A stretch of 64,000 nucleotides of DNA from Pseudomonas sp. TH10. GTDB lineage: Bacteria > Pseudomonadota > Gammaproteobacteria > Pseudomonadales > Pseudomonadaceae. The position numbers were made by a program, and so were the translations under genes. The notes beneath the pieces were generated by a model. That model saw nothing but the letters and a program-made list of their open reading frames with translations. It was not told the origin of the DNA and searched no databases. Positions 1 to 64,000 of this stretch are shown piece by piece; position 1 is the first letter of the stretch, and every line of letters starts with the position of its first letter. The stretch is from contig NZ_JAEKEG010000104.1 of the NCBI RefSeq assembly GCF_016651255.1, positions 1 to 64,000 of the forward strand, written 5' to 3'.

Positions 1-1
1 C

Positions 2-148
2 TGGTCGTTGCTGGCGCAGGCCTACGCGCGGTTCGGTGCGCAACCGACGCTGCTGGAACGGGACTTCAATTTCCCGGTGTTCGCCGAGTTGGTCGCCGAA
101 CTGCACATCATCCGCCGCCTGCAGGCCGCAGGAGTGAATCGTGGATAA
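2..148 (+). CDS. MNIO/DUF692 family protein (BufB-like), C-terminal fragment
   Basis: Only the last 48 codons lie in the window; the gene starts beyond the left edge. The tail reads ...[18 protein letters not shown] followed by HIIRRLQ, which is typical of the C-terminus of DUF692 multinuclear iron oxidases (MNIO). Enzymes of this family install thiooxazole-type modifications on Cys of small metal-binding peptides. The stop overlaps the next start by 8 nt, so the two genes are translationally coupled, as in buf/hvf operons. The assignment rests on a short tail plus the diagnostic neighbour. Confidence 0.75.
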
Positions 149-890
149 GCCCGGCCTGTTTCAGGAGCAGATCACCTTTGGCCGCTACCTGCGCGACCCC
201 GACCATTGCGCGCCGCCAGGCCACATGGACGCGGCAAGGGCCCAGGTTTACCGCGACCTGATCTTTGCCAATCTGTCGCAATTGCTCAGCGCCACTTTCC
301 CTGTGTTGATCAGGATCCTCGGTGAGGCGCGCTGGCGTCTGCTGGTGCGCAGTTTTCTGCGTGACCATCGCGCGCGCACGCCGAAATTCGGCGAGATCGC
401 CGAGGAGTTCGTGGGCTTTGTGGCGACTGTCCCCCAAGGCGACTGGCCCGGGTTCATGGTCGAGCTGGCACATTACGAATGGGTCGAGATGGCGTTGCAA
501 CAGTCCGACGCCGACCCCCTGCCTGTCAGCACTGGCGCAAGCTTACTGGATTGCCCGCTACGCGTTTCGCCCCTCGCCTGGCCATTGGCGTATGCCTGGC
601 CGGTCCAGCAGGTCGGGCCGGATTTCCAGCCGTCGATGCCGCCGGCCCAGCCTACGTTGCTGCTGGTGCGTCGCGGCGAAGACTGGAGCGTGAAGTTTTC
701 CGAACTGAGCCCATTGGCCTGGCGCCTGTTGCAGCGCATAAACGAGCTTCCCGCACTTAATGGCCAGGCCCAGTTGCAAGCCCTTGCACAGGAGGCCGGT
801 GCTGAAGACGTGCCCGCTTTCGTGGCAAGCGGCCTGGCCTTGTTGCAGCAGTTGCACGGGGAGGGCGTGGTGGGAGGGGTGGCCCGGTGA
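141..890 (+). CDS. DUF2063 / HvfC-BufC family partner protein
   Basis: 249 aa with a GTG start inside the end of the MNIO gene. The N-terminal ~100 residues match the DUF2063 fold: [14 protein letters not shown], then [24 protein letters not shown], with the conserved helical run around [30 protein letters not shown]2063 proteins pair with MNIO enzymes and are thought to present the precursor peptide for modification. The coupling to the upstream gene supports a bufferin-type (copper-binding RiPP) operon; the precursor and any DoxX gene would lie left of the window. The C-terminal half is less conserved. The gene ends 22 nt from a convergent peptidase gene. Confidence 0.85.
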
Positions 891-912
891 GTGTGAGTCC
901 CGGGCCGAGCAC

Positions 913-2038
913 TTACCGGGAGCGGGTCGCATCGCCCGGCCAGCCGGCCTGACCCAGGGCTTTGAGCAGCGTGTGCGTCCAGTCCCGGCACCGCATGGCC
1001 GTTGCCTTCGGCGGAGTCGGAGGCCAACAAGGCGTTGATGATCGCTTCCTCGACGGCTTCGGTGGCAGCCAGAAACAACTCGCTGATGTGATCGTTGTTG
1101 ACCATGCGCAACTGATCGCACGTCGGTGCACCCTTGCCCTCATAAGCGGCTGGCGGCATCTGGTTGCCGGTAGCGAAGGCGATGAAGATGTCGCCACTGT
1201 GGTCCTCGTTGCCGCCACCGGTACGGGCCAGGCCGAGGCTGGCGCGTTGGGCCAGGCGCGTGCACTGGTGCGGCAGCAGCGGCGCATCGGTGGCCAGGCA
1301 CACCACGATCGAGCCCATGCCCGGATACGGCAGCGATGCCTTGAGGAAGGGGGAGTCGGCCTGTTCCATGTAGCGTCCCACCGGATAACCGTCGACCCGC
1401 AGTTCATTGCGAATGCCGTGGTTGGCCTGGACGATGGCGCCGACGGTCCAGCCGCCCTGCGCGGCGCTGAGTCGGCGCGAGGAGGTGCCGATGCCGCCCT
1501 TGAATTCATGACAGATCATGCCGCTGCCGCCACCCACCGCACCTTCGGTCACCGGGCCGCCGGTCGCGGCTTCCAGGGCCTGGGCGACGTGCTCGGGCTT
1601 TACATGGAAGCCGTTGATGTCGCTGAGCAGGCCGTCGAAGGTTTCCAGCACCACCGGCATGTTCCAGTAGAGTCGGCCGTCGTCCGGTTGCTGCTGGCGA
1701 TCCAGCGCAATCAGCGCATCGCGCACCACGCCCAGGCTGTGGGTGTTGGTGAACGCAATCGGGCTGGTCAACAGGCCGGCTTCGCGAATCCACTCCAGGC
1801 CCGTGGCATCGCCGTTGCCATTGAGTACATGGACCCCGGCAAAGCATGGCTGCTGGTTGGTGGAACCCTGCCGCGGTTCGATCAGGGTAACGCCGGTGAG
1901 GATGTCGCGACCGCTGGCAGTGCGTCCTCGCACATTGCTGTGACCGACCCGTACGCCGGGCACATCGGTGATGGCATTGAGGGGGCCGGGTTGCAGTTGG
2001 CCAAACTGGATGTTCAAGTCGCGGGCACGTGGTTTCAT
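913..2038 (-). CDS. P1 family peptidase (DmpA-like aminopeptidase), C-terminal frameshift
   Basis: Ntn-type self-processing peptidase of the L-aminopeptidase/D-esterase (DmpA) family. Visible features are the N-terminal NAITDVPGVRVGHSNV, the EGAVGGGSGM and KGGIGTSSRR blocks, and PGMGSIVVCLATDAPLLPHQ. In the last block the Gly-Ser bond is the expected autocleavage point and the Ser (about residue 243) the nucleophile. The natural end ...LLKALGQAGWPGDATRSR is in another frame: a +1 indel near 971-980 makes the given frame run on to 473 across the opposite gene. Start chosen at ATG 2038; an in-frame ATG at 2050 is also possible. Divergent from the LuxR gene. Confidence 0.8.
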
Positions 2039-2137
2039 CTGTAGTCTCATCGTCAGGTTGTGGCCAAGTGCGTGCAGAGTACTGGCAGGCAGATTGCTCA
2101 CCCATTCCCTTCATGGGTTATACAAAAGGGGTAGTGC

Positions 2138-2911
2138 GTGGACGCGTTGTTGCAGGAATTGCCGGTGCATCAAAGCCTGGCGCGGGTATTTGCCGAGGTG
2201 GGGCATGACGGTTTCTGGCGTGCGCTGGTCGATACCCTGCGTTTGCTGGTGCCGCTGGACAACGCGCTGGTGGCGGTGATGCGGGCGGGCAGGGTGCCCA
2301 GGCTGCTGATCGACTTCGACTCCAAAGGCAGCGCCACCGAGCACGACGAACTGGCCGACTACAGCGCCGGCATGTACCTGCTGGACCCCTTTTACCAGGT
2401 GGCCTGCGCCGGTATCGCCGACGGTTTGCACAGCCTCGAATCAGTGGCGGCTGACCAGTTTCAGCAGAGTGAGTATTACCTCAGCTACTTCCAGCCGGTA
2501 GTTGGCGGGGACGAGTTGCAGTTCATGCTCAACATGGACGGCGCGGTACTGGGCCTGTCCCTCGGTCGTTCGACGCGCTTCACGCTCGAAGAGCAGGGCC
2601 GGCTATTGTGCGTGCGTGATTGGGTGCTGGCGGCGATCCGCCGTCACGTGCAATTGCTCCCCGCGCTAGCACCCACCGGCGAAGCCGCAGCCGGTGACCT
2701 GGCTTCTCTGCTGGACCGCTTCGACGCGCGCCTGACGGTGCGCGAAATTGAAACGGCGCGCCTGATCCTGCAAGGGTTTTCCAGCAAGGCGATCGCCCAG
2801 CAGATGGGCATCTCCCCGGAGACCGTGAAGGTTCACCGGCGCAATCTTTATCAAAAGCTCAACGTCAACGGGCATGGCGAGTTGTTCGCGCTGGTGCTGC
2901 AGCCGCGTTGA
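2138..2911 (+). CDS. LuxR family transcriptional regulator
   Basis: 257 aa, GTG start behind an AAAAGGGG ribosome site. The N-terminal ~185 residues form an unassigned sensor region. The C-terminal ~60 residues are a LuxR/GerE helix-turn-helix: LTVREIETARLILQGFSSKA, then IAQQMGISPETVKVHRRNLYQK. There is no receiver aspartate and no clear acyl-homoserine lactone pocket, so the signal is unknown. It is divergent from the P1 peptidase gene with about 100 nt between them, and may regulate that gene; this is inference from position only. Confidence 0.85.
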   Translation: MDALLQELPVHQSLARVFAEVGHDGFWRALVDTLRLLVPLDNALVAVMRAGRVPRLLIDFDSKGSATEHDELADYSAGMYLLDPFYQVACAGIADGLHSLESVAADQFQQSEYYLSYFQPVVGGDELQFMLNMDGAVLGLSLGRSTRFTLEEQGRLLCVRDWVLAAIRRHVQLLPALAPTGEAAAGDLASLLDRFDARLTVREIETARLILQGFSSKAIAQQMGISPETVKVHRRNLYQKLNVNGHGELFALVLQPR

Positions 2912-2930
2912 GCTGAAACCGGGTCGTTCT

Positions 2931-3028
2931 GATCGCGAGCAGGCTCGCTCCCACAGGGATCTTCGCCGGGCGGGGAATACGTGCACGACGCGGGGTCCAT
3001 GGTGGGAGTGAGCCTGCTCGCGATGCGG
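2931..3028. repeat. REP element pair (family A), inverted
   Basis: Two inverted copies of the Pseudomonas REP core lie between convergent genes: GATCGCGAGCAGGCTCGCTC at the left and its imperfect reverse complement around 3003-3026. They would fold into a long hairpin at the ends of both transcripts. The same family recurs near 12021, 16923, 22443, 28691, 34338 and 46100. Confidence 0.85.
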
Positions 3029-3039
3029 GTGCTGCGGTC

Positions 3040-3974
3040 CTATAGCCGGAACACCAGCGCCTTCAGCCCACACTCGATATCAGCGTCTGGAAACTCCGGC
3101 GGGTTTTCCAGCCGCCGCTCGAACCGCAGGCTCGGCGCTTCCCGGGTGACGCCTTCGATGAGGAAGTCTGCACCGAATGCCGGGTCGTTCATGCAGGCCA
3201 GCACCGTGCCCTCGGCGCCCAGCAGCTCCGGGAGCCGACGCAGGACTCGCTGGTAATCCTTGGTCAGCAGGAAGCTGCCTTTCTGGAAGGACGGCGGGTC
3301 GATGATCACCAGGTCATAGGGCCCCTTGCCGATCACCTTGCCCCAGGACTTGAACAGGTCGTGCCCCAGGAACGTCACCTTGCCCAGGTCGTGCCCGTTG
3401 AGTCGGTGATTGTCGCGACCACGGCTCAGGGCCGCGCTGGACATGTCCAGGTTGACCACATGCTCGGCGCCGCCTTCGATTGCTGTCACGGAAAAGCCGC
3501 AAGTGTAGGCAAACAGATTGAGTACGCGCTTGCCCTGCGCATTGGCCCGCACCCAGTCGCGCCCGTAGCGCATATCGAGGAACAGGCCGTTGTTCTGCTT
3601 GCGGCCCAGGTCCACCCGATAGCGCAGGCCACCCTCGGTGATGGTCATGTCATCGATGGCGTCCCCACCAGCCATTCGGTGGTGCTTTGCGGCAGGTAGC
3701 GGTGCTGCAACGCGAGCGTATGTGCGCCGCATGCGACCCAGGCAGGCGAAGCGGCGAGCCGCAACAGGTCTGCCTTCAGCGCCTCCAATTGCGCCGCCTG
3801 CGGTTCCTTGAACAGCGACACCAGCACCACCCCCTGCAACCAGTCGACGGTCACTTGCTCCAGGCCCGGCCAGCAACGCCCACGGCCATGGAACAGCCGG
3901 CGGGTTTCGGCGGGGGCGTCTGCCAGGGCGGTCAGCAGATGGGCGTGGAGGAGGGCGAGCGCTTCTGGATTCAT
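3040..3974 (-). pseudogene. Class I SAM-dependent methyltransferase (RlmI/COG1092-like), frameshifted
   Basis: Expected product about 311 aa. The N-terminal part (MNPEALALLHAHLLTALADA ... QHRYLPQSTTEWLV) and the C-terminal part (GGDAIDDMTITEGGLRYRVD ... FRL) lie in different frames. They join at a CCCC run at 3663-3666 (plus strand), where five bases would restore the frame. The catalytic part shows the Rossmann motif VLNLFAYTCGFSVTA and DLVIIDPPSFQKGSF, with the DPPSF loop of RNA cytosine/purine methyltransferases of the RlmI/RlmK type. The exact substrate is not predictable. Convergent with the LuxR gene. A sequencing error is the likely cause of the break. Confidence 0.8.
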
Positions 3975-4143
3975 CGGCCTGGTTCGGTCATTTGAGGGGG
4001 CGGCATTTAACCACAACTTGGGCCAGCGCCTGCTTTCCGGGCGTCGGGAGTTATCACGTTTAATTTAACTTTCCGTGAGGATTTGGCGATCTGACGGCCC
4101 ACATACTCGGCTCCATCGAACACCAGTCGCCGGGAGAGCCACC

Positions 4144-4754
4144 ATGTTGCAGCAACCCTCGGTCAGCACACATCCGCGCTGGCTACGGCTGACTCACTGG
4201 CTCAATGCCTTGGCGGTGCTGGTGATGGTCGCCAGCGGCTGGCGCATCTACAACGCCTCCCCGCTCTACGATTTCAGTTTTCCTCCGTCGATCACCCTGG
4301 GCGGCTGGCTCGGCGGGGCGCTGCAATGGCATTTCGCGGCGATGTGGTTGCTGGTCATCAATGGCGTCATTTATCTACTGGTCAACCTCATCAGCGGGCG
4401 CCTGTCGCGACGGTTTTCCCCCTGTCGCCCAAGGGCATCCGGCACGACGTGCTGGCCGCGCTGCGAGGCAAGTTGGGGCATGCGGACCTGCGTCAGTACA
4501 ACCAGGTGCAGCGCCTTGCCTACCTGTTTGTGATGCTCGACATCGCGCTGCTGGTGGTTTCCGGGCTGGTGCTGTGGAAGTCCGTGCAGTTTCCGTTGTT
4601 GCGCGAGCTGCTGGGCGGCTACGAAGCGGCGCGGCACGTGCACTTTATTGCCATGGCGCTGTTGCTGGGGTTTGTCGCGGTGCACCTGGTGATGGTCGCG
4701 CTCGTCCCCAAAACCCTGGTTGCCATGCTATTTGGTCACAAGGAACCCTTATGA
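4144..4754 (+). pseudogene. Cytochrome b561-type membrane subunit (YedZ1-like), frameshifted
   Basis: Expected product about 203 aa with four membrane segments and haem-ligand type histidines: LTHWLNALAVLVMVASGWRI, LQWHFAAMWLLVINGVIYLL, RLAYLFVMLDIALLVVSGLV and HVHFIAMALLLGFVAVHLVM. The frame breaks at TTTT 4414-4417, where five T would join SRRF to FPLSPKGIRHDV. It starts behind GGAGAG and its stop overlaps the next ATG (ATGA), so it is translationally coupled to the molybdoprotein gene. Role inferred: quinol-linked electron donor to the periplasmic molybdoenzyme. Confidence 0.85.
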
Positions 4755-5536
4755 AAAAGCGCATTCAAGGACCCGGGCTGGATGAGGCGTCCATTCTCGC
4801 CGACGCTCGCAAAATCATCGCCCCGCAAATCGAAGACCCCTCGCGTCGCTCGTTTCTGTTGCGTGGCCTGACCCTCGGCGGGGTGGCGATGTTGTCCGGT
4901 TGCAACCTGACCGACAACGACAGCGTCGAGACCGCGTTGTCTTCGATGTCGCGCTTCAACGATCGGGTGCAGGGCTGGTTGTTCAACCCCAATGCACTGG
5001 CGCCTACCTATCCGGCGTCGATGATCACCCGGCCATTTCCGTTTAATGCCTTCTACGGCATCGACGAAGCACCGACCGTTGATGCCGACAGTTTCCGACT
5101 GGAAGTCACCGGCCTGGTCGCCGACAAACGCAGCTGGCGCCTGGAGGAACTGCGCGCCATGGCCCAGGCCGACCAGATCACCCGGCACATTTGCGTCGAA
5201 GGCTGGAGCGCGATCGGTCGCTGGGGCGGTGTGCCTTTCAGCGATTTCCTCAGGCGCATCGGCGCCGATACGCACGCCAGATACGTGGGCTTCAAATGCG
5301 CGGACGATTACTACACCAGCATCGACATGGCCACCGCGCTGCACCCGCAAACCCTGCTGGCGCTGACCTACGACGGCGCGGTGCTGCCGCGGGAGTACGG
5401 CTTCCCAATGAAGCTGCGCATGCCCACCAAGCTGGGCTACAAAAATCCCAAGCATATCCAGGCGATTTTCGTCAGTAACACCTACACCGGCGGCTACTGG
5501 GAAGACCAGGGTTACAACTGGTTCGGTGGCAGCTGA
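4751..5536 (+). CDS. Tat-exported molybdopterin oxidoreductase, sulfite-oxidase fold (YedY1/MsrP-like)
   Basis: 261 aa. The N-terminus carries a twin-arginine motif (SRRSFLLRG, Arg 32-33) followed by a hydrophobic stretch ending MLSGC. The molybdenum-pterin domain shows RHICVEGWSAIGRWGGVPF, where Cys148 is the expected Mo ligand, then VGFKCADDYYTSIDMATALH and LRMPTKLGYKNPKHI. The family includes MsrP/YedY, a periplasmic methionine sulfoxide reductase. It sits in an operon behind a cytochrome b and 71 nt ahead of a methionine-rich exported protein. This order supports a protein-methionine repair or oxidant-scavenging role, though the substrate is inferred. Confidence 0.9.
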   Translation: MKKRIQGPGLDEASILADARKIIAPQIEDPSRRSFLLRGLTLGGVAMLSGCNLTDNDSVETALSSMSRFNDRVQGWLFNPNALAPTYPASMITRPFPFNAFYGIDEAPTVDADSFRLEVTGLVADKRSWRLEELRAMAQADQITRHICVEGWSAIGRWGGVPFSDFLRRIGADTHARYVGFKCADDYYTSIDMATALHPQTLLALTYDGAVLPREYGFPMKLRMPTKLGYKNPKHIQAIFVSNTYTGGYWEDQGYNWFGGS

Positions 5537-5607
5537 CCGACATCCGCCAGGTTCATCCGCGCAGCCCGTGTTGCGCACATTCGCACCTCAGCTCCAGGAG
5601 ATTCATC

Positions 5608-5889
5608 ATGAAAAAACTGACCAGCATTGCCCTGTCCCTGTGCCTCGCAGCAGGGGCCGCCAGCGTGTTCGCCGCCGATACCATGAGTCAGGAAGGCATG
5701 AGCAAGGACTCGATGTCCAGGGACGCGATGAAAAAAGACTCGATGAACAAAGACAGCATGAGCAAGGACGCCGTGAAGCAGGACAGCATGTCCAAGGACG
5801 GGATGAAAAAGGACAGCATGTCCAAAGACGGGATGAAAAAGGACGCAATGTCCAAAGACGCCATGAAAAAGGACGACATGGCCAAGTGA
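5608..5889 (+). CDS. Pentapeptide MXKDX repeat protein (methionine-rich, MrpX-like)
   Basis: 93 aa. A signal peptide (MKKLTSIALSLCLAAGAASV, cleavage expected near A22) is followed by about 71 residues made of repeats of the type MSKDS/MKKDA. The mature part has 13 Met, many Lys and Asp, no Cys and no aromatic residue. One repeat has Val in place of Met (AVKQD). It matches the MXKDX repeat family. Placement after a YedY-like molybdoenzyme and cytochrome b parallels Azospira MrpX, a sacrificial methionine-rich peptide that scavenges hypochlorite and is re-reduced by YedY1. The start follows AGGAG. Confidence 0.9.
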   Translation: MKKLTSIALSLCLAAGAASVFAADTMSQEGMSKDSMSRDAMKKDSMNKDSMSKDAVKQDSMSKDGMKKDSMSKDGMKKDAMSKDAMKKDDMAK

Positions 5890-5960
5890 TCTTCGCTTCG
5901 CGAACGGCTGGACGCCTGATTTCGTCGACTGCCTGTATCAAAAATGAATTTCCGCCGAGT

Positions 5961-5987
5961 CCGCTGCTCATACCTGTAAGCAGCGGA
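5961..5987 (+). terminator. Possible hairpin after the MXKDX gene
   Basis: CCGCTGCT and AGCAGCGG form an 8-bp stem around a 10-nt loop, followed by ATTTGAG. It could end the cytochrome/molybdoprotein/MXKDX transcript. The weak T stretch makes this tentative. Confidence 0.4.
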
Positions 5988-6031
5988 TTTGAGCCCGCGA
6001 AATTTTTGAGCAATCAGGGAGTGGCACCGTC

Positions 6032-6442
6032 ATGAGTCCAGTCACAACGGCAAACGATCACCTTCCCGACGGGTTGATTCTTGTGGTCGAGGATGATCCG
6101 TTGATCCTGGAGTTTCTCTGCGAAATTCTTCAGGACGAAGGTTTTACCGTTGAACCCCAGATCAGTGCGGACGCTGCAGTGGTCTATCTGGAGCAGCACT
6201 GCGACAAGGTCAGTTTGTTGCTGACCGATATCACCATGCCCGGCACCCTCAACGGCGCCGACCTGGCGAATCTGGTCGGCGATCGCTGGCCGGACAAGCC
6301 GATCATGATCATGTCAGGGTTCGAAACGCCGGAGACTTCCGGGGTCCGGCACGACGTTTCTTTCATCAAGAAACCCTGGGCGCTCGGGCAATTGCTCGAT
6401 TGCGTTGAAGGGGCGCTGAAGAAAGCCCCGGTGCAACGTTGA
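6032..6442 (+). CDS. Single-domain response regulator receiver protein
   Basis: 136 aa and a receiver domain only. It has the acidic pair in ILVVEDDPLILEFL, the phospho-acceptor Asp in SLLLTDITMPG, the conserved Ser in IMIMSGFETPE and the Lys in VSFIKKPWALGQLL. There is no output domain. No histidine kinase is adjacent, so it probably acts by protein interaction or phospho-relay with a kinase elsewhere. ATG at 6032; ribosome site weak (GGGAG upstream). Confidence 0.9.
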   Translation: MSPVTTANDHLPDGLILVVEDDPLILEFLCEILQDEGFTVEPQISADAAVVYLEQHCDKVSLLLTDITMPGTLNGADLANLVGDRWPDKPIMIMSGFETPETSGVRHDVSFIKKPWALGQLLDCVEGALKKAPVQR

Positions 6443-6493
6443 TCCTGTACATTGGGTGAAACCCCGCCCGTTACCTGGATAGGAAGTCTGCTT

Positions 6494-7162
6494 TTGCCTG
6501 CTGACGACGCTGTTTTCAATCGCGCTTACCGCGCCTTTCTCTTCGACATGGATGGCACCGTTCTCAACTCCATTGCTGCCGCCGAGCGAATCTGGACCAC
6601 CTGGGCCCTGCGCCACGGCATCGATGTCGCATCATTCCTGCCCACCATCCATGGCGCCCGCGCCATCGACACGGTTAACCGTCAAGGTTTGCCGGGCATT
6701 GATGCACAGGCAGAAGCAGCCTGGGTCACCCAGGCCGAGATCGAGGATGTAGAGGGCATTGTCGAGGTGTCGGGGGCCGCGCGATTCTTGCGGTCGCTAC
6801 CGCCCAGGCAGTGGGCGATCGTGACATCGGCGCCCAAGGCATTGGCTTTGCGGCGGATGGCAGCGGCCGGTGTGCCTGCGCCGGACGTGATCATCACCGC
6901 CGAGGATGTCAGCGCGGGCAAGCCTGATCCTGCCGGTTACAAACTGGCGGCTGAGCGGTTGGGCGTAGAGATTGGCGAGTGCCTGATTTTTGAAGATGCC
7001 AGTGTGGGCATCCAGGCGGCTGAGGCGTCCGGCGCTGATTTGCTGGTGATCACGTCGACGCATCCGCACCCGATGGATACGCCCCACGCAACACTGGAAA
7101 GCTATGAGCGGGTGGGTGTTGCGGTGGATGTAGGCGGGCAATTGACCTTGCAAAAGCGCTAA
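6494..7162 (+). CDS. HAD-IA family phosphatase
   Basis: 222 aa from a TTG start with AGGAAG about 8 nt upstream; the reading frame is open further upstream. HAD motifs are FLFDMDGTVLNS (motif I, nucleophile Asp), WAIVTSAPKALA (motif II Thr/Ser), then GKPDPAGYKLAAERL (motif III Lys) and CLIFEDASVGIQAA (motif IV Asp). The layout and cap resemble small sugar-phosphate phosphatases such as glycerol or 2-deoxyglucose phosphatase. Substrate unknown. It lies 50 nt behind the receiver gene and may be co-transcribed. Confidence 0.88.
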   Translation: MPADDAVFNRAYRAFLFDMDGTVLNSIAAAERIWTTWALRHGIDVASFLPTIHGARAIDTVNRQGLPGIDAQAEAAWVTQAEIEDVEGIVEVSGAARFLRSLPPRQWAIVTSAPKALALRRMAAAGVPAPDVIITAEDVSAGKPDPAGYKLAAERLGVEIGECLIFEDASVGIQAAEASGADLLVITSTHPHPMDTPHATLESYERVGVAVDVGGQLTLQKR

Positions 7163-7192
7163 GACAACTCCGCCGGTATGGGCTGCCGCAAG

Positions 7193-7403
7193 CTGCGTTA
7201 ACAACTGCGTCCGTAGGAGCTGCGGCAGGCTGCGTTAACAACTGCGTCCGTAGGAGCTGCGGCAGGCTGCGTTAACAACTGCGTCCGTAGGAGCTGCCGC
7301 AGGCTGCGATCTTTTGATCTTCAGCAATTACGAAAAATCAAAAGATCGCAGCCTTCGGCAGCTCCTACAGAATCAAAAGATCGCAGCCTTTGGCAGCTCC
7401 TAC
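7193..7403. repeat. 37-bp tandem array fused to an inverted REP (family B)
   Basis: A 37-nt unit beginning CTGCGTTAACAACTGCGTCC occurs three times in tandem (7193, 7230, 7267). It runs into GTAGGAGCTGCCGCAGGCTG then CGATCTTTTGAT. Two inverted copies of that REP arm follow (about 7340-7369 and 7374-7403). The whole block would form a large alternative hairpin between the HAD gene and the convergent DUF2388 gene. Confidence 0.9.
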
Positions 7404-7431
7404 GGGGAGCTGCAGGACGTGTCGGGCTGGC

Positions 7432-7749
7432 TTACTGCCCCGACGCAGCACCATCGTTGATCAGGATGGCCCGGGCCAGGTCTTCATCGGTGGCGTTCAG
7501 GCCGGGATTGTCCTGGCGAATCTGATGCATCACCGACTCCAGATACACCCCGCGAATGGCGCCGCCGCTGGCAACGAAGCTTGAGGCATCATCCTTGGCT
7601 GGAATCATCAATTTGTGATCCTTGAACGTGGAATACAGCGACGCTGAAACCCCGGCCGAAGTGGCGACATCGCCGGCATCGACTTTGGCCATGGCAGAAC
7701 CGAACGGCAAGCAAAGTACCAGTGAAGAGATCAGAACAAGACGGCGCAT
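7432..7749 (-). CDS. DUF2388 domain-containing exported protein
   Basis: 105 aa. A clear signal peptide (MRRLVLISSLVLCLPFGSAMA) is followed by a short mature domain with SAGVSASLYSTFKDHKL, DDASSFVASGGAIRGVYLES and ATDEDLARAILIND, the pattern of DUF2388, a family found mainly in Pseudomonas. Function unknown, periplasmic or secreted. The start is set by GGAGGA 9 nt upstream of ATG 7749. Confidence 0.88.
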   Translation of the reverse strand: MRRLVLISSLVLCLPFGSAMAKVDAGDVATSAGVSASLYSTFKDHKLMIPAKDDASSFVASGGAIRGVYLESVMHQIRQDNPGLNATDEDLARAILINDGAASGQ

Positions 7750-7819
7750 GACGGTGTCCTCCGACAGCTTGAAGCATAAGGGAATTACCACATACCTTAA
7801 GATGCATGTCGGGGCTCAC

Positions 7820-8057
7820 TAGTTCCTTGAGCGGCAGATAATCATTTCAGACAACAAAACCTACCCGGCATTTCAAGGCCCCCGCGCACGTATGCAGGCC
7901 CTGGCAGGCGGATGCCGTGGGATACCGCAACGCAGATAGATTGCGCGCAGCTGTCTGTTTCCCCAAAGCGTTACCTGTACCGGTGATCAGCGCCCAGGCT
8001 GGCGGGGCTCGGCGGGTCTAAACTTGGCAGTGCGCCCATCGCAATGGGAGAACTGCA
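7820..8057. other. Intergenic region upstream of the dinB-like gene
   Basis: About 240 nt between the divergent DUF2388 and DinB genes. It should contain both promoters. No repeat, hairpin or small gene could be supported here beyond the GGGAG ribosome site at its right end. Confidence 0.4.
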
Positions 8058-8651
8058 ATGATCAATACAGCTACTGCCTGCATGCTGACCGATTACAAGC
8101 GCTGGGCGGACCTGCGCCTGTTCGACAGCCTCGCCGCGCTGCCACCCGGTGAAGTCGATAGGCAACGGGTCTCGGTGTTCAACAATATGATTGGCACCTT
8201 GAACCACATCTACGTGGTGGACTGTATCTGGCAAGCCCACCTGGAGGGCCGCGGACACGGTTTCAAGACGTCACACGATCTGCTCCACGCTGACCTGCCG
8301 GACCTGCGCCAGGCCCAGAAGGACATTGATCACTGGTACTGCGACTGGAGCGCCAGGCAAACCGATGCCTCGCTGCTCAAACCGGTCGAGTTCGCATTCG
8401 TTTCCGGCGAAAACGGCACCATGAGCGCCGGCGCGATGCTGATGCACGTGATCAACCATGCCAGCTATCACCGTGGCTGGGTGGTGCAGATGTACTTCGA
8501 GATCCCGGCCATGCCACCGGTAACGGATCTGCCGGTATTCCTGCGCGAACATGATCCGCAGTTGAAGACGCAGAAAGCACCGGCGGCGGCGCCGACATGT
8601 GTCGGGCTATTCGCGAGCGCCACCAACGTTCTGCCGGATCGTTATCGTTGA
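8058..8651 (+). CDS. DinB family protein (putative metal-dependent hydrolase/transferase)
   Basis: 197 aa. A four-helix DinB/YfiT-type fold is suggested by DYKRWADLRLFDSLAALP, NNMIGTLNHIYVVDCIWQAH and LMHVINHASYHRGWV. The His in the second block and the two His of the last block are the expected metal triad. DinB-superfamily proteins include thiol-S-transferases and maleylpyruvate isomerases; the substrate here is unknown. GGGAG lies 8 nt before the ATG. Confidence 0.88.
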   Translation: MINTATACMLTDYKRWADLRLFDSLAALPPGEVDRQRVSVFNNMIGTLNHIYVVDCIWQAHLEGRGHGFKTSHDLLHADLPDLRQAQKDIDHWYCDWSARQTDASLLKPVEFAFVSGENGTMSAGAMLMHVINHASYHRGWVVQMYFEIPAMPPVTDLPVFLREHDPQLKTQKAPAAAPTCVGLFASATNVLPDRYR

Positions 8652-8738
8652 CGCCGTTTCACCCCTCGACAGCGGCGGCAGCACAATGTCGAAGGGTGGA
8701 GCGTCGGCACGCAACTGGCTGCTGCTTTCGATCAAACT

Positions 8739-9617
8739 TTACTCGGTCAGCACCTTCCTGAACGTCTCCACCAACGGCCGCAAGTTGATCCGGTGCCAGG
8801 CCGCCCACAACGGCGTGGTAAACGCTATCCACGGGACCTCCCGTAACACCACCCCTGGTGGTGCATTTCGACTCAAGCCTTTCTGAATCATCGCAATCCC
8901 CAGCCCCGACGCCACCAGCCCCAGCGCCGTAAACGGCTCGGTTGCCTGCATGCGTACATCCGGGGTGAAACCGGCGCGGATGCACGCGCTGACAAACTCA
9001 TCACTCGCATCCTGACGTGGTTGCACGCCGATCCATTCCTGCCCGGCCAGATCCTGCGGGCTTAGCATGCTTTGCCGTGCCAGCGGATGGTGCTCCGGCA
9101 GGGCCAGCAGCATCGGGTCATCGAGCACCTGAAAACCCAGCAAGTCCGGGTCGTCATCGGTCGGCGGCTCGCTCACCAGGGCGATATCGAGACTACGCTG
9201 ACGCAGGCCTTCGAGTTGTTCGGCGCAGCTCAGGTTGTACAGCGCGACGTGCACGCCTGGTCGGTCTGCCCGCAGCACGCGCAAGGCATTGGGTAGCACC
9301 CCGGCGTGCATGGCGTTTTCGATGTAACCGATGCACAGGCCGCCTTCCTCACCGCGACCCAGGCGTTTGCCAAGGGATTCCAGGCGGTTGGCATGGGTCA
9401 GCAGGGCGCGGGTTTCGGCAAGGAAGGTCTGGCCGTCGCGGGTCAGGCGGATGCGTTGCTGGCTGCGCTCGAACAGGGTCAGCCCCAGGCGTTCTTCGAG
9501 CTGGGCGATCTGCCGGCTCAAGGGCGACTGGGAAATGTGCAGGCGCTCGGCGGCGCGGCCGACATGCTCTTCTTCGGCGACAGCGACGAAGTAACGCAGT
9601 TGGCGGATGTCGATCAT
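8739..9617 (-). CDS. LysR family transcriptional regulator
   Basis: 292 aa. The N-terminal winged helix-turn-helix (MIDIRQLRYFVAVAEEEHVG, then AAERLHISQSPLSRQIAQLE) is followed by a substrate-binding domain (GLCIGYIENAMHAGVLPNAL ... GLGIAMIQKGLSRNAP). It is divergent from the aldo/keto reductase, SDR and SRPBCC genes, and by the usual LysR arrangement is expected to control that group. An inverted repeat lies in the shared promoter region at 9694-9707. Confidence 0.92.
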   Translation of the reverse strand: MIDIRQLRYFVAVAEEEHVGRAAERLHISQSPLSRQIAQLEERLGLTLFERSQQRIRLTRDGQTFLAETRALLTHANRLESLGKRLGRGEEGGLCIGYIENAMHAGVLPNALRVLRADRPGVHVALYNLSCAEQLEGLRQRSLDIALVSEPPTDDDPDLLGFQVLDDPMLLALPEHHPLARQSMLSPQDLAGQEWIGVQPRQDASDEFVSACIRAGFTPDVRMQATEPFTALGLVASGLGIAMIQKGLSRNAPPGVVLREVPWIAFTTPLWAAWHRINLRPLVETFRKVLTE

Positions 9618-9693
9618 GTCAGACCCTCAGGGACTCAAGTGCTGCACATTATGTCTTGGACGGTCCGATCATCACAATCCAGAATCTGCTCAA

Positions 9694-9707
9694 CGGTCGA
9701 TTGACCG
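9694..9707. promoter_or_regulatory. Candidate LysR operator between divergent genes
   Basis: CGGTCGATTGACCG is an inverted repeat (CGGTC/GACCG) 27 nt before the aldo/keto reductase start and 77 nt from the LysR start. It is placed as a LysR-type site would be, but the spacing was judged by eye only. Confidence 0.45.
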
Positions 9708-9734
9708 ATCTCTGAATACGACGAGGTTTGCATC

Positions 9735-10752
9735 ATGAGCTTGAAAGACAAACTGCCCGGCCAACTCGGTTTCGGTACTGCCCCACTGGGCAACATGTTC
9801 CGCGCGATTCCCGAGGAAGAAGCGCAAGCCACCGTGCACGGAGCCTGGGATGCCGGCGTGCGATATTTCGACACCGCGCCATTTTATGGCTCGGGCCTGG
9901 CGGAAATGCGCTTGGGTGCGGCGCTGGCTGGGTGCAAGCGCGACGACTATGTGTTGAGTAGCAAAGTCGGGCGGGTAATTCTCGATGAGGTCGAGGATGC
10001 CGCGGCACGGGACCTGGGCGAGAAGAGCGGAGTGTTCGAACACGGCCGGCCTAACAAAATCGTCAATGACTACAGCGCCGACGCGACGCTGCGCTCAATT
10101 GAAGACAGCCTCGAACGCCTGCAAACCGATCGCCTGGATATCGTCTGGGTGCATGATATTGCCCAGGATTTCTACGGGGACCAATGGCTCGAGTACTTCA
10201 ATCAGGCCCGCACCGGTGCCTTCAAGGTGCTGACACGCCTGCGTGAAGAAGGGGTTATCAAGGGCTGGGGGCTGGGGGTGAACAAGGTCGAGCCCTGTGA
10301 GCTGACTCTGGACCTGGCCGAAGCGCAGCCGGATGGTTTTCTGCTGGCCGGGCGCTATACCTTGCTTGATCACGACCGGGCCCTGCAGCGCTTGATGGCG
10401 TCAGCGCTGGCGCAGAATGTCGAGATCGTGGTCGGTGGCCCTTACAGTTCCGGGATCCTGGCGGGCGGTGCACATTTTGAGTACCAGAAGGCCAGCCCGC
10501 AGATCGTCAGCAAGGTCGAACAGATCAAAGCGCATTGCCGCGGCCCATGGTGTCGACGTCAAGGCTGCTGCGTTGCAGTTCAGCCTGGCTAACCCGGCAG
10601 TGGCGGCGGTCATTCCAGGTTCCAGTCGGCCGGGGCGGATTGCCGAGGATGTGGCGGCGCTGTCGGCGGTTATTCCTGCGGCGTTCTGGCAGGCAATGCG
10701 TGAAGCGAAACTGGTGTCCGAGCGGGCGCCGTTGCCAACGATGGGAGCTTGA
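9735..10752 (+). pseudogene. Aldo/keto reductase, frameshifted
   Basis: Expected product about 338 aa. AKR signatures: LGFGTAPLGNMF, then AWDAGVRYFDTAPFYGSGLA with the catalytic Asp/Tyr pair, SKVGRVILDEV and LDIVWVHDIAQD. It resembles the D-threo-aldose/L-fucose dehydrogenase and pyridoxal dehydrogenase branch. The frame breaks near 10530-10533: KVEQIKA must join IAAAHGVDVKAAALQFSLAN, which requires removing one base. The C-terminal part ends APLPTMGA. The first gene of a run with the SDR (stop and next ATG only 2 nt apart) and the SRPBCC protein. Confidence 0.85.
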
Positions 10753-10754
10753 AG

Positions 10755-11552
10755 ATGAAAATTGATCTGAGCGAAAAACTGGCCATTGTCAGTGGCAGTA
10801 CGGCCGGTATTGGCCTGGGCATCAGCAAGGCGCTGGCCGAATCCGGTGCAACGGTGGTGGTGATCGGCCGGGATACGGCCAAGGTCGAGCAGGCCCTTGA
10901 GAGCATTCGCCAGCGCGTGCCGGGCGCGCAGGTGCGGGGCCTGACGGCGGACCTTGGGACCGCAGAAGGGGCAGCGCAGCTGTTCGCTGCCGAGCCGCGG
11001 GCGGACATACTGGTGAATAACCTGGGGATCTTCAACGAGGTGGATTTCTTCGACGCGCCGGACAGTGAATGGACGCGCTTTTATGAAGTCAACGTGATCT
11101 CCGGCGTGCGCCTGTCCCGGCATTATGTGCCGGACATGGTCAAGCAAGGCTGGGGCCGGGTAATTTTCCTCTCCTCGGAATCCGGGGTGGCGACGCCGGC
11201 CGACATGATCAATTACGGCGTGACCAAGAGTGCTAACCTCGCGGTGTCCCACGGTCTGGCCAAGCGGCTGGCGGGCACCGGTGTGACGGTCAACGCGATC
11301 TTGCCCGGCCCGACGTTCACCGACGGCCTGGAGCAGATGCTCAAGGATGCCACCGCCGAATCCGGCCGCAGCGCCCGGGAGGAAGCTGACGCCTTTGTGC
11401 GCAAGGCGCGCCCGACTTCGATTATCCAGCGCGTGGCAGATGTCGAGGAGGTTGCCAATCTTGTGGCCTACATCGCTTCGCCATTGTCTTCGGCCACCAC
11501 CGGCGCTGCTCTGCGTGTCGATGGCGGTGTTGTCGACAGCATGGCAATCTGA
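10755..11552 (+). CDS. SDR family oxidoreductase
   Basis: 265 aa classical short-chain dehydrogenase. The NAD(P)-binding motif is SGSTAGIGLGISKALAE (TGxxxGxG type), then DILVNNLGIFNEVDF (NNAG-like). The catalytic Ser is in VIFLSSESGVATPADM, with Tyr/Lys in INYGVTKSANLAVS and a C-terminal AALRVDGGVV. Substrate unknown. ATG 10755 follows GGAG of the upstream gene end, so it is co-translated with the aldo/keto reductase. With that gene and the SRPBCC protein it may form a small catabolic or detoxification unit under the LysR regulator. Confidence 0.92.
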   Translation: MKIDLSEKLAIVSGSTAGIGLGISKALAESGATVVVIGRDTAKVEQALESIRQRVPGAQVRGLTADLGTAEGAAQLFAAEPRADILVNNLGIFNEVDFFDAPDSEWTRFYEVNVISGVRLSRHYVPDMVKQGWGRVIFLSSESGVATPADMINYGVTKSANLAVSHGLAKRLAGTGVTVNAILPGPTFTDGLEQMLKDATAESGRSAREEADAFVRKARPTSIIQRVADVEEVANLVAYIASPLSSATTGAALRVDGGVVDSMAI

Positions 11553-11588
11553 TTTTTTGATTGATTGATGGATTGAGAGAGAACCTAT

Positions 11589-11999
11589 ATGCCAACAGCA
11601 TCTGCAACCATCGACATCCCGGCTTCGGCCGATCAGGTCTGGCAATTGATCGGCGGTTTCAACACGCTGCCGGACTGGCTGCCGTTCATTCCCAATAGTG
11701 AGTTGAGCGAAGGCGGGCGCGTGCGCACCCTGCAAACCTCGGACGGCGCGGTAGTGGTTGAGCGGCTTGAGTCCTTTGATAACGCCGGGAAGACTTACAG
11801 TTACTCGATTTTGCAGGCGCCGTTTCCGGCCACTGATTATCTGGCGACGATCCGCGTTGAGGCTCAGGGCGAGGGTGCGCGCGTGACGTGGTCGGGGCAG
11901 TTTGTACCGGTGGGCGTGACCGAGGAGGAAGTGGTGGCGTTGTTCAGCGGGATTTACCACGGTGGCGTGCAAGCTTTGCGGGCCAATTATCCGGGGTAA
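11589..11999 (+). CDS. SRPBCC family protein
   Basis: 136 aa, a START/Bet v1-like ligand-binding domain. The hallmark N-terminal strand-helix is SATIDIPASADQVWQLIGGF with NTLPDWLPFIPNSELSEGG after it, and a final helix near VVALFSGIYHGGVQAL. Members bind hydrophobic ligands or act as small cyclases; no specific ligand can be inferred. It is 36 nt downstream of the SDR, on the same strand, with GAGAGAACC before the ATG. Confidence 0.9.
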   Translation: MPTASATIDIPASADQVWQLIGGFNTLPDWLPFIPNSELSEGGRVRTLQTSDGAVVVERLESFDNAGKTYSYSILQAPFPATDYLATIRVEAQGEGARVTWSGQFVPVGVTEEEVVALFSGIYHGGVQALRANYPG

Positions 12000-12020
12000 C
12001 CCCGATCGACATGGGGCCAG

Positions 12021-12079
12021 TGTGGGAGCGGGCTTGCCCGCGATGGCGGTGGGTCAGGCAACGCACATTTTGAATGTGC
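12021..12079. repeat. REP half-element plus small hairpin between convergent genes
   Basis: 12021-12045 holds a single family-A REP core (TGTGGGAGCGGGCTTGCCCG CGATG). Next to it, GCACATT-TTG-AATGTGC (12063-12079) forms a 7-bp hairpin. They lie between the ends of the SRPBCC gene and the histidine kinase gene and could act as a bidirectional stop. Confidence 0.65.
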
Positions 12080-12111
12080 CAGCCTCATCGCGATCCATCG
12101 CCCCATGAACC

Positions 12112-13506
12112 TCAGGTCTGGGCAATGGGCGGTTGCCGGCACTCAAGCACCAGCCGAGCGCCGCCCAGTTCGCTTTCACCGAGGTCCAGGGTGAAGCCAT
12201 GCAAACTGACAATCGCGGCCACAATCGACAGGCCCAAACCAAAACCACCCTGCGGTTGCCCACCCTCGGCGCGATAGAAACGCTGGAACACCGCCTCACG
12301 CTCAGCCTCCGGGATGCCCGGCCCTGAATCGTGCACTTCAATCCGCGTCTGGCCACCGGTATTCACGCCACGCAACATCACCGTACCGCCCGGAGGGGTG
12401 AATTTGATCGAGTTGCTCAACAGGTTCGCCAATGCCTCAAACAGCAATGCCCGATCACCGTTCAACGGCGGCAACGTCTCCGGCATGTTCAGCTCGAAAC
12501 GCAGCTCACCTTCCTCAGCCAGTGGCAAATAAAACTCGTGCAGTTCTTCCAGCAACGACACCGGATTCAGCTCGACAAACCCTGAGCGACGCTGCCGATC
12601 TTCCAGCTCGGAAATCCGCAACAGCCCGCGAAACCGCGCCATCAGCGTATCCGCTTCGGCCAGCACCAGATCCAGTTGCGCCGCCTCCTGGGAACCTTCA
12701 CCAGCCTGTTGCTGCATGCGATACAACTGCGCGCGCAAGCGGGTCAGCGGTGTGCGCAAATCATGGGCGATGTTGTCGCACACGCCTTTGACTTCATTCA
12801 TCAAACGCTCGATGCGCTCAAGCATGGCGTTGACGATGGCCGCGAGCATGTCCAGTTCATCACGGCGATTGGACAGCGGTAAACGGTGAGTCAGGTCGCC
12901 GGCCACAATCGACTGCGCACTGGCCTGAATCGCCCGGATCCGCCGCAAGGGCCGCCGGCGCAACAAATGCCAACCGGCAATCCCCGGCAGAATCGTCAGC
13001 GACACGCCCCAGAACAACGCGTGCAAAATAATCCGCGTTACCGCGAACAACGAACCGTTGTCGCGCAGCAATACCAGCCAACGACCGTCGCGGGTTTGCG
13101 TGGCGACGGCATCGCAGCTGTCATTGGGCAGGGTCGGATCATCGGAGTCGGCGCAGTCGGCGAGCATGTGGATCTTGCCGTCCAGTGGCAGGCCCTCGGG
13201 GATCTGCTGTAGCGCGCCGCCGAGGTAGCGGTGCTGATCGTCAAACAGGCCATAAGCGTCGATGCCACGAATGTCGAAGGTCATGCTCGCGGCGAGCGCC
13301 TCTTCCAGTTGCTCACCGCGAAAGTGTGAAAACAGATGCTGACGTTGCATCAACGAATGCTTGGCAAGATTGTCGAGGTAGCCGGAAACCTCGTAATACA
13401 TGACCCCCATGAGGATCGCGCTCCAGGCCACGAACAACGAACTGTACAGCGCCAGCAAACGGCTGCTGGAAGAGCGCCAACCGTCAGACGGGTTCGGCAA
13501 TGACAT
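12112..13506 (-). CDS. Sensor histidine kinase
   Basis: 464 aa. Two membrane segments (about residues 16-36 and 165-185) flank a periplasmic sensor of about 125 residues. A HAMP-like linker follows (RRIRAIQASAQSIVAGDLTH), then the H-box DNIAHDLRTPLTRLRAQL and the ATP-binding N box ALANLLSNSIKFTPPGG, with G1/G2 boxes VHDSGPGIPEAE and GGFGLGLSIVAAI. Its start lies inside the end of the response regulator gene (22-nt overlap), so the two are coupled. The signal is unknown. Confidence 0.93.
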   Translation of the reverse strand: MSLPNPSDGWRSSSSRLLALYSSLFVAWSAILMGVMYYEVSGYLDNLAKHSLMQRQHLFSHFRGEQLEEALAASMTFDIRGIDAYGLFDDQHRYLGGALQQIPEGLPLDGKIHMLADCADSDDPTLPNDSCDAVATQTRDGRWLVLLRDNGSLFAVTRIILHALFWGVSLTILPGIAGWHLLRRRPLRRIRAIQASAQSIVAGDLTHRLPLSNRRDELDMLAAIVNAMLERIERLMNEVKGVCDNIAHDLRTPLTRLRAQLYRMQQQAGEGSQEAAQLDLVLAEADTLMARFRGLLRISELEDRQRRSGFVELNPVSLLEELHEFYLPLAEEGELRFELNMPETLPPLNGDRALLFEALANLLSNSIKFTPPGGTVMLRGVNTGGQTRIEVHDSGPGIPEAEREAVFQRFYRAEGGQPQGGFGLGLSIVAAIVSLHGFTLDLGESELGGARLVLECRQPPIAQT

Positions 13507-14167
13507 AACCTGAGCCCCGTACCGTGCGGATCAGCGGCACGTTGCCCACCGCGTCGATTTTCTTGCGCAGACGGCCGATGTGCACGTCGATGAGGTTGGT
13601 GCCCGGGTCGAAGTGATAACCCCAGACTTCTTCGAAAATCATCATCCGCGAGAGAATCTGGCCGCTGTTGCGCATCAGAAATTCGAGCAATTTGTATTCG
13701 GTCGGCAACAGCGTCAGCACCTGCTCGGCGCGGCGCGCTTCGTGGCTGATCAAATCCAGTTGCAGATCGGCCACCTGCAAGGTTGTCGCTTGCGTCGCGA
13801 CGCTGTTCTGCCGGCGCAGCAACACTTCAACCCGCGCCGCCATTTCATCGGTAGCGAACGGCTTGGTCAGGTAATCGTCACCGCCTGCGCGCAGCCCGCG
13901 AACCCGCTCATCGACGTCGGAGAGGGCGCTGATCATCAGAATCGGCGTGGCCACGCCCATGGTGCGCAGCGTGGTGACGATGGCCAGGCCATCGAGTTCC
14001 GGCAACATGCGGTCGAGGGTAATCAAGTCGTAATTGCCGCTCACGGCGCGGTCCAGGCCTTCACGGCCATTGTCGACCCAGTCGACGTCCAGACCGTGGC
14101 TGCTGAGTTCGGCGACGATTTCCCGAGCGGTTACGGCGTCGTCTTCGATGGTCAATATACGAGTCAT
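13484..14167 (-). CDS. OmpR-family response regulator
   Basis: 227 aa. Receiver domain with TIEDDAVTAREIV, phospho-acceptor Asp in DLITLDRMLPELDGL and Lys in DDYLTKPFATDEM. The C-terminal winged helix has LLPTEYKLLEFLMRNSGQI, then NLIDVHIGRLRKKIDAVG and IRTVRGSGYVIAE. The start is ATG 14167, where MTRILTIEDD begins the domain; the longer upstream extension is unlikely. First gene of the kinase/regulator pair. The promoter region is very AT-rich and is shared with the divergent membrane protein gene at 14436. Confidence 0.93.
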   Translation of the reverse strand: MTRILTIEDDAVTAREIVAELSSHGLDVDWVDNGREGLDRAVSGNYDLITLDRMLPELDGLAIVTTLRTMGVATPILMISALSDVDERVRGLRAGGDDYLTKPFATDEMAARVEVLLRRQNSVATQATTLQVADLQLDLISHEARRAEQVLTLLPTEYKLLEFLMRNSGQILSRMMIFEEVWGYHFDPGTNLIDVHIGRLRKKIDAVGNVPLIRTVRGSGYVIAEPV

Positions 14168-14364
14168 AGGGCAGGCCTTGATCGGTTCAAACGGAATGGC
14201 AGCATTTTGCCAAGAAAACAGCTCGTTCTTTCTAAATAAAAATTCATCCGCAAATGCAATGCATAAAACCCGCTGATATCGACGTTTTGTTGCAATTTGC
14301 ATGATGCTGGCAAGTTCAATTTTTATAAGCTATTGAAAAATATAGTTTTATTAAAAAATCGCGC

Positions 14365-14382
14365 TTGGCACGCCGACTGCAA
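14365..14382 (+). promoter_or_regulatory. Candidate sigma54 (RpoN) -24/-12 promoter
   Basis: TTGGCACGCCGACTGCAA matches TTGGCACG-N4-TTGCAA with one mismatch. The essential GG (14367-14368) and GC (14379-14380) are separated by exactly 10 nt. It lies about 54 nt before the membrane protein ATG at 14436. The flanking region upstream is AT-rich, as is usual around IHF sites. Confidence 0.7.
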
Positions 14383-14435
14383 TTGTTCAGGCAGCTACTT
14401 GTAACAATATCTTTCCTGCCTGGAGCGACACAATA

Positions 14436-15368
14436 ATGAATAGATCCTCGGATGGTTTCTATCCTGCCGCAGAAGAATCAAACGCGCGGTCGGGCGTTTC
14501 CTGGGGTGCGATTTTTGCCGGTGCCGCTGCGGCGGCGGCGTTGTCGCTGATCCTCGTATTGCTGGGCTTTGGCCTTGGCTTCTCGGCGGTTTCGCCATGG
14601 GCCAACGAAGGCGTAAGCGCCAAGGGGCTGGGCATTTCCACGATCGTCTGGCTGGCCTTCACACAAATCGTCGCATCGGGCCTCGGTGGCTACATTGCGG
14701 GCCGTCTGCGGGTCAAATGGGCCAACATGCACGGCGATGAAGTTTACTTCCGTGATACCGCCCACGGCTTCCTTTCGTGGTGCGTTGCAACGTTGGTGGC
14801 CGCGACCCTGGTGGTCGGTTCGGTAAGCAGCATCATCAGTGGTGGCGTGCAAGCCGGTGCCAGTGTGGTCGGGGGTGCAGCCAGCATGGCTACCCAGGCA
14901 GCAGGTTCGGCAGCGGGCAACACCGACAGTGACCAGTATGGTTACTTCATCGACAGCCTGTTCCGTGATGATCGTCCAGCCGCCGTCAGCGATGACGCCG
15001 CCCGTGGCACCGTCACCCGCATCTTCGTACGCAGCCTGAACGACGGCCAACTCGCCGCCGAAGACCGTACCTACCTTGCACAACTGGTTGCCCAGCGTAC
15101 CAACCTGACCCAGGCCGATGCCGAGCGTCGTGTTGACGAAGTGTATGCCCGTACCCAGAAAGCCGTGGCCGACGCCAAACAGGCTGCCAAGGAAGCGGCT
15201 GACACCGCTGCCAAAGTGGCTGCCACTACCACCTTGTGGATGTTTGTTGCGCTGCTGATCGGTGCCTTCTTCGCCAGCCTCGCTGCCACCTTCGGCGGTC
15301 GTCGCCGTGATGCCGTGGTGTATGTCGAGTCCGACGCCTACGTCACTACTACCAACTCGATTCGTTAA
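14436..15368 (+). CDS. Conserved inner-membrane protein (PhnA-like annotation group)
   Basis: 310 aa. It begins MNRSSDGFYPAAEESNARSG, then has membrane segments at WGAIFAGAAAAAALSLILVL, STIVWLAFTQIVASGLGGYI, LSWCVATLVAATLVVGSV and, at the C-terminus, TTLWMFVALLIGAFFASLAA. A long polar stretch (about 155-265) rich in Ala, Asp and Lys, likely helical, lies before the last segment. The C-terminus is basic then polar (GGRRRDAVVYVESDAYVTTT). Function unknown. It has a candidate sigma54 promoter and is followed at 15 nt by a 24-residue membrane peptide. Confidence 0.75.
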   Translation: MNRSSDGFYPAAEESNARSGVSWGAIFAGAAAAAALSLILVLLGFGLGFSAVSPWANEGVSAKGLGISTIVWLAFTQIVASGLGGYIAGRLRVKWANMHGDEVYFRDTAHGFLSWCVATLVAATLVVGSVSSIISGGVQAGASVVGGAASMATQAAGSAAGNTDSDQYGYFIDSLFRDDRPAAVSDDAARGTVTRIFVRSLNDGQLAAEDRTYLAQLVAQRTNLTQADAERRVDEVYARTQKAVADAKQAAKEAADTAAKVAATTTLWMFVALLIGAFFASLAATFGGRRRDAVVYVESDAYVTTTNSIR

Positions 15369-15383
15369 ACCAGGAGAAACCTC

Positions 15384-15458
15384 ATGCGCTCATTACTGTT
15401 GTTCTTTCTCGGTGTGCCGATCCCGATCATTATCCTGATCGCCCTGTTTATGCACTGA
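15384..15458 (+). CDS. 24-residue single-span membrane peptide
   Basis: The peptide is MRSLLLFFLGVPIPIIILIA followed by LFMH. It is almost wholly hydrophobic, preceded by a strong ribosome site (CAGGAGAAACCTC ATG) and followed by a strong terminator. It lies 15 nt after the upstream membrane protein in what is evidently the same transcript. Small peptides of this type are often missed; a role as a partner of the upstream protein is inference. Confidence 0.7.
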   Translation: MRSLLLFFLGVPIPIIILIALFMH

Positions 15459-15480
15459 TAGTCCTGGAGCTTGTGCTCCT

Positions 15481-15513
15481 GCCGCTTCTGCCTCTGGTAG
15501 AAGCGGCTTTTTT
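15481..15513 (+). terminator. Rho-independent terminator
   Basis: GCCGCTTCT and AGAAGCGGC form a perfect 9-bp stem around GCCTCTGGT, followed by six T. It ends the 14436-15458 transcript. The convergent GST gene ends at 15526. Confidence 0.93.
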
Positions 15514-15525
15514 GTTTAAGGGGAT

Positions 15526-16137
15526 TCATTCGATCGGCGTGTCCAGGAAGGCTTCCAGCTGCTCCGCATATGCTGTAAACGCGCTGATCTGTGGAAACTG
15601 CTCACTGTCCACCTGCTCCGGCACCACCAGCCGAGAGAAGCTCCAGGCTACCGCCACGCTGATCCCGGCCTGGTCGATCGAACCATCGGCCTTCAAAGGC
15701 GCAAACTCCAGCTCGCGCTCAAGCGCCGAATATGCCGCTGCCAGTTGTCCCTCCACCCGTTCCACCCAGGGTTCATATTGAATCTCGGCGGGCCGCAGGT
15801 TGCGTTCGTAATACAGCTGTACGGATTTTTCACAGGCGGCCAACGCCAGGCCAGTCAGGCGCAATGCGCGCAAGCGTTGATCGAGTTCGCCGGGCATCAG
15901 GGTCTTGTTCGACCCGGCCAACGCCTCCAGGTAGTCGATGATCAGCGTCGAGTCGATCAGCACATCGCCGTTGTCCAGCACCAGGGTTGGCGCCTTGACC
16001 ACTGGATTGATCTGCTGGAACTGCTCGAAGTGACGAAACACCGAGACTGATTGATGTTCCAGAGGGATGCCCAGGCACTTGGCACTAATGGCCACGCGCC
16101 GCACATAGGGCGAATCGAGCATGCCGATCAGCTTCAT
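15526..16137 (-). CDS. Glutathione S-transferase
   Basis: 203 aa. The N-terminal thioredoxin-like domain has MKLIGMLDSPYVRRVAISAK and the cis-Pro/glutathione motifs VVKAPTLVLDNGDVLIDSTL. An all-helical C-terminal domain follows. The Ser in the first helix (DSPYVRR) is the likely activating residue. Cytosolic; substrate unknown. ATG 16137 follows AAGGAGAG. No partner gene is adjacent. Confidence 0.92.
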   Translation of the reverse strand: MKLIGMLDSPYVRRVAISAKCLGIPLEHQSVSVFRHFEQFQQINPVVKAPTLVLDNGDVLIDSTLIIDYLEALAGSNKTLMPGELDQRLRALRLTGLALAACEKSVQLYYERNLRPAEIQYEPWVERVEGQLAAAYSALERELEFAPLKADGSIDQAGISVAVAWSFSRLVVPEQVDSEQFPQISAFTAYAEQLEAFLDTPIE

Positions 16138-16499
16138 GGATACTCTCCTTGGGGTCGGGCTTATGGGATGCTCAACCTTAGCTCAGGTTGGGCGCGGTGC
16201 AATAGATGTACAGGGAGCCGCCGTTTGTCTTCTATATACAGCCGCTCGACTGAATTTCTTGCTATAAACGCACTCCGATGACCGCTATGAAGCCTGTGTC
16301 AGAGCAGTTTCCGGGCTTTGTTGGACAGATTCCCTGTATTTACAGTTGCTGAGGCCTCAAACGGGCCTTAGACTGCCGCCCCTCGTAAATTGAGTGCCGG
16401 GTGGCGTTTGCAATAAACGATGCCTTTTCGTCGGCCGGACACGGTTCGTCGAAACGCTCCCTAATTCGCCTTAATGCACGTTTTTTTATAGAGATATCA
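16138..16499. other. Intergenic region between GST and dksA2-like genes
   Basis: About 360 nt with divergent promoters expected. It contains an AT-rich stretch near 16225-16285 and several short GC-rich patches. No supported gene, repeat or Zur-type palindrome was recognised by eye. Confidence 0.4.
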
Positions 16500-16904
16500 A
16501 TGACAAAGGACAAGTTGCTGGCCATGCCGGCAGATGACTACATGAATGCCGAGCAGCACGCTTTCTTCACTGAGCTGTTGCAGAACATGAAAGTCGAAAC
16601 CCACGAGCGCATTGAGCAAAACCGCATCGCCATCGAAAGCCTGGACACCCCGGCTGACCCGGCGGACGCGGCTTCGGTTGAAGAAGAGCGCACCTGGCTG
16701 GTGAACGCGATCGATCGCGACCAGCGCATGCTGCCGCAATTGGAACAAGCCCTTGAGCGCATCAAGGAAGACAGCTTTGGCTGGTGCGACGACAGCGGCG
16801 AGGCCATTGGCCTGAAGCGCCTGCTGATCAGCCCGACCACCAAGTACTGCATCGAAGCTCAAGAGCGTCACGAGCAGATCGATAAGCACCAGCGTCAGGC
16901 CTGA
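16500..16904 (+). CDS. dksA2: TraR/DksA family protein, DksA2-like (two-cysteine finger)
   Basis: 134 aa. A coiled-coil region (YMNAEQHAFFTELLQNMKVE ... ADAASVEEERTW) carries the DPAD acidic tip. The finger reads FGWCDDSGEAIGLKRLL ... KYCIEAQERHEQI. Canonical DksA has CxxC/CxxC, while here it is CxxS/CxxA, as in Pseudomonas DksA2, which works with ppGpp on RNA polymerase without zinc and substitutes for DksA during zinc limitation. Length matches DksA2. Start at ATG 16500; the longer frame upstream has no homology. Confidence 0.85.
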   Translation: MTKDKLLAMPADDYMNAEQHAFFTELLQNMKVETHERIEQNRIAIESLDTPADPADAASVEEERTWLVNAIDRDQRMLPQLEQALERIKEDSFGWCDDSGEAIGLKRLLISPTTKYCIEAQERHEQIDKHQRQA

Positions 16905-16922
16905 TTTCGTTTCGTAGCGCTA

Positions 16923-16988
16923 CATCGCGGGCAAGCCCGCTCCCGCAAGGTTTGCGTTGAACCTGTGGGAGCGGGCTTGCCCGCGATG
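16923..16988. repeat. REP element pair (family A), inverted
   Basis: CATCGCGGGCAAGCCCGCTC CC at the left and its exact reverse complement at 16967-16988 give 22-bp arms. Located 19 nt after the dksA2-like stop, it should form a strong 3' hairpin. Confidence 0.92.
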
Positions 16989-17124
16989 CTTTTTATCGTC
17001 TGCACAAAACCCGACACGCTTCTATTGATCTGCTGCAATAACCGCGACTAACGGACCATGGATAATGGCGTTGTAGTGGCGTTTAATGCAGTCACAACAA
17101 TGAGAACAAGCGTGGGGTGTTGAA

Positions 17125-18729
17125 ATGACGAGAGATGGATCTCTGGTTGGGGCTCTGCCTGCACCAGTGCTTTTGCCGAAAAACCGCTGGATCGCTCCGA
17201 CCCTGCAAAGCATCGCCCTGATGCTGTTGTTGGCCGGCATGACGCTGGGTGAGTGGTCGCTTTACGTTGGCATGCCGTTGGCGGTGCTGATTATCTGGCT
17301 GCCGCGCCTGCGCTCCCGAGCCGTCCCCGCTGTACCGCCTGCCGACACTGGCAGCGCTATTTCCGATCTGACCCGCGACCTTTCCTACACCACCAGCCAC
17401 AACGCGTTGTCGGCGGCGGGTGTGGCGTTTTCGGTCAAGGAACTGGCAAGCAAGCTCGAATCGCAACTGGATGCGGCGGCGCGAATTGTCAGTAATGCCG
17501 AGGTGATGATCGCCACCGAACACGCTACTTCACAGCTCAGCCGTGAAGCGCTGGAGGCCGCGAGTGAGGCGCATCACAGCAGTGCGGCGGGGCGTTCGGA
17601 ACTGGTTGATTCGATTTCGCGCATGCATCAACTCAGTCAGCGCGCCAATACCAGCCGCGAGTTGATCGAGGCGTTGAGCGTGCGCAGCGACGACATCCAG
17701 CGCGTGACGCTGGTGATTCAGTCGATTGCCAGCCAGACTAATCTGTTGGCCTTGAACGCAGCGATCGAAGCGGCGCGGGCTGGCGAGCATGGCCGCGGTT
17801 TTGCCGTGGTCGCGGATGAGGTGCGCGGGCTGGCGGCGCGCACGGCGTCGGCGACCGGTGAAGTCGGTGAGATGGTTGCCGATATTCAGCAACGCACCGC
17901 GCAGGTGGTGGAGCAGATTCGTGAGCTGTCCAGCGATCTGCACACAGGCGTCGAGCAAGTCGAGCTCACCGGTCAGCATCTGCAGAACATCGCGCGATTG
18001 GCTGCCGGGGTGGAAGGTCAGGTCGGCGAGATCGCCCGAGGTGCGGAGACTAATCGCGAGCAACTCGACAGTCTGTTCAAAGCCATCGAGCAAATGCGCA
18101 GCGATCTGGCGATCAGCGACCAGCAAACCCGACGCCTCGCCGAAGCGGCGGTGCAGATGGAAGGGCAGGCCGAGACGATCAGCGAGCGACTGGCCGAAGT
18201 CGGGCTGGATGACTATCACCAGCGCATCTACGACCTGGCGCGTGAAGGGGCGAGCCAGATCACGGCGCGATTTGAAGCTGATATCGACCAGGGACGTGTC
18301 AGCCTCGATGACCTGTTCGATCGCAATTACCAGGCGATTCCCAACACTCATCCCGGCAAGTTCCAGACCCGCTTCGATCGTTACACCGACCAGGTGTTGC
18401 CGGCCATCCAGGAACCCCTGCTGGCCCGTCACGAGGGCCTGGTGTTCGCCATCGCCTGCACGCAGCAGGGTTATGTGCCGACGCACAATCAGGCGTTTAG
18501 TCAGCCGCTGACCGGGGATGCGCAGGTCGATGCGGTCAACAATCGCACCAAACGCAAGTTTGCCGATCGCACGGGCATTCGCTGTGGCAGCCACCAAAAA
18601 CCGGTGTTGTTGCAGACCTATACCCGCGACACTGGCGAGCTGATGCATGACCTCTCGGTGCCAATCATGATCAAGGGCCGGCATTGGGGTGGTTTGCGTC
18701 TGGGCTATAAACCTGAACGTGCGCGCTGA
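17125..18729 (+). CDS. Methyl-accepting chemotaxis protein with cytoplasmic C-terminal sensor
   Basis: 534 aa. Two closely spaced membrane segments (about 27-42 and 47-60) leave essentially no periplasmic domain. The MCP signalling hairpin tip is at about 203-238 ([17 protein letters not shown], then [17 protein letters not shown]). After the MCP domain, about 160 residues (from roughly 375) form an extra domain with [35 protein letters not shown] and [20 protein letters not shown], reminiscent of a Cache/PAS-like fold. Sensing is therefore likely in the cytoplasm. No che genes are adjacent. Confidence 0.9.
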
Positions 18730-18778
18730 TCGATTGTTACTTCAGATGCAATGAATCTGTGCACGGCGGTTGCTGTTT

Positions 18779-18837
18779 CCTCTCGAAAGAAAGCATTAAT
18801 CTGGCCACTTAGTTAGGTTGCTAATGATTTCGAGAGG
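18779..18837 (+). promoter_or_regulatory. Hairpin that would sequester the Shine-Dalgarno of the next small gene
   Basis: CCTCTCGAAA (18779-18788) is the exact complement of TTTCGAGAGG (18828-18837). The right arm contains the GAGAGG ribosome site of the gene at 18843. Inner bases CATTA/TAATG can extend the stem. If transcribed, the leader could mask translation initiation. Confidence 0.5.
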
Positions 18838-18842
18838 TCCGC

Positions 18843-19046
18843 ATGCAATGCAGAGTCGATGTTGCCGTGATGATCGGCAGCGGTGTGCCTGCCGGTTTAA
18901 GGGCGATGGGGCAAAGCGTTTGCTGGGTGGTGTTGCTGAACGGGGAGCGTCGCGGTACGGCGTTCGCCAGTCGCAATGAAGCGCAGGAGTGCAAAGCTGC
19001 CTGGCTTGCGCAATTGAGCGCAACACAACAAGGCAGCCTGCACTGA
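18843..19046 (+). CDS. Small conserved-type protein (DUF2188-like)
   Basis: 67 aa. The core CWVVLLNGERRGTAFASRNE followed by AQECKAAWLAQL has the Trp-Val ... Gly ... Ala-x-Ser-x-x-Glu-Ala pattern of DUF2188-type small proteins and resembles the product at 51793-51984. No membrane segment is certain. GAGAGG lies 6 nt upstream of the ATG, inside a candidate hairpin. Function unknown. Confidence 0.65.
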   Translation: MQCRVDVAVMIGSGVPAGLRAMGQSVCWVVLLNGERRGTAFASRNEAQECKAAWLAQLSATQQGSLH

Positions 19047-19055
19047 GTCCGCTGC

Positions 19056-19295
19056 TTAGTGCACCTGGTGCATGCGCAGGTTGAGGTCGTCGACCACCCG
19101 CGCCCAGTCAGCATCTTCGCGCAATTGTTCTTTCAGGAAGCCCGCCTGCTGCGGCGTCCAGAATTCGGCGTCGATCAGCTTCTTGTCGTCGGGGAGGGGA
19201 GAGTGACTGGCGATGAAGTCGTCGATCGCCTTCTCGCTGGAATCCAGGCCCAGTTGGTCAAACAGGCCTTTCAAATCATGTGTAGGTGCATCCAT
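19056..19295 (-). CDS. DUF2789 domain-containing protein
   Basis: 79 aa: MDAPTHDLKGLFDQLGLDSS, then EKAIDDFIASHSPLPDDKKL and FWTPQQAGFLKEQLREDADW. This is the DUF2789 pattern, a small acidic cytosolic family of gamma-proteobacteria with no known function. ATG 19295 is set by AAGGAGATCAAC; the upstream open frame is not conserved in style. Confidence 0.88.
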   Translation of the reverse strand: MDAPTHDLKGLFDQLGLDSSEKAIDDFIASHSPLPDDKKLIDAEFWTPQQAGFLKEQLREDADWARVVDDLNLRMHQVH

Positions 19296-19424
19296 GTTGA
19301 TCTCCTTGAGTGCCGCGTCGAGTGCAAGTGCTGAAGTACGGCTCATTGCATCTGAGGCGGCCGCGCTCCAGGAGTTCGATAGCGATGTTCTAAAGCAGGG
19401 CAAGCATAGACGGCAAACTGAAGG

Positions 19425-19655
19425 TCAGGCTTTTAACGCGCCCTCATCGACAGCCAGCTTGAGTGCCTTGGCGGCATCCTGGGCGGCAATGGCGGCCACG
19501 TCGGCGGTCTTGAACCAGCGGTCCTTTTCGACCTGGTGGCAGGTGACGGTGGTCAGCGGCGGTTTGGCGCGCATGATGATGACTGCCTGGAACTCACCCT
19601 CGACTTCCCTGACTTCGCCCCGGATGAAAAATTCGCCGATATCAAATTCCGTCAC
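19425..19655 (-). CDS. Hypothetical protein
   Basis: 76 aa from a GTG start behind GGGAAGG: VTEFDIGEFFIRGEVREVEG, then FQAVIIMRAKPPLTTVTCHQ and DVAAIAAQDAAKALKLAVDE. A beta-rich half is followed by an alanine-rich helix. It is not recognised as a named family. Codon use and ribosome site are convincing. Confidence 0.65.
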   Translation of the reverse strand: MTEFDIGEFFIRGEVREVEGEFQAVIIMRAKPPLTTVTCHQVEKDRWFKTADVAAIAAQDAAKALKLAVDEGALKA

Positions 19656-19721
19656 GTCGCAGCCTTCCCATGAGAATATTCTGTTGTTTTGAACGTCGCC
19701 CGCCGTTGGGACGGATTTCAT

Positions 19722-20259
19722 TGGTCGGGCAGTATGGCAGTAGTTGCCTGCCGGCGGCTGAGATAAGTCGCCGGCATGACGAAACGCCTTTCGAAGCCGC
19801 AGTCAGTGGCGGCACTCCAGGGCGTGGCCTGCAAATGATTGCACGGGGAGCCAGGCAGTTGGCTGAAGTGTGTTTAAGTGCACCTGTGAAGCCCTTTTCA
19901 CGGGTCTGCCGACGTCTGTTCGTCGTTATGGGTAGTCTGGAAGAGCGTCGCTGCTCTAGAATCACCCGCAGTGCCGGGCATACGTGCCTATCCAAAGCGA
20001 TTTTTGCCTGGCGATCTGTTGGAAAAATGCTTTTTTCAAAGCGATTTTTTCCCGGAGTTGATAGTCCGTTTTCTCTGGCGTAAAAAAGGCGCTGTACTCC
20101 AAGTCTTGAAAAGCGCCAGACAGGACGACGTGGGTGGTATTCCATTATTCTGTTGATCTGGGATTCACCCCGGTTTATGTGTTCATTTCGGCATTGCCGC
20201 TATTTTCTGCCGTGCGCCCGTTTCGCGCGCGGCACCATTTCAGATGTGGGGATGTTTCC
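19722..20259. other. Gene-poor stretch
   Basis: About 540 nt. Open frames on both strands exist but have shadow-like composition (Arg/Cys/Pro-rich) and no ribosome sites. T-rich runs occur around 20010-20050 and 20080-20090. It probably holds the promoters of the flanking genes. Confidence 0.45.
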
Positions 20260-20730
20260 TTGGCAGTAAGTAATCTCGATATGCATGCTTTGTTCGTGCT
20301 GGGTGATCTGCGGGCAAAGCTGGTTAAACAGTTTCAGTCACGTTTCGTTTACATCACCGAACAAAACGCCGAAGGCATTTACATTGCCGAAATCGATACC
20401 GAAGAGTCGTTGGTCGTTGATGATAAACCCGGGCTCAAGCTCAAGGTTGGCGATCACTTCAGCGCATCCGTACTGCCCAGTCGCGAAGGCGGCAAGCTGG
20501 ATATCAAGTTTCGCGAAATTAAACTGACCGTTTACGGCCTTGGCGATTATGCGTTCGTGACTACCGCTGATGGCCACGGCATCGTGTTCAAGGAAGGCCA
20601 TAGCGTGGTGATGGTGTTCGCCGCGCACCAGCAGTTGCAGGAAGGTTTGACCAAGACACTCAAGGCCGTCACGGCCAAAGCCGCGAAATGGCGCAAGGGT
20701 GAACTGGTGACCTTCAAGGCCAGCGAATAA
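20260..20730 (+). CDS. Hypothetical protein
   Basis: 156 aa from a TTG start with GGGGAT upstream; ATG 20281 is an alternative. Sequence runs NLDMHALFVLGDLRAKLVKQ, then FQSRFVYITEQNAEGIYIAE, IDTEESLVVDDKPGLKLKVG, and ends KRKGE-type basic residues (AAKWRKGELVTFKASE). Soluble, mixed alpha/beta. It is not recognised as a characterised family, but codon use and length support a real gene. Confidence 0.65.
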   Translation: MAVSNLDMHALFVLGDLRAKLVKQFQSRFVYITEQNAEGIYIAEIDTEESLVVDDKPGLKLKVGDHFSASVLPSREGGKLDIKFREIKLTVYGLGDYAFVTTADGHGIVFKEGHSVVMVFAAHQQLQEGLTKTLKAVTAKAAKWRKGELVTFKASE

Positions 20731-20880
20731 GCGGTCGGCACTGCAGTACATTTGCGAAAACAGATTCACGCCCTTCGAAAGCAGGAACCTCGGCTACAGT
20801 CAGTTGACTGAGTATTCAGAGGCTTGCGGTCTTCTGTCAGGCCATCCTGCTATTGCTGTGAACAGCATGAGGTGCAATGC

Positions 20881-21897
20881 ATGAACGGATTTCGACGGTT
20901 GTTGGCCGCGAGCGTGGCCACATTCGGCTTGCTGACGTCGGCGCAGTCGGTGATGGCGGCAGAGGCGCCGATCCATTTTGCCGACCTGAACTGGGAAAGC
21001 GGCAGCCTGATCACGGATGTCCTGCGGATCATCGTCGAGAAGGGCTACGGACTGCCGACCGACACGCTACCCGGTACCACCATCACCCTGGAAACGGCAC
21101 TGGCCAACAATGACATTCAGGTGATTGGCGAGGAGTGGGCCGGGCGCAGTCCGGTCTGGGTCAAGGCCGAGGCTGAAGGCAAGGTGGTGAGCCTGGGCGA
21201 CACGGTCAAGGGTGCCACCGAAGGCTGGTGGGTGCCCGAGTATGTGATCAAGGGTGACCCGGCCAAGGGCATCAAGGCCGTGGCCCCGGACCTGCGCAGC
21301 GTCACCGATCTGCCCAGGTACAAGGACGTGTTCAGCGATCCGGAATCGCCTGGCAAGGGCCGCTTTCTCAACAGCCCGATCGGCTGGACGTCCGAGGTGG
21401 TCAACAAGCAGAAGCTCAAGGCCTACGGGCTGGACGACAGTTACGTGAACTTCCGCAGCGGGTCCGGGGCGGCGCTGGATGCCGAGATCAGTTCCTCGAT
21501 TCGTCGAGGCAAACCGATCCTGTTCTATTACTGGTCGCCGACGCCGCTGCTGGGCCGCTTCAAGCTGATCCAGCTGGAAGAACCGCCGTTCAATGCCGAA
21601 GCCTGGAAGACCCTCACCGACGCCGACAATCCCAATCCGCAACCGACCCGCTCGCTGGCGTCGAAGCTGTCGATCGGCGTCTCCACCCCGTTCCAGAAGC
21701 AGTACCCGCAGATTGCCGAGTTTTTCAGCAAGGTCGATTTCCCGATCGAGCCGTTGAACAAGGCGTTGGCCGAGATGAGCGAAAAACACACCGCGCCACG
21801 CCAGGCGGCCGAAGCGTTCATGAAGGCGCATCCGGACGTGTGGCAGGCCTGGGTGCCCAAGGATGTCGCCGCCAAAGTCGCTGCCGAGTTGAAGTGA
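20881..21897 (+). CDS. Glycine betaine/choline-type ABC transporter substrate-binding protein
   Basis: 338 aa. The signal peptide is MNGFRRLLAASVATFGLLTS ... VMAAEA. The OpuAC/ProX-type domain follows: PIHFADLNWESGSLITDVLR, EEWAGRSPVWVKAEAEGKVV, WTSEVVNKQKLKAYGLDDSY and PILFYYWSPTPLLGRFKL. It captures quaternary amines in the periplasm. No permease or ATPase gene is adjacent, so it probably serves a transporter encoded elsewhere. GAGGTG lies upstream of ATG 20881. Confidence 0.9.
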   Translation: MNGFRRLLAASVATFGLLTSAQSVMAAEAPIHFADLNWESGSLITDVLRIIVEKGYGLPTDTLPGTTITLETALANNDIQVIGEEWAGRSPVWVKAEAEGKVVSLGDTVKGATEGWWVPEYVIKGDPAKGIKAVAPDLRSVTDLPRYKDVFSDPESPGKGRFLNSPIGWTSEVVNKQKLKAYGLDDSYVNFRSGSGAALDAEISSSIRRGKPILFYYWSPTPLLGRFKLIQLEEPPFNAEAWKTLTDADNPNPQPTRSLASKLSIGVSTPFQKQYPQIAEFFSKVDFPIEPLNKALAEMSEKHTAPRQAAEAFMKAHPDVWQAWVPKDVAAKVAAELK

Positions 21898-21970
21898 GTT
21901 TGGGCCTGCCCTTACATAATCGTTCGGGGAGGTTCATCCTGCGCGCACATTTCACGCTGGAAGTTTGACT

Positions 21971-22408
21971 ATGAGCCTGGTAATTGCGCAATGGATGGCT
22001 GCCGTCTTCCTCCTGATCAGCCTGGTCCACCTGTACTGGGCGGCCGGTGGCAAGCTGGGCAGCGAGGCCGCCGTGCCGCGAGTGCCCAGGGAGGACGACC
22101 AAGGCTCCAGGCCGGCCTTCAAGCCTTCTGGATTCGCCACGCTGCTGGTGGCGGTCGGCCTGCTGCTGATCGCGATGCTGGTGTGCCTGCGGGTTGGCCT
22201 GTACCTGCCGACGGTGCATCACTGGTCACTGCAGTGGGTGATCAGCGCCATTGCGATGCTGATGTTCGCCCGGGCGATTGGCGATTCGAATCTTGTAGGG
22301 TTTTTCAAACAGGTCAAGGATTCCAAATTTGCCCGCCTCGATACCTGGGCGTATTCGCCGTTGTGTGTGGTGCTGGGGGCAGGGTTGCTGGCGGTGGCTT
22401 GGATCTGA
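21971..22408 (+). CDS. DUF3995 domain-containing membrane protein
   Basis: 145 aa with four membrane segments: IAQWMAAVFLLISLVHLYWA, FATLLVAVGLLLIAMLVCLR, WVISAIAMLMFARAIGDSNL and YSPLCVVLGAGLLAVAWI. The HLYWAAGG motif and the R-x-IGD motif are typical of DUF3995. Function unknown. The start is ATG 21971 after GGAAG. Confidence 0.88.
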   Translation: MSLVIAQWMAAVFLLISLVHLYWAAGGKLGSEAAVPRVPREDDQGSRPAFKPSGFATLLVAVGLLLIAMLVCLRVGLYLPTVHHWSLQWVISAIAMLMFARAIGDSNLVGFFKQVKDSKFARLDTWAYSPLCVVLGAGLLAVAWI

Positions 22409-22442
22409 GCGGTGGACTAGAGCGCTATATCTAGATCCGAGT

Positions 22443-22469
22443 CTGTGGGAGCGAGGCTTGCTCCCACAG
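22443..22469. terminator. Hairpin between convergent genes (REP half-site)
   Basis: CTGTGGGAGC and GCTCCCACAG form a perfect 10-bp stem around GAGGCTT. It lies between the ends of the DUF3995 gene and the antiporter operon and could act in both directions, though it lacks a clear T run. Confidence 0.6.
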
Positions 22470-22489
22470 GATCCAAAGGTGCCCGTGGC

Positions 22490-22852
22490 TCAGTTCCCGC
22501 TTTCCATGCTCCGACTACTTACCTCTGCCGGCACATCATCCCCAGCCATGCGCTTGCGAAACAATGCGGCGCGGGCCAGCAGCAGCGTGGTTACCGGCAC
22601 GGTGATTGCCAGCAGAATCGGGATCAGCCAAGCGTGCACTACCGGCCCGGACTTGAGCGCCGAGAAGCAGATGATCGAGGCCAGCGCCACGCACCATGCG
22701 CCGAGCGTTGAGGCCAGTGCCGGTGGGTGCATGCGCTGGAAATAATCCTTCATCCGCAATAACCCGATCGCACCGATCAGCGCAAACATACCGCTGAGCA
22801 CCAGCAGGATTGCCACCGGAATTTCGACCCATAGAGACAATTCAGCATTCAT
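22490..22852 (-). CDS. phaG: K+/H+ antiporter subunit G (PhaG/MnhG)
   Basis: 120 aa with three membrane helices: WVEIPVAILLVLSGMFALIG, PPALASTLGAWCVALASIIC and WLIPILLAITVPVTTLLLAR, with the MRM-type YFQRMHPPA motif between them. It is the smallest accessory subunit of the Mrp/Pha multisubunit cation/proton antiporter in the inner membrane. Last gene of the operon; its start overlaps the stop of subunit F. Confidence 0.93.
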   Translation of the reverse strand: MNAELSLWVEIPVAILLVLSGMFALIGAIGLLRMKDYFQRMHPPALASTLGAWCVALASIICFSALKSGPVVHAWLIPILLAITVPVTTLLLARAALFRKRMAGDDVPAEVSSRSMESGN

Positions 22853-23127
22853 TCGATCACCTCGCCACGCAGCAGGAATTTTGCCAGCGCAAACGAGCCG
22901 ACGAAGCCGAACAGCGCTATCAGCAGCGCCGCTTCGAAGTACGTGTCACTGGCGTAGCGAATGCCCAGGGTTAGCATCATCAGCATGGCGACGATGTACA
23001 GGTAGTCCAGCGCCAAGACCCGATCCTGCGCTGATGGGCCTTTGAACAGACGAATCAGGGTCAGCACCATGGCCAGCGAGAACAGGAACAGCGTCAGTAG
23101 AATGGCGTTCGACAGTAACGGGCTCAT
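22849..23127 (-). CDS. phaF: K+/H+ antiporter subunit F (PhaF/MnhF)
   Basis: 92 aa and three membrane helices: AILLTLFLFSLAMVLTLIRL, LDYLYIVAMLMMLTLGIRYA and ALLIALFGFVGSFALAKFLL, with the family motif GPSAQDRVLALD. Overlaps both neighbours by 4 nt (ATGA type), so translation is coupled. Confidence 0.93.
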   Translation of the reverse strand: MSPLLSNAILLTLFLFSLAMVLTLIRLFKGPSAQDRVLALDYLYIVAMLMMLTLGIRYASDTYFEAALLIALFGFVGSFALAKFLLRGEVIE

Positions 23128-23612
23128 TCGAAAATCTCCATCAAGGGGCGTTCGTAGGTCGCCTTGAAGTGCTCGATGAACAGCGCTTCGTCATCCAGGT
23201 CGAACACGTGCAGCAACAGAATGCTGCGGTCCAGTGCCAGCTCCGACCAGACCGTGCCGGGAACCACCGTGGTGATCATCGACAGGGCCGCCAGGCCGTT
23301 GGCGTCGCGCAGCTCCAGCGGCACCTTGATGAAGCGCGAGCGCGGCGGTCGGCGTCCGGCATTGAGCACGCTCCAGGCGACGGCGAGGTTGGACACCACC
23401 ACGTCACGTCCCACCAGCAGGAACAGGCGCAGGATCACGCCAGGGCGACGAATGCGGATCGGCAGGGGGCGCAGTTTGCGCATCATCAGTGGCGCGCAGA
23501 TGCCTAAGACGGCCCCCAGCAGCACATTACCCGGGCTGATCGACAGGTTCAGCGCCAGCCACAATACCCACAGCGCCAGTGATAACCAGGGGGCGGGAAA
23601 CAGACGATTCAT
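23124..23612 (-). CDS. phaE: K+/H+ antiporter subunit E (PhaE/MnhE)
   Basis: 162 aa: MNRLFPAPWLSLALWVLWLA, a second hydrophobic stretch PGNVLLGAVLGICAPLM, and the MnhE signature SMITTVVPGTVWSELALDRS then LLLHVFDLDDEALFIEHFKA. The start is ATG 23612, which overlaps the subunit D stop; the longer open frame upstream is a shadow of subunit D. Confidence 0.93.
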   Translation of the reverse strand: MNRLFPAPWLSLALWVLWLALNLSISPGNVLLGAVLGICAPLMMRKLRPLPIRIRRPGVILRLFLLVGRDVVVSNLAVAWSVLNAGRRPPRSRFIKVPLELRDANGLAALSMITTVVPGTVWSELALDRSILLLHVFDLDDEALFIEHFKATYERPLMEIFE

Positions 23613-25288
23613 GGGCGCACCTCCACGATCGCGGCTTGCGCTTCGGGGCTTGGCACGGCGCGGGTGCCGAGCACCGCCATGACGTATTGCTGCGGATTGT
23701 TCAGCGCCTCGGCAGTGGCCTGGGTGTAGCGCAGCAGCGGCTCGGCCTTGAAGGTCAGGGCGATGCTCAGCCCCAATAGCAGGAAGATCGGCGCGCATTC
23801 GAGTTTGCGCAGCAGCGGCGAAGGGCGCTCCTCGGGCGTCCAGAAACGCTGGATGCCGAGGCGCGAGAACGCCATCAACGAAGCCAGCCCGGAGAGGATC
23901 AACAGCGCCAGCAGCGCCCACGCCGCATTGGAGATCGGTGCGCCGGTGCCCAGGCCCAGTGGATTCAGCAGCGCGTCCATCAGGTTGAGCTTGCCAATGA
24001 ACCCGGACAGCGGCGGCATGCCGATGATCAGCAGGGCGCAGGCAATGAAGCTCAGGCCAAGAAACGCCATGGTCCACGGGATGACCTGACCGACCACGGC
24101 TTTCTGCTCGTCGTCGAGGTTGATGCCTTTGGGCGGTTGCAGAGATTCTTGTGGACGCGGTAGCAGTTCGCTTTCGTCTTCCAGCGGGATCTCGTTGGCC
24201 GAGCGCGAGCGCTCGATCAATTCAGCCAGCAGGAACAGTGCGCTCAGCGCCAGGGTCGAGCTGACCATGTAGAACAGCGCCGCGCCAATCAGGTTCGGTT
24301 GAGCGAAACCGATAGCCGACAGCAGAATGCCGGCCGACACCAGAATGCTCAGGCTGGCCATGCGCTCCAGTCGTTGCGCAGCAAGAATCGCCAGCGCCGC
24401 GCAGGCCATGGTCGCCATGCCGCCGTAGATCAGCCAGTCGCCACCGAAGAATGCAGACGCGCCAGCCTGCCCGGAAAACAGCAGCGTCCACAGGCGCAGC
24501 AGGGTGTAGATGCCGACTTTGGTCATGATCGCGAACATTGCCGCGACTGGCGCGCTGGCCGAGGAGTAGGCCGGTACCAGCCAGAAATTCAGCGGCCACA
24601 TGCCAGCCTTGGCCAGAAACGCTACCGCCAGAATCCCTGCGCCTGCGTGCAGCAAGCCTCGGTCAGCCTCAGGTACCAGCGGAATCTTCAGCGCCAGATC
24701 GGCCATGTTCAGGGTGCCGGTGACGCCGTAGATCAGTGCCGCGCCAATCAGGAACAACGACGAGGCCAGCAGGTTGATCGAAATGTAATGCAGCCCCGAC
24801 GACACCCGCGCCCGGCCCGAGCCGTGCAGCAAGAGGCCATAAGAGGCGGCGAGCAACACTTCGAAGAACACGAACAGGTTGAACAGATCCGCCGTCAGGA
24901 ACGCGCCATACAGGCCCATCAGTTGAATCTGAAACAGTGCGTGGAAGCTCGAACCGGCACCGTCCCAACGCGCCATCGCAAACAACAGAGCGCTGACGCC
25001 GATGATCCCGGTCAGCACCAGCATCAGCGCCGACAGGCGATCAACCACTAGCACAATGCCGAACGGCGCCTGCCAGTTACCCGGCAAGTAAACGCCGATG
25101 GAGCCTGGCACGCCGGTGGTTTGCGTCCATTGCAGCAGCATGACCGAAATGAACAGACCGACGAGGCTGGAGAACAGGTTGATTTTCGCCTTCAGCGGCC
25201 GGTGCCTTTCCCCGAGCATCAGCATCAAGGCGGCAGTCAGCAGCGGCAGCAGAATCGGTGCGGCAATCAGGTGCGGCATCAGGTTCAT
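23609..25288 (-). CDS. phaD: K+/H+ antiporter subunit D (PhaD/MnhD)
   Basis: 559 aa, about 14 membrane helices, related to NuoM/NuoN proton-pumping subunits. Conserved stretches are LMGLYGAFLTADLFNLFVFF with the E of FEVLLAASYGLLL, and AFLAKAGMWPLNFWLVPAYS, which carries the Lys and the loop typical of antiporter-like subunits. A cytosolic loop near 365-395 (ELLPRPQESLQPP) is hydrophilic. It sits between subunits C and E with 4-nt overlaps. Confidence 0.95.
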   Translation of the reverse strand: MNLMPHLIAAPILLPLLTAALMLMLGERHRPLKAKINLFSSLVGLFISVMLLQWTQTTGVPGSIGVYLPGNWQAPFGIVLVVDRLSALMLVLTGIIGVSALLFAMARWDGAGSSFHALFQIQLMGLYGAFLTADLFNLFVFFEVLLAASYGLLLHGSGRARVSSGLHYISINLLASSLFLIGAALIYGVTGTLNMADLALKIPLVPEADRGLLHAGAGILAVAFLAKAGMWPLNFWLVPAYSSASAPVAAMFAIMTKVGIYTLLRLWTLLFSGQAGASAFFGGDWLIYGGMATMACAALAILAAQRLERMASLSILVSAGILLSAIGFAQPNLIGAALFYMVSSTLALSALFLLAELIERSRSANEIPLEDESELLPRPQESLQPPKGINLDDEQKAVVGQVIPWTMAFLGLSFIACALLIIGMPPLSGFIGKLNLMDALLNPLGLGTGAPISNAAWALLALLILSGLASLMAFSRLGIQRFWTPEERPSPLLRKLECAPIFLLLGLSIALTFKAEPLLRYTQATAEALNNPQQYVMAVLGTRAVPSPEAQAAIVEVRP

Positions 25289-25629
25289 TCCTTAGGCTCC
25301 CGGCCGTCCACATGGTCGGTACCGGTCAGGCCCCGGGAAGCCAGCAGCACGACGAGGAACAGTGCTGTCATGGCGAAGCTGATGACGATGGCGGTGAGCA
25401 CCAGCGCCTGCGGCAATGGATCGGTGTAGTGCAGCAGGTCCTGGGGCACGCCGTCCTTGATGATCGGCTCCTTGCCGATAAAGAGACTGCCCATGCTGAA
25501 GATGAACAGGTTGACCGCGTACGACAGCAAACACAGGCCCATGACCACCTGAAAAGTTCGTGGCCGCAGGATCAACCAGACGCCTGACGCAGCGAGAACG
25601 CCGATGGCGATTGCGATGACTTCTTCCAT
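25285..25629 (-). CDS. phaC: K+/H+ antiporter subunit C (PhaC/MnhC)
   Basis: 114 aa, a NuoK-like subunit with three helices: IAIAIGVLAASGVWLILRP, VVMGLCLLSYAVNLFIFSMG and PQALVLTAIVISFAMTALFL. The DPLPQALVLTAIVI signature is diagnostic. Its start touches the end of subunit AB and its stop overlaps subunit D. Confidence 0.94.
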   Translation of the reverse strand: MEEVIAIAIGVLAASGVWLILRPRTFQVVMGLCLLSYAVNLFIFSMGSLFIGKEPIIKDGVPQDLLHYTDPLPQALVLTAIVISFAMTALFLVVLLASRGLTGTDHVDGREPKE

Positions 25630-28546
25630 CAGACGGCTCCTTTGCTGGCGACGGACTTGGGCAGCGATGCGGTCTTGTGACCCCGCACCGATTGGTGGGC
25701 GAGGGCGGTGAGGATCAACAGCGTCGAACCGACCACCACGCCATACACGCCAACGTCGAAGAACAATGCGCTGGCGATATGGATGTCACCGAGCAGCGGC
25801 AAGGTGAAATGCCAGGTGTGCGTTGTCAGGAACGGATAGCCGACCAGCATCGCCCCCAGACCGGTAGCCGTGGCGAACAGCAATCCGGTGCCCATCCAGC
25901 GCAGCGGCCGCAGGCTCATTTGCGCCTCGACCCACTGTGTCCCGGCCACCATGTACTGCAGGATGAACGCGACCGACATCACCAGCCCGGCAACGAACCC
26001 GCCACCGGGCTGGTTGTGACCGCGCATGAACAGGTAGATCGACACCACGAAGGCGATGGGCAGCAGCAGGCGCACCAGTACCGCCGGCACCATCATGAAG
26101 CCGAGCGCGGTATCGCTGGCCTGGCGCGGGTTGACCAGGTCGGTCACCACGTCGGGCGCCAGCAGGCGTTGCTGGGCCGGCAATTGCAGGCTCTCCTTGG
26201 GTGGGCGGAAGCGTCGCAGCAGGGCGAATACGGTCAGCGCCACGGCGGCCAGCACGGTGATTTCACCCAGGGTGTCAAAGCCGCGGAAATCCACCAGCAT
26301 CACGTTGACCACGTTACTGCCACCGCCTTCGGGCAAGGCGCGGCTGAGGTAGAACGAGGAAATGTCGTTGGGGGTCTGGCGCGTCAACATGGCGTAGGAC
26401 AACAGCGCCATGCCGCCACCGACAGCCGTCGACAACAGCAAGTCGCGCAAGCGCCGGATGCGCGCCTTGCGCAAGGTGCTCGGCAATGGCGCCACCTCTT
26501 CGATCCGCCGCGGCAACCAGCGCAGGCCAAGCAGGATCAGTACCGTGGTGACCACTTCAACCACCAGTTGCGTCAAGGCCAGGTCCGGCGCGGAGAACCA
26601 GACGAAGGTGATGCAGGTCATCAGGCCACAGACGCTGACCATGGTCAGGGCTGCCAGCCGGTGGTACTTGGCCTGCCAGGCAGCGCCCAGGGCACAGGCG
26701 ATCGCCAGCAGCCACAGGGTGACGAACACGGCCGAACCCGGGATTTTCGGCCGGTCGCCCCAGGTCAGGCTGCTGTGCAACATTGGAATCAGGCCGGCGA
26801 GCACTGCCGCCAGCACCATCAGGAACAATTGCATTTGCAGACGCTTGGTGCTGATCCGCCGCTCCAGGCGCCGAGCCAGGCGCATCATCACCACCAGGCT
26901 GCGTTCGAACTGGCGCTTGCCATTGAAGCGGCCAATCAGCGGCGGGTACTTGAAGCGTCCACGCTTGAGCTGATTGCGCAGCAACAGGTAGAGCACGATG
27001 CCGCCGCTCATGGCTATCAGGCTCATGATCATCGGCGCATTCCAGCCGTGCCAGATGGCCAGGCTGTACTCCGGCAATGGGCCACCGACCACGGGAAGCG
27101 CAGCGGCGGCCAGCAGCGGGCCCACCACCTGTGCCGGGAAAATCCCCACGACCAGGCAGGCAAACACCAGCAGTTCGACCGGCGCACGCATCCACCGTGG
27201 CGGCTCGTGGGGGTGTGGGGCAGGTCGGTAGCGGTCGGGCCGAAGAACACGTCAGCGGTAAACCGTAACGAGTAGGCGACGCTGAAGGTGCCGGCGATGG
27301 TCGCGACAATCGGCAGGGCCATTTCGACCCAGGCCGTGGCATTGATGAACACGGTTTCGGCGAAGAACATCTCTTTTGACAGGAAACCGTTGAGCAGCGG
27401 TACGCCGGCCATGGAGGCGCTGGCGACCATGGCCAGGGTGGCGGTGTAGGGGATCAGCCGAATCAGGCCACTGAGCTTGCGGATGTCCCGGGTGCCACTT
27501 TCGTGGTCGATGATCCCGGCGGCCATGAACAGCGAAGCCTTGAAGGTGGCGTGGTTGAGAATATGAAACACCGCCGCGACTGCTGCCAGCGGGCTGTTCA
27601 GGCCCAGCAGCAGGGTGATCAGGCCCAGATGGCTGATGGTCGAGTAGGCCAGCAACCCTTTGAGGTCGTTCTGGAACATTGCGCAGTAGGCGCCCAGCAA
27701 CAGGGTGCAGGCACCGGCGCCGCTGACGATGTAGAACCATTCTTCACTGCCGGACAACGACGGCCAGAGCCGCGCCAGCAGGAACACCCCGGCCTTGACC
27801 ATGGTCGCCGAGTGCAGATAGGCCGAGACGGGCGTCGGCGCCGCCATGGCGTGGGGCAGCCAGAAATGAAAGGGGAATTGCGCGCTTTTGCTCAGGGCGC
27901 CGATCAGGATAAGAGGCAGCAGGACAGGGTAGAGGGCATGTGCGCGAATCAGCTCGCCGGCGGCCAGGACCTTGTCGAGGTCATAGCTGCCGACCACATG
28001 GCCGAGGATCATGACCCCCGCCAGCAGGCATAGTCCGCCGGCACCCGTGACCATCAGCGCCATGTAGGCGCCGCGTCGGGCGTCGGCGCGGTGATGCCAA
28101 TAGCCGATCAACAGGAACGAGAAAAGGCTGGTCAGCTCCCAGAAAAACACGATCTGGATCAGGTTGCCGGAGATCACCAGGCCGAGCATGGCGCCCATGA
28201 ACGCCAGGAAAAACGCGAAGAACCGCGGCACCGGATCATCCGGTGACATGTAATAGCGGGCGTACAAAGAGACGAGGGTGCCTATACCCAGCACCAGCAT
28301 CGAGAACAGCCAGGCGAAGCCGTCCATGCGCAGAACAAAGTTCAGGCCGAGGCTGGGCAGCCACATGAACTCTTCACGAATGACGCCGCCATGGGCGATT
28401 TGCGGGTACAACAGCGCAACCTGAACAGTGCCGATCAAAGCGACCAGACCTGCCAACAGGGATTCGGTATTACGCGCGTTGTGTGGCAGCACCGCTGCCA
28501 GACAGCTGCCAATGAATGGCAGAAGCAGTAGAACTATCAGGGACAT
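25629..28546 (-). pseudogene. phaAB: K+/H+ antiporter fused subunit A/B (PhaAB), frameshifted
   Basis: Expected product about 972 aa. The N-terminal part is a NuoL-like MrpA domain (RYYMSPDDPVPRFFAFFLAF, FWELTSLFSFLLIGYWHHRA, SKSAQFPFHFWLPHAMAAPT). The C-terminal part is an MrpB-like domain (VSIYLFMRGHNQPGGGFVAG). The frame breaks at GGGGG 27209-27213: six bases would join TDLPHTP to HEPPRWMRAPVELLVF. First gene of a seven-part antiporter encoded as six genes (AB, C, D, E, F, G). The complex exchanges K+ (or Na+) for protons in alkaline or salt stress. The break is very likely a sequencing error. Confidence 0.9.
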
Positions 28547-28690
28547 AGGCTTCTAATCTGCGGAGGTTTGTGAAGCATCATACGTGCCAGTCCCCGGATT
28601 ACCAAACGCGAACCTGTGGCAGAATCCTACATGGAGTGCGCAAAAGTCATGCTGTCTGGTGGTTTGGCATACTGTGACATGCAGGTCTGG

Positions 28691-28788
28691 CCTCATCGCG
28701 AGCAGGCCTGCTCTCACATTAGATCATCGGTGAATGCAGGGCATGCGTCTGGCACAGATCCACAGTGGGAGCGGGCTTGTTCGCGAAC
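28691..28788. repeat. Degenerate REP pair (family A)
   Basis: CTCATCGCGAGCAGGCCTGC at the left and GTGGGAGCGGGCTTGTTCGC GAAC at the right form an imperfect inverted pair between the antiporter operon promoter and the end of the EamA gene. The 28547-28690 stretch should hold the pha promoter; nothing else is visible there. Confidence 0.65.
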
Positions 28789-28819
28789 ACTCTCGATCAA
28801 ACGCCGCACGTACTGCCGG

Positions 28820-29755
28820 TCAGCGTTGGGTTTCCCGCTCCAGCTCTTCCTCAGCCTCGACGACCTTACCCTTGGTCTTCAACTCACTGACAATTACCGC
28901 CGCCACAATCAACCCGGCGCCCAGCAACGCAATCGCCGGCAACCGCTCCCCGGCAATCCGCCCGACAATCCCTGCCCACACCGGCTCACCGGCATAGATC
29001 AAGGTTGCCCGCGTCGGCGAAACACTCTTCTGCGCCCAGTTCATCGCCACCTGAATCGCCGCACTCGCCGCGCCCAATCCCAGCGCAGTCACCAGCAGCG
29101 TCCAGGAGAAATCCGCAATCACTTCACCGGTTGGCACGACCAACAGAAACGACAACACCGACGTCGTCGCCAGTTGCACCACCGTCACCCGGCGCACATC
29201 GACCTGACCGGCAAAGTGACTGATCAGAATAATTTCCGCAGCAATCGCCACGGCGCTGATCAGGGTGGCGATTTCACCCGGGCTGAAATTCAACGATGCG
29301 CCCGCAGGGCCTGACAGCAGCATCAAGCCGGTAAACGCCAGCATGATGCCGATACTCGGCATCAGCCCTGGACGCCGCCCCAGCACCAGCCATTGCAGCA
29401 ACGGCACGAAGGGCACGTAAAGCGCCGTGATGAACGCCGACTGGCTGCTTGGAATGCTCTGCAACCCGACCGTCTGCAAGCCGTAGCCCAGCATGATCGC
29501 CACACCGATAAACGACCCGGCCCGGAGCTCGAACAGTGTCAGCTCGCGCAGGTGCCGCCAGGAGAACAGCGCAACGATGCACGCCGCCGCCGCAAAGCGC
29601 AGGCCGACGAAGAACATCGGCCCGCTGACGGTCATCGCGTGCTGAACCAGCAAAAATGTGCCGCCCCAGACCATGGTAATCAGCACCAACACGCATTCGG
29701 CTTTGCTGAAACGGGAGAAACGGAGGGAAGTGGAGGAGTTGTTCGCCGACGTCAT
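28820..29755 (-). CDS. DMT/EamA family transporter
   Basis: 311 aa, ten membrane helices in two EamA repeats: CVLVLITMVWGGTFLLVQHA, VGLRFAAAACIVALFSW, then TALGLGAASAAIQVAMNWAQ and the second-repeat motif ATLIYAGEPVWAGIVGRIAG. Probably exports a small metabolite or amino acid. ATG 29755 is chosen; GTG 29767 is possible. It is divergent from an XRE-cupin regulator with repeated operator-like sites between them. Confidence 0.9.
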   Translation of the reverse strand: MTSANNSSTSLRFSRFSKAECVLVLITMVWGGTFLLVQHAMTVSGPMFFVGLRFAAAACIVALFSWRHLRELTLFELRAGSFIGVAIMLGYGLQTVGLQSIPSSQSAFITALYVPFVPLLQWLVLGRRPGLMPSIGIMLAFTGLMLLSGPAGASLNFSPGEIATLISAVAIAAEIILISHFAGQVDVRRVTVVQLATTSVLSFLLVVPTGEVIADFSWTLLVTALGLGAASAAIQVAMNWAQKSVSPTRATLIYAGEPVWAGIVGRIAGERLPAIALLGAGLIVAAVIVSELKTKGKVVEAEEELERETQR

Positions 29756-29780
29756 GACCTTGCGCACTACCGGAGGGGAC

Positions 29781-29846
29781 GCACAATGCGCCCAACGTTG
29801 CGCAGTATACTGCCCAACCCCACCGAGTGAGCAATATAGTGCCCAA
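29781..29846. promoter_or_regulatory. Repeated operator-like sites between EamA and XRE-cupin genes
   Basis: GCAGTATACTGCCCAA (29802-29817) and GCAATATAGTGCCCAA (29831-29846) differ at 2 of 16 positions and lie 29 nt apart. The first contains the perfect palindrome GCAGTATACTGC. A weaker third copy, GCACAATGCGCCCAA, starts at 29781. They are placed to control both divergent genes, most simply by the XRE-cupin protein itself. Confidence 0.6.
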
Positions 29847-29862
29847 AGATTCCAGCCAAAGA

Positions 29863-30402
29863 ATGTCCGTCCTCCAGCACGTCAGTCAGAACGTTCGGCG
29901 CTTGCGCCATGCGGCGGACATGAGTCAGACCGCGCTTGCGGAAAAATCCGGGGTCAGTCGGCGGATGTTGGTGGCGATCGAGGCGGGCGAAAAGAATGTC
30001 AGCCTGACCACTCTGGATCGCGTTGCCGAAGCACTCGACGTTGCCTTCAGCGACTTGATCCAGGCACCCGACGCGCGCGATCCGAGCCGGATCAACGAGG
30101 TGGCATGGGCCGGAAGCATCCCGGGCAGTAAAGCTGTATTGCTGTCGAAAGCCACCGCGACCCGTGAAGTCGAGCAATGGGAATGGTGCCTGCAACCGGG
30201 TGAGGTTTACCCATCGCAGCCGGATGCGGATGGCTGGAGTGAGCAAATCTACGTGTTCGAGGGCTGTCTGACGCTGATGTTGGGTGATCAGCCACAGCAC
30301 ATCGGCACGGGGGAGTTCTTCATGTTTGCCAGCAACCAGCCGCACGCCTATCGAAACGATGGTGAAGTGGCCGCGCGGTTTGTGCGTAATGTGGTGATCT
30401 GA
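29863..30402 (+). CDS. XRE-cupin transcriptional regulator
   Basis: 179 aa. The N-terminal helix-turn-helix (VRRLRHAADMSQTALAEKSG, then RRMLVAIEAGEKNVSLTTLD) is joined to a C-terminal cupin (WEWCLQPGEVYPSQPDADGW, FEGCLTLMLGDQPQHIGTGE, FMFASNQPHAYRNDG) that likely binds the effector. ATG 29863 is preferred because GTG 29827 would overlap the putative operator. Together with the divergent exporter it looks like an efflux or metabolite-responsive pair. Confidence 0.88.
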   Translation: MSVLQHVSQNVRRLRHAADMSQTALAEKSGVSRRMLVAIEAGEKNVSLTTLDRVAEALDVAFSDLIQAPDARDPSRINEVAWAGSIPGSKAVLLSKATATREVEQWEWCLQPGEVYPSQPDADGWSEQIYVFEGCLTLMLGDQPQHIGTGEFFMFASNQPHAYRNDGEVAARFVRNVVI

Positions 30403-30518
30403 ACCGCCAGCAGCGACGGTCGCCAAGGCTGCTATCGCTACTTTGGTACTGCTCTCTGACACTGACCCGGGTTTGGCGCTTATGATCGTCCAGGACAACC
30501 CTGACCTGTGAGAACCCC

Positions 30519-31951
30519 ATGAGTGAAATCCACCGCGAGCAGGCGAATGACGCCATCCGCCAGGCGGACATCCTGATCATCGGCGGCGGCCTGAGTGGCG
30601 CGATGCTGGCCGTGCAGCTGCTGCGCCTGCCGGGCCAGCGTTCGGTGCTGGTGATTGAGCCGCGTAACGAGCTTGGTCGGGGCGAGGCCTACAGTGCGGT
30701 GGAACTGGGACACACGCTCAACGGCAACGCGGCGCGGATGAGCGTCGACCCGGACAATGCCGATGACCTGACGCAGTGGCTGACGGCACATATAGCGGCG
30801 GGCGGCTGGCCCGAGTCCGATCAGCAGTCTGTGCCGGTCAGTGAGCTGTTCCCCCCGCGCGGGCTGTTTGGCGAGTATGTGCAACAGCGCCTGGCGCAAG
30901 CCCAGGTGGCTGGCGCCGCGAACGGTTCTAGCGTGGAACACGTGCGCGCTGAGGTTGTCGACCTCGAGAACCTGGCCGAAGGCGTGCGGTTGACCTTGAG
31001 CGACGGGCAACGCCTGCAGGGCGCTTACGCGGTGCTGGCCACTGGGATGTTCCCCGCCGCACGCACGCCCCAGGCCCAATCCAGTGGCTTGAACGCAGCG
31101 GCACTGGACCCTTGGGATGTCGCCTCGATGCGCCAGCTTGATCCGCAGTCGACGGTTTTGATCATCGGTTCCGGCCTGACCATGGTCGATGCCGTGGTCT
31201 CGCTGGAGCAGGCTGGGCACCGCGGGCCGATCGAAGTGTTTTCCCGCCACGGCCTGCTGCCCCACGTGCGCCGCCAGCCGCCGGCCTGGGCCGACTTTCT
31301 CGGCGATGACCCGAGCATTCGTACGCCACGGCAACTGGTACGCGAGCTGCGCCGCCATTGCCGCGATGCGATTGCCCGGGGATCGACTGGCAAGCGCCCC
31401 TGGACACTGTGCGCGTGCACATTCCACGGCTGTGGAGCCAGGCGACGTACGCGCAGCGTCGGCAGTTCGTACGGCACGTACGGCCGTGGTGGGAGAGCCA
31501 TCACCACCGCTCGCCACCCTTGAGTGCCGAGCTGGTCGCGCGGTTGCACGGGGAAGGGCGGCTGCGGATTCAGGCGGCGTCCTTCAAGGGGCTTGAACCT
31601 TCGTCGGGGAATGGGCTGGGTATCCGCATCCGTCGGCGTGGCGAGCCGCAGGAGTGCGTGGTCCGTGGCGCGGCGTTGATCAACTCCAGTGGCATCGAAT
31701 ATGACTGGAGACGGGTTGCCCGACCTCTGCCCCGGCAGTTGCTGGCGCGGGGCCTGATTCAGCCCGGACCGCTGGCACTGGGCATCGCCGCCTCCGCGGA
31801 CGGCGCGGTGATCGGTGCCGATGGGCAAGTCGCCGGTCGGCTGTTCGCCATGGGGCCGCCGTTGCGTGGAATGTGGTGGGAGAGTACGGCAGTGACGGAT
31901 GTGGCACTGCAGGCCAAAGCGCTTGCCCGCAGATTGACCCAACCCCTGTAG
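30519..31951 (+). pseudogene. FAD/NAD(P)-binding protein (HpnW-like), frameshifted
   Basis: Expected product about 477 aa. The N-terminal Rossmann fold is ADILIIGGGLSGAMLAVQLL with EPRNELGRGEAYSA, and a second motif is TVLIIGSGLTMVDAVVSLEQ. The two halves join at GGGG 31378-31381, where five G restore CRDAIARG-IDWQAPLDTVRVHI. The second half ends FAMGPPLRGMWWESTAVTDV, a typical end of the FAD/NAD(P)-binding (NAD_binding_9) family. The substrate is unknown. It has no clear operon partner. Confidence 0.82.
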
Positions 31952-31990
31952 GGCATGGCCTGTCGGACCCGCCTGCAGGGAAGGATCGAA

Positions 31991-32215
31991 TCAATAACGC
32001 TGATATTTCGAACCAAACTCCGGCCGGTTCTCCGCGACATACAGCTTGCTCGCCTGAACGTCCTTGTGATCGACGCCCACCGTATTGACGTTCAAGGTAG
32101 CCGGTTGGCTGACCGGCGCAGCGGCCACCACTTGCGCGGTTGCGTGCGGGGCAGCGATGGCCGAAGTGGCACCCAGGACCGACAGGGCAAATCCAAGACC
32201 GATGATGATTTTCAT
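31991..32215 (-). CDS. Small exported protein
   Basis: 74 aa. The signal peptide is MKIIIGLGFALSVLGATSAI AAP, followed by a polar mature part (QPATLNVNTVGVDHKDVQAS, then KLYVAENRPEFGSKYQRY). GGAG lies upstream of ATG 32215. No family is recognised; similar small periplasmic proteins are common in Pseudomonas. Confidence 0.7.
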   Translation of the reverse strand: MKIIIGLGFALSVLGATSAIAAPHATAQVVAAAPVSQPATLNVNTVGVDHKDVQASKLYVAENRPEFGSKYQRY

Positions 32216-32330
32216 GAGGTAGCTCCAGAGCGTGGGAAGAAGATGTGGCCACTGTAGAGCTGGAGCCCGTCGATGAAAAAACACCCATGGGCATAGTCTT
32301 TATCAAGGATGTTGATCGGCCTGTGCTGAT

Positions 32331-33071
32331 TCAGTCCTGTGCGCCGAGCATCTGCACCGGGTAGGAAAATACATACCCTTCGCTGCGCACGGTCTTGATG
32401 TAGGTCGGCTCGCGCGAGTCATCCATCAAGCGTTGGCGCAACCGGCTGACCAGCAGGTCGATGGAGCGGTCGAACAGGTCGGCGTCGCGACCCTGGGTCA
32501 GGTTCAGCAATTGATCACGGCTGAGCACGCGCTGGGGATGGTCGAGGAACACCCGCAACAGCCGATATTCGGCGCCACTCAGGGCGACCCTGGTGTCATC
32601 TTCGTCCAGCAGATGACGGGCGGTGGTGTCCAGGCGCCAGCGACCGAAGCCCAGCAAGCGGCCGCTTTCGCTGACCAGCAGGTTAGGCGGCAGCATCCGC
32701 GTGCGCCGTAGCACGGCGTTGATGCGGGCAAGCAGTTCACGGGCGGAGAAGGGTTTGGTCAGGTAGTCATCGGCGCCCATTTCCAGCCCGAGGATTCGGT
32801 CGGTTTCATCGTTGCGCGCCGTGAGCATCAGGATCGGCGTTGCCTTGTGCTTGCCCGAGCGCAGTTCGCGACACAGCTGCAGGCCATCATCGCCGGGCAT
32901 CATGATGTCCAGCACGATCAGGTCCACCTGGTTGGCCTCCAGAAAGCTGCGCATCTGCCGTCCATCGGCCACGACTGTGGTGCGCAAGCCGTTCTTCTTC
33001 AGGTAATTACCGACCAGCTCGCGGATCTCCCGATCGTCGTCGACAATCAGGATGTGGTTCACGTGTTCCAT
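32331..33071 (-). CDS. OmpR-family response regulator (orphan)
   Basis: 246 aa. Receiver: HILIVDDDREIRELVGNYLK, Asp in DLIVLDIMMPGDDGLQLC, Lys in DDYLTKPFSARELL. Output winged helix: VALSGAEYRLLRVFLDHPQR, then RSIDLLVSRLRQRLMDDSRE and IKTVRSEGYVFSYPV. No histidine kinase is adjacent. It is divergent from an exported alpha/beta hydrolase gene (178 nt apart), which is a plausible target. Confidence 0.92.
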   Translation of the reverse strand: MEHVNHILIVDDDREIRELVGNYLKKNGLRTTVVADGRQMRSFLEANQVDLIVLDIMMPGDDGLQLCRELRSGKHKATPILMLTARNDETDRILGLEMGADDYLTKPFSARELLARINAVLRRTRMLPPNLLVSESGRLLGFGRWRLDTTARHLLDEDDTRVALSGAEYRLLRVFLDHPQRVLSRDQLLNLTQGRDADLFDRSIDLLVSRLRQRLMDDSREPTYIKTVRSEGYVFSYPVQMLGAQD

Positions 33072-33249
33072 CGCTCGATTCTCTTGTTATTGAACTCTGG
33101 GTTTTGTATCGGACTGTATCCGTCGCACCGTGGGACACGTTATGTCGCGATCGCACAGGTTTTACGACACAACGTGGATACCTCGGGCCGGCCAAATAGG
33201 CTTCACCGAGAGCAGACTGCTCATCCGCCACCTGCAGGAGTCACCCGAC

Positions 33250-34317
33250 GTGAACAACGCCTTGTCGACCATTACAACCGCTAAGCACCGGCGCCTGGTG
33301 GGGCCTTCGATCCTTGCTGCGGTGTTGCTGCAGTTGGGCCTCCTGGGTACGGCCAACGTGCAGGCCAGCACCACCCCAACCGCGGCGGCTACGGTCAGCA
33401 CCAAAGTCGATCCATCTGCCGTGTTCGGCCCGTTGAAGCACGTCCAGGCCGGTCTGCTGAATGTAGCTTACGCCGAGGTGGGTCCGGCCGAGGGCCCCGT
33501 GGTCATTCTGCTGCACGGCTGGCCTTATGATATTCACAGTTACTCCGAGGTGGCACCTTTGTTGGCCGCGCAGGGTTATCGCGTGCTGATGCCTTATGCC
33601 CGGGGGTACGGTGATACGCACTTTCTCTCCGACAAGACGCTGCGCAACGGCCAGCCTGCCGCACTGGCCAGTGATGTCATCGACTTCATGGACGCGCTGC
33701 AGATCAAGCGGGCCGTGTTGGGTGGCTATGATTGGGGCGCACGTTCGGCAGACATCGTTGCGGCACTCTGGCCGGAGCGGGTCGAAGCCTTGGTGGCGGT
33801 CAGTGGTTATTTGATCGGCAACCAGGCGGCAGGCAAGAACCCGTTACCGCCCAAGGCCGAGTTGCAGTGGTGGTACCAGTTCTATTTCGCGACCGATCGC
33901 GGCCAGGCCGGGTATGAGAAAAACCGGCATGACTTCGCCAGGTTGATCTGGGAACTCGCCTCACCGAAGTGGGCCTTCGACGATGCCACGTTCGAGCGCA
34001 GCGCTGCAGCCCTGGACAACCCCGACCATGTAGCAATCACCGTCTTCAACTACCGCTGGCGCCTGGGATTGGTACAAGGGGAAAGCCGTTACGAGGCCCT
34101 GGAACAGCAGCTGGCCAAGGCGCCCGCCATCAGCGTGCCGACCATCACCCTGGAAGGCGACGCCAACGGCGCGCCGCATCCAGCTCCCGAGGACTATGCG
34201 AAACGCTTCACCGGCAAGTATGAGTTCCGCTTGATCAAGGGCGGCATCGGCCACAACCTGCCCCAGGAAGACCCGAAGGCCTTTGCCAAAGCAGTGATTG
34301 ATGCCGATAAATTGTGA
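33250..34317 (+). CDS. Exported alpha/beta hydrolase (epoxide hydrolase/dehalogenase type)
   Basis: 355 aa from GTG 33250 behind CAGGAG. An N-terminal signal-like segment (LVGPSILAAVLLQLGLLGTA NVQA) precedes the hydrolase fold. The oxyanion motif is LLHGWPYD. The nucleophile elbow GGYDWGARSAD has Asp, not Ser, as in epoxide hydrolases and haloalkane dehalogenases; the catalytic His is in GGIGHNLPQED. A cap with WWYQFYFATDRGQAGYEKNR supplies a likely Tyr. Product periplasmic or secreted; substrate unknown. Confidence 0.88.
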   Translation: MNNALSTITTAKHRRLVGPSILAAVLLQLGLLGTANVQASTTPTAAATVSTKVDPSAVFGPLKHVQAGLLNVAYAEVGPAEGPVVILLHGWPYDIHSYSEVAPLLAAQGYRVLMPYARGYGDTHFLSDKTLRNGQPAALASDVIDFMDALQIKRAVLGGYDWGARSADIVAALWPERVEALVAVSGYLIGNQAAGKNPLPPKAELQWWYQFYFATDRGQAGYEKNRHDFARLIWELASPKWAFDDATFERSAAALDNPDHVAITVFNYRWRLGLVQGESRYEALEQQLAKAPAISVPTITLEGDANGAPHPAPEDYAKRFTGKYEFRLIKGGIGHNLPQEDPKAFAKAVIDADKL

Positions 34318-34337
34318 CCGGCTGAACGAGCGCTAAC

Positions 34338-34402
34338 CTGTGGGAGCGGCCAGCATCGATGCATCAGGTACACCGCCATCGCGGGCAAGCCCGGCTCCCA
34401 CA
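34338..34402. repeat. REP pair (family A), imperfect
   Basis: CTGTGGGAGCGGCCAGCATC GATG and CATCGCGGGCAAGCCCGGCT CCCACAG form an imperfect inverted pair between two convergent genes. Confidence 0.75.
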
Positions 34403-34428
34403 GTGATCTGCGCCTCACACAAATGCTG

Positions 34429-35802
34429 CTAGGCCACCACTCGATAACACGGCACATACGCCGCGCCACCCGGCAGTTTCATCCGGTGCTGGGCGACGAA
34501 GGCCTTGAGCAGTTGATCCAGCGGCTGCATGATCGCGGCGTCGCCACGGATCTGATACGGCCCGTGTTCTTCGATCAGGCGAATGCCTTTGTCCTTGACG
34601 TTGCCGGCGACGATGCCCGAAAACGCCCGGCGCAGGTTCGCCGCCAGTTCATGCGGTGGCTGGTCGCGGTGCAGTTTCAGGTTGGCCATGTTTTCGTGGG
34701 TCGGATCAAACGGGCGCTGGAAGCCTTCGTCGATCTTCAGCAGCCAGTTGAAGTGGAACGCGTCATTGCGCTCGCGGCGGAACTGTTTCACCGCTTTCAG
34801 GCCCTGGGTCATCTGCCGTGCGACTTCGGCCGGGTCGTCGATGATGATTTCGTAGTGCTGCCTAGCGGCCTCGCCGAGGGTCGCGATGACGAATGCATCG
34901 AGCTGCTCCAGGTAAGGCGCTGCATGTTTCGGCCCGGTCAGGATTACCGGGAACGGCAGGCCTTCGTTGTCCGGGTGCATGAGGATGCCGAGCAGGTAGA
35001 GGAACTCTTCAGCCGTGCCGGCGCCGCCCGGGAAGATGATGATGCCGTGGCCGACACGCACAAAGGCTTCCAGGCGTTTTTCGATGTCCGGCAGGATCAC
35101 CAGCTCGTTGACGATCGGGTTTGGCGCTTCGGCGGCGATGATGCCCGGCTCGGTCAGACCGAGGTAGCGACCGCCGTGAATGCGCTGTTTGGCGTGGGCG
35201 ATGGTCGCGCCTTTCATCGGGCCTTTCATCACGCCGGGGCCGCAGCCCGTGCAGATGTCGAGGCTGCGCAGGCCGAGTTCGTGGCCGACTTTTTTGGTGT
35301 ATTTGTACTCTTCGGTGTTGATCGAGTGACCGCCCCAGCACACGACGATTTTCGGTTCGACACCCGGACGCAGGGTGCGCGCGTTGCGCAGCAGGTGGAA
35401 AACGTAATCGCTGATGCCCTGCGAGGTGCTCAGGTCGATGCGTTGGCTGTCGAGTTCGTTTTCGGTGTAGACGATGTCGCGCAGGGCGCTGAAGAGCATT
35501 TCGCGGGTGCTGGCGATCATTTCGCCGTCGACGAAGGCGTCGGCCGGAGCGTTCAGCAGCTCCAGGCGTACACCGCGATCCTGTTGGTGAATGCGGATTT
35601 CGAAGTCCTTGTAGGCTTCGAGAATGGTCTTGGCGTTATCGACATGGGCGCCGGTGTTGAGGATGGCCAGGGCGCACTGGCGGAAGAGCGTGTAGGTGCT
35701 GCCGGATCCGGCTTCGCTCAGTTGCTGAACTTCACGTTGAGAAAGGGTTTCCAGGCTGCCTTTCGGGCTGACCGAGGCATTGATTACGTGTCGTTGGGTC
35801 AT
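34429..35802 (-). CDS. ppnN: Pyrimidine/purine nucleotide 5'-monophosphate nucleosidase
   Basis: 457 aa. The central LOG-type Rossmann domain has IVVCWGGHSINTEEYKYTKK, TGCGPGVMKGPMKGATIAHA and the PGGxGTxxE motif in IIIFPGGAGTAEEFLYLLGI. N- and C-terminal extensions (SPKGSLETLSQREVQQL; KLPGGAAYVPCYRVVA) are those of PpnN/YgdH. It hydrolyses nucleoside monophosphates to base and ribose 5-phosphate and is known to be a (p)ppGpp target in enteric bacteria. Cytosolic; monocistronic. Confidence 0.94.
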   Translation of the reverse strand: MTQRHVINASVSPKGSLETLSQREVQQLSEAGSGSTYTLFRQCALAILNTGAHVDNAKTILEAYKDFEIRIHQQDRGVRLELLNAPADAFVDGEMIASTREMLFSALRDIVYTENELDSQRIDLSTSQGISDYVFHLLRNARTLRPGVEPKIVVCWGGHSINTEEYKYTKKVGHELGLRSLDICTGCGPGVMKGPMKGATIAHAKQRIHGGRYLGLTEPGIIAAEAPNPIVNELVILPDIEKRLEAFVRVGHGIIIFPGGAGTAEEFLYLLGILMHPDNEGLPFPVILTGPKHAAPYLEQLDAFVIATLGEAARQHYEIIIDDPAEVARQMTQGLKAVKQFRRERNDAFHFNWLLKIDEGFQRPFDPTHENMANLKLHRDQPPHELAANLRRAFSGIVAGNVKDKGIRLIEEHGPYQIRGDAAIMQPLDQLLKAFVAQHRMKLPGGAAYVPCYRVVA

Positions 35803-36027
35803 GCAATGATCCTTAAAACGATGTCATCCCAAAACCAGGCGGATGGCATCCGAATAGTGTGTATCCATGAATGAAGGTGGCACGATCTGCGCTGTACCGC
35901 CATGTCCCCGTTGGACGCTGAAAAGATGAAAAGGAGCCCCAGCATAGCTAAATCTGTCGATGAGGCGATAATGCCCCGCAGTCTTTTGCCCCTCAACCTA
36001 TGACCTGATGCAAGGAACCCTGTCGTA

Positions 36028-36558
36028 ATGTTTGAAATCCAGCCAATGAATGCCCAGACCTATCGACAACAGACGCGGCGCAGCACGGTGATTATCGCTT
36101 TGGTGTTCCTGGTGCTGGCGATGCTGTTGTCGAGCGTGGCGGTGGCCGTATTCGGCGAGCCTGGCGGCGACAACATGCGCTTTAACGTCGGTGGGGTGTT
36201 CGTGGCGGTGTTGCTGATGGTCGCGTTGATGCGTGGGCTATTCTGGAGCCAGCCGTGGATGGCGGCCGCCGTGTATGGCTGGCAGCTCAAGCGCAGCCTG
36301 ATGAGCATTACCAATGTCATGCATCAGGTGACGGCGGCGGTGGATCGCGATGATCCCCACGCGATGAAGTTGCTACGCTTCTATCATCTGGGGCTGACCC
36401 AGATGCATGAGCTGGACGGCAACTCCAGCGACCACGGGCAATTGAACCGCGAGATTGACCAGCACAAGGCGCGAATGGAAGCGCTGGGTATCGAAACCGG
36501 GCAGACACGACTGGATCCTGCCTGGATCGACGCCCTCAAGCAGACGCCGACACCCTAA
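36028..36558 (+). CDS. DUF3087 family membrane protein
   Basis: 176 aa. Two membrane segments: VIIALVFLVLAMLLSSVAVA and VGGVFVAVLLMVALMRGLFW. A soluble C-terminal part follows with AAAVYGWQLKRSLMSITNVM, HAMKLLRFYHLGLTQMHELD and HKARMEALGIETGQTRLDPA. The pattern fits DUF3087. It is 16 nt ahead of the diguanylate cyclase gene and probably co-transcribed. Confidence 0.85.
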   Translation: MFEIQPMNAQTYRQQTRRSTVIIALVFLVLAMLLSSVAVAVFGEPGGDNMRFNVGGVFVAVLLMVALMRGLFWSQPWMAAAVYGWQLKRSLMSITNVMHQVTAAVDRDDPHAMKLLRFYHLGLTQMHELDGNSSDHGQLNREIDQHKARMEALGIETGQTRLDPAWIDALKQTPTP

Positions 36559-36574
36559 GAGGTCAGGGAATGAC

Positions 36575-38151
36575 ATGGGACAACTGTCCATTAACGATCA
36601 ACTCGATCACACCCAACCGGCCATGTTGTTGAACGGCAGCGAGGCGGTGTCCAGGCTGAAAATCCGCTCACTGGTGTTTTTCCTGATCGCCGTGTGCGTG
36701 TCGATGGCCTCCGTCGCCGGCTGGGAAGTCTGGAACTCGCGCCAATACCACCTGCGCGACAAGGAAGTGGCGATGTCCAACCTTGCGCAGGCCCTGGCCT
36801 GGCAGGCGCAGGCGTCAATCAAGCAGGCTGACACGCTGCTGCTCACGCTGGTCGAGCGCTTGGAAAACGAAGGCATCGAATCGGCGCGCCTGCCCAGGAT
36901 GCAACGCCTGCTTGGGCTGCAGCGCCGGGAGCTGAGCCAGTTGCACGGCCTGTTTGTCTACGACCAGAGCGGGCAGTGGATTGCCAACTCCAACGGCGCC
37001 GGCCTGCCCAACGCCAATAACTCGGACCGGGAATACTTCATCTTCCACCGCGATCATCCTGATCGTGGACCGCACATCGGCCCGTCGATCAAGAGCCGCT
37101 CCAGTGGCGAATGGATCATGACGGTGTCGCGTCGGGTCAATCATCCGGACGGCAGTTTTGCCGGCGTGGCGCTGGCGACCATCAACCTGAGCCATTTCCT
37201 CTCGCTCTATGACAGCATCGACATGGGCCAGAACGGCGTGATCAACCTGATCGCCGATGACGCCACGATTGTCGTGCGCCGTCCGTTCAAGGAATCGGAA
37301 GTCGGCAGCAGTGTGGCCAATGGCCCGCTGTTTACCCAGTTGCTGCCGTTGGGTAACGCCGGGACGGCCAGGGTCCGGTCGGTGGTCGATGGCGTGGAAC
37401 GGGTGGTGGGCTTTCGCCGGGTCGAAGGGTACCCGCTGATTGTGTTCGCCGCGCTGAATCAGGACGAAGTCTTGGCCAGCTGGCGCGAGGCATCGCTGCT
37501 GAGTGCCGGCATCGTGGCCCTGTTCCTGGGGCTTCTGGGTGCCCTCGGTTACCGGCTGATCCGGCTGATGCAGCAGCAGAATCGCATTCAGAGTGTGCTG
37601 CTCGACGCCCAGGAAAAACTGCTCGAGGTCAATCGCGGCCTGGAGCTGCTCGCTCTGGAAGATGCCCTGACCGGCCTGTCCAACCGACGCCAGTTCGATC
37701 TGTTCATCCTGACCGAGATGCGCCGCGCCCGGCGCACCCAGACTCACCTCGCGCTGCTGTTGATTGATGTCGATCATTTCAAGCGTTTCAACGATTTGTA
37801 CGGCCATGTGGCGGGCGACGCATCCTTGCGCAGGATCAGCTCGATCATCAACTCGCACATCAAGCGCCCAGGTGATCTGGCGGCCCGATACGGTGGCGAA
37901 GAGTTCACGGTGGTGCTGCCGGGCACCGACTATGTGGGCGCCTTCCTGGTGGCGGAAAAATTCGTCGGGCGGTGCAGCTGGCGGCGATCGAACACAGCGA
38001 GGGCGTCGAAGGGGTGGTCACCGTCAGCGTCGGGGTCTGCGCCTGGGACCCGGCCTCGCATGAGCAGCCCGACGACCTGGTGCGTGCCGCCGACAGGGCG
38101 CTTTACGTGGCCAAGGCCAGTGGCCGCAACATGAGCGTGATCGACAAGTAG
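36575..38151 (+). pseudogene. Membrane diguanylate cyclase (dCache-GGDEF), frameshifted
   Basis: Expected product about 525 aa. Membrane segments VFFLIAVCVSMASVAGWEVW and SLLSAGIVALFLGLLGALGY bracket a periplasmic dCache/PDC sensor (HGLFVYDQSGQWIANSNGAG, PHIGPSIKSRSSGEWIMTVS). The GGDEF domain shows LTGLSNRRQFDLF and an active RYGGEEFTVVLPG, with an RxxD inhibitory site (RPGD) five residues before GGEEF. The frame breaks at AAAAA 37956-37960: six A restore AEKIRRAVQLAAIEHSEG, and the true end is SGRNMSVIDK. Makes cyclic di-GMP. Confidence 0.88.
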
Positions 38152-38153
38152 CT

Positions 38154-38528
38154 TCAGCGGTGCCCATCTCGTCGCAGACGCCTGACCAGCCGCAGGTAGA
38201 CCCACAGGTTCAGCGCCAGCACCACGGCGCCCAGGCCCACCTGGATGCCCGGGGTCAGGCCGGCGGGATAGATCGCCGGCCAGATGTAATGCTCGACGAA
38301 ACCACCGCCGTAGCCGCTCTGGCCGGCGGCATCGCGCATGCGGTTCTCCCAGTCGGTCAGCGGGCACATCAGGTGAAAGACTTCCACCGAGATACCCCAC
38401 GCGACCGCAGGCAGGTGCAGCACCGCCAAGTGGCGCCATTTGAGCACCAGCAGCCCGCCGAACAGCACGAACAGAATGAACAGCAGATGAAACAGCACCA
38501 GCCCGTCGGCGGCGATTCGGTACAGCAT
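38154..38528 (-). CDS. DUF2784 domain-containing membrane protein
   Basis: 124 aa. The family pattern is LVLFHLLFILFVLFGGLLVL, then LHLPAVAWGISVEVFHLMCP with LTDWENRMRDAAG, and a C-terminal segment VGLGAVVLALNLWVYLRLVR. DUF2784 proteins are small inner-membrane proteins of unknown role. ATG 38528 follows GGGAAG. It overlaps nothing and converges on the diguanylate cyclase end. Confidence 0.88.
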   Translation of the reverse strand: MLYRIAADGLVLFHLLFILFVLFGGLLVLKWRHLAVLHLPAVAWGISVEVFHLMCPLTDWENRMRDAAGQSGYGGGFVEHYIWPAIYPAGLTPGIQVGLGAVVLALNLWVYLRLVRRLRRDGHR

Positions 38529-38664
38529 GTGGGCTTCCCTGGGTGTGCCGGATGGACCGCACCATGGTACCCGGTCGATGGCCGGCAAATAACTCGAAAT
38601 TGTGCATGCCTTCGCGGGTAAGTACTGGCAAAGTTGCAGGTCTTTTTTCCGGTCGCAGAACGTC

Positions 38665-39367
38665 ATGTCCAACGCTCATATGCCCCGCAGCGCATTCCTG
38701 CGCGGCGCCGTGGCGATCCTTCCCTTGTCCCTGGCGACTGCGCCTTGGGGCCTGCTGGCCGGTTCCATGGCCATCGAAGCCAACCTCACGCCCCTGCAAG
38801 GCCAGGGCCTGTCGAGCATCGTGTTTGCCGGCGCCGCACAGCTGGTGGCCATCGGCATGCTCAAGGGCGGTGCCGGGATTTTCTCGATACTGCTGACCAC
38901 GCTGCTGCTGACCTCCCAGCATTTGCTCTACGGCATGAGCCTGCGCTCGGTGATCTCACCGCTGCCGGGACGCTGGCGCGTGGGTCTGGGCTTTTTGCTG
39001 ACCGACGAACTGTTCGCCCTGACCAGCCAGCATGACAAGCAGCAGTTCAATCGCTGGTACGCGCTTGGGGTCGGGTTGACGTTCTACGTGGCCTGGAACC
39101 TTTTTCACCCTGGCCGGCATCGTGCTCGGCAGCAGCATCCCGGGGCTGGAACACCTGGGCCTGGACTTCTCGATTGCCGCAACCTTCATTGCCCTGATCA
39201 CCCCGGTGGTGCGTAACGTGCCCACGGTGGTGTGCGTCGCGGTGGCGCTGTTTTGTTCCGTGCTGTTCAGTTACTGGCAGTGGGGCTCGGCGCTGGTGCT
39301 GGCGGGGCTGGCAGGCATGACGGCGGGATTTATGTGCAACAAACTTTATCCGGGGCAAACAGCATGA
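38665..39367 (+). pseudogene. azlC: AzlC family branched-chain amino acid exporter subunit, frameshifted
   Basis: Expected product about 233 aa. AzlC motifs: AILPLSLATAPWGLLAGSMA, LSSIVFAGAAQLVAIGML, SQHLLYGMSLRSVISPLP and FLLTDELFALTSQH. The frame breaks at TTTTT 39101-39105: one fewer T joins YVAWNLF to TLAGIVLGSSIPGL. The C-terminal part ends MTAGFMCNKLYPGQTA. Its stop overlaps the azlD start. With AzlD it forms a two-component exporter of the LIV-E type for branched-chain amino acids. Confidence 0.88.
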
Positions 39368-39678
39368 TGGTCTGGGCGGTGATATTCGGGATGGGTGCGC
39401 TGGTGTTCCTCAACCGCTACGTCTTTCTGGAGCCGCGCCTGCCGGTGCGCCTGAGCAGCAACGCCCGGCAATTCCTCGGCTTTGCCGTGCCGGGCATGCT
39501 CACCGCCATCTGCGGGCCAATCGTGTTCATGCCGGACAAACAACTGAACCTGCAATGGGATAATCCGTATTTGCTCAGTTCAATGGTGGCGGTGGGGCTT
39601 GTGCTGTACACCCGCAGCACCTTGCTCAGCATGCTGTTGAGCATGGCGGTGTTCTTCGTGCTGCGTTGGTGGCTGTGA
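39364..39678 (+). CDS. azlD: AzlD domain-containing protein
   Basis: 104 aa with four short hydrophobic segments: VWAVIFGMGALVFLNRYVFL, FLGFAVPGMLTAICGPIVFM, LLSSMVAVGLVLYTRSTLL and LLSMAVFFVLRWWL. This is the small partner of AzlC. The start overlaps the azlC stop (ATGATG), so the two are coupled. Confidence 0.9.
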   Translation: MMVWAVIFGMGALVFLNRYVFLEPRLPVRLSSNARQFLGFAVPGMLTAICGPIVFMPDKQLNLQWDNPYLLSSMVAVGLVLYTRSTLLSMLLSMAVFFVLRWWL

Positions 39679-39730
39679 ATCTGTTCTACGCTTAAACCGA
39701 TTAACGATCCCTTCAGGAAGAGAGGCGAAC

Positions 39731-39877
39731 ATGGCGAATGAACCCAAGCAGCCGGACCCGGATGAGCCTACGCAAGAGGAAATAGAAGAGCAGAAAAAGC
39801 GTTCGACCCAAGACTGGAAACATGACGACAGTCGAGAACTCTCGGACCGTGATCAGGAGCGTCCGCTGAAACCTTGA
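39731..39877 (+). CDS. Small hydrophilic acidic protein
   Basis: 48 aa: MANEPKQPDPDEPTQEEIEE then QKKRSTQDWKHDDSRELSDR. It is highly charged, with no hydrophobic core, and likely disordered. A good ribosome site (AGAGAGG) precedes the ATG by 7 nt. Proteins of this kind are common in Pseudomonas and without known role. Confidence 0.7.
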   Translation: MANEPKQPDPDEPTQEEIEEQKKRSTQDWKHDDSRELSDRDQERPLKP

Positions 39878-39944
39878 AGCGTTTTTCGCTCGCAGCGGCG
39901 CCTGCTAGCTTGTGTGCAGGCGCTGCCGCGATTCAGAGGGACGC

Positions 39945-40232
39945 TCAGACATCTTCCAGCTCGCAGAAGTCGGGGTGTGTTGCCCGATAGCCCAACGTCC
40001 TGTCGATCCAGGCATTCAGTTCATTGACCATCACCGGCGGCTTGCCCGGATAGCGCTGCAAGGTTGTGCGCAGCGTGGTATCGATGTTGGGCACTGAGGC
40101 CAGGTTTCGGGTCTTGATGTATTGCCCGATGAAACAATCGAGTTGATAACGTTCCGTAGTCGAGAGGTGGACACACTCGACACTGCTGACTTGCTGGATA
40201 TAAAAATCGTCGCGCAACTGGGTTCTCTGCAA
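39945..40232 (-). CDS. Hypothetical protein
   Basis: 95 aa from a possible TTG start; the true start is uncertain because no good ribosome site is seen. Sequence includes STTERYQLDCFIGQYIKTRN, LRTTLQRYPGKPPVMVNELN and ends RTLGYRATHPDFCELEDV. Composition is protein-like and not a shadow. Family not recognised. A perfect palindrome lies about 75 nt upstream (40306-40322). Confidence 0.5.
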   Translation of the reverse strand: MQRTQLRDDFYIQQVSSVECVHLSTTERYQLDCFIGQYIKTRNLASVPNIDTTLRTTLQRYPGKPPVMVNELNAWIDRTLGYRATHPDFCELEDV

Positions 40233-40305
40233 GGCTGGAGTTCTGGGTTTTCCGTCCGTGGAAATGCGGCGCGCATGCTAGCGGCACTGCTCCTGAAAGT
40301 ATGTA

Positions 40306-40322
40306 TGACAATTAAATTGTCA
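40306..40322. promoter_or_regulatory. Palindromic operator candidate
   Basis: TGACAATTAAATTGTCA has perfect 8-bp arms around one central A. It lies in the only AT-rich stretch of this intergenic region, upstream of the hypothetical gene on the minus strand. Confidence 0.5.
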
Positions 40323-40424
40323 GACAGGCGGTTGGCGCGGCAAATGGCCATATTTCAATGGACTGTTACATGGGTGAAACACTATGTGTAACGTTGCGAG
40401 GGCCTGCAGATTTAACGGTTTCTG

Positions 40425-41104
40425 TCAGGCAAGCGGTTCGATCAGTTCGGGGCCCTGGTTGCGCACATTGCCGACTGCCTTGCTGACCCGGAACCACTCG
40501 AACACTTCGCTGGCTTCACCTTCAAATAATGCCATCTGTTCGGCGCGTTCCCTGGGTGTGGCGGGGTCGAGCCATTCTTCGGCCAGTTCCGGCGATAACA
40601 CGATGGGGCGGCGGTCGTGGATGTCGAGCATGCCGCCGGCGCTGTCGGCGGTCAGGATGACAAAGCCGTCCTCGGGGGCGGGTTCGGCGGCCGCTGCGGG
40701 AAACTGCCCAATGGCGGCGCAGTAGACCGGCGCCCGGTCCTTGCGGCGGATCAACCAGGGTTGTTTGCTACCGTCGCCGCTGTCGACCCATTCGAACCAG
40801 TTGTCCACCGGAACAATCGCCCGGTGCGGCCAGATGGGGCGGAAGTAGGGGCCGTGGGCGACCTTTTCCACCCGGGCGTTGATGGGGGTGCGCGGTCTTT
40901 GGCCCAGTGCGGTCGCCAACCCCAGCGCACCAGGTCGGCGTGCAGGCCGTCGTTTTCCAGGTGCAGCAGAGCAAGACGGGTGGTCGGGGCGGCGTTGTAG
41001 CGGGCCAGGGGTTCATCGCCGATGTGGTTGATCAGTGCGTCGGGGATGCTCAGTGCTGCGACGAAATCGTGGATGCCGCGGTATTGGGTCAGGCGTCCGC
41101 ACAT
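40425..41104 (-). pseudogene. SOS response-associated peptidase (SRAP/YedK-like), frameshifted
   Basis: Expected product about 226 aa. It begins MCGRLTQY with Cys2, the residue that cross-links to abasic sites. It continues ARYNAAPTTRLALLHLENDG and LVRWGWRPHWAK. The second half in another frame has INARVEKVAHGPYFRPIWPH, VPVDNWFEWVDSGDGSKQPW and LDIHDRRPIVLSPE, which hold the catalytic Glu and His. The break is GGGGG at 40884-40888 (plus strand); six bases restore the frame. Protects single-stranded DNA at abasic lesions. Confidence 0.88.
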
Positions 41105-41350
41105 GGGTCGGTCCTCCGGTAGTCGGGTACATATCCGCTGCTGCAGTAATAGCTGGTCCCGCCCTTACGGGGCGTCTGCAATCTACAGCTCGCCGTGGCG
41201 GCCTTCGGGCCGACCAAGGCGTCAAGCCGGCGCGCTGCGCTTATATGTCTGCATATGACCACCTGTGGAAGCAAAGCTCGCTCGCGATGGCGGCTTATCA
41301 TTCACCATCAATGTAGACTGGCCCACCGCATCGCCTGGCCAAGGCAAACC

Positions 41351-42250
41351 ATGAAACAGCTGTACAAACTCCTCGCTCCACTGGTTCTAGCCACCGGACT
41401 GGCCGGCTGCATTGCTGCACCTATAGCAATGACCCCGCAAACCGAACAACGTTTAACCGCGCAACCTCCCATCCGGTTTTTACTGACCTTCGACGACGGC
41501 CCCAGCGCTTCAAGTTTCTGGAACCCGACGCTGACTGTCCTCGACAGCCTCGCGCAAAATCCGCTGCAACCGCACATCAAGGCGGTGTTTTTCGTGCAGA
41601 CCCGGGCTTCCAGGGCCGGGGGCAGTGAGATTGGGCGCGAGGTCATGCGTCGGGAACAGGCGGAGGGTCATGTCATCGGCTTTCATACCGCCACCCCCGG
41701 ACACAGCAACCATCGATCCCTGGACGATCAGGCGCTGGAGCAATCGCTCGCCAATGGCAGCGCCGATATCGCCGCGATCACCGGCGCGGCGCCTGTCCTG
41801 CTGCGGCCGCCGTTCTGGAGTTACGACAAGCGCACCTTCGCCGCCTATCAGCGGCACGGCCTGCACATGCTGCTGACGGACCTCAGTGCCAACGACGGCA
41901 AGATCTGGGGGTTTAACGCCAGCCCGCGGCGGCGCTCGCATATGCTGCGGTCGATGTCCGAAGTTCGCGAGCGCATCGCGCAAGGTCAATTGCCGGTGGT
42001 GGACGGGGTGATCCCGGTGGTGGTGACCTTTCATGATCTCAACCGCTACACCGCAAGGCATGCGCGCGAGTATCTGCAGATTCTCCTCGACAGCGCCCGG
42101 GAGACAGGGGTGCCGGTTGCGCAAAAACCTTTTTATGATGACAGCGCTGCTCTGCAACGGGCGGCCCTGGCGCGCACCGTGCTCGACAGTTCGCAGCCGG
42201 TGCAACTGCCGGGGCTGTGGAACTGGATCTGGTCCGGGGATTCACGCTGA
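41351..42250 (+). CDS. Polysaccharide deacetylase family lipoprotein
   Basis: 299 aa. The lipoprotein signal is MKQLYKLLAPLVLATGLAGC (Cys at the lipobox). NodB homology domain: FLLTFDDGPSASSFWNPTL (catalytic Asp and metal Asp), GHVIGFHTATPGHSNHRSLD (metal His in the H-S-x-x-H-like segment) and VLLRPPFWSYDKRTF (motif 3). It probably removes acetyl groups from an envelope or exopolysaccharide substrate. AAGG lies upstream of ATG 41351; upstream open frame is not coding. Confidence 0.9.
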   Translation: MKQLYKLLAPLVLATGLAGCIAAPIAMTPQTEQRLTAQPPIRFLLTFDDGPSASSFWNPTLTVLDSLAQNPLQPHIKAVFFVQTRASRAGGSEIGREVMRREQAEGHVIGFHTATPGHSNHRSLDDQALEQSLANGSADIAAITGAAPVLLRPPFWSYDKRTFAAYQRHGLHMLLTDLSANDGKIWGFNASPRRRSHMLRSMSEVRERIAQGQLPVVDGVIPVVVTFHDLNRYTARHAREYLQILLDSARETGVPVAQKPFYDDSAALQRAALARTVLDSSQPVQLPGLWNWIWSGDSR

Positions 42251-42358
42251 AAAACACTCAAAGTGAGAGCTGGATAACATTTGGCGTGCGCGCAACTGAC
42301 GAAGTGCATCTATCGTCAATGGGATCTTTTCCATTAACTGCCGCCAGAGTCGTCAGCC

Positions 42359-42598
42359 ATGGTGCCTATCGCAGTCCTTTCCAGTATTGTCGAATCCGGT
42401 TTCGAGCCACTGTCCTGTGAATGCACGGAGAGCCTGGGATTGCTGGAAATCACCGTATTCGATCCCGATACCCACGAGGTTGTGCTGCTGGTCCGCAATG
42501 TCTCCACAGCGGACCTGGCCACCATCCGCGACATCAACAACCTCATTGCCGAACTGCGCACGGAAATGAACGCCGGGCGCCGCGCGTTCGCCGGTTGA
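42359..42598 (+). CDS. DUF1652 domain-containing protein
   Basis: 79 aa: LSSIVESGFEPLSCECTESL, then LLEITVFDPDTHEVVLLVRN and ADLATIRDINNLIAELRTEM. This is the DUF1652 pattern, a Pseudomonas-specific small soluble family of unknown function. Confidence 0.88.
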   Translation: MVPIAVLSSIVESGFEPLSCECTESLGLLEITVFDPDTHEVVLLVRNVSTADLATIRDINNLIAELRTEMNAGRRAFAG

Positions 42599-42624
42599 GC
42601 GCGCTTGCTGCCCCAGGCTGCAGG

Positions 42625-43530
42625 TCAGGTGTCCTGAGTGGATTCCAGCGCGCGCGGCAACAACTCATCGATCATCTGCAGGCAGTGCTTCAACCCCGGC
42701 GACACATCGCCCGCCCGCCGGCTGAGGATGATCGGTGAAGTCGCGTTGTCCTCCAGCAGTGCCGTAAACCCTATGTCGTCACGGTGCAACAACTGCACGG
42801 ACGCCGGCACCAGGGTGACGCCGATGCCAGCCCCGACCAGGCCGATCGCGGTCTGCAACTCGTTGGTCCATTGCGCCACCTGGATGCTCACACCGTAGGA
42901 CTCGAACAGGGCGATCACATGGTCGGCGTAACTTGGCCGCGGATTGCCCGGGTACAGTACGAACGGTTCCCTGGCCAGCTCCCGCAGGCTGATCGGCGCG
43001 CCCAGCAGTGGGTGGCCGGCGGGGAGGGCGGCGACCAGCCGGTCTTCGGTGAGCACGGTCTGGATGATGGCCGGGTCGTCGATGCGGATTCGTCCAAAGC
43101 CGATATCGATCCTGCCAGCCTTGAGCGCATGGACCTGCTGGAGCGTGGTCAATTCCGACAGCCCAAGTTCCAGCTCCAGTGGCTCGCCGCTGCGCAAGCG
43201 CCGGATCAATTCCGGCAGTACCCCATAAAGCGTCGATGGCGCAAAACCGATGCCCAGCCAGGTCTTTTCCCCCTGGCCTATGCGCCGGGTGTTGTCACAC
43301 ACCTTGCCCAGCTGTTCCAGAAGTGCGCTGGAATGTTCATGGAAGAACCGGCCGGCATCGGTCAACTTCAACGGCCGGCCGCGCTCCAGCAACATCACGC
43401 CCAGCTCATCCTCCAGCTGTTGAATCTGCCGGCTGAGGGGCGGTTGCGCGATGTGCAGCAGTTCTGCGGCTCGGGTGAAGTTGAGGGTTTTCGCCAGCAC
43501 CTGAAAATAGCGCAGATGACGCAGTTCCAT
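42625..43530 (-). CDS. catR: LysR-type regulator of catechol genes
   Basis: 301 aa. N-terminal HTH MELRHLRYFQVLAKTLNFTR, then AAELLHIAQPPLSRQIQQLE; effector domain ...GIGFAPSTLYGVLPELIRRL. It is divergent from catB with a palindromic site between them, the standard catR-catB arrangement. CatR activates catBC in response to cis,cis-muconate. Sequence style (LSREPFVLYPGNPRPSYADH-like stretch) is that of the CatR/BenM/ClcR group. Confidence 0.92.
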   Translation of the reverse strand: MELRHLRYFQVLAKTLNFTRAAELLHIAQPPLSRQIQQLEDELGVMLLERGRPLKLTDAGRFFHEHSSALLEQLGKVCDNTRRIGQGEKTWLGIGFAPSTLYGVLPELIRRLRSGEPLELELGLSELTTLQQVHALKAGRIDIGFGRIRIDDPAIIQTVLTEDRLVAALPAGHPLLGAPISLRELAREPFVLYPGNPRPSYADHVIALFESYGVSIQVAQWTNELQTAIGLVGAGIGVTLVPASVQLLHRDDIGFTALLEDNATSPIILSRRAGDVSPGLKHCLQMIDELLPRALESTQDT

Positions 43531-43556
43531 GGAACCTCCAAAAGCTGATCGGCTGC

Positions 43557-43571
43557 ATACCTTTAAGGTAT
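43557..43571. promoter_or_regulatory. CatR-type operator
   Basis: ATACCTTTAAGGTAT has 7-bp arms ATACCTT/AAGGTAT around one T and contains the LysR T-N11-A pattern. It lies 26 nt from the catR start and 85 nt from catB, as expected for the CatR recognition site. Confidence 0.75.
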
Positions 43572-43656
43572 CAAGTCAGACCAATTCTATATTGGCTTCC
43601 AGAAAAAGCCGTACCAGAATCGGGTTCAGAACTCCAAGAACCTGACGGGTATCGAA

Positions 43657-44805
43657 ATGCTTGCAACAGCCATTGAATCGATCGAGACGATCATCGTCGA
43701 TCTGCCGACCATTCGCCCGCACAAGCTGGCCATGCACACCATGCAGAACCAGACGCTGGTGATCATTCGCGTGCGTTGCGCCGACGGCATCGAAGGCATC
43801 GGCGAAGCCACCACCATCGGTGGCCTGGCGTATGGCAACGAGAGCCCGGACAGCATCAAGACCAACATCGACCGCCACTTCGCACCGCTGCTGCTGGGCC
43901 AGGACAGCGCCAATGTGAATGCTGCGATGTTGCGCCTGGAGCGCAGCATCCGTGGCAACACTTTCGCCAAGTCAGGTATCGAAACCGCCTTGCTCGATGC
44001 CCAGGGCAAGCGCCTGGGCCTGGCGGTCAGCGAATTGCTCGGTGGCCGGGTGCGCAATGCGCTGCCGGTGGCCTGGACCCTGGCCAGTGGCGATACCGCC
44101 AAGGACATCGCCGAAGCGGAGCAGATGCTCGACCTGCGCCGCCATCGTATCTTCAAATTGAAAATCGGCGCCGGTGAAGTCAATCGCGACCTGGCGCATG
44201 TGATCGCCATCAAGAAAGCCCTGGGTGATCGCGCCAGCGTCAGGGTGGACGTCAACCAGGCCTGGGACGAAGCGGTGGCCATCCGTGCCTGCCGAATTCT
44301 CGGCACCAACGGCATCGACCTGATCGAACAGCCGATTTCGCGGATCAACCGCTCCGGGCAAGTTCGCCTGAACCAGCGCAGCCCGGCACCGATCATGGCT
44401 GACGAATCCATCGAAAGTGTCGAAGACGCCTTCAGCCTGGCCCGTGAGGGCGCCGCATCGATCTTCGCCCTGAAGATCGCCAAGAACGGCGGCCCGCGCG
44501 CAGTGCTCAAGACTGCGGCCATCGCCGAAGCAGCGGGTATTGCGCTGTACGGCGGCACCATGCTCGAAGGCGGCATCGGCACCATGGCCTCGGCCCAGGC
44601 GTTCATCACCCTGAACAAACTGGCCTGGGACACCGAGTTGTTCGGCCCGCTGCTGCTGACTGAAGACATCCTCAGCGAACCGCTGGAGTATCGCGATTTC
44701 GAGCTGCACGTACCGACCACCCCGGGCCTGGGCCTGAAACTGGACGAAGAGCGCCTGGCGTTTTTCCGCCGCGACAAGTCTGCCACTGTTCTTCATCAAG
44801 TCTGA
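43657..44805 (+). CDS. catB: Muconate cycloisomerase
   Basis: 382 aa enolase-superfamily enzyme that converts cis,cis-muconate to muconolactone. Catalytic lysines are at 167 and 169 (RIFKLKIGAG). Mn ligands are Asp198 (VDVNQAWD), Glu224 (DLIEQP) and Asp249 (IMADESIES), and the late Lys/Glu region is FALKIAKNGGPRAVLKTAAI. These positions match Pseudomonas CatB exactly. First gene of catBCA. Confidence 0.96.
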   Translation: MLATAIESIETIIVDLPTIRPHKLAMHTMQNQTLVIIRVRCADGIEGIGEATTIGGLAYGNESPDSIKTNIDRHFAPLLLGQDSANVNAAMLRLERSIRGNTFAKSGIETALLDAQGKRLGLAVSELLGGRVRNALPVAWTLASGDTAKDIAEAEQMLDLRRHRIFKLKIGAGEVNRDLAHVIAIKKALGDRASVRVDVNQAWDEAVAIRACRILGTNGIDLIEQPISRINRSGQVRLNQRSPAPIMADESIESVEDAFSLAREGAASIFALKIAKNGGPRAVLKTAAIAEAAGIALYGGTMLEGGIGTMASAQAFITLNKLAWDTELFGPLLLTEDILSEPLEYRDFELHVPTTPGLGLKLDEERLAFFRRDKSATVLHQV

Positions 44806-44815
44806 GGAGTGCATC

Positions 44816-45106
44816 ATGCTGTTCCACGTAAAGATGACCGTGAACCTGCCGGTCGACATGAATACCGAGTTGGCCACCAGGCTCAAGGCTGACGAAAAGG
44901 CCTTCTCCCAGCGCCTGCAAGACCAGGGCAAGTGGCGCCACCTTTGGCGCATTGCCGGGCTGTATGCCAACTACAGCGTGTTCGACGTCGACAGTGTCCA
45001 GGAACTGCACGACCTGCTGATGCAATTGCCGCTCTACCCGTACATGGCGATCGAAGTCACCGCGATGTGCCGGCATCCTTCGTCGATTCGCGAGGATGAC
45101 CGCTGA
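44816..45106 (+). CDS. catC: Muconolactone delta-isomerase
   Basis: 96 aa, the usual family length: MLFHVKMTVNLPVDMNTELA, GKWRHLWRIAGLYANYSVFD and LPLYPYMAIEVTAMCRHPSS. It isomerises muconolactone to beta-ketoadipate enol-lactone and forms a decamer. It starts 10 nt after catB. Confidence 0.96.
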   Translation: MLFHVKMTVNLPVDMNTELATRLKADEKAFSQRLQDQGKWRHLWRIAGLYANYSVFDVDSVQELHDLLMQLPLYPYMAIEVTAMCRHPSSIREDDR

Positions 45107-45157
45107 ACCCAGCCTGTTCAGTTCGCTACGCTAATAATTACAAGATGAGGAACCACC

Positions 45158-46087
45158 ATGAACGTCAAGATTTCCCATACTGCTGCTGCCCAGCAATTTC
45201 TCGAAGAAGCCAGCGGCCTGCACAACGATGCTGGCAGCCCGCGGGTCAAGGCGCTGATCTACCGCATCCTGCGTGACTCGGTGAACATCATCGAAGACCT
45301 GGCGGTAACGCCGGAAGAGTTCTGGAAAGCCGTCAACTACCTCAACGTGCTGGGTTCGCGCCAGGAAGCCGGGCTGGTGGTCGCGGGCCTGGGGCTGGAG
45401 CACTATCTCGATCTGTTGATGGACGCCGAAGACGAGCAGGCCGGCAAGGCTGGCGGCACCCCGCGCACCATCGAAGGCCCGCTGTACGTGGCCGGTGCGC
45501 CCTTGTCCGACTTCGAGGCTCGACTGGACGACGGCAATGATCCGGGCGTGCCGCTGTTCATGCAGGGCCAGGTGCTCAATACCGCTGGCGAACCTCTGGC
45601 AGGTGCGGTGGTGGACGTCTGGCAGGCCAATACCGGTGGGACTTACTCCTACTTCGATAGCAGCCAATCGGAATTCAACCTGCGCCGGCGCATCGTGACC
45701 GACGCCGAAGGTCGTTATCGCTTCCGCAGCATCGTGCCGTCCGGCTACGGCTGCCCACCGGATGGCCCGACCCAGCAACTGCTCGATCAACTGGGCCGTC
45801 ATGGCCAGCGCCCGGCGCATATCCACTTCTTCATCTCGGCCGCAGACCATCGCCACCTCACCACCCAGATCAACCTGGACGGTGATGAGTACCTGCATGA
45901 CGACTTCGCCTACGCCACCCGTGACGAGCTGATTGCCAAAATCACCTTCAGCGAAGACCAGGCCCGCGCTGCGGCCTACGGTGTCAGCGGCCGCTTTGCT
46001 GAAATCGTCTTCGACTTCACCCTGCAGTCCTCGGCCCAGCCGCAAGAGCAGCAACGCATGGAGCGGGTTCGCGCACTCGAAGACTGA
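45158..46087 (+). CDS. catA: Catechol 1,2-dioxygenase
   Basis: 309 aa intradiol dioxygenase that cleaves catechol to cis,cis-muconate. Iron ligands are Tyr163 (GTYSYFD), Tyr197 (VPSGYGCPPDGPTQQ) and His221/His223 (RPAHIHFF). The helical N-terminal domain is typical of CatA dimers. ATG follows GATGAGGAACC, 51 nt after catC, so it is the third gene of the cat operon. Confidence 0.96.
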   Translation: MNVKISHTAAAQQFLEEASGLHNDAGSPRVKALIYRILRDSVNIIEDLAVTPEEFWKAVNYLNVLGSRQEAGLVVAGLGLEHYLDLLMDAEDEQAGKAGGTPRTIEGPLYVAGAPLSDFEARLDDGNDPGVPLFMQGQVLNTAGEPLAGAVVDVWQANTGGTYSYFDSSQSEFNLRRRIVTDAEGRYRFRSIVPSGYGCPPDGPTQQLLDQLGRHGQRPAHIHFFISAADHRHLTTQINLDGDEYLHDDFAYATRDELIAKITFSEDQARAAAYGVSGRFAEIVFDFTLQSSAQPQEQQRMERVRALED

Positions 46088-46099
46088 TCCCTGTACAAC

Positions 46100-46169
46100 C
46101 TGCAGGAGCCCGGCCTGCCGGCGATGGCGATAGAGATACCGCCATCGCTGGCAAGCCAGCTCCCACAGG
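46100..46169. repeat. REP pair between catA and benR
   Basis: TGCAGGAGCCCGGCCTGCCG GCGATGGCG and CGCCATCGCTGGCAAGCCAG CTCCCACAG-type arms form an imperfect inverted pair. It separates the cat operon from the benR transcript. Confidence 0.7.
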
Positions 46170-46305
46170 GGCCCGGGTGTACGCGGGAGTTTGGCTCGCC
46201 ACCAATCCGCAGGAGCCCGCTCCCATGTGTCGGTCAACGCGTACATCGGTGCCGGTACTGCTCTAGAATGACCAGAACATCTATAACAACAACGAGAGTG
46301 ACCCG

Positions 46306-47265
46306 ATGATGCACGCGCAACTGTTGAGTCAGCGCAGCACGGTATTCGACCATGCCGACCCCTACGCCGTGTCGGGCTACGTCAATCAGCATGTCGGCAA
46401 CCATTGCATCCTGATGCCCCGTGCCGGGCAACCCCTGGCCAGTCTCAATCATCGCAAATTCGCCAGCCTCGACCTGTGCCGTATCAGCTACGGCGGCAGC
46501 GTTCGCGTCACCTCGGGCGCGCTGGAAACCATCTATCACCTGCAAGTGTTATTGCGAGGCAATTGCCTGTGGCGTGGTCACGCCCAGGAGCATTATTTCG
46601 CCCCCGGCGAATTGCTGCTGATCAACCCCGACGATCCGGTGGATCTGACCTATTCCGACGATTGCGAAAAATTCATCCTCAAAGTCCCTGCCTCGTTGCT
46701 GGAGTCGGTCTGCGACGAGCAGCGCTGGCGTTATCCGGGGCAGGGCGTACGGTTTCTGGAAAACCGCTACCAGCTCAATGAACTGGAAGGTTTCGTCAAC
46801 CTGCTGGCGATGATTTGCCAGGAGGCCGAGGCCACCGAGCAGATTCCCCGGGTGCAGGAGCACTACACGCAGATCATCGTCAGCAAGATGCTCAGCCTGA
46901 TGAAGACCAACGTCAGCCGCCTGGAACTCGGTTCCCAGGCTGCGACGTTCGAAGCGATTGCCGATTACATCGCCCGCAATCTCAAGCACGACATCGACAG
47001 CGAAGAACTCGCGCGCCAGGCCAGCATGAGCCTGCGTTCGTTGTACGGCCTGTTTGAACGCAACGCCTGCACCACGCCGAAGAACTACATCCGCCAGAAG
47101 CGCCTGGAACGGGTCAATGCTTGCCTGAGCGACCCGACCTGCATCGTGCGCAACGTCACCGAAGTGGCGATGGATTACGGCTTCCTGCACCTGGGACGGT
47201 TCTCCGACAGCTACCGCAAACAATTCGGCGAACTGCCCTCGGACACCCTCAAGCGCCGGCATTGA
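46306..47265 (+). CDS. benR: AraC/XylS family activator of benzoate genes
   Basis: 319 aa. The N-terminal AraC-binding domain-like region (VTSGALETIYHLQVLLRGNC, HYFAPGELLLINPDDPVDLT) precedes a C-terminal AraC HTH (EELARQASMSLRSLYGLFER, IRQKRLERVNACLSDP, then VAMDYGFLHLGRFSDSYRKQ). It matches the BenR/XylS group that binds benzoate and activates the ben promoter. It stands 247 nt before benA on the same strand, and two XylS/BenR boxes lie before benA. MMHAQ start may be the second Met. Confidence 0.93.
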   Translation: MMHAQLLSQRSTVFDHADPYAVSGYVNQHVGNHCILMPRAGQPLASLNHRKFASLDLCRISYGGSVRVTSGALETIYHLQVLLRGNCLWRGHAQEHYFAPGELLLINPDDPVDLTYSDDCEKFILKVPASLLESVCDEQRWRYPGQGVRFLENRYQLNELEGFVNLLAMICQEAEATEQIPRVQEHYTQIIVSKMLSLMKTNVSRLELGSQAATFEAIADYIARNLKHDIDSEELARQASMSLRSLYGLFERNACTTPKNYIRQKRLERVNACLSDPTCIVRNVTEVAMDYGFLHLGRFSDSYRKQFGELPSDTLKRRH

Positions 47266-47290
47266 ACCCGCAAACCCCACCAATGCCTCT

Positions 47291-47384
47291 GTAGGAGCTG
47301 TCGAGTGCAACGAGGCTGCGATCTTTGCTCTTGAAAAAGCGAAAGTCAAAAGATCGCAGCCTCGTTGCACTCGACAGCTCCTCC
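47291..47384. repeat. REP element (family B), long inverted repeat
   Basis: Left arm GTAGGAGCTGTCGAGTGCAA continues CGAGGCTGCGATCTT (47291-47325). The right arm at 47350-47384 is its reverse complement with one mismatch in 35. The same sequence recurs at 55126-55226. It is located just after benR. Confidence 0.9.
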
Positions 47385-47412
47385 GCGCTCCCACGCATTG
47401 GCCACATACAGC

Positions 47413-47448
47413 TGCACTAAACGGATACAGGTCTGCACCCAGCGGATA
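47413..47448 (+). promoter_or_regulatory. Two BenR/XylS boxes of the benA promoter
   Basis: TGCACTAAACGGATA (47413-47427) and TGCACCCAGCGGATA (47434-47448) both fit TGCA-N6-GGNTA exactly. They start 21 nt apart, two DNA turns, as in the Pm and Pben promoters. A possible -10 element, TAGCAT, lies at 47470-47475. Confidence 0.92.
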
Positions 47449-47512
47449 GTCCGTCCCGTCCCCCCGTCCTAGCATGGCCCTGCCTGAAATAAAAACAATG
47501 GAGGCGGCGGCC

Positions 47513-48874
47513 ATGACCCTGCGACCCGAATACCTGCAATCCCTGCTTGAAGACGATCCAGAGCAGGGCATCTACCGCTGCAAGCGGGAGATGTTCACCG
47601 ATCCGCGTCTGTTCGAACTGGAGATGGCGCACATCTTCGAAGGCAACTGGATTTATCTCGCCCACGAAAGCCAGATCCCCAACAACAACGACTTCCTGAC
47701 CACCACCATGGGGCGCCAGCCGATCTTTATCGCGCGCAACAAGGACGGTGTGCTTAACGCGTTTCTCAACGCCTGCAGCCATCGCGGCGCCATGCTCTGC
47801 CGGCATAAATCCGGCAACCAGCGCTCCTACACCTGCCCGTTCCATGGCTGGACCTTCAACAACAGCGGCAAACTGCTCAAGGTCAAAGACCCGAGCGAGG
47901 CCGGTTATCCCGCCGCTTTCAACTGCGAAGGCTCACATGACCTGACCAAGGTCGCGCGTTTCGAGTCGTATCGCGGCTTTCTGTTCGGCAGCCTGAATGC
48001 CGAGGTGAAATCCCTCAGTGAACACCTCGGCGAGTCAGCGAAGATCATCGACATGATCGTCGACCAGTCGCCGCAAGGTCTGGAAGTGCTGCGCGGTTCC
48101 AGTTCCTATATCTACGAGGGCAACTGGAAACTCACCGCCGAAAACGGCGCCGACGGCTACCATGTCAGCTCCGTGCACTGGAACTACGCCGCCACTCAGA
48201 ATCAGCGTCAGCAGCGTGAAGCCGGTGAAGCGATCAAGACCATGAGCGCCGGCAGCTGGGCGAAGAAGGGCGGCGGTTTCTACTCCTTCGATCACGGTCA
48301 CCTGCTGCTCTGGACCCGCTGGGCCAACCCCGAGAATCGCCCGGCCTACGAGCGCCGTGACGAACTCGCTCGTGACTTCGGCAAGGCTCGCGCCGACTGG
48401 ATGATCGAGAACTCGCGCAACCTGTGCCTGTACCCCAACGTGTACCTGATGGACCAGTTCAGCTCGCAGATCCGCATTGCCCGGCCGATCTCGGTCAACC
48501 GCACGGAAATCACCATCTACTGCATCGCGCCCAAAGGCGAAAGCGATCACGCGCGCTCCAGCCGCATCCGCCAGTACGAGGATTTCTTCAATGTCAGCGG
48601 CATGGCGACGCCGGACGATCTCGAAGAATTTCGTTCCTGCCAGACCGGTTACCAGGGCAGCGTCACCGCCTGGAACGACATGTCCCGCGGTGCCGAGCAC
48701 TGGATCGAAGGCGCCGATGAGGCGGCCAGGGAAATCGACCTGCAGCCGTTGCTCAGCGGCGTGCGCACCGAAGACGAAGGTCTGTTCGTGCTGCAGCACA
48801 AGTACTGGCAGCAGACCATGCTCAAGGCGCTGGCCGCCGAGCAGGCGAAGCTGATCGACGTGGAGACCGTGTGA
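47513..48874 (+). CDS. benA: Benzoate 1,2-dioxygenase, large (alpha) subunit
   Basis: 453 aa. The Rieske [2Fe-2S] motif is in [18 protein letters not shown] with [16 protein letters not shown] (CxH ... CxxH). The mononuclear iron site is in [19 protein letters not shown] (His/His) with a later Asp. The order and sequence ([40 protein letters not shown]) are those of BenA. The complex converts benzoate to its cis-1,2-dihydrodiol. ATG 47513 is set by GGAGG; the longer frame upstream overlaps the promoter. Confidence 0.96.
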
Positions 48875-49362
48875 TGACCATTACCTACGAAGCCGTGCGG
48901 GATTTTCTCTACCGCGAAGCGCGTTATCTCGATGACGGTCAGTGGGATCAATGGCTGGAACTGTACGCCGCCGAGGCGACGTTCTGGATGCCGGCCTGGG
49001 ACGATAACGACACGCTCACCGAAGACCCGCAAAGCGAAATCTCGCTGATCTGGTACGGCAACCGGGGCGGCCTCGAAGACCGTATTTTTCGGATCAAGAC
49101 CGAGCGCTCCAGCGCGACCCTTCCCGACACCCGCACCTCGCACAACCTGAGCAACATCGAAATCGTCGAGCAAGGCGAAGGCCACTGCCAGGTGCGCTTC
49201 AACTGGCACACCCTGAGCTTTCGCTATCAGGTCACCGACAGCTACTTCGGCAGCAGTTTCTACAGCCTCGACCTGCGCGGCGACCAGCCGCTGATCAAGG
49301 CCAAGAAAGTCGTGCTGAAAAACGATTACGTCCGTCAGGTCATCGACATCTATCACATCTAG
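48874..49362 (+). CDS. benB: Benzoate 1,2-dioxygenase, small (beta) subunit
   Basis: 162 aa of the ring-hydroxylating dioxygenase beta family: VRDFLYREARYLDDGQWDQW, LYAAEATFWMPAWDDNDTLT and SLIWYGNRGGLEDRIFRIKT. It has a structural role in the alpha3-beta3 hexamer. Its start overlaps the benA stop by 1 nt (TGATG). Confidence 0.96.
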   Translation: MTITYEAVRDFLYREARYLDDGQWDQWLELYAAEATFWMPAWDDNDTLTEDPQSEISLIWYGNRGGLEDRIFRIKTERSSATLPDTRTSHNLSNIEIVEQGEGHCQVRFNWHTLSFRYQVTDSYFGSSFYSLDLRGDQPLIKAKKVVLKNDYVRQVIDIYHI

Positions 49363-49382
49363 TCGACACGGCGAGGTGCACC

Positions 49383-50396
49383 ATGAATTTCCAGATCGCA
49401 CTGAATTTTGAAGACGGCGTCACCCGTTTCATCGAGGCCGGTGGCCATGAAACCGTCGCCGACGCGGCGTATCGCCAAGGCATCAACATCCCGCTGGACT
49501 GCCGTGACGGCGCCTGCGGTACCTGCAAATGTTTCGCCGAAGCCGGGCGTTACGCCATGGGCGACAACTTCATCGAGGACGCCTTGACTGACGATGAACT
49601 CGCCCAGGGTTACGTCCTGACCTGCCAGATGCGCGCCGAGAGTGACTGCGTAATACGCGTGCCGGTCGGCTCGCAGGTATGCAAGACCGAACAGGCGTGT
49701 TTTCAGGCCTCGATCAGCGCTGTGCGGCAGTTGTCCGAAAGCACCATTGCCCTGTCGATCAAGGGCGAGGCGTTGAGCAAACTGGCGTTTCTACCGGGGC
49801 AGTACGTCAACCTGCAAGTGCCGGGCAGTCAGCAAAGCCGGGCGTATTCATTCAGTTCCTTGCAGAAGGATGGCGAGGTCAGCTTCCTGATCCGCAACGT
49901 CCCCGGCGGCTTGATGAGCAGCTTTCTCACCGGCCTGGCGAAGGCCGGCGACAGCCTGAATCTGGCCGGGCCGCTGGGCAGTTTTTACCTGCGCGACATC
50001 AAGCGGCCGCTGCTCTTGCTCGCGGGTGGCACGGGGCTGGCACCGTTCACCGCAATGCTGGAAAAAATCGCCGAGCAGGGCAGTGAGCATCCGGTGCACC
50101 TGATCTACGGTGTGACCAATGACTTCGACCTGGTTGAGCTCGATCGCCTCGAAGCCTTTGCCGCCCGCATCGCCAATTTCAGCTTCGGCGCCTGCGTGGC
50201 CAACTCGCAAAGCGCGCACCCACTCAAGGGCTACGTCACCCAACACATCGAACCGCGTCACCTCAACGAAGGTGATGTCGACGTCTACCTGTGCGGGCCA
50301 CCGCCGATGGTTGAAGCGGTCAGCCAATACATCCGCGAGCAGGGCATCACCCCGGTGAATTTCTACTTCGAAAAATTCGCCGCCAGCGCGGCGTGA
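49383..50396 (+). CDS. benC: Benzoate 1,2-dioxygenase electron transfer component (reductase)
   Basis: 337 aa. N-terminal plant-type ferredoxin with cysteines in LDCRDGACGTCKCFAEAG and YVLTCQM. FAD domain RAYSFSSLQKDG (RxYS), and NAD domain LLLLAGGTGLAPFTAMLEKI ending YLCGPPPMVEAVSQYI. It passes electrons from NADH to BenAB. Follows benB by 20 nt. Confidence 0.96.
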   Translation: MNFQIALNFEDGVTRFIEAGGHETVADAAYRQGINIPLDCRDGACGTCKCFAEAGRYAMGDNFIEDALTDDELAQGYVLTCQMRAESDCVIRVPVGSQVCKTEQACFQASISAVRQLSESTIALSIKGEALSKLAFLPGQYVNLQVPGSQQSRAYSFSSLQKDGEVSFLIRNVPGGLMSSFLTGLAKAGDSLNLAGPLGSFYLRDIKRPLLLLAGGTGLAPFTAMLEKIAEQGSEHPVHLIYGVTNDFDLVELDRLEAFAARIANFSFGACVANSQSAHPLKGYVTQHIEPRHLNEGDVDVYLCGPPPMVEAVSQYIREQGITPVNFYFEKFAASAA

Positions 50397-50437
50397 GCCC
50401 GTACAAGAACTGCGGCACCTGAACCATCGAGGTACAC

Positions 50438-51205
50438 ATGAACAGATTCCACGAAAAAGTCGCCCTCATCACCGGCGCCGCCCAAGGCATCGGCCGGCGG
50501 GTCGCCGAACGCATGGCGGCCGAAGGTGCGCGGCTGATCCTGGTCGACCGCTCCGAACTGGTGTTCGAACTGCAACAGCAACTGGGCCAGGACAGCTTCG
50601 CGCTGACCGCCGATCTTGAGCAATACAGCGAATGCGAGCGCGTGATGCAGGCCGCCGTTGAACGTTTTAGTCGCCTGGACATCCTGATCAACAACGTCGG
50701 CGGGACCATCTGGGCCAAGCCTTTCGAGCATTACGAAGCGTCGCAGATCGAAGCCGAAGTGCGTCGCTCGCTGTTCCCGACGCTGTGGTGCTGCCATGCC
50801 GCACTGCCGTTCATGCTGGAGCAGGGCAGCGGGGCGATCGTCAACGTCTCCTCCATTGCCACCCGCAGCATCAACCGCGTGCCCTACGGGGCGGCGAAGG
50901 GCGGGGTCAACGCACTGACCGCGTGCCTGGCGTTCGAAACGGCCGGGCGGGGCGTTCGCGTCAATGCCACGGCGCCCGGCGGTACCGATGCGCCGCCACG
51001 GGTCATCCCGCGCAATAGCGCCGAACAGAGTGCCGAGGAGAAGGTGTGGTATCAGCAGATCGTCGACCAGACGCTCGATAGCAGCCTGATGAAGCGCTAC
51101 GGCACGCTTGATGAGCAGGCAGGTGCGATTCTGTTCCTGGCCAGCGACGACGCCTCCTACATCACCGGCATGGTCATGCCCGTGGGCGGTGGCGATCAGG
51201 GCTGA
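50438..51205 (+). CDS. benD: 1,6-dihydroxycyclohexa-2,4-diene-1-carboxylate dehydrogenase
   Basis: 255 aa SDR. NAD motif ALITGAAQGIGRRVAERM, NNVGG in LINNVGGTIWAKPFEHYEAS, catalytic Ser in VNVSSIATRSINRVP with Tyr/Lys in YGAAKGGVNALTACLA. It oxidises and decarboxylates the benzoate dihydrodiol to catechol, the substrate of CatA. Last gene of the operon here; benK/benE/benF transport genes do not follow, since the next gene is on the other strand. Confidence 0.95.
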   Translation: MNRFHEKVALITGAAQGIGRRVAERMAAEGARLILVDRSELVFELQQQLGQDSFALTADLEQYSECERVMQAAVERFSRLDILINNVGGTIWAKPFEHYEASQIEAEVRRSLFPTLWCCHAALPFMLEQGSGAIVNVSSIATRSINRVPYGAAKGGVNALTACLAFETAGRGVRVNATAPGGTDAPPRVIPRNSAEQSAEEKVWYQQIVDQTLDSSLMKRYGTLDEQAGAILFLASDDASYITGMVMPVGGGDQG

Positions 51206-51226
51206 CTGGCCCGGGCCTGAGCCACC

Positions 51227-51589
51227 CTAGAGGCGACGCTGGAACGCCCTGACGATGCGCAGCGTGGCATCGTTGGTGCTCAGATTGTGCACCGAATCGA
51301 GCGGGTGCCAGATGCAGTCGACGATTTCATTTGTCGGCCGCGCGACCTCGTAATCCACCACCGACGCTTCGTACACGTGGTGACAGGTGTCGCCGGATTC
51401 CAGTGCCATCAGGTACAGAAGCTCGTCGACCCCCAGGCTGGTTTCCTCCTGAAGCTCGCGCCTGGCCGCGTCCGCAACGGTTTCGCCGCGCTCGACCTTG
51501 CCTCCAGGCAGGGTCCAGCGGCATCGATGCTTGCGTACCAGAAGTATGTGGCGATCCTGCTCGCAGATGACGGTGGCGCGTACTTTCAT
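51227..51589 (-). CDS. NUDIX hydrolase
   Basis: 120 aa, single domain. The Nudix box is GGKVERGETVADAARRELQE ETSLGV (Gx5Ex7REUxEExGU type). N-terminal strand VRATVICEQDRHILLVRKHR, and a C-terminal part with CIWHPLDSVHNLSTND. It hydrolyses nucleoside-diphosphate-linked compounds; the substrate is not predictable. Convergent with benD. Confidence 0.92.
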   Translation of the reverse strand: MKVRATVICEQDRHILLVRKHRCRWTLPGGKVERGETVADAARRELQEETSLGVDELLYLMALESGDTCHHVYEASVVDYEVARPTNEIVDCIWHPLDSVHNLSTNDATLRIVRAFQRRL

Positions 51590-51607
51590 GCTCTATCCAA
51601 ATACTGG

Positions 51608-51625
51608 CTGTCACAATAATGTCAT
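51608..51625 (+). promoter_or_regulatory. Pho-box-like direct repeat
   Basis: CTGTCAC-AATA-ATGTCAT has the 7-4-7 layout of a Pho box (two CTGTCAT-like repeats, AT spacer). It lies 19 nt before the NUDIX start (minus) and 168 nt before the small gene at 51793 (plus). The target is uncertain. Confidence 0.45.
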
Positions 51626-51792
51626 GAAACTGCAATATTCAGACCGTGCAGCGTAGTGTTTCAGATGATTGGAGCCCGGGAGGAGGGTGAAAGTGCAATC
51701 GCTGACGTCACGACGTCTGGTCAGCACGTTCGCCAAAAGCAGGTGTAAGGTAGAAAGGTCAATCCTGGAGTTGATTCGCAACGGAGGTTGTC

Positions 51793-51984
51793 ATGAGTGT
51801 ACCGATGCTGAACAAGATGCATATGAACGGTTACGACGTACTCAGCGTGAACAATGGCCCTTGGCGTGTCTGCACCAAGGGCGACCGTCTGGGCGCGTTT
51901 GCCAGCCGTGAAGAGGCGTTGGCCTTTGCGGCGTCCTTGCCCGGATACCGCGACAGATCACCCAGACCTGCCACTAAACAGTAA
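51793..51984 (+). CDS. Small conserved protein (DUF2188-like)
   Basis: 63 aa: MNGYDVLSVNNGPWRVCTKG, then DRLGAFASREEALAFAASLP. The W-R-V ... G ... F-A-S-R-E-E-A pattern resembles the protein at 18843-19046. A strong ribosome site (GGAGG) lies 7 nt upstream. Function unknown. Confidence 0.75.
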   Translation: MSVPMLNKMHMNGYDVLSVNNGPWRVCTKGDRLGAFASREEALAFAASLPGYRDRSPRPATKQ

Positions 51985-52039
51985 CGGCTTGCGTGCAATG
52001 TGCGGTGGCGGGGAGCACGCTCCCTCGCCACCCGTTCGC

Positions 52040-52279
52040 TCAGTGCGCCTGGTTGCGCGTGATCGCCCTGGCCTTCACTTCCCCGGCATACTGCGCCAGG
52101 CGCTCTTCATCCCCTTGAAGCACTTCACACAGGCGCTTGGCGGCTTTGGCGTCCACCTCGTTGCCCGACTGCTGCAATTGCTCGGCAATGCGCAAAAGCT
52201 CTACCGCCGACCAGCGCAGGTCCGAGGCAACCCCCTGCAAGTCCCGCCGAAGTTGCTGTTCCGATTCGTTAAGCCACAT
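52040..52279 (-). CDS. Small helical hypothetical protein
   Basis: 79 aa: MWLNESEQQLRRDLQGVASD, LRWSAVELLRIAEQLQQSGN and EVLQGDEERLAQYAGEVKAR. It is predicted to be almost all helix, with heptad-like leucines. GGAGGTCAGC sets ATG 52279. Family not recognised. Confidence 0.72.
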   Translation of the reverse strand: MWLNESEQQLRRDLQGVASDLRWSAVELLRIAEQLQQSGNEVDAKAAKRLCEVLQGDEERLAQYAGEVKARAITRNQAH

Positions 52280-52451
52280 GCTGACCTCCTGTAATGATTC
52301 TCCGTTTCGAAATACTAGACCCTTTTTACCGTGACGGAAGTTGTGTCGCTGCACGCAGGCGTTTGCCTTTGGTCGGGAAGGTTAAGCGAGTCTGCAGCGG
52401 CGTTGTCGTAGTGGAGTAGCGATTTCGCGCTGTGTCAGAGGCCACTTTCAA

Positions 52452-52664
52452 ATGACGACCACCGATGATTTCAGGTTTCACGCCCATGAGCTGATCGTTG
52501 ACCTGGATGCGGCCACCACGGAAATGATGAAGTTGATATCCGCCCATCAACTCAGCGGCCCGGAGTGGGAGCGGGTCACTCAATGGCAACACGAGGCCTA
52601 TGAGCGCTGGATGAATTACCTGAATGCGCGAACTTACGAGGCGCCCGATGACACCGGGCAATGA
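52452..52664 (+). CDS. Small hypothetical protein
   Basis: 70 aa: DDFRFHAHELIVDLDAATTE, then MMKLISAHQLSGPEWERVTQ and AYERWMNYLNARTYEAPDD. Aromatic-rich, helical, soluble. Not recognised, but composition and length look real. Confidence 0.65.
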   Translation: MTTTDDFRFHAHELIVDLDAATTEMMKLISAHQLSGPEWERVTQWQHEAYERWMNYLNARTYEAPDDTGQ

Positions 52665-52738
52665 TGAGCTTTTGTGTATCAGATGGATGTCTGCGCCGGC
52701 ACGCGCTACATTTTCCTTTTTAAGCGAAGGAAACCTTC

Positions 52739-53074
52739 ATGCGGATGCTCATCGCAGGAATCATGCTGGCGACATTGGCTGGTTGTTCATTGCCGGCTTC
52801 CGTCGTGCCCGGTGAACCGAACGTCAGCAAGTACAGCGAGAAGCCGCCCAAGGAGTACGCCGCGTGCGTCTTGCCGTTATGGCAGAAGCAAGTCTCGGCC
52901 ACGCGCCAGACCTCGATCTCTAACGGCTACCGGATCAATGCCCCCGGCATGATCACCGCAGACGAGATCCTAGATATCGTGAAGAACAAGAGTGGCAGCC
53001 GCGTGTCCCTGTACCAGGGGCCGCCCTGGGCCAAATCCGGCGCGCTGCGTCAGGCCGTGCGCGACTGCCTGTAG
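52739..53074 (+). CDS. Small lipoprotein
   Basis: 111 aa. The lipoprotein signal is MRMLIAGIMLATLAGC (lipobox LAGC). The mature part has KEYAACVLPLWQKQVSATRQ, TADEILDIVKNKSGSRVSLY and ALRQAVRDCL. Two further Cys (AACV and DCL) may pair. Function unknown; envelope-anchored. AAGGAAAC is close upstream. Confidence 0.75.
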   Translation: MRMLIAGIMLATLAGCSLPASVVPGEPNVSKYSEKPPKEYAACVLPLWQKQVSATRQTSISNGYRINAPGMITADEILDIVKNKSGSRVSLYQGPPWAKSGALRQAVRDCL

Positions 53075-53093
53075 GCTTGAGCCACGCTTGTGT

Positions 53094-53645
53094 TCAGTTG
53101 CTGATGTCGGTCAGCGGGATGCCTTGGGGGCTGGCGCTTTTCCTGTCGCGCCGATCAGTGATCCAGTTTTCCACTTGCTGGCCGAATTCCGCCGGTGCTT
53201 TGCGCCCGACCTTTCTCGCAATGTCGAGGATAGTCTGTTGGGCAAGGGCTTCTTCCATGCGCTTTTGCGCGGTCATCATCGCGCCGTGAATCGAGCAGGT
53301 TCCTTCTATTGCCCACTCCGGCGGATTGCCCTCAAACAGGGCGCAACGCCCGCGGATGTCGCGGCATTCGAAAATGTTCTTGCGCCCGTCGATGGCATTG
53401 ACGATGTCGAGCAGGGTGATTTCATCGGCTGGCCGCGCCAGGCTAAAGCCGCCGCGTACGCCCTCGGTGGCACTCACCAGCTTGGCCTTGGCCAGCCGGG
53501 TAAAGATCTTCGCCAGGTAATCCAGCGGTACGCCTTGCAACTCGGCAAGGTCGCGCACGCTGGCCTCCCGGGTCTCGCCACGGTTGCCCACCAGAAAGAG
53601 CAGGCAATGAATGCCGTACTCGACGCCCGCGCTGTAAAGAGACAT
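53094..53645 (-). CDS. Rrf2 family transcriptional regulator (Fe-S type)
   Basis: 183 aa. Winged helix: MSLYSAGVEYGIHCLLFLVG, SVRDLAELQGVPLDYLAKIF, TRLAKAKLVSATEGVRGGFS. Three cysteines in NIFECRDIRGRCALFEGN and IEGTCSIHGAM fit the Fe-S cluster site of NsrR/IscR/RsrR relatives. ATG 53645 is chosen because GGAG sits 6 nt upstream; ATG 53651 is too close to it. Divergent from an NDH-like flavoprotein, with a matched site before each gene. Confidence 0.9.
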   Translation of the reverse strand: MSLYSAGVEYGIHCLLFLVGNRGETREASVRDLAELQGVPLDYLAKIFTRLAKAKLVSATEGVRGGFSLARPADEITLLDIVNAIDGRKNIFECRDIRGRCALFEGNPPEWAIEGTCSIHGAMMTAQKRMEEALAQQTILDIARKVGRKAPAEFGQQVENWITDRRDRKSASPQGIPLTDISN

Positions 53646-53656
53646 GTTCATCTCCG

Positions 53657-53672
53657 ACTAAAGTAGTCGCCA
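53657..53672. promoter_or_regulatory. Rrf2 operator candidate 1 (autoregulatory)
   Basis: GACTAAAGTAGTCGCC contains the inverted repeat GACTA-AAG-TAGTC, 12 nt upstream of the Rrf2 start. It agrees at 13 of 16 positions with the site at 53824. Confidence 0.65.
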
Positions 53673-53823
53673 ATATTAACAGCCGGCTGCGGGCATGGCA
53701 ACGTCGGGCCCCAATCCCCGCCTCTCTGCGCTTTAGCCTGCCTACCTGCTAAACCCTTTCCCGTTAGGCCATCAATGACGTCGATGGCAACCATCAAAAA
53801 AATCGATTGCTTTGGTTAACTAG

Positions 53824-53839
53824 GACTAATACAGTCGCC
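53824..53839. promoter_or_regulatory. Rrf2 operator candidate 2 (flavoprotein promoter)
   Basis: GACTAATACAGTCGCC is the second copy of the same motif (GACT ... AGTC), 77 nt before the flavoprotein ATG and inside its likely promoter. Confidence 0.65.
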
Positions 53840-53915
53840 GTTACTCGGAGCGGCACGGTGATCATTCAGCGTGACCTCAAACCATTCCAATATCGGGTCT
53901 TCCCTGGAGTCACAG

Positions 53916-55118
53916 ATGAAACAGCACATTCTGGTAATCGGCGCAGGTTTTGGTGGCATGTGGACAGCATTGAGCGCCACACGCCTGTTCGATCTTCATG
54001 GTCACGATGCGGTCGAAGTCACCGTCCTGGCCCCGCAGGCCGAGCTGCGAGTGCGACCGCGGTTCTACGAGCCCAATGCCCACCAACTGGCGGCGCCCAT
54101 CGGCGAGCTGTTCGATGCGGTCGGCGTACGGTTCATCAAGGGCTCGGCTGAAACCATCGACGTTCACAGCAAGCAGGTGGGTTACCTGGATGCGGCGGGC
54201 GCCCAACAGCTGTGCAGCTACGACAAACTCGTTCTGGCCACCGGCAGCCGCCTGGCACGGTCGTGCACTGCGGGAGTGAACGAGCACGCTTTTGACGTTG
54301 ACCAGATCGAACAGGCCGTGCGCCTGGAGCAACACCTCAAATCCCTCGCCGGCCAGCCGGACAGCGCCGCGCGTAACACCGTGGTGGTGGCGGGCGGTGG
54401 CTTCACCGGGATTGAAACAGCGACTGAAATGCCGGCCCGGCTGCGCGCCATTCTTGGCGAAGCGGCGGATATCAAGGTGATCATCGTTGATCGCGGCGAA
54501 AAAATCGGCGCGTCGATGGGCGCCGACATCAGCGTTTCCATCGCTGAAGCCAGCGCCGAAGTGGGCGTGGAGTGGCGCTTGAAATCGTCGGTGGCCGGCG
54601 TCGATGCCGACGGAGTGACCTTGGCCGATGGGCAGCGCATTGAAGCCAGCACCGTAATCTGGACCACCGGCGTACGTGCCAGCTCGCTCACCGAACAGAT
54701 CCCCGGCGAGCGCGATGCCTTGGGCCGCCTGCATGTGGACAGCCACCTGAAAGTGATTGGCCAGGACGACATTTTTGCCACCGGCGATGTGGCCTACGCG
54801 GCCTCCGATGACATCGGCAACCATGCCCTGATGACCTGCCAGCATGCCATCGTCCTCGGTCGCCACGCCGGCAACAACGTCGCCGCCCAATTGCTCGGGG
54901 TCGCCCCGACGCCCTACAGCCAGCCCAAGTACGTGACCTGCCTGGACCTCGGGGCCTGGGGCGCGGTGTACACCGAAGGGTGGGATCGCCAGGTCAAGCT
55001 GGTCCGTCAGGAAGGCAAGGCGCTGAAAACCCAGATCAACACCCAGTGGATCTATCCCCCTGCAGCCAATCGTGAAACCGCGTGGGCCGCTGCCGATCCG
55101 CTGATCCCGATTGCCTGA
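53916..55118 (+). CDS. NAD(P)/FAD-dependent oxidoreductase (NDH-2-like)
   Basis: 400 aa. FAD motif HILVIGAGFGGMWTALSATR, second Rossmann motif NTVVVAGGGFTGIETATEMP, and the late FAD-binding DDIFATGDVAYAASDDIGNH. These are features of type II NADH dehydrogenases and related quinone reductases. No C-terminal amphipathic membrane anchor is obvious. ATG 53916 is set by GGAG. Probably controlled by the divergent Rrf2 protein, suggesting a response to redox, NO or iron-sulfur status. Confidence 0.9.
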   Translation: MKQHILVIGAGFGGMWTALSATRLFDLHGHDAVEVTVLAPQAELRVRPRFYEPNAHQLAAPIGELFDAVGVRFIKGSAETIDVHSKQVGYLDAAGAQQLCSYDKLVLATGSRLARSCTAGVNEHAFDVDQIEQAVRLEQHLKSLAGQPDSAARNTVVVAGGGFTGIETATEMPARLRAILGEAADIKVIIVDRGEKIGASMGADISVSIAEASAEVGVEWRLKSSVAGVDADGVTLADGQRIEASTVIWTTGVRASSLTEQIPGERDALGRLHVDSHLKVIGQDDIFATGDVAYAASDDIGNHALMTCQHAIVLGRHAGNNVAAQLLGVAPTPYSQPKYVTCLDLGAWGAVYTEGWDRQVKLVRQEGKALKTQINTQWIYPPAANRETAWAAADPLIPIA

Positions 55119-55125
55119 TGCTGTC

Positions 55126-55226
55126 GTAGGAGCTGTCGAGTGCAACGAGGCTGCGATCTTTTGATCCTGTTCTTTTGAGGGCAGCCGCCAAAAGATCGCA
55201 GCCTCGTTGCACTCGGCAGCTCCTAC
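55126..55226. repeat. REP element (family B), long inverted repeat
   Basis: GTAGGAGCTGTCGAGTGCAA CGAGGCTGCGATCTTTT at the left is mirrored at about 55190-55226 with one mismatch. Both arms are nearly identical to the element at 47291-47384. Immediately after it, 55227-55285 is rich in ACGGC/ACGGCGCAC short repeats. Confidence 0.9.
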
Positions 55227-55383
55227 ACCACGGCGCACGACGGCGCACCACGGCATATGACGGCATGACGGCTCACGGCAGCGACGTCGGCGCAAGTCGA
55301 CCCTAGGGATGAACACTTGCCTATGTGAAATAATCTCTGTAAATTTTCATGAAATTTAAATAATAAAATTTCATGAGGCCCGC

Positions 55384-56672
55384 ATGTTCCACCAATCCCC
55401 CAGCATGTCCCCAGCTATTACGCCCACACCTGCGCCGATCGGCTGGTAGAGCGCGACCCGCTGGTGGGCGAGCAGGACACCGAGGTGCTGATCATCGGGG
55501 CGGGGTTCAGCGGGTTGCACACGGCCTTGCGCCTGGCGCTCGCCGGCAAACGCGTGACTTTGCTGGAAGCCAGTCGGGTGGCGTGGGCGGCGTCCGGGCG
55601 CAATGGCGGGCAGGCCATTCTTGGCTGGTCTTGCGACATGCCGCCGCTGGAGGCCGCTTTGGGGTACGAGCGGGCGCGGCGCCTGTGGGACAGCATGCGC
55701 TGGGCGGCGAGGGAACTGCGGGACCTGCCCGGGCGACATTATTTCGACTGCGATTACCGCCCCGGCCATCTCTGGACCTCAGTGATGCCGCGACGGGTCA
55801 GCCTGCTCACGCAGTGGCAACACGAGGCCAGCCACAAGTGGGGACACGACGCCTTGCAGTTCATTCCCGGGCGGAGTTGCCGAACTGGGTGGCGAGTGAC
55901 CGTTACCAGGCCGGGCTGTTCGACCCCGAAGGCGGGCACCTCAACCCGCTGAAACTGGCACTCGGCCTGGCCGCCGCCATCGAGCGAGCCGGCGGCCGTA
56001 TCCATGAACAGAGCAAGGCGCTGGATTATTGCCAGGAACGCGGCGGGTATGTGGTCACCACCGAGCGTGGGCGCATTCGCGCGGATGTACTGGTGCTGGC
56101 GTGCAATGCGTACCTGGATCAACTGGACCCGCAACTGTCGAGTTGTGTGCTGCCGGTCGGCACCTATCAGGTGGCTACCGCACCGCTGGCGGAGCAGCAG
56201 GCGATTGCACTGCTGCCGCGCAATGTGTGCGTGACCGACAACCAGTTCGTCCTCGATTACTTCCGCCGCACCCCGGATAACCGTTTGCTGTTTGGCGGCG
56301 GCTGCACTTACTTGGGCGGCATGCCCAAGGACATCGCGGCGGCAACCCGGCCGTTTCTTGAACGGGTGTTCCCGCAGCTCAAAGGCGTCGATCTGGAGTT
56401 TGCCTGGGGCGGGCACATCGATCTGACTCTCAATCGCACGCCGGACGTTGGCGGCGAGGGCAATCGTTACTGGCTGCAAGGCTACTCCGGCCACGGCGTG
56501 CTGCCGACGCTGGCCGCCGCCCGTGCGGTAGCCGACGCGATACTCGGCCAGCCGGATGACCTTGCGCTGTACCAGGGTCTGGTCAACGAGCCGTTTCCCC
56601 GGGGGCAAATACCTCGCCGCGCCGCTCGAAGCCGTGGGCAAGGCCTGGTATCGACTGCGCGACAGTCTTTGA
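55384..56672 (+). pseudogene. FAD-dependent oxidoreductase (PuuB/gamma-glutamylputrescine oxidase-like), multiple frameshifts
   Basis: Expected product about 430 aa. Expected start MFHQSPQHVPSYYAHTCADR, FAD motif VLIIGAGFSGLHTALRLALA, EASRVAWAASGRNGGQAILG, and C-terminal RYWLQGYSGHGVLPTLAAAR. Three indels break it: CCCCC 55397-55401 (one C short), 55867-55869 (one base short) and CCCC 56597-56600 (one C extra). The true end should read KYLAAPLEAVGKAWYRLRDS L. DadA/PuuB-type flavoprotein that oxidises gamma-glutamylated polyamines, placed with puuR- and puuA-like genes. Confidence 0.82.
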
Positions 56673-56698
56673 AACCGCACAATTTCCGGAGCCTTCTG

Positions 56699-57262
56699 AT
56701 GGACATGCAAGAAGAAATATCGGCGCTGGCGATCCTGATCCAGGACCTGCGCAAACACAAAAAATACACGCTCAAGGAGCTGGCGGACAAAATCGGCCGC
56801 TCGGTGGGTTTTCTCTCCCAGGTCGAGCGCGGGTTGTCCCGGCCGACGGTGGCAGACCTGACGCGCGCATCAGCGAAACCCTCGGCGTGCCCACCACCTA
56901 CTTCTACAGCCTGCCCAAACCCCATGGCGCTGCCCTGGGTCACCCGCCCGGACGAGCGCCGCACGCTGTATTACGCCGATGGCATCACCGACATCCTGGT
57001 CTCGCCGCAAATGCGCGCCTCGTTCTCGATGCTCGAAAGCCGGCTGCGAAGCCAGGGGCAAGCAGCGGCGACCGGCACATGAACGACAGCTCGGAGCAGG
57101 GTGGCTACGTGCTCGAAGGCGAGCTGACGCTGTGGCTGCGATGACGATCAACCGGTCACGTTGCGAAGCCGGCGACAGCTTCCAGTTGGCCAGTCACACC
57201 CATTGCCGCTACGGCAATCTCACCGAGCAACCTCAACCCGCGTGCTCTGGGTTTACACCTGA
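56699..57262 (+). pseudogene. XRE-cupin regulator (PuuR-like), multiple frameshifts
   Basis: Expected product about 185 aa. The HTH part is intact: MDMQEEISALAILIQDLRKH, LKELADKIGRSVGFLSQVER, then GLSRPTVADLTR. The following ISETLGVPTTYFYSLPKP, LPWVTRPDERRTLYYADGIT, PGASSGDRHMNDSSEQGGYV and GDSFQLASHTHCRYGNLTEQ lie in three different frames. They are split by at least five indels (near 56866, 56923, 57047, about 57130-57170 and about 57235). GGAG precedes ATG 56699. Likely regulator of the flanking polyamine genes. Confidence 0.75.
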
Positions 57263-57283
57263 TAACAAACAAGGATGAACACG

Positions 57284-58631
57284 ATGGACGCTGTCTGCGC
57301 TGACCTGGTCGCTGAAGTGCGGGCGTTTCGCCAGCACTTCCCTGAGGTGCGTTGCGTCGACCTGATCTCCTGGACATTCCGGGGCACTTCTACGGCAAGC
57401 GTTATCCTGTGGACATGCTCGAAAAGGTCGCCGCTGGCAGCGCCCTCAAACTGCCGCAAAACTGCGTGTTGCTGGGTGTGCAGGGCGGTTTGTTCGAGAT
57501 TGGCGATTACTGCTTCAACGATGGCGACCCGGACGTCGTGCGCCGCTTGGTGCCCGGCACCTTGAAGCCGGTGACCTGGGAAGCGCAGCCGCTGGGGCAG
57601 ATGCTGATCACCTCGGACGGCACCGAAAAACCGATCGAATTCGAACCGCGTGAAGTCCTTGCGCAGGTACTCAACGCTTCGAACCGCAAAGGCATCTTCC
57701 CGGTGGTCGCGTTCGAGCTGGAGTTCTACCTGTTCGATCGCCAACTGCGCGATGGCCTGCCGCAGTTCCCCCGCGATCCGCTGACCGACGATCCCGATGA
57801 TCAGCCGAACATGCACATCGAGCGGCTGTCGCGCTTTTCAACCGGTGCTGGATGACATGGTCGAGACTGCGCGGGAGCAAGGCATCGACGACCACGGTGA
57901 TCACGGCGGAGCTGGGGCCCGGGCAATTCGAGATCAACTTCGGTCACCTCGACGATGGCCTGCGCGCCGCAGACTGGGCCGCATTGTTCTGTCGAAGCAG
58001 CCGAGGCGTGGCCCTCAAGCATAATTACCGCGCCAGTTTCATGGCCAAACCCTATGTGCAGCACCCCGGCAGCGGCATGCACGTGCATGTGAGTCTTTAC
58101 GATAATGACGGGAACAATCTGCTGGCAGCCAATGAACAGCGACCCTTGCGGCACGCCGTGGCGGGCTGCCTTGAAGTGTTGCCCCACTGCATGCCCATCT
58201 TCGCCCCGAACCACAATGCCATGCGGCGCTTGAGTGGCACGGTGAACACCGCCACTCGAGCGAGTTGGGGCTTTGAAGATCGCGATGCCTGTTTGCGGGT
58301 GCCTGATTCAGACTTGAAAAACCTGCGCATTGAACACCGTTTGTCGGGTGCCGATGCCAACCCTTACCTGGTGCTTGCGGCGATTTTGGTGGGTCTGGAG
58401 CAAGGGCTGGAAGCGGGCCAGGAACCGATCACTCCGTTAAACGAAGATCGCAGCAGCGGCATCGCATTCCCGACGCAGATGCTCGAGGCGGTGCAGGCCA
58501 TGCAAGGCTATGCGCCTCTTCGCGAAAGCCTGGGTGCGGAGTTTGTGGACGTGTATTGCGAGAACAAACGGCAGGATTACTTGGCATTCATGAACGAAAT
58601 CAGCGCGCGGGAATATCGCTGGTTCATGTAA
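57284..58631 (+). pseudogene. Glutamine synthetase family protein (gamma-glutamylputrescine synthetase/PuuA-like), frameshifted
   Basis: Expected product about 449 aa. N-terminal beta-grasp DIPGHFYGKRYPVDMLEKVA, then ELEFYLFD (metal Glu), ITAELGPGQFEINFGHLDDG, KHNYRASFMAKPYVQHPGSG with MHVHVSLYD, and RIEHRLSGADANPYLVLAAI. Indels lie near 57369 (-1), 57837-57840 (TTTT, one T extra) and 57890-57892. It ligates glutamate to a polyamine or related amine. It follows the puuR-like gene by 21 nt. ATG 57284 is preferred over 57275. Confidence 0.82.
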
Positions 58632-58769
58632 CGCATCCTTAAAAAACATGTGGATATATAAGGGCTTATAACCCTTAGTAACTCTATGGTTAATTAAAAC
58701 ATCTTGTTACAGTGGGAAATATTAAGTAACATTCACCCCGCGTTCACCACCACGGTTTATGCATTTTTA

Positions 58770-58806
58770 AATCCCAAGCTTCCATCAGCTGCTTGGGATT
58801 TTTTTT
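58770..58806 (+). terminator. Rho-independent terminator
   Basis: AATCCCAAGC and GCTTGGGATT form a perfect 10-bp stem around an 11-nt loop, followed by TTTTTT. It ends the polyamine gene cluster. The 58632-58769 stretch before it is AT-rich and holds no gene. Confidence 0.93.
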
Positions 58807-58836
58807 GCCTGCGATTTGACCGCACCGCTGTCACCC

Positions 58837-59064
58837 TCACGGCAGCGCCTCCCACCTGACGTCGGTCAGCCCGCATTTCTGCGCCTGCGCCCGCAGTTCA
58901 GCCAGACCCTGTTGCGCCGGATCCTCGCCATAGGCCAAGCCGACACCCGCGTGCAGGCAGGCGTAATACCAGGCATCGGCATCGGTCATGTGTGAATCGG
59001 GCTGGACAAAGACCTGTCGAGCGTCGTTCAAGCGGTAAGTGATTTGAAAGTGCAGGGGGCGCAT
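58837..59064 (-). CDS. Small hypothetical protein
   Basis: 75 aa: MRPLHFQITYRLNDARQVFV, then MTDADAWYYACLHAGVGLAY and LAELRAQAQKCGLTDVRWEA. A strong ribosome site (GGAGAATCGG) precedes the ATG. Soluble. Resembles small Pseudomonas proteins without assigned function. Confidence 0.72.
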   Translation of the reverse strand: MRPLHFQITYRLNDARQVFVQPDSHMTDADAWYYACLHAGVGLAYGEDPAQQGLAELRAQAQKCGLTDVRWEALP

Positions 59065-59166
59065 CCGATTCTCCAGGCGAAGCCATTACGACTCTAATGG
59101 CTTATCGCCAGTTCCCTTTCTTTTCGGTGGTGCAGGGATTTGCGGGGGGATGCTTGAGCATTCACG

Positions 59167-59185
59167 GTAGGAGCAAAGCTCCTAC
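59167..59185. terminator. Short hairpin after tssA
   Basis: GTAGGAGC-AAA-GCTCCTAC is a perfect 8-bp hairpin 16 nt beyond the tssA stop. It is a family-B REP half-site and may stabilise or end the type VI transcript; no T run follows on the minus strand. Confidence 0.5.
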
Positions 59186-59200
59186 AGTTGATCGGGGCTA

Positions 59201-60289
59201 TCAGCTTTTCGATTCCTTCGTCCCCAGCACATCACGGATGCTGTCCACGACGTTGCTGTCCTTGATCACATCATTCAGCCAGCCCTCAAGCGGCATGTTG
59301 CCCCATTTGATCGCGCGTTCGATCAGGTACGGCACCGGGCTTTGGGGTTCGGTCTGTTTGAAGAACTGGGCGATGCCCGCCAGTTGGGTGAAGGCCTCGT
59401 CGCGGGTCAGTGGGGTGGTGCGCAGGGGGATGGATGAGGGATCTGGCTGGGGCTGGGTCATGGCGGCACCTGCGGTTTGGTCGACAACGCTTGGCTGGAC
59501 GGGCGCAACGGGGGCGGGATGCAGCTCGATGCCGCGGTCCTTGAGCAGTTTCTCGGCCAGTTGCCCGGCACGGGTCAGTACGTCCGTCAGCGCGGCGAAA
59601 CTCGGGGCATCAGCGCCAAACAGCCGGTCTGCGGTGCTCTGCAATTGCTGGCAAGCGCCCAGGCTGGCGGCGATTTCGCCGGCCTTGAGGCGCAGGTGGT
59701 CGGAGTCGGTCAGCACCACCGAACGCTGGAACACCTCGGCGTTGATCTTGCCTTCATCAATTGCGGCACGCATGGCCTGGGGATTTTGCAGCGCGAGGTT
59801 TTCGATGTGCCGGGATTCGTCGTAACGCAGCAGGCCGAACTGCTGGCCCTGGGTGATTGGCAAACCGCCGACGACGTCCGCCAGCGAGGCTTTTAACCAC
59901 GCCAGACGTGCGGCGCGTTCGTCGAGGCCGTCTTCCAGCGAAGGGAACAGGTCTGCCCAGAACGTATCCAGGATGCGCTCGGCCAGCGTCAGGCCAAAGG
60001 TGATACCGACAAAATGGTACTTGTGCGCCAGGCCTTCACTGAGCCAGGCGACCAGCATCAGGTCCTTGCTCTGGCGAGCCAGGCCCTGTGCGGCCAAGGT
60101 GATGGTCAGGTCCCAATCCGAAGATTTGAGGTCGGTTTGCCAATCACCCTGGGTGAGATAATCGGGGTCTGCTCGACGCGCTTCTTTCACCTGGTCAAAC
60201 AAGGTGGAAAAGCTCAGGTCTTCACCGCTCCCCTCATTGATGGGCGCTGTCAGTTCGGCCAGGGAAAGGTCGTTGAGAAATTCAGACAT
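59201..60289 (-). CDS. tssA: Type VI secretion system protein TssA
   Basis: 362 aa. The ImpA N-terminal domain is visible (LTAPINEGSGEDLSFSTLFD, DWQTDLKSSDWDLTITLAAQ, LARQSKDLMLVAWLSEGLAH, then FWADLFPSLEDGLDERAARL). The C-terminal part (PLTRDEAFTQLAGIAQFFKQ, then TEPQSPVPYLIERAIKWGNM) matches the short TssA class. TssA caps or coordinates sheath assembly at the baseplate. ATG 60289 chosen; the codon two upstream is TTG. Confidence 0.93.
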   Translation of the reverse strand: MSEFLNDLSLAELTAPINEGSGEDLSFSTLFDQVKEARRADPDYLTQGDWQTDLKSSDWDLTITLAAQGLARQSKDLMLVAWLSEGLAHKYHFVGITFGLTLAERILDTFWADLFPSLEDGLDERAARLAWLKASLADVVGGLPITQGQQFGLLRYDESRHIENLALQNPQAMRAAIDEGKINAEVFQRSVVLTDSDHLRLKAGEIAASLGACQQLQSTADRLFGADAPSFAALTDVLTRAGQLAEKLLKDRGIELHPAPVAPVQPSVVDQTAGAAMTQPQPDPSSIPLRTTPLTRDEAFTQLAGIAQFFKQTEPQSPVPYLIERAIKWGNMPLEGWLNDVIKDSNVVDSIRDVLGTKESKS

Positions 60290-60348
60290 AGGCAACTCTG
60301 ATCAGGATAAAAGAACACCGCGCCCGGACCACAGGCGCAGTGCTTAAG

Positions 60349-60370
60349 GCGGGCCGCTCGCACGGCCCGC
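60349..60370 (-). terminator. Hairpin between hcp and tssA
   Basis: GCGGGCCG and CGGCCCGC pair over 8 bp around CTCGCA, 14 nt beyond the hcp stop. It has no T run on the minus strand. It probably acts as an mRNA-stabilising or partly terminating structure that raises hcp over tssA. Confidence 0.5.
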
Positions 60371-60383
60371 TAGTGCTGCAGAC

Positions 60384-60902
60384 TTAAGCGAACACCTTGT
60401 TCGCGGTGCGGTCCCAACCGCCGGTGACGTTGCCGCCGCCCTGGCCATCGGCACGGCTCTGCTGGGTGTAGGTGGTCTTGATGCGCGCGAAGTTGAAGCT
60501 GATTTCTTCGACAGGCAGATCGCTTTCCGCTTCGTCCTTGCCGCCCTTGCTACCGCCAGCAACGGTATTGACGGAAGCCACTACTACTTCTTCGAGGTTG
60601 TAGGTGAGATAGGTCACCTTGTCGCCACCGGCGCGGTTCACGTTCAGCTGGATCTTGGCGATGTGGGTGCCTTTGCAGCACGCTTCAAACAGCTTGGCAG
60701 TGGCTTTATCGGCAGCTTTGCGGATGGTGAAGTTGCTCAACACCACGCGTTCCGAAGAAGCACCGCCCGAAGAACTTGCCGTCGCGGAGGTGGCCTGGGT
60801 CGCGCCAAACTCATAGCCCAGCACTTCGATCCAATCCTTGTGCTTTTCGTCCAGTACTTCGCCTGGAATGCCTTCGATCTGGATGTATGCGTCAAATGCC
60901 AT
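60384..60902 (-). CDS. hcp: Type VI secretion system tube protein Hcp
   Basis: 172 aa. The pattern is AFDAYIQIEGIPGEVLDEKH, DWIEVLGYEFGATQATSATA, VVLSNFTIRKAADKATAKLF, CCKGTHIAKIQLNVNRAGGD and VEEISFNFARIKTTYTQQSR. This is the Hcp1-type ring protein with the EVLDEKHKDWIEV loop. It forms the hexameric tube and is secreted. ATG 60902 is preceded by AAGGAG. It lies between tssM and tssA. Confidence 0.96.
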   Translation of the reverse strand: MAFDAYIQIEGIPGEVLDEKHKDWIEVLGYEFGATQATSATASSSGGASSERVVLSNFTIRKAADKATAKLFEACCKGTHIAKIQLNVNRAGGDKVTYLTYNLEEVVVASVNTVAGGSKGGKDEAESDLPVEEISFNFARIKTTYTQQSRADGQGGGNVTGGWDRTANKVFA

Positions 60903-61000
60903 TTCTAATTTCTCCTTACCTTCATTTAAGGGTGCCGCTGCGAGCAGTCGGCAGCCCTTCGTTTTAACCTCTTTGAATACGCTCAAGAGAGGTGTCTTAC

Positions 61001-61038
61001 CGTTGCCCGGCTCGTGTATCGAGTCGACCCGGGCAACG
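61001..61038. terminator. Hairpin in the tssM-hcp intergenic region
   Basis: CGTTGCCCGG and CCGGGCAACG form a perfect 10-bp stem, 26 nt beyond the tssM stop. The T-rich side (ATTTTTCTT) lies on the plus strand, so it is not a textbook terminator for tssM. About 160 nt separate tssM and hcp and could hold an hcp promoter. Confidence 0.5.
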
Positions 61039-61064
61039 ATTTTTCTTGCTCTGGCGGCGCGCGA

Positions 61065-63559
61065 TCAGTTGATCGCCCGCACTTCGATTTCCACCCGGCG
61101 GTTAGGCTCCAGGCACTGAATCAGCTGCGCCCGGGGTTGCGTCATGTCGCACTTGACCAGGGGCTTGGTGCTGCCTTCGCCGACGGCTTCGACCAGCTCG
61201 CCGGGGACGCCTTTGCCCACCAGATAGGTCTTGATGGTCTGCGCGCGCTGCCTGGATACCTGCAAGTTGCCCTGCAGGTCGCCCAGTTGGTCGGCGTGCC
61301 CGGCGATGATGATCTTGCCGATGTCCGGGGTGTTGAGCAGCTTGCCGGCGATGGCGCTGAGCTGGCTTTGCCCTGCGGTTTTCAGGCTCTGGAAGTCCGC
61401 GCGGCCAAAGGCGAACAGGGTGTCCGACTCCAGGGTGATGGTCTCGATCGAGCGCAGCGACTGGCTCAGCAGGCTGTTGATGTAGTTGCGCGAACTGGAG
61501 GTGAGGAACGCGTTGTCAAGGATGCGCGGCACGTCCTGCTCGTGGATCTGGTCGCTGTAGAAATTGATCTGCCGGCTGGCGTACTCGTAGTCCTGATGAG
61601 TCCCCGGATCACCGTTGGCGGCACCGATAGTCTGGCCGGTCTGGCGGGCAATCGCCGGGTACCAGTAGTCCGGGATTTTCGCCTTGAGGAACGCCGGGTC
61701 AGCCTTCTCGCGCTGGGCCCGGGAGAGCATCACATAGGTGTCCAGGGTGGTCTTGCCGAAGGCGGCGATGGACTGCGCGCGGTTGTCGTTGGGCAGGGCC
61801 TTGGGTTCTACGCTGTCGACGCCGGTCACGGGTAACAGTTGCTGAGTGTTGCGTTGATACACCTTGAGGGTGGTCAGCAGGTACAGCGATCGGGTCAGGT
61901 TGTCCGCCGTTGGCTTGAGCATCACGCTTTCCAGGCGGCTGAAATACTCGCTGCGCAGCAGCGGCTCGACTTTGTAGCCCTGGTACAACCCCAGGCGCAT
62001 GCGCAGCGGCACACCGTCCTGGTGATGCCGGGCGCAGTAGTGGGCGGTCCAGAAGCGCATGCGGTCCAGGGTTTGCCACTCGGTGTATTGGCCTGTCGCC
62101 GCCGCGTCAGCAGACGCCGCCTGGGCCAGTTCCGTCGAGATGCCCTGCACGGTGTCGCGGTTGTTCACATAAGACCAGCCCAGCAGGCCGCACAGCAGCA
62201 TCGCCAGCACACCGGCGCCACCTATCCACGCCGCTTTGCGCCGGCGTTCGCGATGGTTGGTGGTGTACAGCGCCACCAGATGCTGGTCGGGGATGATCAC
62301 TTTGCGGAACAGGCTATTGATAAATAGCGGGCGTGGCTGCGCGTCACCGCCGACGCTCGCCTGGTCGTTCTCCAGGGAGAAGCGCTCGGTGACCTGGCGG
62401 GCGTGGCCCCCAGCTCTGGCTGGTCGGCGTCCAGGGCACTGGTGAAATAGAAGCCGCGCAGCAGTTCGGCCTTCTGGTACGGGTTAGCGCGCAGCAGGGC
62501 GTCGACGAACAATTGCAGGCGCGGTTTCAGCGCCGCCAGTTCCAGCGGGAAGCGGTACACCGCCGAATCCTGGCGGGTGATCTGAATGTCCTGGGTCACC
62601 AGTTGCCGGCTCGCCACCTGCTGCCAGTAGGCAACCAGCTCGTCCATCGCCACGCCAAATTGCCGACCCCAGTCCGCCTGTTCATACCCCTTGTGGGCAA
62701 AGGTCTTGCCCATCACCTCACCGCGGGCCGCTTCATCCAGCTGGCGGTAGAAGGGCGCAAAACCCGGCACCAGGTCGCACTTGGTGAACACCAGGTACAC
62801 CGGCAGGCGCACTTCCAGCAGCGCGTGGGTTTCCTGGATGCGTTCGCGCAGGCGCTTGGCGATGCGTTCCTGGTCGTCGAGGGACGCTTGCAGGATGTCG
62901 TGGATGCTCACGGTGACGATCAAACCGTTGAGCGGCCGGCGCTGGCGATGCTGACGCAGCAGTTGCAGGAAAGCGCGCCACTTGCCGGCTTCTTCCTGGT
63001 TGTTCATGTAGCGTCCGGCGGTGTCCAGCAGCACGGCTTCGGAGCTGAAAAACCAGTCGCAATTGCGTGTGCCACCCAATCCGGCAACCCGGGCGCCTTC
63101 GCGTTCGGCGTAGGGGAAGTTCAAGCCCGACTGATAGAGCATGGTGCTCTTGCCGGCCGCTGGCTGGCCGATCACCAGGTACCAGGGCAGGGCGTACAAC
63201 GCGTCTTTGGGGTTGCTGCCCCGGGGCTTGTTGTTGTGCAGGCGCTCGATGCTTTGCAGCAGGCGTTCGCGCAGCAGGCTGACTTCCTCGCGATCCCCCG
63301 GGCTGGCGTTCAACACGGCCTGGTCGGCGTCATCGCGCAGCAGCCCTTCAAGGTTGTGATGCCGCGACACCCCGCGATAGAGCAGCAGCACGTAGCCGCA
63401 CGCCAGCAGCAGGAACACGCCAATGCCGGTCAGCAAGCTGTTCAGCGAACTGAAGCCCAACGCCCGACCGATGCCCCAGACCACGAAGATCGAGAGAAAG
63501 AAGGCGATCCCCAGAATGTAGGGTTGATACCGCAGGAAGTAATACTTGATCTTGTTCAT
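61065..63559 (-). pseudogene. tssM: Type VI secretion TssM (IcmF) with C-terminal OmpA domain, frameshifted
   Basis: Expected product about 830 aa, shorter than classical TssM (about 1100-1200). N-terminal membrane helices (YILGIAFFLSIFVVWGIGRA, LTGIGVFLLLACGYVLLLYR), a P-loop in LVIGQPAAGKSTMLYQSGLN, Walker-B-like VLLDTAGRYMNNQEE and FTKCDLVPGF. A third helix is WIGGAGVLAMLLCGLLGWSY. The C-terminus is OmpA-like: KIIIAGHADQLGDLQGNLQV, SRQRAQTIKTYLVGKGVPGE ... EPNRRVEIEV. One base is missing near 62397-62402, splitting ELGAT from ARQVTERFSLENDQ. Confidence 0.88.
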
Positions 63560-64000
63560 ACAGACTTCGAATCCAGGGCATCGACAAAACGGTCGATGGC
63601 GTCATCAAGGGGACGGTCGATTGCGGGAAAAGCGGGTGCAAGGTGGTGCTCGTCAAAGGCATCGAAGGACGCCAGCACGTCATAGCTCTGCGCGCGGTCG
63701 CCGCTGCCGGTGAGTACGCGGTAGGCGTTGCTGGTGGTGCGTGAGGCAAAGCAGATCAGGCGCGGGCGCATGAAGTCGTCCGCCAGCAGGCTCACCTGCG
63801 GCACGGCCTTGCCCGGCGTCATGCGCGTGAGCCAGGTGAGCCAAAGATCGGCGGTCGGGTTCTTCAAGCCGCGCTCCGCCGGCAAGGGCAGAGTGATGCC
63901 GATCGGCGTGCCGTGTCGCAGGGGGCTGTGCAAGGCTTGCAGACGGGTCAGCACGGCATTGGTGACGAACTCCGGGTACGAGCCTTCCAGTGCAGTAGCA
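63556..64000 (-). CDS. Type VI secretion-associated protein, C-terminal part (cut by window edge)
   Basis: About 147 residues are visible, open to the right edge: SYPEFVTNAVLTRLQALHSP, ITLPLPAERGLKNPTADLWL, TWLTRMTPGKAVPQVSLLAD and RLICFASRTTSNAYRVLTG, ending FVDALDSKSV. The stop overlaps the tssM start (ATGA), so it is part of the same operon. Position next to tssM and the general style suggest a TagF/ImpM-type regulator, but no diagnostic N-terminus is in view. Confidence 0.55.
   Translation of the reverse strand, partial: ATALEGSYPEFVTNAVLTRLQALHSPLRHGTPIGITLPLPAERGLKNPTADLWLTWLTRMTPGKAVPQVSLLADDFMRPRLICFASRTTSNAYRVLTGSGDRAQSYDVLASFDAFDEHHLAPAFPAIDRPLDDAIDRFVDALDSKSV

Follow-up and report, generated by a model that had tools for sequence, protein, structure and literature searches.

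The three genes at 4144-5889 (+) of the window (the whole 64-kb stretch of DNA analysed here), which encode in order a cytochrome b, a molybdoenzyme and an MXKDX protein, appear to form an envelope methionine-sulfoxide module of the OrhKR type, with its regulator encoded at an unlinked site. This assignment is drawn from a shared operator, the co-occurrence of operator and regulator, the 59% identity of the regulator to OrhR (taken from E. coli ABU 83972), and the match in gene content and order (cytochrome b, then MsrP-like enzyme, then Met-rich peptide) to the c3566-c3568 operon of UPEC E. coli (PMC8550376). We consider it highly probable that the overall mechanism is that of an OrhKR-controlled envelope methionine-redox operon, one that probably guards the cell envelope from oxidants by means of a methionine-rich decoy and a regenerating enzyme. 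The gene order and coordinates given in a preliminary description of the locus were borne out by the checked open reading frames and by domain matches. Among 149 Pseudomonas genomes, 24 carry an MXKDX gene above the cut-off, and in 23 of these 24 genomes it adjoins this cytochrome/enzyme pair, a linkage beyond chance that supports, at the level of sequence, the three genes as a conserved unit.

The putative operator and its regulator

A putative OrhR-type operator of 31 bp, TTATCACG...TTAACT...CGTGAGGA, lies upstream of the operon (4051..4081, +). It contains the inverted repeat TCACG-N15-CGTGA at 4054-4078, which is the sole occurrence of TCAC[AG]-N15-[CT]GTGA in the window. The layout matches that of the E. 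coli promoter TCACA-N15-TGTGA, at which OrhR (C3565), the partner of OrhK (C3564), is reported to activate c3566-c3568, the promoter fragment being bound by OrhR in EMSA (PMC8550376); the E. coli repeat was confirmed on the sequence of locus L365. The genome holds two copies of the element, the second of which lies between divergent OmpR-type regulator/kinase genes and an exported MsrB-MsrA operon. The conserved element at 4051-4081 had gone unnoticed in the preliminary description. A -10-like hexamer, CATACT (4102..4107, +), marks a putative promoter 20 nt past the operator, and the msrB promoter has a -10-like TAGGCT at the same distance from its own operator copy. No match at CATACT was returned by a generic sigma-70 promoter scan, as may be expected if the promoter is activator-dependent, and generic scanning of the region for promoters and terminators gave nothing useful. 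A reading of the region by eye as an ECF-type promoter (GTAAC...CGAA-like, with AlgU-like spacing) was dropped once the element recurred before msrB.

The OmpR-type regulator is encoded on contig C59 of the source genome (G000), beside a kinase gene that is frameshifted as sequenced; OrhK (E. coli ABU 83972 copy) shares 42% identity with an intact kinase of this group from Pseudomonas. No divergent two-component system flanks the window operon, and because its regulator genes are unlinked the module counts as a variant of the OrhKR type; in relatives (e.g., L101-L103, L244-L246, and L364) the two-component system adjoins the operon. Within an alignment of 48 kinase rows, some of them partial sequences or duplicates from one genome, periplasmic Met76 is conserved in 47/48 and membrane Cys20 in 41/48. 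On these sequence grounds, control by an OrhKR-type two-component system is most likely, and we infer that its regulator binds at 4051-4081. A receiver-only response regulator encoded at 6032-6442 was set aside as a controller of the operon, having no output domain in Pfam.

When the 149 Pseudomonas genomes were scanned for the operator at ≤2 mismatches, 66 sites were found in 46 genomes, against none for a reversed control pattern. The genes 3' of these sites were cytb-yedY-MXKDX in 20/66 cases, MXKDX-msrA in 1/66, and msrB/ccdA/msrA combinations in 44/66, while no downstream gene was identified for one site in a short locus (L147 of G140). The response regulator is present in all 46 operator-bearing genomes, the operator in none of the 98 genomes that lack the regulator, and five of the 51 regulator-bearing genomes have no operator site; the regulator also occurs in 24/24 MXKDX genomes and 24/24 genomes with this enzyme, compared to 27/125 others, all of these being raw genome counts that ignore relatedness. 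A tree-based test of the operator/regulator pair on the enzyme tree (linked loci) found only 2-4 independent pairs and so had no power. In three enzyme-bearing genomes (G119, G019, and G121) the site lies elsewhere and only matches with 6-9 mismatches precede the cytochrome gene, and a fourth (G079) has no operator site anywhere in its genome.

One regulator apparently serves both the window operon and the MsrB/MsrA/CcdA operon, to judge from the shared element. The chances seem to us evenly balanced for a broader proposal, namely that the OrhKR-type system of Pseudomonas is dedicated to regulating methionine redox in the envelope. It would sense oxidation through its own Met76/Cys20 and use one operator to command two chemically distinct repair routes, a quinol-fed lipoprotein molybdoenzyme together with its MXKDX sink, and an exported MsrB/MsrA/CcdA set fed by thiols; the effector module would have been rewired between two-component and SigF/NrsF control across Pseudomonadota. 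The module itself is of a known kind; what looks new is the two-operon regulon and the exchange between OrhKR and SigF. In the titles and abstract openings of the open-licence literature listed, we found described neither an OrhR-type site preceding exported MsrB/MsrA nor this operon in Pseudomonas. From the 31-bp operator, a small regulon for envelope methionine repair can be predicted in 46/149 of the sampled Pseudomonas genomes, about a third.

Proposed mechanism and the oxidant

In the mechanism that we propose, a periplasmic oxidant would be sensed by the OrhK-type kinase encoded on C59, which would phosphorylate the OrhR-type regulator of the OmpR family; this regulator would bind the inverted repeat and activate the cytochrome b–molybdoenzyme–MXKDX operon. 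The methionines of the exported MXKDX protein would be oxidised sacrificially, and quinol electrons would pass through the cytochrome to the molybdoenzyme, a predicted membrane-held lipoprotein exported by Tat. The substrate of this enzyme would be methionine sulfoxide in the MXKDX peptide, and perhaps also that in other proteins of the envelope. The same regulator would also act at the second copy of the site to drive the exported MsrB-MsrA operon, which in many relatives includes a CcdA/DsbD-like protein; repair by the molybdoenzyme and repair by thiols would then rise together.

Hypochlorite scavenging, the role originally proposed for the module, is plausible but is not supported as stated: in E. 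coli the OrhKR counterpart is activated by H2O2 and gives protection from tert-butyl hydroperoxide, the oxidants tried on that system having been peroxides (PMC8550376). An alternative to which we assign somewhat less than an even chance is that the stimulus is peroxide or general envelope oxidation and not hypochlorite, with MXKDX as an accessory substrate, not the main scavenger, and an operon that serves chiefly in protein repair. Besides the activation of E. coli OrhKR by H2O2, deletions of c3566 and c3567 reduce growth in the presence of tert-butyl hydroperoxide, an effect that the authors set apart from chlorine protection by MsrPQ (PMC8550376). The enzyme pair also occurs without MXKDX in 9/9 group-B Pseudomonas neighbourhoods read, and in others, so that in those genomes it must act on other substrates. 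The MXKDX modules of Azospira and Brucella are, however, tied to hypochlorite (PMC5748585, PMC8315932), and yedY is among the genes raised in NaClO-treated P. fluorescens biofilms, in a review that leaves unspecified which yedY is meant (PMC7464077). Also against the alternative, MXKDX stands beside msrA or msrB/ccdA/msrA without the molybdoenzyme in some loci (L106, L268), as expected if it is a reductase substrate in its own right. Genes annotated as MsrP/MsrQ are raised in a Pseudomonas facing Fusarium, the pair meant being unspecified (PMC13106123). Assigning the operon to OrhKR-type control makes the questions of sensing and substrate testable in harmless soil bacteria.

The encoded proteins and the cytochrome frameshift

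The b561-type cytochrome b gene (4144..4754, +; PF01292), the proposed membrane electron donor, is frameshifted as sequenced: the open reading frame 4144-4533 leaves the frame near 4412-4423, where a T/C run is one base short, and the remainder lies in the frame of 4326-4754. Both halves match PF01292, the extra base is present in 23/23 aligned relatives, and the truncated protein would lose its last two membrane helices, as judged by hydropathy. The quinol-linked cytochrome of the preliminary description is in place as a PF01292 gene, but as an electron donor it is broken in the given sequence; the frameshift itself had been overlooked. That the lesion is genuine and marks the decay of the module in this lineage, a reading suggested by the one-base deficit relative to all 23 relatives, is improbable. 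Substitutions 3' of the indel relative to the nearest relative are distributed 3:0:24 over codon positions 1:2:3 (25:10:46, 18:6:37, and 19:10:30 for three more distant relatives), and this excess at position 3 indicates that the remainder is still under selection as coding sequence. One-base changes in this assembly also affect the neighbouring methyltransferase gene (3666) and the C59 kinase gene, a recurrence that is the pattern of assembly errors in a genome that is 78% complete and divided into 179 contigs; in the aligned parts of the window, one-base gaps relative to the nearest genome number 46 missing and 32 extra, with coding and non-coding positions pooled. The frameshift probably stems from an assembly error, or else arose very recently. 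Since the cytochrome and kinase genes are both frameshifted as sequenced, activity of the module in the source strain is not assured.

The second gene (4751..5536, +), whose start overlaps the cytochrome stop (ATGA), encodes an MsrP/YedY-like molybdoenzyme with RR32-33, Cys51, and Cys148. The suggestion of a sulfite-oxidase fold with Cys148 as the Mo ligand agrees with a PF00174 match of 108 bits and with the invariance of Cys148 in 15/15 aligned sequences, the window's included. A lipobox (LSGC) follows the Tat signal, and its Cys51 is also invariant in 15/15, so that the enzyme is a predicted Tat-exported lipoprotein; the lipobox was missed in the preliminary description. The best solved relative by profile is 1xdq (E 5e-25), a bacterial sulfite oxidase entry that we take to be E. 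coli YedY. Against the MsrP equivalog NF003767 (E. coli YedY) the enzyme scores 77.2 bits, under the cut-off of 207, and it further differs from E. coli K-12 MsrPQ in its lipobox, in its PF01292 partner (the MsrQ family presumably being PF01794), and in its regulator and operator. The likeness to MsrPQ/HprRS extends to a sulfite-oxidase-fold methionine sulfoxide reductase (putative here), a membrane haem protein as the proposed donor, and probable two-component control (PMC10151825). Within Pseudomonas the enzymes were divided at 65% identity into groups A and B, found in 24 and 19 genomes with 2 in both, and G121, G079 (65%), and G043 (64%) are borderline for this split. A second PF00174 gene of the genome, on contig C15, was rejected as a canonical MsrP, as it resembles by eye a SorA/SoxC-type sulfite dehydrogenase.

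The third gene (5608..5889, +) encodes an exported pentapeptide MXKDX repeat protein of 93 aa (TIGR02953, 123.5 bits with a cut-off of 41), the proposed sacrificial methionine sink. With cleavage set after residue 22, the mature peptide has 71 aa, 13 of them Met, and lacks Cys, Phe, Trp, and Tyr, in exact agreement with the composition first given. Methionine-rich proteins are able to bind copper, and the repeat is rich in Lys, Asp, and Met, with a weak compositional Extensin_1 hit as its sole Pfam match; it is nevertheless very unlikely that the protein binds cations or metals, or is a secreted structural protein made of repeats, with no connection to methionine oxidation, given its linkage to two methionine-sulfoxide-type enzyme sets (the molybdoenzyme and MsrA/MsrB/CcdA) and to two regulators that answer oxidants in other bacteria. 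The role of such proteins is also better described than was supposed, the same kind being already present in UPEC c3566-c3568 and Brucella bcrXQP.

Related loci and known systems

Related loci were surveyed as 134 deduplicated loci, no random sample, most of which are the 80 most similar named loci among the matches listed together with loci chosen by neighbourhood. The cut-offs set were 355 bits (OrhR type), 60/150 bits (NrsF/SigF), and ≤3 mismatches (site); loci were left out if they had no cytochrome on the right strand or were otherwise unkept (including L089, which has a site), if the enzyme scored <250 bits, if they were <3300 bases, or if their enzyme DNA was a duplicate. Under looser marks some loci would be filed otherwise, for example L301 as SigF/NrsF and L287 as two-component, both being "no linked regulator" in the stricter survey. 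In these loci, mostly from the matches listed, the site precedes the cytochrome gene in 23/28 with a linked OrhR-type regulator, 0/27 with linked SigF/NrsF, and 0/19 with another OmpR-type system; anywhere in the locus, the figures are 24/28, 0/27, and 0/19, the difference being L095, whose perfect site enters only the whole-locus tally. The remaining four OrhR-type loci have no site at ≤3 mismatches, their best matches having 4, 4, 4, and 5. Exported MsrA, MsrB, or CcdA-like genes adjoin the module in L101-L103, L248, L287, L295, L299, L301, and some others, and such MsrA/MsrB/CcdA-DsbD-like neighbours point to methionine-sulfoxide chemistry; 112 of the 134 loci, mostly from the matches listed, have no adjacent Msr or CcdA-like gene.

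The window operon resembles the SigF/NrsF-YedY1/YedZ1-MrpX system of Azospira suillum PS, compared here by description, in combining a methionine-rich periplasmic peptide with a putative quinol-linked YedYZ-type reductase (PMC4623255, PMC5748585); no Azospira locus is among the 80 most similar named loci of the matches listed. Exported msrA/msrB are also reported in two perchlorate islands (PMC4623255). BcrXQP/BcrS-AbcS of Brucella melitensis likewise joins an MXKDX protein to an MsrPQ-like pair, is HOCl-induced, and contributes to HOCl resistance, but it is under an ECF sigma/anti-sigma pair and its gene order is X-Q-P (PMC8315932). The arrangement typical of both, a TIGR02953 peptide adjoining a YedY-like gene, is found in the window. 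Azospira differs in its SigF/NrsF control, with no such pair near the window operon or detected in its genome, where the genome-wide search proposed in the preliminary description gave no match to NrsF (PF06532) at 78% completeness. The earlier expectation that control differs from the Azospira case was thus sound, the evidence favouring an OrhKR-type system at 4051-4081.

Although SigF/NrsF is the established wiring in Brucella (PMC8315932) and Azospira (PMC5748585, PMC4623255), and adjoins homologous modules in 27/134 loci of other Pseudomonadota, mostly from the matches listed, we reject as extremely improbable the control of the window operon by a SigF-like ECF sigma factor and its NrsF anti-sigma factor from another part of the genome, on account of the lack of any NrsF match in the 78%-complete genome, its lack of association with the module across Pseudomonas (4/24 module genomes compared to 20/125 others), and the presence before the operon of an OrhR-type site that none of the 27 SigF/NrsF-linked loci possesses. 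The only Pseudomonas NrsF locus examined in detail, L063, has NrsF with its sigma factor beside a secreted-protein gene, presumably DUF2282-like, and not beside MXKDX.

OrhKR-type control of the window operon joins two literatures on one effector module, that of SigF/NrsF with MrpX and BcrXQP and that of UPEC OrhKR with c3566-c3568. The window operon differs from the UPEC locus in lacking the haemolysin genes that follow there, none being found downstream, and in having its two-component system on another contig, beside an exported MsrB-MsrA operon with the same operator. The effector unit is also found on Enterobacterales plasmids, conjugative ones among them, which makes its oxidant specificity worth knowing.

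A putative operator and a second methionine-repair operon

The question of how the module is controlled is mostly answered by a two-component system of the OrhKR type, which would act through a putative operator at 4051-4081 and through a second copy 5' of an msrB-msrA operon, so that a second methionine-repair operon would share its control. The element was derived by comparing Pseudomonas upstream regions, before any comparison with the OrhR repeat of E. coli, and is a conserved block 5' of the cytochrome gene (TTATCACN7TTAACTN3CGTGAGGA, window 4051-4081). A whole-genome search of Pseudomonas sp. TH10 found only one other copy (contig C59, 34415-34445), flanked by a divergent OmpR-type regulator (PF00072/PF00486) and kinase (PF00512/PF02518, read in an intact relative) and by an operon encoding MsrB (SelR, with a twin-arginine signal) and an exported MsrA (PMSR). 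Taken together with the 10 nt that follow, the two sites agree at 35 of 41 positions; a -10-like hexamer lies 20 nt past each.

At up to two mismatches, the element occurs at 66 sites in 46 of 149 Pseudomonas genomes, and the reversed control pattern gave no match across the same 149. All but one of the sites (65 of 66) precede cytb-yedY-MXKDX (20), MXKDX-msrA (1) or combinations of msrB, ccdA and msrA (44); the last, in genome G140, lies in a short locus where no such gene was seen.

Distribution of module and regulator

Relatives of the molybdoenzyme (E up to 1e-20) are found in 41 of the 149 Pseudomonas genomes. Group A (at least 65% identity) comprises 24 genomes, with an adjoining MXKDX gene in 23 (the exception is G019), and group B (60-64%) comprises 19, two of them in common with group A; the nine group-B neighbourhoods read have a cytochrome, another OmpR-type system and no MXKDX. 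In group-B loci such as L108 (8599-9210, reverse strand), a secreted-looking protein of about 203 residues, without a Pfam match, is encoded between that system and the cytochrome/enzyme pair. MXKDX scores above cut-off in 24 of the 149 genomes, only one of which (G023) lacks the group-A pair; there MXKDX is grouped with genes for an exported MsrA and the regulator. Across a phylum sample of 398 genomes, 35 have MXKDX above cut-off and 76 an enzyme relative (E up to 1e-30).

The regulator (E up to 1e-70) occurs in 51 of the 149 Pseudomonas genomes. In raw counts that ignore kinship, it is present in all 46 site-bearing genomes, and none of the 98 regulator-less genomes has the site; it accompanies MXKDX (24/24 against 27/125 other genomes) and the group-A enzyme (24/24 against 27/125) and is unlinked to the group-B enzyme (7/19 against 44/130). 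OrhR-type control nevertheless has its exceptions: five regulator genomes lack the site (G006, G044, G070, G079 and G141), and three others (G119, G019 and G121) carry it 5' of msrB or ccdA but have no good one 5' of the cytochrome gene.

Control by SigF/NrsF, as in Azospira, fares less well. The preliminary description had seen no such pair nearby and thought that control might differ from the Azospira case, and this holds for the genome as assembled (78% complete), in which NrsF has no match; within the genus, NrsF is unassociated with MXKDX (4 of 24 MXKDX genomes against 20 of 125 others, again raw counts that ignore kinship). In one Pseudomonas locus (L063, 1501-3229), NrsF and a SigF-like ECF factor adjoin a gene for a small secreted protein, presumably of the DUF2282 type, and not MXKDX.

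Relation to OrhKR and to SigF/NrsF loci

According to one study, E. coli OrhR (C3565) directly activates c3566-c3568, encoding a cytochrome b, an MsrP-like enzyme and a Met-rich peptide, upon exposure to H2O2, and binds their promoter fragment in EMSA; an inverted repeat, TCACA-N15-TGTGA, is pointed out there immediately 5' of the -35 box (PMC8550376). The repeat reads TCACATTTTTTTTAAACTCTTGTGA in the E. coli ABU 83972 copy and TCACGTTTAATTTAACTTTCCGTGA in the window. Because this layout is the same and the proteins are similar to those of ABU 83972 (59% identity for the TH10 regulator against OrhR, 60% for the enzyme, 54% for the cytochrome of a relative and 42% for the kinase of a relative), the window operon is, judged by sequence, of the OrhKR kind. 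Unlike in E. coli, the two-component system is unlinked to the operon.

On a wider scale, Pseudomonas included, 134 deduplicated loci with an enzyme of at least 250 bits and a cytochrome were compared, a non-random sample. The site (up to three mismatches) lies 5' of the cytochrome gene in 23 of 28 loci with a linked OrhR-type regulator, in none of the 27 with linked SigF/NrsF or the 19 with another OmpR-type system, and in 26 of the 60 that have no linked regulator (23 of the 26 from Pseudomonas, including the window's own); counted anywhere in the locus, the figures are 24/28, 0/27, 0/19 and 28/60. The loci with a linked OrhR-type regulator include Enterobacterales (Buttiauxella, Rahnella, Serratia, Ewingella and Enterobacter) and Burkholderiales (Variovorax and Pigmentiphaga). 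In a quick tree of 125 enzymes, the kind of regulator switches six or more times once loci with none linked are set aside; the tree offers 2-4 independent pairs, too few for a test.

An Msr or CcdA-like gene adjoins the module in 22 of the 134 loci, and two perchlorate islands are reported to have exported msrA/msrB next to sigF/nrsF-yedYZ-mrpX (PMC4623255). An 11-kb locus (L268) has SigF/NrsF, MXKDX, MsrB, a DsbD-like protein and MsrA, and no molybdoenzyme in those 11 kb; the MXKDX peptide therefore associates with thiol-type reductases too. The open-licence literature searched describes neither a second operon (exported MsrB/MsrA/CcdA) under an OrhR-type site nor an exchange of OrhKR for SigF/NrsF.

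Several copies lie on plasmids. On the IncF conjugative plasmid pVR50B of E. coli VR50 (4058-8040), the whole unit—kinase, regulator, operator (two mismatches), cytochrome, lipobox enzyme and Met-rich peptide—stands between IS26 copies; of 5426 complete E. coli genomes, 73 have this version of the regulator-to-peptide stretch, at 76 places, all plasmid-borne, and a lower-identity search found the unit or a diverged (~74%) version in 351 (292 chromosomal and 75 plasmid places). A Rahnella megaplasmid carries module, two-component system and operator (one mismatch). On a Yersinia ruckeri plasmid, cytochrome, enzyme and MXKDX lie between IS6-family elements, in a stretch with no annotated two-component system and no site found.

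Module proteins, oxidant and the cytochrome frameshift

The proposed hypochlorite-scavenging module (4144-5889, forward strand) is largely borne out as a real conserved operon, except that its cytochrome is broken as sequenced. The exported MXKDX protein (5608-5889; TIGR02953, 123.5 bits against a cut-off of 41) has 93 residues, and a recount of the 71 left after our placement of the signal cut gives 13 Met, 16 Lys, 14 Asp, no Cys and no aromatics, as first described. The sulfite-oxidase-fold enzyme (4751-5536; PF00174, 108 bits) should be a Tat-exported lipoprotein, because a lipobox (LSGC) comes after a twin-arginine motif (SRRSFLLRG) at its N-terminus, and Arg32-Arg33 and Cys51, like Cys148, are invariant in an alignment of 15 sequences including its own. 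It is not a member of the NCBIfam MsrP equivalog (77 bits against a cut-off of 207); among solved relatives, a profile search ranks 1xdq first, an entry for a bacterial sulfite oxidase that we take to be E. coli YedY.

In an alignment of 48 kinases, 47 share a periplasmic Met (position 76, G121 numbering) and 41 share a Cys at position 20, within the first membrane helix; OrhK from E. coli has both. In HprS, two periplasmic Met residues are reported to sense oxidant and a membrane Cys to matter for signalling (PMC10151825). Given this precedent and the conservation, it is a reasonable guess that OrhK-type kinases sense methionine oxidation directly. Analogy with Azospira and Brucella argues for hypochlorite as the oxidant, and analogy with E. 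coli OrhKR for peroxide; the hypochlorite label is unproven, and sequence cannot tell hypochlorite from peroxide or both.

The frame of the b561-type cytochrome (PF01292) opened at 4144 stops at 4533, and its C-terminal half continues in another frame to 4754. A T/C run around 4412-4423 has one base more in all 23 aligned relatives. The resulting break falls near residue 91 and costs the protein its last two membrane helices. Beyond it, substitutions against the nearest relative fall 3:0:24 at codon positions 1:2:3, so the second half was under selection until very recently. The source assembly comprises 179 contigs (78% complete), and one-base changes elsewhere in it suggest that the frameshift is an assembly error: a SAM-dependent methyltransferase gene (3040-4016, reverse strand) is one base short in a C run at 3666 against the nearest genome, and the OrhK-type kinase gene on C59 (2138-3653 of the extracted locus L138, reverse strand) forms two overlapping frames, with one base extra against its nearest relative.

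Just 3' of the module lies a gene for a stand-alone receiver-domain protein (6032-6442, forward strand; PF00072 only), adjacent in only some relatives. Further on (about 7170-7410), inspection by eye showed several GTAGGAGCTGC..GCAGGCTGCG stretches, nearly identical and present in both orientations, that resemble Pseudomonas intergenic repeats.
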